This document shows, piece after piece, positions 1 to 17,485 of a stretch of DNA of 17,485 nucleotides. Under the pieces are notes generated by a model, which was not told where the DNA came from, searched no databases, and saw nothing but the letters and a program-made list of their open reading frames with translations. The DNA is from a bacterium (GTDB lineage: Bacteria; UBA9089; CG2-30-40-21; SBAY01), in assembly GCA_040757115.1 (NCBI GenBank), contig JBFLYA010000073.1, forward strand, positions 1 through 17,485, given 5' to 3'. Made by a program: the position numbers and the translations under genes. Numbering within the stretch: position 1 is the first letter of the stretch; every line of letters begins with the position of its first letter.

Positions 1-54
1 CTATGGGACATTATTTGTATTTCTAAGTAAAGTTTTGAATAATAACTGCTATAA
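1..54. repeat. Partial repeat modules at the left edge
   Basis: Positions 1-13 (CTATGGGACATTA) are the reverse complement of part of the GTCCCATAGGGAC hairpin unit at 4245-4273, so the window edge cuts through another copy. Positions 19-54 match, in inverted orientation, the stretch at about 3974-4011 (core AAGTTTTGAMTAATAACTGCTATA). The two modules are near each other in both places, so they may belong to one larger mobile or dispersed repeat. No coding potential is seen. Confidence 0.6.
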
Positions 55-175
55 TTTTACATTTTGATGTTTGATTTTTAATTTATTTTATGGTATTCCA
101 GAAAAGTGGAAGTTAATTTTGCAAAAATCATAAGCCTCGCGCTACAAATCTTTTTATTATTCGTGTTCATTCGTA

Positions 176-232
176 GTTATATATTCCCTCTGTGTTCTCT
201 GTGACTCTGTGGCTATATCCCTGAACGGTTAC
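176..232 (+). repeat. Solo right end of the GTAACCGTTCA element family
   Basis: A run of CTCTGTG-type words (about 188-211) is followed by TGAACGGTTAC at 222-232. This is the same arrangement and 11-bp terminus as the right end of the complete element at 9796-10049. No left end or flanking duplication can be recognised here, so it is read as a degenerate or solo end. The first codons of the chance reading frame that starts at 209 come from this repeat. Confidence 0.5.
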
Positions 233-338
233 CATTTTTTGCTTCGCAACATTTTGCTTACGCAACATACTTTGTATTCTCGCTTTGCTCGAATTCGGAT
301 GTTACCTTCACTTTTGCCCATTATTACATTTATGAGGC

Positions 339-490
339 TTTTTAGTGAATTTAAAAGAGGGAAGGTTTATACTAAAAAATGTACACAATGTGATTATCGA
401 GTTGCCTATGCGGGGATATATACAGAATACCTGGTAAACTATGAAGATTATGAATTTCTTCCTGTAAAAATAAAAAGTCAGGGACAATAA
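339..490 (+). pseudogene. C-terminal remnant of a radical SAM protein
   Basis: The last 50 or so residues of the open frame ending at 490 read like the C-terminal Cys-rich tail of many archaeal and bacterial radical SAM proteins, whose general pattern is C-x2-C-x5-C-x-G-x4-Y-x3-YG-x2-E-x-x-P. Here KKCTQCDYR is followed by AYAGIYTEYL and then by YEFLPVK, so the expected third Cys is a Tyr. The frame upstream of about 339 is repeat-derived sequence with no family likeness, so the N-terminus and the CX3CX2C cluster are missing. It sits 31 bases before a second radical SAM remnant and the ABC transporter operon. The match is by eye only. A genuine short protein cannot be excluded, but the repeat-derived start argues against it. 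Confidence 0.5.
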
Positions 491-494
491 ATTG

Positions 495-523
495 TTGACA
501 ATATTATTAAAAGGGGTTAAAAT
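495..523 (+). promoter_or_regulatory. Possible sigma-70-type promoter
   Basis: TTGACA at 495-500 and TAAAAT at 518-523 are separated by 17 bases. The -10 overlaps the ATG of the radical SAM remnant at 522. If real, transcription would begin near 530, inside the remnant, and would serve the ABC transporter operon rather than the remnant peptide. AT-rich sequence gives such matches by chance, and the AAGGGG at 511-516 also fits a ribosome binding site for the ATG at 522. Confidence 0.35.
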
Positions 524-681
524 GGGAGGAGTCTTAACATTATACTTTTCTTCTAAATGCAATAATAACTGTATCTCTTGTGTAAATGAAGATATACCCT
601 TTGAAATATCTTTATCTAAAATCAAGAAATATATTATGGTATGGAGATAGCGAAATTGAACCTGTAAAGATTAGGAGGTAA
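522..681 (+). pseudogene. Radical SAM gene reduced to its start and its tail
   Basis: From the ATG at 522, with AAGGGG five bases upstream, a 42-residue frame ends at 650. It begins like a radical SAM protein: a beta strand (VLTLYFS) and then KCNNNCISC, the CX3CX2C motif that binds the 4Fe-4S cluster. Around 640 the likeness stops. In the next frame (640-681) the sequence reads YGDSEIEPVKIRR and stop, resembling the conserved C-terminal end of this protein family. The simplest reading is a full-length gene that lost its middle by a frame-shifting internal deletion, leaving the start and the last dozen codons. The AGGAGG at 673-678, inside that tail, is the ribosome binding site of the ABC ATPase, which suggests the original gene was first in the same operon. 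A 42-residue peptide might still be made. Confidence 0.6.
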
Positions 682-688
682 TGAATTA

Positions 689-1711
689 ATGATAGTAGCA
701 AAGGATATTTCTAAGAGTTTTAAAATACCTTTGAAAAAGGAAGGATTATTTGGTGCTATTTTAGGCTTATTCTCCAGAAAATATATTCTTAAGGAAGCAA
801 TAAAATCAATCAGTTTTTCTATAGAGCAGGGTCAGATAGTAGGAATAATAGGACCAAATGGTGCTGGAAAATCAACACTTATTAAAATGTTGTCGGGCAT
901 TTTAATTCCAGATAAAGGTGAGATTAAAAGCATGGGTTTTATTCCCTACAAGGAGAGAAGAAGATATACCCAAAATATTGGTGTAGTCTTTGGACAACGG
1001 AGTCAATTATGGTGGGACCTGCCTGTGTGTGAATCCTACACACTTCTACAGAAAATATACCGTATTGACACTCATACTTTCAATACAAGATTAGAAGAAC
1101 TTTCAGAATTGTTGGAAGTCAAGAAATTACTTTACCAACCGGTAAGAACTCTAAGCCTGGGAGAAAAGATGCGATGCGAAATAATAGCTTCACTCCTCCA
1201 TAAACCCCGGGTGCTATTTTTAGATGAACCTACTATTGGACTGGATATAATAGCTAAAACAAAAATAAGGGATTTTATAAAAGAATGGAATAGAAAAAGC
1301 GATTGTATAGTCATCTTGACTACTCATGACTTATCTGATGTCCAGGATATATGCAGGAGGATAATTATTATTGATGAGGGTAATATTGTCTTTGATGGCA
1401 ATCTGGATACAGTAGTTAAAAGATTTAGTAATTTTAGAAGATTAATTGTAAATTTTTCACAAGATAATGTGAGTATAGAGAAGATATATCAATCCTTTGG
1501 TGGTGATAAAAAAATCTCAATTAAAGAATTAGAAATAACCGAAGAAGATAATAATTTTCTAATTAAATTTTCTGATGCCAATAATTCAATAATCTCATTG
1601 ATAGATAATCTCTTTAACAATTTCTCTGTCTGTGATGTAAAGATTCAACAACCTTCAATTGAAACAGTCATAAGGCTAATATATGAGAAAAAGGTGGATC
1701 TAAATTCATGA
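689..1711 (+). CDS. ABC transporter ATP-binding protein (COG4586-like)
   Basis: This is the cytoplasmic ATPase subunit of an ABC-2 type transporter, powering the two permeases encoded next. The nucleotide-binding domain covers about residues 1-245: Walker A GPNGAGKST (55-63), Q-loop VFGQRSQLWW (100-109), a signature reading LSLGEK (155-160, canonical LSGGQ), Walker B VLFLDE with catalytic E180, D-loop GLD and H-loop H213. Residues 245-340 form the extra C-terminal region common in this subfamily. The family typically pairs with two PF06182 (DUF990) permeases, as seen here. Start: ATG 689 with AGGAGG at 673-678; the ATG at 681 runs into a stop after two codons. The stop overlaps the next start by four bases. 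The substrate is unknown. The radical SAM remnants upstream and the peptidase downstream hint at a peptide, which is inference. Confidence 0.9.
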   Translation: MIVAKDISKSFKIPLKKEGLFGAILGLFSRKYILKEAIKSISFSIEQGQIVGIIGPNGAGKSTLIKMLSGILIPDKGEIKSMGFIPYKERRRYTQNIGVVFGQRSQLWWDLPVCESYTLLQKIYRIDTHTFNTRLEELSELLEVKKLLYQPVRTLSLGEKMRCEIIASLLHKPRVLFLDEPTIGLDIIAKTKIRDFIKEWNRKSDCIVILTTHDLSDVQDICRRIIIIDEGNIVFDGNLDTVVKRFSNFRRLIVNFSQDNVSIEKIYQSFGGDKKISIKELEITEEDNNFLIKFSDANNSIISLIDNLFNNFSVCDVKIQQPSIETVIRLIYEKKVDLNS

Positions 1712-2502
1712 TGGATGTATATGTAGAATTTGCAAAAAAATCTTTTCAAAGACTATTGGCTTACCGGATGAGTATGGTCTTCAGGTTATGTGGTTTTTTG
1801 GTCTCGCTATTCGTAGTTTATTACCTTTGGAAAGCAATATTTACTACTTCTTCTGTTATTGAAGGATATTCATTCAAAATGATGATCACATACTTGATTT
1901 TATCTTTTGCTATTAATGCACTTTATGACTTACCTGCTGAACATGAATTGGCAGATAAGATTATTCAAGGTGAAATAGCAATGGATTTAACTAAACCAAT
2001 TGACCTACAAAGAATATTCTTTGCACAAAGTGTTGGTATAAGCATTAATCAACTAATTACCTATAATATTGCCTTCTTAATTGTTACTGCCTTTCTTTTT
2101 AAAATTGAACCTCCTTGTTCTATGATAGGATTTGTTTTCTTTATTATAAGCCTCCTGGTAGGATTTATAATTATGACCGCCATAGGATTTATAACAGGAA
2201 CTATATGTTTTTGGACAAGGGATGCCTGGGGCATATTTTTTGTAAAGACTGCCCTGCTAATATTCTTCTCTGGAGCTCTTATACCTTTACATTTCCTTCC
2301 CAAATGGTTGGAGAATATAGCTATGATTCTACCATTTCATGGAATTATATATACTCCTATCTCTATATATCTGGGAACAATATCTGATTACGGGGTTATA
2401 AATCTTTTATTAAATCAGACCATTGGTGCTATTTTATTAATTTCCCTTGGTAAAATGCTGTGGTATGTAGGAATAAAAAAGGTTGTTATTCAAGGAGGAT
2501 AA
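1708..2502 (+). CDS. ABC-2 type permease, first subunit (COG4587-like, PF06182)
   Basis: A 264-residue integral membrane protein with six evident hydrophobic stretches, near residues 26-45, 58-75, 116-133, 139-168, 176-197 and 231-255. The region between the second and third, containing DLTKPIDLQRIFFAQ, is typical of the PF06182 permeases, where a 'L-x-KPI/P' loop follows the second helix. With the second permease it should form the channel energised by the upstream ATPase. ATG 1708 overlaps the ATPase stop (ATGA), indicating translational coupling; AGGTGG at 1692-1697 may help initiation. A second ATG follows at 1711 and either could be used. The subunit assignment rests on order and general sequence pattern, so the exchange of COG4587 and COG3694 labels between the two permeases is possible. 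Confidence 0.82.
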   Translation: MMDVYVEFAKKSFQRLLAYRMSMVFRLCGFLVSLFVVYYLWKAIFTTSSVIEGYSFKMMITYLILSFAINALYDLPAEHELADKIIQGEIAMDLTKPIDLQRIFFAQSVGISINQLITYNIAFLIVTAFLFKIEPPCSMIGFVFFIISLLVGFIIMTAIGFITGTICFWTRDAWGIFFVKTALLIFFSGALIPLHFLPKWLENIAMILPFHGIIYTPISIYLGTISDYGVINLLLNQTIGAILLISLGKMLWYVGIKKVVIQGG

Positions 2503-2503
2503 G

Positions 2504-3301
2504 ATGGTTATTTCCCATTATCTAGAGCTATATCTTTGTTTCGTATCTCAACACTTAAAGAAAATATTAGAATATAGGTTAAGCTTTTTTATTGGCATAA
2601 TCCCTTTTATTCTCCTGCAGTTATTGCCAATAATTATTATCTGGGCTATCTTCAAAAAAGTGCCACATATAGCAGGATTTAATTTTAACGAGGTGCTATT
2701 CATTTATGGATTGGGAATTATCTGTTATGCCTTTGGAAGAATGTTATTTTCTAACTTAAACGACTTCGGATATCAATACATTATTAAAGGTGGATTGGAT
2801 ACCGTGTTAATCAAACCCATAAATCCTTTATTTTATATTGTTGCGAGTGATTTTTCAGAAAAAGAAATAGGGGAGTTATTAGTTGGGATAATTTTGATAA
2901 TAAAGTCTATTATTGGTTTAGAGATACATCCTGGTATATTAGAATTTTTTGCCCTTCTTTATTTTCTCATAAATGGAATAATAATCTATGGGTCAATAAA
3001 TTTAATTGCCGTTATTATATGTTTCTGGACAAAAGATCCAAGAGGATTAACCAGTCCAATAATGAGGATTCAAGAATTTTCCCAATATCCAGTAACCATC
3101 TATGGAAAAGCAGTAAGATTTATTATTACATGGATAATCCCTTTTGCATTTATAACCTTTTTCCCTGCAGTTTTTTTTATTCGGAGGGAAGAATTTGGTG
3201 GATACATCCTTTGTCTCCCTTTAATAGGAATAATCTTTCCCCTCATAGCTTATTTATTATGGTTAAAAGGATTATCAAAATATGAAAGTAGCGGAACCTG
3301 A
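2504..3301 (+). CDS. ABC-2 type permease, second subunit (COG3694-like, PF06182)
   Basis: A 265-residue polytopic membrane protein related in layout to the preceding permease: an N-terminal helix after a short cytoplasmic segment, the loop GGLDTVLIKPINPLFYI after the second helix, and about six hydrophobic segments in all. It is expected to pair with the first permease as a heterodimeric channel. I start it at ATG 2504 because AGGAGG at 2493-2498 lies five bases upstream. The frame is open upstream to a TTG at 2483 that would add seven residues but would place the ribosome binding site inside the gene. It begins two bases after the preceding stop. Its last 20 bases overlap the start of the peptidase gene. 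Confidence 0.82.
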   Translation: MVISHYLELYLCFVSQHLKKILEYRLSFFIGIIPFILLQLLPIIIIWAIFKKVPHIAGFNFNEVLFIYGLGIICYAFGRMLFSNLNDFGYQYIIKGGLDTVLIKPINPLFYIVASDFSEKEIGELLVGIILIIKSIIGLEIHPGILEFFALLYFLINGIIIYGSINLIAVIICFWTKDPRGLTSPIMRIQEFSQYPVTIYGKAVRFIITWIIPFAFITFFPAVFFIRREEFGGYILCLPLIGIIFPLIAYLLWLKGLSKYESSGT

Positions 3302-3782
3302 AAAGACTGGTATTTTTAGAATGATAGTAAAAGGAAAAAGCATGGAACCTGCAATTATGGAAAATACTAATGTCATAGTGGAGAAAGCTCATCCTTTTTC
3401 TATTAAAAGAGGCGATGTAGTGGTTTTTAAATGGGGCAAAAAGATAATCATTCATAGAATAATTGGGATTCATAAGATCAACAAAGATTTATTCTTTGTG
3501 GAAAAAGGGGATAATTTACCATTTATAAGTATATTTCCTCAAGAAGCTCTTATTGGAAAAGTTTGTGGAGTAGAAAATAGAGAGGTAATAAATTTATATA
3601 GTAAAAATTTTGTCAATACTTACTTAGTGCTTACATATTTTTTATTTAAAAGTTTCCAAATTATGCAACGATTATCAAATAAAGTAAATAAAAAATTAGG
3701 AGATATCGTTTTTAATGCTTATTTTATTCCGTTTCGCTTTTTTCTATATTTTATAAGTTACATTCAACAGAGGAATTCGTAA
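3282..3782 (+). CDS. S24/S26 family signal-peptidase-like protease
   Basis: A 166-residue protein with signal peptidase I-type boxes. KGKSMEPAI carries the presumed nucleophile Ser20, KRGDVVVFKW follows (43-45 RGD), then IIHRIIGI, where His58 stands in the place of the bacterial general-base Lys, and then KGDN (75-78). The Ser-His arrangement is that of the archaeal/eukaryotic and SipW-like branch. Unlike secretory signal peptidases, there is no N-terminal membrane anchor; the only hydrophobic stretches are C-terminal (about 112-127 and 143-161). The Asp that often follows the GDN box is not obvious. Such compact S24/S26 proteins occur in some RiPP-type clusters, which fits the radical SAM remnants upstream. 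Start: ATG 3282, preceded by AAAAGGA; it overlaps the permease by 20 bases and ends the operon. Confidence 0.7.
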   Translation: MKVAEPEKTGIFRMIVKGKSMEPAIMENTNVIVEKAHPFSIKRGDVVVFKWGKKIIIHRIIGIHKINKDLFFVEKGDNLPFISIFPQEALIGKVCGVENREVINLYSKNFVNTYLVLTYFLFKSFQIMQRLSNKVNKKLGDIVFNAYFIPFRFFLYFISYIQQRNS

Positions 3783-3873
3783 CCTCCTATTTCCCATTAC
3801 ACTAATATAGGAATTAACTTTTTCTAAGTGATAGGAATTTGATAATATGTAAAGACGGGCATCCTTTAATAGA

Positions 3874-3901
3874 TTGACAGGTATGTTATACTGATATAAC
3901 A
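3874..3901 (+). promoter_or_regulatory. Orphan promoter-like site with a palindrome
   Basis: TTGACA at 3874-3879 is followed by TGTTATA-CTGA-TATAACA (3884-3901), a perfect 7-bp inverted repeat. TATAAC inside the right arm could serve as a -10, at a short spacing of 15. A palindrome lying on the -10 is what a repressor operator would look like. No gene follows; dispersed repeats begin about 20 bases downstream. Confidence 0.35.
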
Positions 3902-3923
3902 AAATCTAAAATAAAAGTAACTA

Positions 3924-3960
3924 TTCAGCCACTGATTAACACGGATTAGCACGGATAAAT
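3924..3960 (+). repeat. Dispersed repeat (TTCAGCCACTGATTAACACGG family), copy 1
   Basis: The sequence from TTCAGCCACTGATTAAC through the CACGGAT words recurs at 12904-12937 in the same orientation with a few changes. It is an AT-rich dispersed repeat of unknown function; copy 2 overlaps the end of the Nudix gene. Confidence 0.7.
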
Positions 3961-3973
3961 ACAGAGGTCAGAA

Positions 3974-4011
3974 GATATAGCAGTTATTAGTCAAAACTTT
4001 GCTTAGAATTA
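3974..4011 (-). repeat. Inverted copy of the AAGTTTTGACTAATAACTGCTATA module
   Basis: Read on the minus strand this stretch matches positions 19-54 over most of its length. Shorter relatives of the core lie at 4404-4432 and 4461-4487. It is a dispersed module with no coding potential. Confidence 0.6.
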
Positions 4012-4196
4012 AATACTCGTAACTACTCGTAGTGAATTAACAAGTTATGCACAAACCATTACTACACTATGTCAAATTAGTGCTATAACTCTCTATATTT
4101 TTAGACAATTATGTCCATTTGGCTTGCCTTCTCCCATTTCTTATGATAAAAATGGAAAAAAATAGAATGTGAAAATTCTACCTCATCCTTCATTTA

Positions 4197-4368
4197 ATGT
4201 CCCATCGGGACAACATATCGGTAGAAATAAATATCATCCAAATAATGTCCCATAGGGACAATATATCGGTAAATGGCTTTCCACAAATTTTCTACCAATA
4301 TATCGTTCCTACGGAACTGATTGATTTGTCTATCTATTCCTACCGATATTATGTTCCTAACGGAACGA
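4197..4368. repeat. Two-plus-two inverted array of small hairpins with covarying stems
   Basis: Four units are present. A (4197-4227) and B (4245-4273) read + strand: a 13-base palindrome GTCCC-N3-GGGAC followed by AAYATATCGGTA. C (4290-4318) and D (4337-4368) are the same unit inverted: CTACCRATAT-N-ATCGTTCC or similar, with the palindrome now GTTCC-N3/4-GGAAC. The C-to-T change in the left stem is matched by G-to-A in the right stem, so base pairing is preserved. Together A-B and C-D can also fold on each other as long arms. The spacing is irregular and units alternate orientation, so this is not a CRISPR. The 86-codon open frame across it is a by-product of the repeats. Confidence 0.75.
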
Positions 4369-4403
4369 TTATTCTCATGCCTTATTTATGGGTATTATCC
4401 TAT

Positions 4404-4487
4404 GTAAACTTCCAGTTAATAACCGCTATATCAACCATCAACTATCAACAATACTAATGTGAACTTTTGGTTAATACTTACTATAAT
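4404..4487 (+). repeat. Two short repeats related to the left-edge module
   Basis: GTAAACTTCCAGTTAATAAC continuing into CGCTATATC (4404-4432) and GAACTTTTGGTTAATACTTA continuing into CTATAAT (4461-4487) resemble each other and the module at 30-54. Copies share a pattern of AACTT, then TTAATA, then CTATA about 25 bases in all. The divergence is high, so an ancient tandem duplication is as likely as a mobile family. Confidence 0.4.
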
Positions 4488-4555
4488 ATTGTTATATCTA
4501 CTTAGAGAACGCTCTAATAGTTACCTTTCGACTAACTGTTTTTAAGCCTTTTTAA

Positions 4556-4645
4556 ACACCGAAAAACGCGAAAAACACGAAAAAAAATATTTTTCTCTCT
4601 GCGAACTCTTGCGTCTCTGCGGTAAATTACCACTTGAACGGTTGC
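4556..4645 (+). repeat. Degenerate right end of the GTAACCGTTCA element family
   Basis: An A-rich stretch with ACACCGAAAAACGCG-type words is followed by TCTCTCTGCG and CGTCTCTGCGG words and by TGAACGGTTGC at 4635-4645, one base different from the perfect element terminus TGAACGGTTAC. The order matches the right end of the element at 9796-10049. No left end or target duplication is visible. It ends 20 bases before the stop codon of the minus-strand pseudouridine synthase gene. Confidence 0.5.
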
Positions 4646-4664
4646 CCGATTGACAGGGGAATAC

Positions 4665-5381
4665 TCATAAGCATTTCCCCAATTCTCTCTTAACTATCTC
4701 TGGATTCAAATATACATAGTCTCCTTTTTTTAATTTATCTAATTTAAAAGGGCCAAATTGAATTCTTTTCAGGTTTAAAACACTATGGTTAATCATTTCT
4801 CCCATTCTGCGAATCTGTCGTTTTTTACCTTCTCTAATAGTTATTTTTAGAATAGTATTTTCCTTTAATTTTTTTTCTACAACTACTTGCGCCGGAAGTG
4901 TTTTTTCCACTGAACTCAGCCTGATTCCTTTTCTTAATCGAATTATATCACTTTCTTCAACTCTCCCTTTAAATTTAACTAAATAAGTTTTTGGGATTTT
5001 ATACCTGGGATGAATAAGTTTATTGGCTAACTCACCATCATTAGTTAAAAATAATAATCCTTCAGAATTATAATCAAGTCTGCCAACTGGATAAACTCTT
5101 TCTTTTACTCCTTTTAAAAGCAAAGAGATAGTAGGTCTTCCTTGCGGGTCAAAAAGTGTGGTTACATATCCTTTGGGTTTATTTAAGAGAAGACAAACCT
5201 TTGTCTCTAATTTAATTGGTTTCCCATCAAATTCTACTTTATCGATTTTGGGGTTAATTTTTACCCCCAGTTTTTTGATTAATTGACCATTAACACGGAT
5301 GCGTCCTGATAGGATTAGTTCTTCACAACTTCTTCGAGAACCAAGCCCGGCTCTGGCTAAAATCTTTTGTAGTCTTTCCAT
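4665..5381 (-). CDS. rluB: Pseudouridine synthase of the RsuA/RluB type
   Basis: A 238-residue RNA-modifying enzyme that isomerises a specific uridine in ribosomal RNA to pseudouridine. Residues 1-50 form an S4 RNA-binding domain (RLQKILARAGLGSRRSCEEL). The catalytic domain follows: GRLDYNSEGLLFLTNDGEL with the presumed nucleophile Asp103, a KTYLV strand, and EGKKRQIRRM (184-193), the basic motif of the RsuA/RluB/RluE group. Length and S4 domain suit RluB (23S rRNA) better than RluE, but RsuA (16S rRNA) cannot be excluded. The ATG at 5381 gives the conserved S4 start. No clear Shine-Dalgarno precedes it. The gene is isolated, flanked on both sides by repeat-filled gaps. Confidence 0.88.
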   Translation of the reverse strand: MERLQKILARAGLGSRRSCEELILSGRIRVNGQLIKKLGVKINPKIDKVEFDGKPIKLETKVCLLLNKPKGYVTTLFDPQGRPTISLLLKGVKERVYPVGRLDYNSEGLLFLTNDGELANKLIHPRYKIPKTYLVKFKGRVEESDIIRLRKGIRLSSVEKTLPAQVVVEKKLKENTILKITIREGKKRQIRRMGEMINHSVLNLKRIQFGPFKLDKLKKGDYVYLNPEIVKRELGKCL

Positions 5382-5519
5382 AATTAATAGGTAATCAGTA
5401 AAATCGGGTGGTGTCTGAAAATAACTCTAATAGTGAAATCTATGCAGATTTGGTGTAAAAAAGGATTTCATCCAAAGATCAAAATGCAAAAAGCAAATAT
5501 AAAAATTACATATCAAAAT

Positions 5520-5851
5520 GTAAAATTATCTCTTTCCTTTCAGCGTTAAAATAGAAGTCCTTTTGGGTTGGGACGGTTCACTTTTGTTTGAAAGATTGCA
5601 GTTAGAAAATGAAGTTAAAATTGGAAATTCGAAATTAGAAATTAGGGAAGGAAGTAAAAGCCCAATTTCTAATTTCCAATTTCAACTTTCTGTGAACGCT
5701 TACAAGTGACATTCGAAAGAAATCATAGGAAAAACGATAAAAGGAACCGTCCCGTCCTTTTTGAAATTTGATTTGTAATTTTGCATTTTGCTATTTGCTA
5801 TTTGATATTTATTTGTTGTCTCTCCCAAATCCTATTTTGCAGAACCCTATA
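5520..5851 (-). repeat. Dispersed repeat copy, interrupted by an insertion
   Basis: Two blocks of this region, 5520-5553 and 5761-5851, are the reverse complement of 13058-13091 and 12936-13035. The 34-base block is identical and the larger one nearly so. Weaker likeness continues below 5520: the TTTTGCATTTTG-x-TCTTTGGA word pattern near 5470-5495 (minus strand) recurs at 13165-13188. In the uninterrupted copy the two blocks are 22 bases apart; here they are separated by about 207 bases that include the element at 5565-5753. Confidence 0.8.
5557..5761. mobile_element. MITE-like insertion with GGGACGGTTC inverted ends and 8-bp flanking repeats
   Basis: The 8-bp direct repeat GTCCTTTT lies at 5557-5564 and 5754-5761, bracketing a 189-bp segment. 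The segment has inverted termini GGGACGGTTC (5570-5579) and GAACCGTCCC (5744-5753); the left one is preceded by five extra bases, GGGTT. Inside is a long hairpin, 5611-5647 pairing with 5661-5688, with one bulge of seven or eight bases. TGAACGCTTAC at 5693-5703 is one base off the TGAACGGTTAC terminus of the other element family. There is no coding capacity. Insertion into the dispersed repeat is supported by the uninterrupted copy at 12936-13091, although the bases at the junction do not match it exactly. Confidence 0.6.
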
Positions 5852-5898
5852 CACTATTTTAACCTTTATGCTAGATTAAGACACCATCGTAAATCGTG

Positions 5899-5924
5899 GT
5901 TCGGGGAATCTTTTATTCCCGAAC
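5899..5924. terminator. GC-rich hairpin downstream of the corrinoid operon, possible terminator
   Basis: GTTCGGGGAA (5899-5908) pairs with TTCCCGAAC (5916-5924) with one bulged G and a seven-base loop. It lies 29 bases past the stop codon of the minus-strand SWIM gene. No T-run follows on the minus strand, so it is weak as an intrinsic terminator. The neighbouring CCCGAACCCC words suggest it may be another repeat. Confidence 0.3.
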
Positions 5925-5952
5925 CCCGAACCCCCAATCCCGAATCCCTTTC

Positions 5953-7554
5953 TTATATCTCTTCTAACTCCTCTAATAACAACTTATTAGAGACATTTAA
6001 TCTTTTTATTCGCTTCATATATTTTTGCCAGGTATGTTCCTGATTTAACTCTTGATATATTTTTTTCACCTGCTGACAATATTCCTTCGCTATCTTATAA
6101 TCATCTTTTCGTCTTAAACCTATGTAGTAACTAATGAGTCTTTTAAATAATCTAATTGCCTGTGTTGGTTTTTTAGTCATTGCTTGTTGGGCAACATTTT
6201 TTATATCGGTTACACGTTGATTGGGCAGCAACGCAATTTTAATCGCTGAATCAATCTCATTCTCATAAAGAAGTATTTCTATAAGAAGTGGATATTTTTT
6301 TGCCTTTCCTAAAAATAATAAAAGGTTATTTCTAATCTCCTGCCATTGCTTCAATTCACCAAACAAAGCCTTCATTTTCTTGTAGGATTCTAAGTCATCT
6401 TGCTCTTTGAAAATATCAAAATGAAGATTTAACGCCTCATCACGCATATTTGCCTTTTCATACAGGCTAACTAACTTCTTTTTTAAAATTATCCGTGGGT
6501 ATTTTTCATATTTATCAATTGCCTTTTGATACCATTGAATTGCCTCATTTATCTTTCCTGATTGTTGTAATTTATCACATAATCGAATACAGTTTTTCCA
6601 ATTATCAAGGTTATTCATACAAACTTCAAGGTATCTATCATTATCACCCTTCTTATTATAAAGTTCTAACAAAAATTCTATTATATCTTCTTTCAGGTTA
6701 TCTTGTTTTAATTCAGAAAGTTTTGTTAATAATATTCGCTCTAAAGTAACATAATCATCTTGCGTCTGGCATTGCTTTATAACCAATTCTAAAATAGATG
6801 TGGCAAATCCACCTTTATCGCTGAGATAAAGTTCAATAAAATCATTAAAAAATAGTTGTTTTTGGGGGATGGTGAATTTTAAACAATCATCAAGGCATTC
6901 CTCAATGAATTCAGCAAACAAACCGTCTATATCATAAGTTTTTTTATAATTATGGATAGATTGGTAGATAATAGATTGTAATATTTTCAATCTCATTTGA
7001 GGCTCATAATTCTTTGTCGTATTCCTAATTTCTTTCAATTTAGTTAAAAGGTTACAAAGTTGTTGATAACTTTGTATTTCAAATTCCAACGGCAGAATTG
7101 CCTGTTCACCATATCTCCTATTCTCACTTACCTTTTCAGGAATATCAAGATTTAAGGTAGAAATTAAAGAGGGTTCTTTTTTAATCATTTTTAACAACAA
7201 ATCTATCAATTCTTCTTTTTTCTTCCTGCCAAGTGATGCTTCAATCTTTGTAATTTCTTTAAATTTTTCTTTTGATTTTAGCCAGGCATACAAAAGTGCG
7301 GCGCTATGTCTACAGAGTGGTTCTTTAGATGGGCAATTACAGGAGGCATTCAATCTCTTATTTTTTATCTCAACCGACGCAATGTAATTTGACAAGCCAC
7401 TTCCGATTACTTCACCTCGAAGGGTTTGGCCAAAAACAATACTATTAATAACCTTTCCTTCGGTGAAGAAAGCTAATCCTCTGGCTAAAGTAGCAGAAGT
7501 TGCAAGTTTTTTCATTATTCGCTCATTTATATCTAATAAACTTGTTACTTCCAT
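5953..7554 (-). CDS. SWIM zinc-finger protein with helical repeats
   Basis: A 533-residue protein. Near the N-terminus, CNCPSKEPLCRHSAALLYAW matches the SWIM pattern C-x-C-x6-C-x-H, with Cys72, Cys74, Cys81 and His83 counted from this start; SWIM domains bind zinc and mediate DNA or protein contacts. From about residue 150 to the end the sequence is almost all helical, with TPR-like units such as GKINEAIQWYQKAIDKYEKY, so a superhelical scaffold is likely. No enzyme motif is seen. I start at ATG 7554 because AAAGGA ends six bases upstream. A TTG at 7560 in the same frame is too close to that site. It begins 20 bases after the cobT stop and so is third in the corrinoid operon. What it does there is unknown; Bacterial SWIM proteins are often found with helicases, and none is here. 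Confidence 0.75.
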   Translation of the reverse strand: MEVTSLLDINERIMKKLATSATLARGLAFFTEGKVINSIVFGQTLRGEVIGSGLSNYIASVEIKNKRLNASCNCPSKEPLCRHSAALLYAWLKSKEKFKEITKIEASLGRKKKEELIDLLLKMIKKEPSLISTLNLDIPEKVSENRRYGEQAILPLEFEIQSYQQLCNLLTKLKEIRNTTKNYEPQMRLKILQSIIYQSIHNYKKTYDIDGLFAEFIEECLDDCLKFTIPQKQLFFNDFIELYLSDKGGFATSILELVIKQCQTQDDYVTLERILLTKLSELKQDNLKEDIIEFLLELYNKKGDNDRYLEVCMNNLDNWKNCIRLCDKLQQSGKINEAIQWYQKAIDKYEKYPRIILKKKLVSLYEKANMRDEALNLHFDIFKEQDDLESYKKMKALFGELKQWQEIRNNLLLFLGKAKKYPLLIEILLYENEIDSAIKIALLPNQRVTDIKNVAQQAMTKKPTQAIRLFKRLISYYIGLRRKDDYKIAKEYCQQVKKIYQELNQEHTWQKYMKRIKRLNVSNKLLLEELEEI

Positions 7555-7574
7555 ATTCAATCCTTTACCAATGA

Positions 7575-8639
7575 CTAATGACTGCTCTCTCTCGACACCT
7601 GTGCTTGTTCAAATGTTGCCATTTGGGTAAGTATCTTAACGCCTGCTTCGACTAAACTTATGGCTAATGCGGCGCCTGTTCCTTCTCCTAATCTTAACTC
7701 CAGGTTTAAGAGGGGTTTCAGTCCTATAAATTCTAAAATTACCTGGTGTCCTTTTTCTACTGAGGTATGCCCGGCAATCATATAATCTTTAATTTCTGGT
7801 TTCAGGGTATAGGCAATGAGAGCGGCGGCACCTGAAATAAATCCATCAATGACGATTGGAATTCTATTCCCCGCGGCGGCTAAAAGAACACCAACCAACC
7901 CGCCAATTTCAAATCCACCTAATTTTGATAAAACATCCAATCCGTTCTTTGGATTTGGATTATTAAATTCAATGGCTTTTTTAATCGTTTCTATTTTCCT
8001 TTTTAACATCTCATCATCAATGCCAGTTCCTTTACCAGTAACATTTTTTACTGGCTGTTTAGTAATCGCGGCGACAATAGCCGAAGAAGGGGTAGTATTT
8101 CCTATCCCCATATCTCCGGTGCCAACAATGTCTATACCTGAATTAGTCAATTCTGATTCAAAAACCTCTACTCCAGCCATAATTGAGTTAATAGTTTGGC
8201 GGTAGCTCATCGCCGGATGTTTGGTTATATTTTTAGTTCCATACCCAATCTTTTTAATGACAAGTTCTGGCACTGGTTCTAAATCTGCGGCAACACCCAT
8301 ATCCACAACGATTACCTTTGCCCCAACATGTTTAGCCAGAACATTTATTCCTGCTCCACCACGAATGAAATTATAAACCATTTGAGGAGTTACTTCCTGG
8401 GGAAACAAACTAACCCCCTCTTCACAAACTCCATGGTCTCCAGCCATAGTAAAAATAACCTTTTTGGAAAGGTCAGGATTCCTTTTGCCAGTAATAGCCA
8501 CCACAACTCTTGCTAATTCCTCCAATCTACCAAGACTATCCTTAGGCTTTGTTAAATTATCCAATCTACTTTGTGTCTCTTTAAAAGAATTTTTATCAAT
8601 AGGTTTAATATTTTCCAATAATTTTTCTATTTTTTGCAT
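7575..8639 (-). CDS. cobT: Nicotinate-nucleotide-dimethylbenzimidazole phosphoribosyltransferase
   Basis: CobT transfers phosphoribose from nicotinate mononucleotide to the lower-ligand base (5,6-dimethylbenzimidazole or another base), giving the alpha-ribazole phosphate used in the cobalamin nucleotide loop. At 354 residues it has the family's normal length. Visible motifs in order: TKPKDSLGRLEELA (30-43), AGDHGVCEEGVSLFPQEVT (66-84), FIRGGAGINVLA (91-102), GTGDMGIGNTTPSSAI (173-188), GKGTGID (202-208), GFISGAAAL (266-274) and LGEGTGAALA (317-326), where Glu319 corresponds to the catalytic Glu317 of the Salmonella enzyme. AAGGA lies four bases before the ATG. It is 48 bases downstream of cbiB, in the same operon. 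Confidence 0.95.
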   Translation of the reverse strand: MQKIEKLLENIKPIDKNSFKETQSRLDNLTKPKDSLGRLEELARVVVAITGKRNPDLSKKVIFTMAGDHGVCEEGVSLFPQEVTPQMVYNFIRGGAGINVLAKHVGAKVIVVDMGVAADLEPVPELVIKKIGYGTKNITKHPAMSYRQTINSIMAGVEVFESELTNSGIDIVGTGDMGIGNTTPSSAIVAAITKQPVKNVTGKGTGIDDEMLKRKIETIKKAIEFNNPNPKNGLDVLSKLGGFEIGGLVGVLLAAAGNRIPIVIDGFISGAAALIAYTLKPEIKDYMIAGHTSVEKGHQVILEFIGLKPLLNLELRLGEGTGAALAISLVEAGVKILTQMATFEQAQVSRESSH

Positions 8640-8687
8640 TTTTCCTTCACTCCCATATTAAAAATTTAATATGTGAATTTCGTTAAT

Positions 8688-9647
8688 TTAACGAAAATAA
8701 TTTTTGTAACTATTCACCGCCAGGATACAGAAGACACCAATAATTAACATCAAAAATGAAGTAATATACATCAATTTAATACTCTGGCGGATATGTTCAG
8801 GTTCAATTATCTGATTTGGGTTACCTAAAAATGGTTTTAAAGACATTTGCCCTTGATAATAATTTAATCCGCCAAGTTGAATATTCAAAGCTCCAGCAAA
8901 TCCTGCCTCTGGAATGCCGCTATTTGGGCTTGGGTTTTTATGCCCATCTCTAAGAATAGTTTTCCATGATAAAATTCCATTTTTACCGCATAGCCAGCTG
9001 GCAACAGGGATAAGGAAGGCAGAAATTCTTGCCGGGATAAAATTTGCCACATCATCAGCCCTTGCCGAAAAGCAACCTATCTCTTTATAAATTGTGGTTT
9101 TATATCCTAACATAGAATCAAGGGTGCTTACTGCCTTAAATGCCATTGACAGAGCAGGTCCTCCTAAAAAGGCATAAAATAAGGGTGAAATTATTCCATC
9201 TACGGTATTCTCTGCCACGGTTTCCACAGTTGCTCTTGAAATCTCTGTTTTATTTAAATTATGTGTATCTCTTCCAACAATTTTAGAGAGTTGAATTCTG
9301 GCTAAGTTAATATCTTCAATTTTTAACGCCTGATAAACAGAGTTTGCCTCTTTATGTAGGCTTCTAATTGAAAGTGTTGTCCATATAATCACTCCAGAGA
9401 GTATAAATTTCAGGTAATTATTAATCTCTCCGCTAAACCAGATGATACCAAAAGTAAAAACATAAATGCTGATAATAACTATACTGGCAAGTAAGACTCC
9501 ACCTATTTTAAGATTACGAAAGGTTTTACGGACTATCTTTTCTAAAAAATTTATAAGTTTTCCCATCCCTTTAACCGGATGGGGAAATTTAACCGGGTCA
9601 CCAAAAATCAAATCCAGACCAAAACCTAATATAACCTCGTAACTCAC
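8688..9647 (-). CDS. cbiB: Adenosylcobinamide-phosphate synthase (CbiB/CobD)
   Basis: CbiB is an integral membrane enzyme that attaches the aminopropanol linker to adenosylcobyric acid. The 319-residue protein shows the family pattern: DLIFGDPVKFPHPVKGMGKL (12-31), VETVAENTVDGIISPLFYAF (141-160), KAVSTLDSMLGYK (171-183), FSARADDVANFIPARI (193-208) and EAGFAGALNIQLGG (247-260), with hydrophobic segments near 48-70, 80-94, 205-220 and 291-311. The GTG at 9647 places the conserved DxxxGDP motif about ten residues in, as in homologues. Upstream there is no Shine-Dalgarno; instead a perfect promoter ends seven bases before the GTG, so the mRNA is predicted to be leaderless. It is the first gene of the cbiB-cobT-SWIM operon. 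Confidence 0.94.
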   Translation of the reverse strand: MSYEVILGFGLDLIFGDPVKFPHPVKGMGKLINFLEKIVRKTFRNLKIGGVLLASIVIISIYVFTFGIIWFSGEINNYLKFILSGVIIWTTLSIRSLHKEANSVYQALKIEDINLARIQLSKIVGRDTHNLNKTEISRATVETVAENTVDGIISPLFYAFLGGPALSMAFKAVSTLDSMLGYKTTIYKEIGCFSARADDVANFIPARISAFLIPVASWLCGKNGILSWKTILRDGHKNPSPNSGIPEAGFAGALNIQLGGLNYYQGQMSLKPFLGNPNQIIEPEHIRQSIKLMYITSFLMLIIGVFCILAVNSYKNYFR

Positions 9648-9654
9648 TGGTTAT

Positions 9655-9683
9655 ATTATAATTTTAAATTCTGAATCTGTCAA
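9655..9683 (-). promoter_or_regulatory. Consensus sigma-70-type promoter of the cbiB operon
   Basis: On the minus strand TTGACA (9683-9678) and TATAAT (9660-9655) are both perfect and exactly 17 bases apart. Only seven bases separate the -10 from the GTG start of cbiB, so transcription should begin at or next to the start codon. This leaves no room for a cobalamin riboswitch. Confidence 0.8.
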
Positions 9684-9716
9684 GAAAAATCTTATCCTTC
9701 AGGATTGATATTGTTA

Positions 9717-9778
9717 TTGACAAATCACTAAATATCTGGTAACATATTTGGTAGTAACAAATTTGTTACCAAAAGGAG
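9717..9778 (+). promoter_or_regulatory. Orphan divergent promoter with palindromic operator and ribosome binding site
   Basis: TTGACA (9717-9722), 17 bases and TAACAT (9740-9745) form a plausible promoter pointing away from cbiB. At the expected start site lies the perfect 16-bp palindrome GTAACAAATTTGTTAC (9754-9769). A further GGTAACA half-site at 9738-9744 overlaps the -10. AAAAGGAG (9771-9778) looks like a ribosome binding site, yet no start codon follows at a useful distance: stops and then the mobile element at 9796 come next. The architecture is that of a repressor-controlled gene. The gene itself appears to have been lost or cut off by the insertion. Confidence 0.5.
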
Positions 9779-9787
9779 TATTTTAAT

Positions 9788-10057
9788 CTAATTTAGTAAC
9801 CGTTCAGATAGTAATTCACCGCAGAGACGCAGAGGAACAGAGAAGAAATTGAAATAAATCAGACAACAGAAAAGATTATTGAGGCAATCATTGTCCTACA
9901 TAGGACCTCAAAACCAAATTTGTTAATCAATTATGATATGTCGGTTTTCAAAAGCTTGCTCTGATGAAAATCCGTGATGGAATGAAGCATGTGGTAAATA
10001 GTTTTTAATTTTTTCTCTGCGTCTCTGTGTCTCTGCGGTGAACGGTTACCTAATTTA
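9788..10057. mobile_element. 254-bp element with perfect 11-bp inverted ends and 8-bp target duplication
   Basis: The element proper spans 9796-10049. Its ends are GTAACCGTTCA (9796-9806) and the exact inverse TGAACGGTTAC (10039-10049). The 8 bases CTAATTTA flank it directly at 9788-9795 and 10050-10057 (nine if the next G is counted). Just inside each end are complementary stretches of CACCGCAGAGACGCAGAG-type sequence. The core is the remnant of a GxxExxY-type gene. It encodes no transposase, so it would need one in trans. Solo or degenerate right ends lie at 176-232 and 4556-4645, and one-base variants of the terminus at 5693-5703 and 17295-17305. Confidence 0.75.
9815..10008 (+). pseudogene. 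Remnant of a GxxExxY-family gene inside the mobile element
   Basis: From 9815 the frame reads through the repeat (TAETQRNREEIEINQ) into TTEKIIEAIIVLHRT, which resembles the start of GxxExxY proteins (typically LTEKIIxAAIEVHRxLGPG). It then jumps to KPNLLINYDMSVF, like their C-terminal GLLINFNV strand, and stops at 9962-9964. The overlapping frame 9961-10008 reads LMKIRDGMKHVVNSF and stop, like the usual LKDGIKRVVN ending. The central part with the name-giving GxxExxY motif is absent, and there is a frameshift. GxxExxY proteins are small members of the PD-(D/E)XK nuclease superfamily of unknown role. The assignment is by eye from short matches. Confidence 0.5.
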
Positions 10058-10117
10058 GCCAGATTTTACTGACCCTGTATTTGAAAAAGTGGTTATGTCG
10101 AGGTTTGGAGTAAAAAG

Positions 10118-11242
10118 ATGAAGAAAAATATGGGACTGATAATTGTTTTTATCATAATTTGCCTGATTTCAGGTTGTGCACCACCTAAAGGAAAAGACCT
10201 GACTACCCTTCCAGAGCCAAAGTATATCTTGAAGGAATTCAATGTTGATTGGGTTTATTCTTTAGCCATTGCCGGTTCATCTACAATTTATGCCGCTACG
10301 GAACAAGGAATTTACAAATCTGAGGATAAGGCTAATACCTGGAAACCGACAAATCACAGACTTTATAATCTTAATGTCTTAACCGTCGTTGTTGACCCTA
10401 AAAACCCAGAAGTCATATTTGTTGGTGGTGATGGTGGGATATTTAAAAGCACAAATGGAGCAGATGAGTGGGTAGAAAAAAATATTGGCTTAATCAATCC
10501 TCTGGTTCAAACATTAGCCATTGACCCGGAAAATCCCAATCGACTTTATGCCGGATGCACAGGCAAAGGTGGATTATTTATCAGTAATGATAGTGGAGAT
10601 AACTGGGAAATGGCAAAAGATAATCTTCAAATTACTACTATTGCTATCCCTAACACCCATACCAATAAAATTTACCTCGGCACCTGGGGAAATGGTGTCT
10701 ATAAAAGTGAGGATAGGGGTTTGAGTTTTCAACCGATAAATACAGGATTGACTAATCTTAATATTCGGGCAATTGCGATTGACTCAACAGATACCCAAAC
10801 CCTTTATGCCGGGACACAAGATGGTGTTTTTTTCAGTAACAATGGTGGCGAAACATGGAACCCCCGAAATAAAGGCATTCTTAATACTTACATCTGGACA
10901 TTACTTGTTCACCCCAAACAACCAGATATAGTTTATGCCGGCACCTGGATTGGTGGGGTCTATAAAAGTGAAAATAAGGGAAAAAAATGGCAAAGAATGA
11001 ATGTTGGTTTGGTCAATACCTGCGTTCATAAATTAATTGCTGACTCCAAAGAACCAGATATTATTTATGCCGCTACCGAAGGAGGGATATTTCAAAGCAT
11101 AGATGGGAGGATATTCTGGGATGCAAAGAATAAAGGTTTGGTCTATATGGTTAAAGAAAGAATTCCACCTCCTGTTCCTGTAGAAAAAAAGAAAAAACCT
11201 AAACCAAAACCTAAAGCTCCAGCACATGGCGGTGGACATTAA
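10118..11242 (+). CDS. Lipoprotein with a seven-unit beta-propeller (BNR/Ycf48-like repeats)
   Basis: A 374-residue secreted lipoprotein. The signal peptide MKKNMGLIIVFIIICLISGC ends in a lipobox with Cys20 as the acylated residue. About seven units of 42-46 residues follow, each with a pattern of 'P..IYAGT..GGVYKSEDGG..W': examples are TIYAATEQGIYKSED, VIFVGGDGGIFKSTNG, RLYAGCTGKGGLFISND, KIYLGTWGNGVYKSED, TLYAGTQDGVFFSNNGG, IVYAGTWIGGVYKSEN and IIYAATEGGIFQS. This is the sialidase/sortilin/Ycf48-type repeat and should close into one propeller. The C-terminus is a Pro/Lys-rich tail (KPKPKPKAP) ending HGGGH. The ligand is unknown. TGGAG at 10106-10110 precedes the ATG. It is 33 bases upstream of the HisB gene, perhaps in one transcript. 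Confidence 0.8.
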   Translation: MKKNMGLIIVFIIICLISGCAPPKGKDLTTLPEPKYILKEFNVDWVYSLAIAGSSTIYAATEQGIYKSEDKANTWKPTNHRLYNLNVLTVVVDPKNPEVIFVGGDGGIFKSTNGADEWVEKNIGLINPLVQTLAIDPENPNRLYAGCTGKGGLFISNDSGDNWEMAKDNLQITTIAIPNTHTNKIYLGTWGNGVYKSEDRGLSFQPINTGLTNLNIRAIAIDSTDTQTLYAGTQDGVFFSNNGGETWNPRNKGILNTYIWTLLVHPKQPDIVYAGTWIGGVYKSENKGKKWQRMNVGLVNTCVHKLIADSKEPDIIYAATEGGIFQSIDGRIFWDAKNKGLVYMVKERIPPPVPVEKKKKPKPKPKAPAHGGGH

Positions 11243-11275
11243 CCTTTATTTTACCAAAAAAGGAGTGAGGTAAAA

Positions 11276-12385
11276 ATGAGTAAAGATATTAGAACCATAG
11301 TTAATCTCGATAAGGATGGCAAATTGACCATCAATGAGGATGCCCGACTTGTTTGTGGGTTAAAGGGAAAGATATATCTTCAGGCAGAGCAAGGTAAAAT
11401 CATCCTTACCCCTTTTGAGCCTGAAAATACAAGGTATTGCCTTCGACTTACAATTGATTCAGACAATCTGACTCCAGTCATCCAAAAACTATCTGAGGAA
11501 AAAGTCAAGATAATTCGGTCTGAATCAATATTGATAAACCAGACAACCTTGTATTTGGCTAATGTTGAAACAATGAAATCCATAGAGGAAATCTGTCAAG
11601 AACTAAAGAAACTGAATTTAGTCAAATCAGTTGAGATTTTTCCCAAATGGCAATTTATCACGGGACTTGTGAACAAGGAACTTGGACTCTGGCAACGCTC
11701 TCACTTTGGCACTTATCAGAGTAAAAGAAAAACACTTGAGACAAATATCGAGTATCGCTTATCTTTAGATGGCACAGGTGAGGCACAAATTCAGACTAAT
11801 ATTGGTTTTTTAGACCATCTGTTATCCTCAATGACCAGACATGGGTTGTTTGACCTCGAATTAAAGGTAATAGCCAGTGATAAACAAAAACTTGTGGATA
11901 TTCATCACACGATTGAAGATGTGGCGATTGTTCTTGGCACAGCATTTAAAAAGGCACTGGGTGAAAAAGAAAAGATTGTCCGCATTGGTCAGGCAAAGGT
12001 GCCTTTTGATGATGCGGTGGTTGATGTTGTCGTAGATTTAAGTGGACGGGCATTTCTAACCGACCATTCTACAGTTGAACTTTATACTGCGGAAATTCAA
12101 TCTCTTCATAAAGCAATATACGACCATCCTCCAAAAGTAAAAGGCTTTTTTGAGTCATTTAAAGAAAGTGTTGGAGAAATAAAACCAACCGAGATTAAAC
12201 ATTTTATAGAAACCTTTGTTAATAACTTTGGGATAAATATGAGTATTGGGTTATTAGTCGATGGAGATGGACACCATAAATTAGAGGCACTATTTAAGGC
12301 AATGGGATTAGCTATCTCACAAGCAAAAAAGATGGCAGATGAACTAACTCAAATGATGATGAGCACAAAAGGAATGCTGGAGTAA
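11276..12385 (+). CDS. hisB: Imidazoleglycerol-phosphate dehydratase with AbrB-like and ACT-like N-terminal domains
   Basis: HisB dehydrates imidazoleglycerol phosphate to imidazoleacetol phosphate in histidine synthesis, using two Mn ions. The enzyme domain is about residues 150-369, the usual size of a whole stand-alone HisB: KRKTLETNI, GFLDHLLSS (His181), RHG (His189), HHTIED (His210, His211, Glu214), DLSGRAF, IKHF (His309), and DGHHKLEALFKA (His333, His334, Glu337). The canonical PMDEA is PFDDA (243-247) and the residue before HHTIED is Ile rather than Asp. Residues 6-47 look like an AbrB/MazE-type swapped hairpin (VNLDKDGKLTINEDA, then GKIILTPF). Residues 54-122 look like an ACT domain (RLTIDSDNLTPVIQKLSEEK, then TLYLANV, then VKSVEIF). 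No other his genes are near. ATG 11276 has AGGAG and GAGG just upstream. Confidence 0.85.
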   Translation: MSKDIRTIVNLDKDGKLTINEDARLVCGLKGKIYLQAEQGKIILTPFEPENTRYCLRLTIDSDNLTPVIQKLSEEKVKIIRSESILINQTTLYLANVETMKSIEEICQELKKLNLVKSVEIFPKWQFITGLVNKELGLWQRSHFGTYQSKRKTLETNIEYRLSLDGTGEAQIQTNIGFLDHLLSSMTRHGLFDLELKVIASDKQKLVDIHHTIEDVAIVLGTAFKKALGEKEKIVRIGQAKVPFDDAVVDVVVDLSGRAFLTDHSTVELYTAEIQSLHKAIYDHPPKVKGFFESFKESVGEIKPTEIKHFIETFVNNFGINMSIGLLVDGDGHHKLEALFKAMGLAISQAKKMADELTQMMMSTKGMLE

Positions 12386-12394
12386 GAGTAAAAG

Positions 12395-12919
12395 ATGGAA
12401 TATTTTGAAATTGTTGATAAAAATGGAAATATTATTGGTAAAGCATCACGCCAGGAATGTCATAGTAATCCAGAGTTACTTCATCGGGTATCGCATATCC
12501 TTGTATTTAATTCAAAAAAGGAACTTTACCTTCAAAAACGCTCAATTCATAAAGATATTCAGCCAGGCAAATGGGATACCTCAGTTGGCGGACATCTAAA
12601 TCCTGGCGAGATTCACGAACATGCCGCTTATCGGGAATTAGCTGAAGAACTTGGGATTACAGGTGTAACTCTTATTTATCTCTATGATTACATCTGGCGT
12701 AGTGAGCGTGAAACTGAATTGGTGCGAACTTTTAAAGTTGTCTATGATGGTAAGATTGTATTTCAAAGAGAAGAAATTGAGGAAGGCAGATTTTTTAGCC
12801 TTGAAGAGATTCAATCTGCCATACAGAGTAATACCTTTACACCAAATTTTATTGAAGAATTTAATCGGTTCCAGAAGTGGGAAAAGTCAAATAATAGTAA
12901 TTGTTCAGCCACTGATTAA
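12395..12919 (+). CDS. Nudix hydrolase
   Basis: A 174-residue Nudix enzyme; the family hydrolyses nucleoside diphosphates linked to another moiety. The Nudix box G-x5-E-x7-REUxEExGU is complete at residues 66-88: GHLNPGE, then RELAEELGI with the metal-binding Glu81, Glu84 and Glu85. The N-terminal VDKNGNIIGKASRQECH followed by LLHRVSHILVF and GKWDTSVGGH is the layout of the YfcD and isopentenyl-diphosphate isomerase-like branch, so isomerase-like ancestry is possible. The substrate cannot be told. It starts nine bases after the hisB stop and is probably cotranscribed. Its last six or so residues (NCSATD) and the stop lie inside the dispersed repeat at 12904-12937, so the original C-terminus may have been replaced. 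Confidence 0.88.
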   Translation: MEYFEIVDKNGNIIGKASRQECHSNPELLHRVSHILVFNSKKELYLQKRSIHKDIQPGKWDTSVGGHLNPGEIHEHAAYRELAEELGITGVTLIYLYDYIWRSERETELVRTFKVVYDGKIVFQREEIEEGRFFSLEEIQSAIQSNTFTPNFIEEFNRFQKWEKSNNSNCSATD

Positions 12920-12937
12920 CACGGATGAGCACAGATA
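12904..12937 (+). repeat. Dispersed repeat (TTCAGCCACTGATTAACACGG family), copy 2
   Basis: This matches 3924-3960 from TTCAGCC through the CACGGAT words. It supplies the stop codon of the Nudix gene and abuts the left end of the larger repeat element at 12938. Confidence 0.7.
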
Positions 12938-13256
12938 TAGGGTTCTGCAAAATAGGATTTGGGGGGAGACAACAAATAAATATCAAATATCAAATATTAA
13001 ATATCAAAATGCAAAATTACAAATCAAATTTCAAATTGGTAATATCTTTGCTTCAAGTATTTTAACGCTGAAAGGAAAGAGATAATTTTACTGAACTGTG
13101 GCAGAGATAGTTTATAGTTTATAGTTGATAGTTGAAGGACTATAAACTATAAACTATAAACGAGTTTTGCATTTTGCTCTTTGGAGGAAATTGATAAAAA
13201 TAGAGGTCTTAAATACCCGTTTAAAAACTACAGTTTCCTGGTTTTGCAGAACTCTA
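12938..13256 (+). repeat. Repeat element with TAGRGTTCTGCAAAA inverted ends
   Basis: The left end TAGGGTTCTGCAAAATAGGA (12938-12957) and the right end TTTTGCAGAACTCTA (13242-13256) are inverted copies apart from one base. The interior has AT-rich ATATCAAAT words (about 12975-13000), the block 13058-13091 shared with 5520-5553, a strong hairpin (13110-13161) and the TTTTGCATTTTG word. The left 100 bases are repeated, inverted, at 5761-5851. No clear target duplication is seen. It occupies the gap between the Nudix and pseudopilin genes and ends 15 bases before the pseudopilin start. Confidence 0.6.
13110..13161. repeat. Near-perfect 23-bp hairpin of GTTTATA units
   Basis: The arm at 13110-13132 (GTTTATAGTTTATAG and on) is the reverse complement of 13139-13161 except for one base, with a six-base loop. 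The sequence is all A/T-rich GTTTATA repeats. It is absent from the homologous position in the copy near 5500, so it is a later insertion or expansion. No T-run follows, so it is not a standard terminator. Confidence 0.75.
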
Positions 13257-13271
13257 AATTATTGTAATGCA

Positions 13272-13727
13272 ATGAATAACAAAGGATTTACCTTAATAGA
13301 ATCAATTATCGTTGTTATTATCATCAGTTTAATTTGTGCCTTAGTTTTGCCAAATAGCAGTAAGATATTGTCAAATATAAAGATTCGCTCAACTATCCGC
13401 CAGATAGGGGCAGTGCATAACTACGCCCGGCAACAAGCAGTCATCCGCGGCACAGACTACAAGGTAAATTATAATCTTGCGGAAAAATCATGCTGGATAA
13501 CGAAAAGAGAAGATGATACCTTTACACGGCTATCAGGTCGTGAAGGGAAAACCCTTTTCATCCCGCAAGAAATACCTTTTGAAACAGAAATAGACTCTGT
13601 AACTTTCTTCCCTAAAGGGATATCAACTGGTAGTGTGATAACCATTGGAGATTTTCAGATAGTAGTAGATGAAGTTACAGCAACAGTAGAAGTAGTGAGG
13701 GGGGAGAAAGAAAACACCTCCAGATAA
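13272..13727 (+). CDS. Type IV pilin-like pseudopilin (GspH/FimT type)
   Basis: A 151-residue prepilin-like protein. MNNKGFTLIES is the type III signal: cleavage and N-methylation by prepilin peptidase after Gly5, with the conserved Glu at position 5 of the mature protein (Glu10). A hydrophobic helix follows (IIVVIIISLICALVLP), then a polar domain with QIGAVHNYARQQAVIRG, typical of GspH/FimT minor pseudopilins, which form the tip of type II secretion or type IV pilus filaments. The reading frame extends 35 codons upstream to 13167, but that part is repeat DNA, so I start at ATG 13272. No Shine-Dalgarno is visible. No other pilus or secretion genes are in the window, so its machine is elsewhere. 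Confidence 0.85.
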   Translation: MNNKGFTLIESIIVVIIISLICALVLPNSSKILSNIKIRSTIRQIGAVHNYARQQAVIRGTDYKVNYNLAEKSCWITKREDDTFTRLSGREGKTLFIPQEIPFETEIDSVTFFPKGISTGSVITIGDFQIVVDEVTATVEVVRGEKENTSR

Positions 13728-13734
13728 ATTTCTC

Positions 13735-13763
13735 TTGACTTTTATCCCTCTTTAATCTATAAT
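13735..13763 (+). promoter_or_regulatory. Sigma-70-type promoter of the LysR gene
   Basis: TTGACT (13735-13740), 17 bases, then a perfect TATAAT (13758-13763). Eight bases separate the -10 from the ATG at 13772 and no Shine-Dalgarno exists, so the mRNA should start at or one base before the ATG. Confidence 0.75.
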
Positions 13764-13771
13764 ATTTTAAA

Positions 13772-14674
13772 ATGTTAGACAGATTTTCTTTAAGGACATT
13801 TTATACTCTGGCTAATGAAAAAAACTTCTCGAATACCGCCAAACTTTTATATTTGACACAACCAGCCATAACTCATCAAATTCGGTTATTAGAGGAATAT
13901 TTAGAAACAAGATTATTTGACCGAATAAAGGGTGAAGTCAGTTTAACTCCAGCTGGCGGAATCCTTTTTAAATATGCAGAGAAAATCTTGAGTTTATACC
14001 AAGAAGCAGAGAAAGAAATAGCTGATTTAACTGCAACAACACATGGTCGCCTGGTTATTGGAGCAAGCACAACTATTGGACAGTATTTTATACCTGCAAT
14101 TCTGGGTAAATTTAAAGACCTGCATCCGAAAATTGAAATCCTCCTGACCAATGCTAATACAAAAGAAATTACCGCTCAATTACTTAATAACTTAATTGAT
14201 TTAGGGATAGTTGAAGGACCTGTTTCGCATAAAGAGATTTTGGTTGAGAAATTTATTGAGGATGAATTAGTCGTGATTGCCTCGCCAAAGCATCGCTGGG
14301 AGGAAGGCAAAGAGATACCTCAAGAAGAATTTAAGAAAGAACCAATTATATTGCGGGAAAAAGGCTCCGGAACAAGGGATGTCATAGAAAATATATTGAA
14401 TAACTATGGCATAAAGTTATCTGATTTGAATATCAAGATGGAATTAGGGAGTTCTGAATCCATTAAAGCCGCTGTTGAGTCAGCCCTCGGAATAGGCCTT
14501 GTTTCACAATGGACAGTTCTAAAAGAAAAAAAACTATGTTCGCTCAAAATCCTTTATGTCGCAGGGATTAAATTCAAAAGAGATATTACCGTTATTTTAA
14601 GACAGCATCAATTCAGAACAAAAGCGGTTGAGCAATTCTTAAGTTTTTTGAAGGAAGCCAAAATAAGTTATTAA
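13772..14674 (+). CDS. LysR-type transcriptional regulator
   Basis: A 300-residue cytoplasmic DNA-binding regulator of the family's usual length. Residues 1-60 form the winged helix-turn-helix (LRTFYTLANEKNFSNTAKLL, TQPAITHQIRLLE, RLFDR). A linker helix follows, then the periplasmic-binding-like effector domain from about residue 92 (LVIGASTTIGQYFIPAILGK) to the end. The VSHKEILVEKFIEDELVVIA stretch and REKGSGTRD are typical of the CysB/CbbR-like branch, where effectors are often sulfur, nitrogen or carbon metabolites; the effector here cannot be predicted. LysR proteins usually repress their own gene. It is transcribed from its own promoter with no leader. batD starts within 20 bases of its stop, so they may share a transcript. 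Confidence 0.93.
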   Translation: MLDRFSLRTFYTLANEKNFSNTAKLLYLTQPAITHQIRLLEEYLETRLFDRIKGEVSLTPAGGILFKYAEKILSLYQEAEKEIADLTATTHGRLVIGASTTIGQYFIPAILGKFKDLHPKIEILLTNANTKEITAQLLNNLIDLGIVEGPVSHKEILVEKFIEDELVVIASPKHRWEEGKEIPQEEFKKEPIILREKGSGTRDVIENILNNYGIKLSDLNIKMELGSSESIKAAVESALGIGLVSQWTVLKEKKLCSLKILYVAGIKFKRDITVILRQHQFRTKAVEQFLSFLKEAKISY

Positions 14675-14693
14675 TAATTGTTACTTGAAATAT

Positions 14694-16400
14694 ATGAATG
14701 TGAAATTATACATTTTATTCCTCAATTTAATCTTTTTTAGTTCTGGTCTTGGGGCACAGGAAATTTCCTTTGAGGCATCGGTAGATAAAAATATCTTAGG
14801 GATTGATGAACAACTTACCTTATCGATAACTATCTCCGGTGGTAACTTAAGTGGTCTCCCGACACCTCAACTGCCACCATTAAAAGACTTTGATATTGTT
14901 AATTCTTATCGGTCTCAAAGTATATCTATCGTTAATGTTCAGGTATCTACTTCTTTAGAAATCAAATATGTGCTTGTTCCAAAAGGTGTAGGTCACTTCA
15001 CTCTCCCTACCATTACCTTGAATCATAAGGGGAAAACATATCAAACCACACCTATTGAGATTGAAGTCACTGGTCAAGGGAAAGCTACTCCTCCACCTTC
15101 TCAATCGCCTTCCTCAATAAAAAAATTAGAAAAGGTGCCGGGTAATTTATTTTTAGATGCCCGGGTCAATAAACAAACAGTTTTTGTTAATGAACAGGTA
15201 ACCTTAAATATTAAATTTTACCAGCGAATTAATCTGTGGGAAAATTCTGGTTATACGCCTCCATCTTTTACTGGCTTTTGGGTAGAAGACCTACCTGTGT
15301 CAAAACAACCAACAAAACAAAACATAGATGGTTTAACCTACTTAGTCCATGAGGTAGTCAATAAGGCATTATTCCCAACCACAGAAGGCGAATATACCAT
15401 TGGTGAGACAAGTATGTCCTGCGTTGTAAGTCCATTTCAGGAACCTATCCTTTTGAAAACAAATCTAATCAAAATAAAGGTTTTGCCACTTCCTCAAAAT
15501 AAACCTAAAAATTTCTCAGGCGCTATTGGAAATTTCTCGATTTCGAGTGAAGTAGATAAAAAAATAGTTGAAGAAAATCAGCCGATTAACCTTAAGGTAA
15601 AAATAAAAGGAGAGGGAAATATCAAAACCATTCCCCAGCCTTCTTTACCCAGATTGGTAGATTTTAAGGTGTATTCCTCCGGGGAGGTATCTTCTGTGTC
15701 TAATTCAGAGTTTAAAATTTGCGGGGAGAAAGAATATAAGTATATTTTAATCCCCACTTCCCCTGGCAAACATATCCTCGAACCGATAATTTCATCATAT
15801 TTTAATCCAGAGACAAAAAGGTATGAAATGAATAAAACCCCGCGAATTACCATTACCGCTAAGCCCACTTCATCTTTTGAAAAGAAGATGGCACAAAAAC
15901 AAGAGGTGCGAATACTTAAAAAGGATATTCGGTATATCAAAGAACCATTAAATTTAACCAATCAAAGTAGTTATTTATATCAAAACAAACTATTTTTATT
16001 ACTCCAGGTTTTGCCTGTATTGAGTATCGTGGTAACTATTTTTTATAAACGGCATTTAATCAGAGCATATCAAAGATATTCAAGATTAAAAAGGATAAAG
16101 AAAAAGGCATTAAAAGGTTTATCGCGGGCAAAAGGACAACTCGGTGAAAAAACTAAAGATGAATTTTATGGCACCATCTCAAAAACAATCCTTGAATATC
16201 TTGGTGATAAACTCAATCTTTTACCAAATGAGATAACGATTGAAGTCCTTGAAACAAAAGAACTAAACGAAGAAATCCTTAATGAAGTCCAAAATATTCT
16301 CAAGTCCTGTGATTATGCCCGATATGCACCTTCTACCTATACATTGGAAAATATGGAGGAGATTTTAATTAAGGCTAAGGAGTGCATTGCAAAAATATGA
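14694..16400 (+). CDS. batD: BatD-family protein (oxygen tolerance)
   Basis: A membrane-anchored periplasmic protein of about 568 residues. Bat proteins are linked to aerotolerance or envelope stress in Bacteroides and spirochaetes, though their biochemical role is unsettled. A signal peptide (about 1-21, ending GLGAQ) is followed by repeated beta-sandwich domains, including SFEASVDKNILGIDEQLTLS and its cousins DARVNKQTVFVNEQVTLNIK and SSEVDKKIVEENQPINLKVK. A membrane helix lies near residues 433-451, and a cytoplasmic helical domain follows (DEFYGTISKTILEYLGDKLN). That order is typical of BatD (PF13584). I start at ATG 14694; TTG 14685 in frame would add three residues. Neither has a Shine-Dalgarno. 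The stop overlaps the batE start by four bases. Confidence 0.85.
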   Translation: MNVKLYILFLNLIFFSSGLGAQEISFEASVDKNILGIDEQLTLSITISGGNLSGLPTPQLPPLKDFDIVNSYRSQSISIVNVQVSTSLEIKYVLVPKGVGHFTLPTITLNHKGKTYQTTPIEIEVTGQGKATPPPSQSPSSIKKLEKVPGNLFLDARVNKQTVFVNEQVTLNIKFYQRINLWENSGYTPPSFTGFWVEDLPVSKQPTKQNIDGLTYLVHEVVNKALFPTTEGEYTIGETSMSCVVSPFQEPILLKTNLIKIKVLPLPQNKPKNFSGAIGNFSISSEVDKKIVEENQPINLKVKIKGEGNIKTIPQPSLPRLVDFKVYSSGEVSSVSNSEFKICGEKEYKYILIPTSPGKHILEPIISSYFNPETKRYEMNKTPRITITAKPTSSFEKKMAQKQEVRILKKDIRYIKEPLNLTNQSSYLYQNKLFLLLQVLPVLSIVVTIFYKRHLIRAYQRYSRLKRIKKKALKGLSRAKGQLGEKTKDEFYGTISKTILEYLGDKLNLLPNEITIEVLETKELNEEILNEVQNILKSCDYARYAPSTYTLENMEEILIKAKECIAKI

Positions 16401-17143
16401 TGAAACAAATTTTATTAGCATTAATAATTAATGGCGTAGGGATAGCTTATGGTGAGAATACCAAATTTCATCAGGCTAATCAATACTACAAAGAAGGAAA
16501 ATATGAACAGGCTATTTCCCTTTACCAGCAAATTATTGATTCAGGGATTAAAAATGGGGTGATTTTTTATAATCTGGGCAATGCTTACCTGAAAAATGGT
16601 CAGTTGGGTAAAAGCATACTTTCTTATGAACGGGCAAAAAGATTCCTGCCGCGAGATGAAGATATAAATTCAAATCTTGCTTATGCTAATCTATTGACAA
16701 TTGATAAAATATCCAAAAAGCGTCATTGGCTAAAAGCAGGGATTATAAAAGCACATCAGTTATTAAATATTAATGAGCAAACTTTGGTCATTTTCATTAT
16801 CTATTTAATCATAACTCTCCTGATTATTCTCTATATCTTCATTAATAAAAGGTTATTTATTATCACGGGAATAATTCTCGTCAGTGTTTTTTTAATCTTA
16901 TTAATTTCATTATCTCTCAAAATTCACTCTACTTTGCAACAAAAGGAAGTAATTATGATTGTTCCCAGGGTAGAGGTAAAAAGTGGTGCAGAGGATAAGA
17001 TTGAGACTATCTTTTTTATTCACGAAGGAACGAAGGTAAAGATAAACGAGGTCCGAGATAATTGGTATTGCATTGAATTGTTAGATGGTAAGATAGGTTG
17101 GATTAAGAACGACACGGTAGAGCGCATATATAGCACTTATTAA
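16397..17143 (+). CDS. batE: BatE-like TPR and SH3b membrane protein
   Basis: A 248-residue protein. An N-terminal signal or anchor (MMKQILLALIINGVGIAYG) is followed by two TPR units (FHQANQYYKEGKYEQAISLY; VIFYNLGNAYLKNGQLGKSI with a third half-unit). Then come two membrane helices (about 131-152 and 157-180) and a C-terminal bacterial SH3-like domain (VEVKSGAEDKIETIFFIHEG, then VRDNWYCIELLDGKIGWIK). This TPR-TM-SH3b order following batD is that of BatE. ATG 16397 overlaps the batD stop as ATGA, implying translational coupling; an in-frame GTG at 16382 would add five residues but coincides with the only GGAG nearby. It is the last gene of the window. Confidence 0.85.
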   Translation: MMKQILLALIINGVGIAYGENTKFHQANQYYKEGKYEQAISLYQQIIDSGIKNGVIFYNLGNAYLKNGQLGKSILSYERAKRFLPRDEDINSNLAYANLLTIDKISKKRHWLKAGIIKAHQLLNINEQTLVIFIIYLIITLLIILYIFINKRLFIITGIILVSVFLILLISLSLKIHSTLQQKEVIMIVPRVEVKSGAEDKIETIFFIHEGTKVKINEVRDNWYCIELLDGKIGWIKNDTVERIYSTY

Positions 17144-17183
17144 TCGAAATTTGACCCAGATATGGCTATGAAATTCCAAATCA

Positions 17184-17305
17184 CAAATTCCAAATTCCAT
17201 TTAGTGAATTAGTGAATTAAGCGAATTAGCGAATTAGTAAAATCTAATCTCTAATTCACTAATCTCTAATTCGCTTTTTGGTATGTGGAATTTGTAAGCG
17301 TTCAG
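17184..17305. repeat. Large imperfect hairpin ending in a variant element terminus
   Basis: CAAATTCCA at 17184-17192 and 17191-17199 pairs with TGGAATTTG at 17286-17294. Between them GAATTAGTGAATTAAGCG-type words (about 17205-17238) face CTAATTCAC and CTAATTCGC words (about 17250-17274). Immediately after the hairpin comes GTAAGCGTTCA (17295-17305), one base from the GTAACCGTTCA end of the element at 9796. TGAACGCTTACAA at 5693-5705 is the exact inverse of 17292-17304. Confidence 0.55.
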
Positions 17306-17324
17306 GTGGTGTAACAAAAGGAGA

Positions 17325-17485
17325 TATGGAGATTAAGGGGATAAGGGGATATTATTTAAAAAAATTGAAATTAGTAGAAACTGATAGAAATTTATGGAAA
17401 TTTGTTGTTTTCCACAATCAATTTCTACCTATTTCTATAAATTTCAATCTATTTCTATTATCTTATCTCCATATCACTCTTATCT
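17325..17485. repeat. Imperfect palindromic repeat of TAGAAAT words at the right edge
   Basis: Left arm words GATATGGAGATTAAGG and TTGAAATTAGTAGAAACTGA (about 17325-17400) are mirrored by TTTCTACCTATTTCTATAAA and TATCTCCATATCAC (about 17420-17478). The arms match imperfectly, with a centre near 17405-17415 (GTTGTTTTCCACAA). No gene lies between the batE stop and the window end. Confidence 0.55.

Follow-up and report, generated by a model that had tools for sequence, protein, structure and literature searches.

The stretch of DNA analysed here, a window of 17,485 nucleotides, carries a short element of 254 bp (9796-10049) whose limits can be read directly from the sequence, located in an intergenic region between protein genes and not within a 23S rRNA helix. 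With its flanks, the segment at 9788-10057 reads CTAATTTA / GTAACCGTTCA ... TGAACGGTTAC / CTAATTTA. The left copy of an 8-bp target duplication, CTAATTTA (9788..9795), is followed by the left terminal inverted repeat GTAACCGTTCA (9796..9806, plus strand), assigned to the IS66/ISBst12 type by its sequence and by comparison with IS66, and the right terminal inverted repeat TGAACGGTTAC (10039..10049, minus strand) precedes the right copy of the duplication (10050..10057); the two inverted ends match perfectly, at 11 of 11 bp. Between them lie a left array of tandem units (ACCGCAGAG ACGCAGAG GAACAGAG; 9817..9844, plus strand), placed like the arrays beside full-length GxxExxY genes, a remnant of the start of a GxxExxY gene (...TTEKIIEAIIVLH; 9846..9906, plus strand), a remnant of the end of such a gene after an internal deletion (LLINYDMSVF..., frame broken; 9907..10011, plus strand) and a right tandem-unit array (10013..10041, minus strand). 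An earlier note on this DNA had placed one 15-mer just inside both ends, which is correct for the left side, where CGCAGAGACGCAGAG is found exactly at 9820-9834, and incorrect for the right, where the arm read inward holds only the close variant CGCAGAGACACAGAGACGCAGAG. The interior contains no open reading frame of 60 aa or more and no transposase gene, and as single-stranded DNA the element is predicted to fold into one long hairpin (-47.2 kcal/mol; z = -7.6 against shuffled sequences).

The reading of this segment as a complete MITE with 11-bp perfect ends and an 8-bp duplication, put forward in the earlier note, is borne out by the sequence and by the orthologous site in the congener G001, which reads ...TTTTAATCTAATTTAGCCAG..., contains CTAATTTA once, has near-identical flanks and lacks the element, and thus provides an exact empty site. 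Relatives of the MITE were found by BLAST at 87 places in its own genome, the best being 98% identical over almost the full length, and G001 contains further copies elsewhere in its genome. One such copy (L348 767-1026; G001:C164:4766-5025) precedes the empty site by about 160 bp. At the site corresponding to window positions 7573-7580, G001 also has an insertion of its own, which shows GTAACCGTTCA at an end and is accompanied by the duplication GACTAATG. A genome-wide count gives 553 copies of the end sequence GTAACCGTTCA and 8 of a reversed control. The fetched stretches, about 0.57 Mb in all, contain 115 closely spaced TIR pairs, of which 31 are bordered by perfect 8/8 duplications that differ in sequence (28 of 118 under slightly different counting rules), where chance would yield about 115 x 4^-8, roughly 0.002. 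This excess, together with the perfect duplications, shows that ends and duplication are not products of chance. The flanks are indeed A+T-rich, but the idea that inverted ends and a duplication arose fortuitously within an A+T-rich region is next to inconceivable: the congener's empty site refutes it, and the dozens of relatives in the genome and the 31 perfect duplications speak against it. A TIR pair spanning 2,941 bp in L055, whose duplication matches at 7 of 8 positions, was taken as chance.

The ends themselves point to a known family of insertion sequences. The window element conforms to the IS66/ISBst12 end pattern, starting with GTAA...TCA(G) and flanked by an 8-bp duplication. In the ISBst12 group, ISDge4 of Deinococcus has the end GTAACTGCTCAGCA, and its active transposition generated an 8-bp repeat (PMC12898284); two Paracoccus IS66 elements are likewise listed with 8 bp (PMC3281130). 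The earlier note had proposed looking for a transposase with the same ends, and one exists: an IS66-type transposase remnant with internal stop codons (L039) is bounded by GTAACCGTTCAGGTA...TACCTGAACGGTTAC, both ends being exact. In the genomes G002 and G007, IS66 genes have GTAACCGTTCA past their 3' end as single matching ends, and an open IS66 copy of 541 aa in G005 has GTAACTACTCAGG at both ends. The IS66 transposases of the element's own genome, a 462-contig assembly, are fragments only, and a search of this fragmented assembly and of relatives yielded no intact IS66 copy whose two ends are exactly GTAACCGTTCA. Features shared with the ISBst12 group, of which ISDge4 is an example, are the GTAAC...TCAG ends, the 8-bp duplication and, in the related full-length copy, a single-gene transposase; the window element differs in having GxxExxY remnants and tandem arrays, and no transposase, inside the ends.

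The same ends enclose a varied cargo. Among the 31 duplicated elements, 19 carry GxxExxY-derived sequence, five an S23-family gene or remnant and seven other sequences, mostly arrays; GTAACCGTTCA-type ends, with 8-bp duplications, thus also surround S23 genes and gene-free array hairpins. Outside this genome, GTAAC-type ends were found within 250 bp of none of 82 GxxExxY loci (80 loci and two loci on viral contigs), and within it the GxxExxY cassettes L012, L014 and L016 are also without them. The earlier note had named intact GxxExxY genes lacking such ends as the finding that would refute its idea, and genes without them are what these loci show: GTAACCGTTCA as a general end of GxxExxY elements is not supported, and the ends belong, on sequence grounds, to the IS66/ISBst12 type and not to GxxExxY elements in general. 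Since one type of end surrounds GxxExxY, S23 and array cargo alike, the window MITE was most likely moved in trans by an IS66 transposase, which would have recognised the GTAACCGTTCA ends and inserted the MITE with its 8-bp duplication; the ends, the duplication and the empty site are observed directly, and from them we infer the enzyme and its action. By the same token, ends that occur on an IS66 remnant, on S23 genes and on gene-free hairpins, and at none of the 82 GxxExxY loci elsewhere, make GxxExxY most likely a passenger in elements of the window type and not their mover.

How a GxxExxY cassette came to lie inside such ends can be traced in part. The earlier note had read the core as a GxxExxY gene without its middle, and comparison with L013, which is full-length and has the same outer ends, agrees: the MITE core aligns with both ends of L013, about 200 bp of the middle being lost, so that the GxxExxY gene of the window element is not intact. 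In L011 and L013, the GxxExxY gene lies between arrays within GTAACCGTTCA-type ends and is interrupted by stop codons, and in L009 and L010 the GxxExxY genes are open. L010 and its counterpart L224 in G001 share an insertion from which about 165 bp of the gene have gone in G001. G001 also lacks an entire GxxExxY element (L023 1438-1948), and there is an overlap of 8 bp at the corresponding site. The alignment to L013 shows, and a similar deletion seen at one congener locus illustrates, that the MITE arose by internal deletion of an element of about 470 bp, in which a GxxExxY gene lay between inverted arrays of units of about 8 bp. The parental genes belong clearly to the family (162 and 139 bits against a curated cut-off of 35; TIGR04256 / PF13366), which has 65 PF13366 matches in the genome. 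The window element is a new member of the IS66-type MITEs, and it is very probably a non-autonomous element of ISBst12-like type derived from an array-framed GxxExxY element. With MITEs it has in common that it is short, non-coding and multicopy, with inverted ends and a target duplication; it differs in that its interior is a deleted nuclease cassette and not a deleted transposase gene.

The arrays have a distribution of their own. Each of the 20 longer GxxExxY matches of the genome was inspected; L012, L014, L016 and others each have their own inverted array, for example CACAGAGACACGGAGG, GGACGCAGAT and GCAAAGGACGCAAAGG, with GGGATAAGGGGATAAAGG and more elsewhere. The cassettes in L012, L015, L017 and L018 also lie within outer inverted repeats of a third kind (CGACCTGTG...). 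A wider set comprised 80 further loci, one genome per species, from at least 15 phyla by record title and including two archaeal records, in which a strict array motif was defined as two CRCRRAG units one to three bases apart within 150 bp of the gene. This motif is present on at least one side in 70 of the 80 loci with both flanks and on both sides in 49, the reversed motif occurring in 7-9 flanks; its density is 9.9 per kb near the gene and 0.24 far from it, with a far control of 0.02. Several of the 10 loci free of the strict motif have two-sided variant arrays (CACGACGG in L168, CAGGGAGG in L180 and TAAACGGAG in L158). The arrays consist of two to four tandem units of about 8-10 bp, inverted about the gene and mostly oriented toward it (53 against 12 flanks on the left, 56 against 17 on the right), and the arms of one locus match each other, the units varying from locus to locus. 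When the left flank was scored by best local alignment against the reverse complement of the right, the median was 39 within loci, 18 between loci and 16 in random windows. The arm match exceeded the 99th percentile of random windows at 71% of loci, the remaining 30% or so, which are not above this control, including many with variant, one-sided or hairpin-type arrays by eye. Compared with other open reading frames of at least 100 aa at the same loci (median 16), 40 of 79 were above the 99th percentile (P = 2e-26, under an assumption of independent loci that holds only roughly). The arrays go with the GxxExxY gene rather than with the IS66 ends, and the earlier idea that scattered CGCAGAG repeats are ends of a GxxExxY element is supported, over a wider range than that note could know, as far as it makes the arrays a component of the unit (70 of 80 loci from many phyla); GTAACCGTTCA as its general end is not supported (0 of 82).

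Gene and repeats also keep company at the level of whole genomes. In a survey of 146 genomes, comprising relatives and members of the same domain, the dispersed array motif is present in 32 of the 41 with PF13366 hits and in six of the 105 without (P = 3e-18, which takes the genomes as unrelated, shared ancestry being uncorrected); outside the phylum of the window, the figures are 19 of 28 and four of 99. These observations suggest that the array-framed GxxExxY gene is a widespread selfish unit. Gene and arrays are found together without IS66 ends in at least 15 phyla, and in this lineage the unit has come to be enclosed by IS66 ends, as have S23 cassettes. A phage origin of the cassettes was rejected because only two GxxExxY loci were found in 2.9 million viral contigs.

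The protein encoded by the intact genes is under constraint: dN/dS between diverged copies is about 0.1, which indicates that it is kept by selection, and in 75 sequences LGPGLLE..Y, D64, E74, K76 and Q88 show little or no variation. A search of PDB sequences returned no GxxExxY relatives. The AlphaFold2 model (pLDDT 95.5) finds its best structural match in the Cas4 protein SSO0001 (Z 9.5 over 96 residues, rmsd 3.3; Foldseek E 2.5e-3, all Foldseek E-values for the fold match being above 0.001), followed by restriction-enzyme and Holliday-resolvase folds with Z about 7, and supports a predicted PD-(D/E)XK nuclease core. GxxExxY shares this predicted fold with Cas4 and lambda-exonuclease-like PD-(D/E)XK nucleases but is about half their size, and none of the loci read here showed it in an operon for CRISPR or recombination.

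The layout is not peculiar to the nuclease gene. Genes for the S23/IVP four-helix bundle (PF05635), with 26 matches in the same genome and present in 60 of the 146 genomes, lie between inverted arrays of 6-10-bp units that are again locus-specific (GGGACTCG, GTAGTCA, AATTCCAA and ATAGTTG); at 29 other loci, the S23 arm match is 40 within the locus and 16 between loci, the own arm ranking first in 21. Since these nuclease-free S23 genes have the same array layout, the arrays do not require GxxExxY. A second transposon type with an S23 cassette is seen at L197 1397-1944: its ends are different (ACCCTACAACGWCAT), and G001 (L226) lacks it, the site showing a 6-bp overlap. Similar cassettes are known from rRNA: the intervening sequence (IVS) of Coxiella 23S rRNA contains an S23 gene, is bounded by terminal inverted repeats and has tandem GACAGAT heptamers ahead of the gene (PMC4990558). 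The present cassettes share with the IVS the small gene within terminal inverted repeats and, with that of Coxiella, the tandem heptamers; an IVS sits in rRNA and encodes S23p, whereas the cassettes described here lie in other intergenic regions. The searched texts contained no literature joining four-helix-bundle proteins, inverted repeats and mobility.

Arrays and their cargo also turn over between sister species where IS66 ends are lacking. The same intergenic sites in two congeners hold different genes and arrays (L199/L239 and L192/L236), or a gene cassette in one and a gene-free array hairpin in the other (L014/L221, L200/L237 and L202/L223). It is conceivable, at perhaps the same level as the selfish-element reading given below, that host processes, namely slippage, quasi-palindrome template switching or selection for RNA hairpins and terminators, maintain the arrays, the genes enclosed by them being passengers that are tolerated in the loops. 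Arms that match within loci and differ between them, and different arrays at one intergenic site in sister species, are in line with this, as is the tolerance of 23S rRNA IVS with S23 genes as RNase III-cut stems (PMC4990558); such processes leave unexplained, however, why two specific gene families are regularly present in the loops and why CRCRRAG arrays are rare in genomes without GxxExxY.

Somewhat less probable is that mobilisation is the work of GxxExxY itself, in which case gene and arrays would form an autonomous, REPtron-like unit and the IS66-like ends would be secondary. Matched arrays flanking the gene in many phyla, the co-occurrence of gene and dispersed arrays across genomes, the near-invariant catalytic residues with purifying selection, and the absence from the congener site of the L014 cassette, which lacks IS66 ends and is replaced there by a different array hairpin, all argue for it. 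The S23 genes, which encode no nuclease within the same layout, and gene-free arrays of quite unlike sequence that also turn over argue against it, as does the comparison of congener sites, in which cassettes without outer ends showed neither a clear target duplication nor a clean insertion. The inverted repeats around the gene that are also dispersed through the genome liken GxxExxY loci to REPtrons, REPINs and TIRtrons, and the arrays might be moved in trans by a Y1 tyrosine transposase of the RAYT type, a mechanism proposed for REP sequences; the inverted layout of REP doublets and TIRYT repeats is similar (PMC3116915, PMC3733652). Such a mover is improbable, as a motif scan of the fetched stretches, which cover part of the genome, yielded one Y1-like gene with no adjoining arrays. 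GxxExxY is not itself such an enzyme, its catalytic D, ExK motif and predicted fold being those of PD-(D/E)XK proteins whereas REPtrons and their kin encode a Y1 transposase, and its repeats are tandem arrays of variable 6-10-bp units rather than one palindrome.

Tentatively, we propose that the two arrays of a pair would fold into a hairpin, in single-stranded DNA or in RNA, that a small selfish element would replicate or be tolerated in this form, and that the GxxExxY protein, with its Cas4-like PD-(D/E)XK core, would process this hairpin or its junctions. In the broader form of this proposal, equally speculative, GxxExxY genes with paired inverted arrays would constitute an undescribed class of very small selfish elements with a minimal Cas4-like nuclease acting on array hairpins, S23 cassettes, including the rRNA IVS, would be a second branch of the same architecture, and IS66 MITEs of the window type would be captured and decayed copies. 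GxxExxY (TIGR04256) is a common orphan family named by only two papers, once in each, of the searched literature; that literature, which misses most subscription papers, contained no description of the array-framed unit, nor were the array sequences found in it as a described repeat. Beyond the window MITE, the main interest lies in the regularity of this unit across phyla: matched arrays in at least 15 phyla and the likeness to S23 cassettes give two orphan families a shared context, make their function directly testable and offer a possible origin for scattered repeats of the CGCAGAG/CACGAAG type and perhaps for rRNA intervening sequences.

Array hairpins are also found within one another, and the window itself offers several such structures. 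A hairpin of (ATAGTTT)n / (ACTATAA)n at 13107-13161 lies inside what remains of an S23-type cassette whose arrays are AAATATC (12978-13036), arms of AAATTCC surround TTAGTGAATT...AATTCACTAA arms in nested arrays at 17171-17272, and a TTAGAAATT / AATTTCTAATTTCC array hairpin at 5602-5690 is contained in a longer inverted-repeat region with AAATGCAAAA arms as well. Two further repeats recur in G001: one of about 236 bp at 4195-4430, with TCCCATCGGGACAA / TATCGGTAG motifs, is found at many places with up to 97-98% identity, and one at 17289-17485, with a GTAAGCGTTCA end and GGGGATAAGGGGAT arrays, at a dozen places with about 96% identity.
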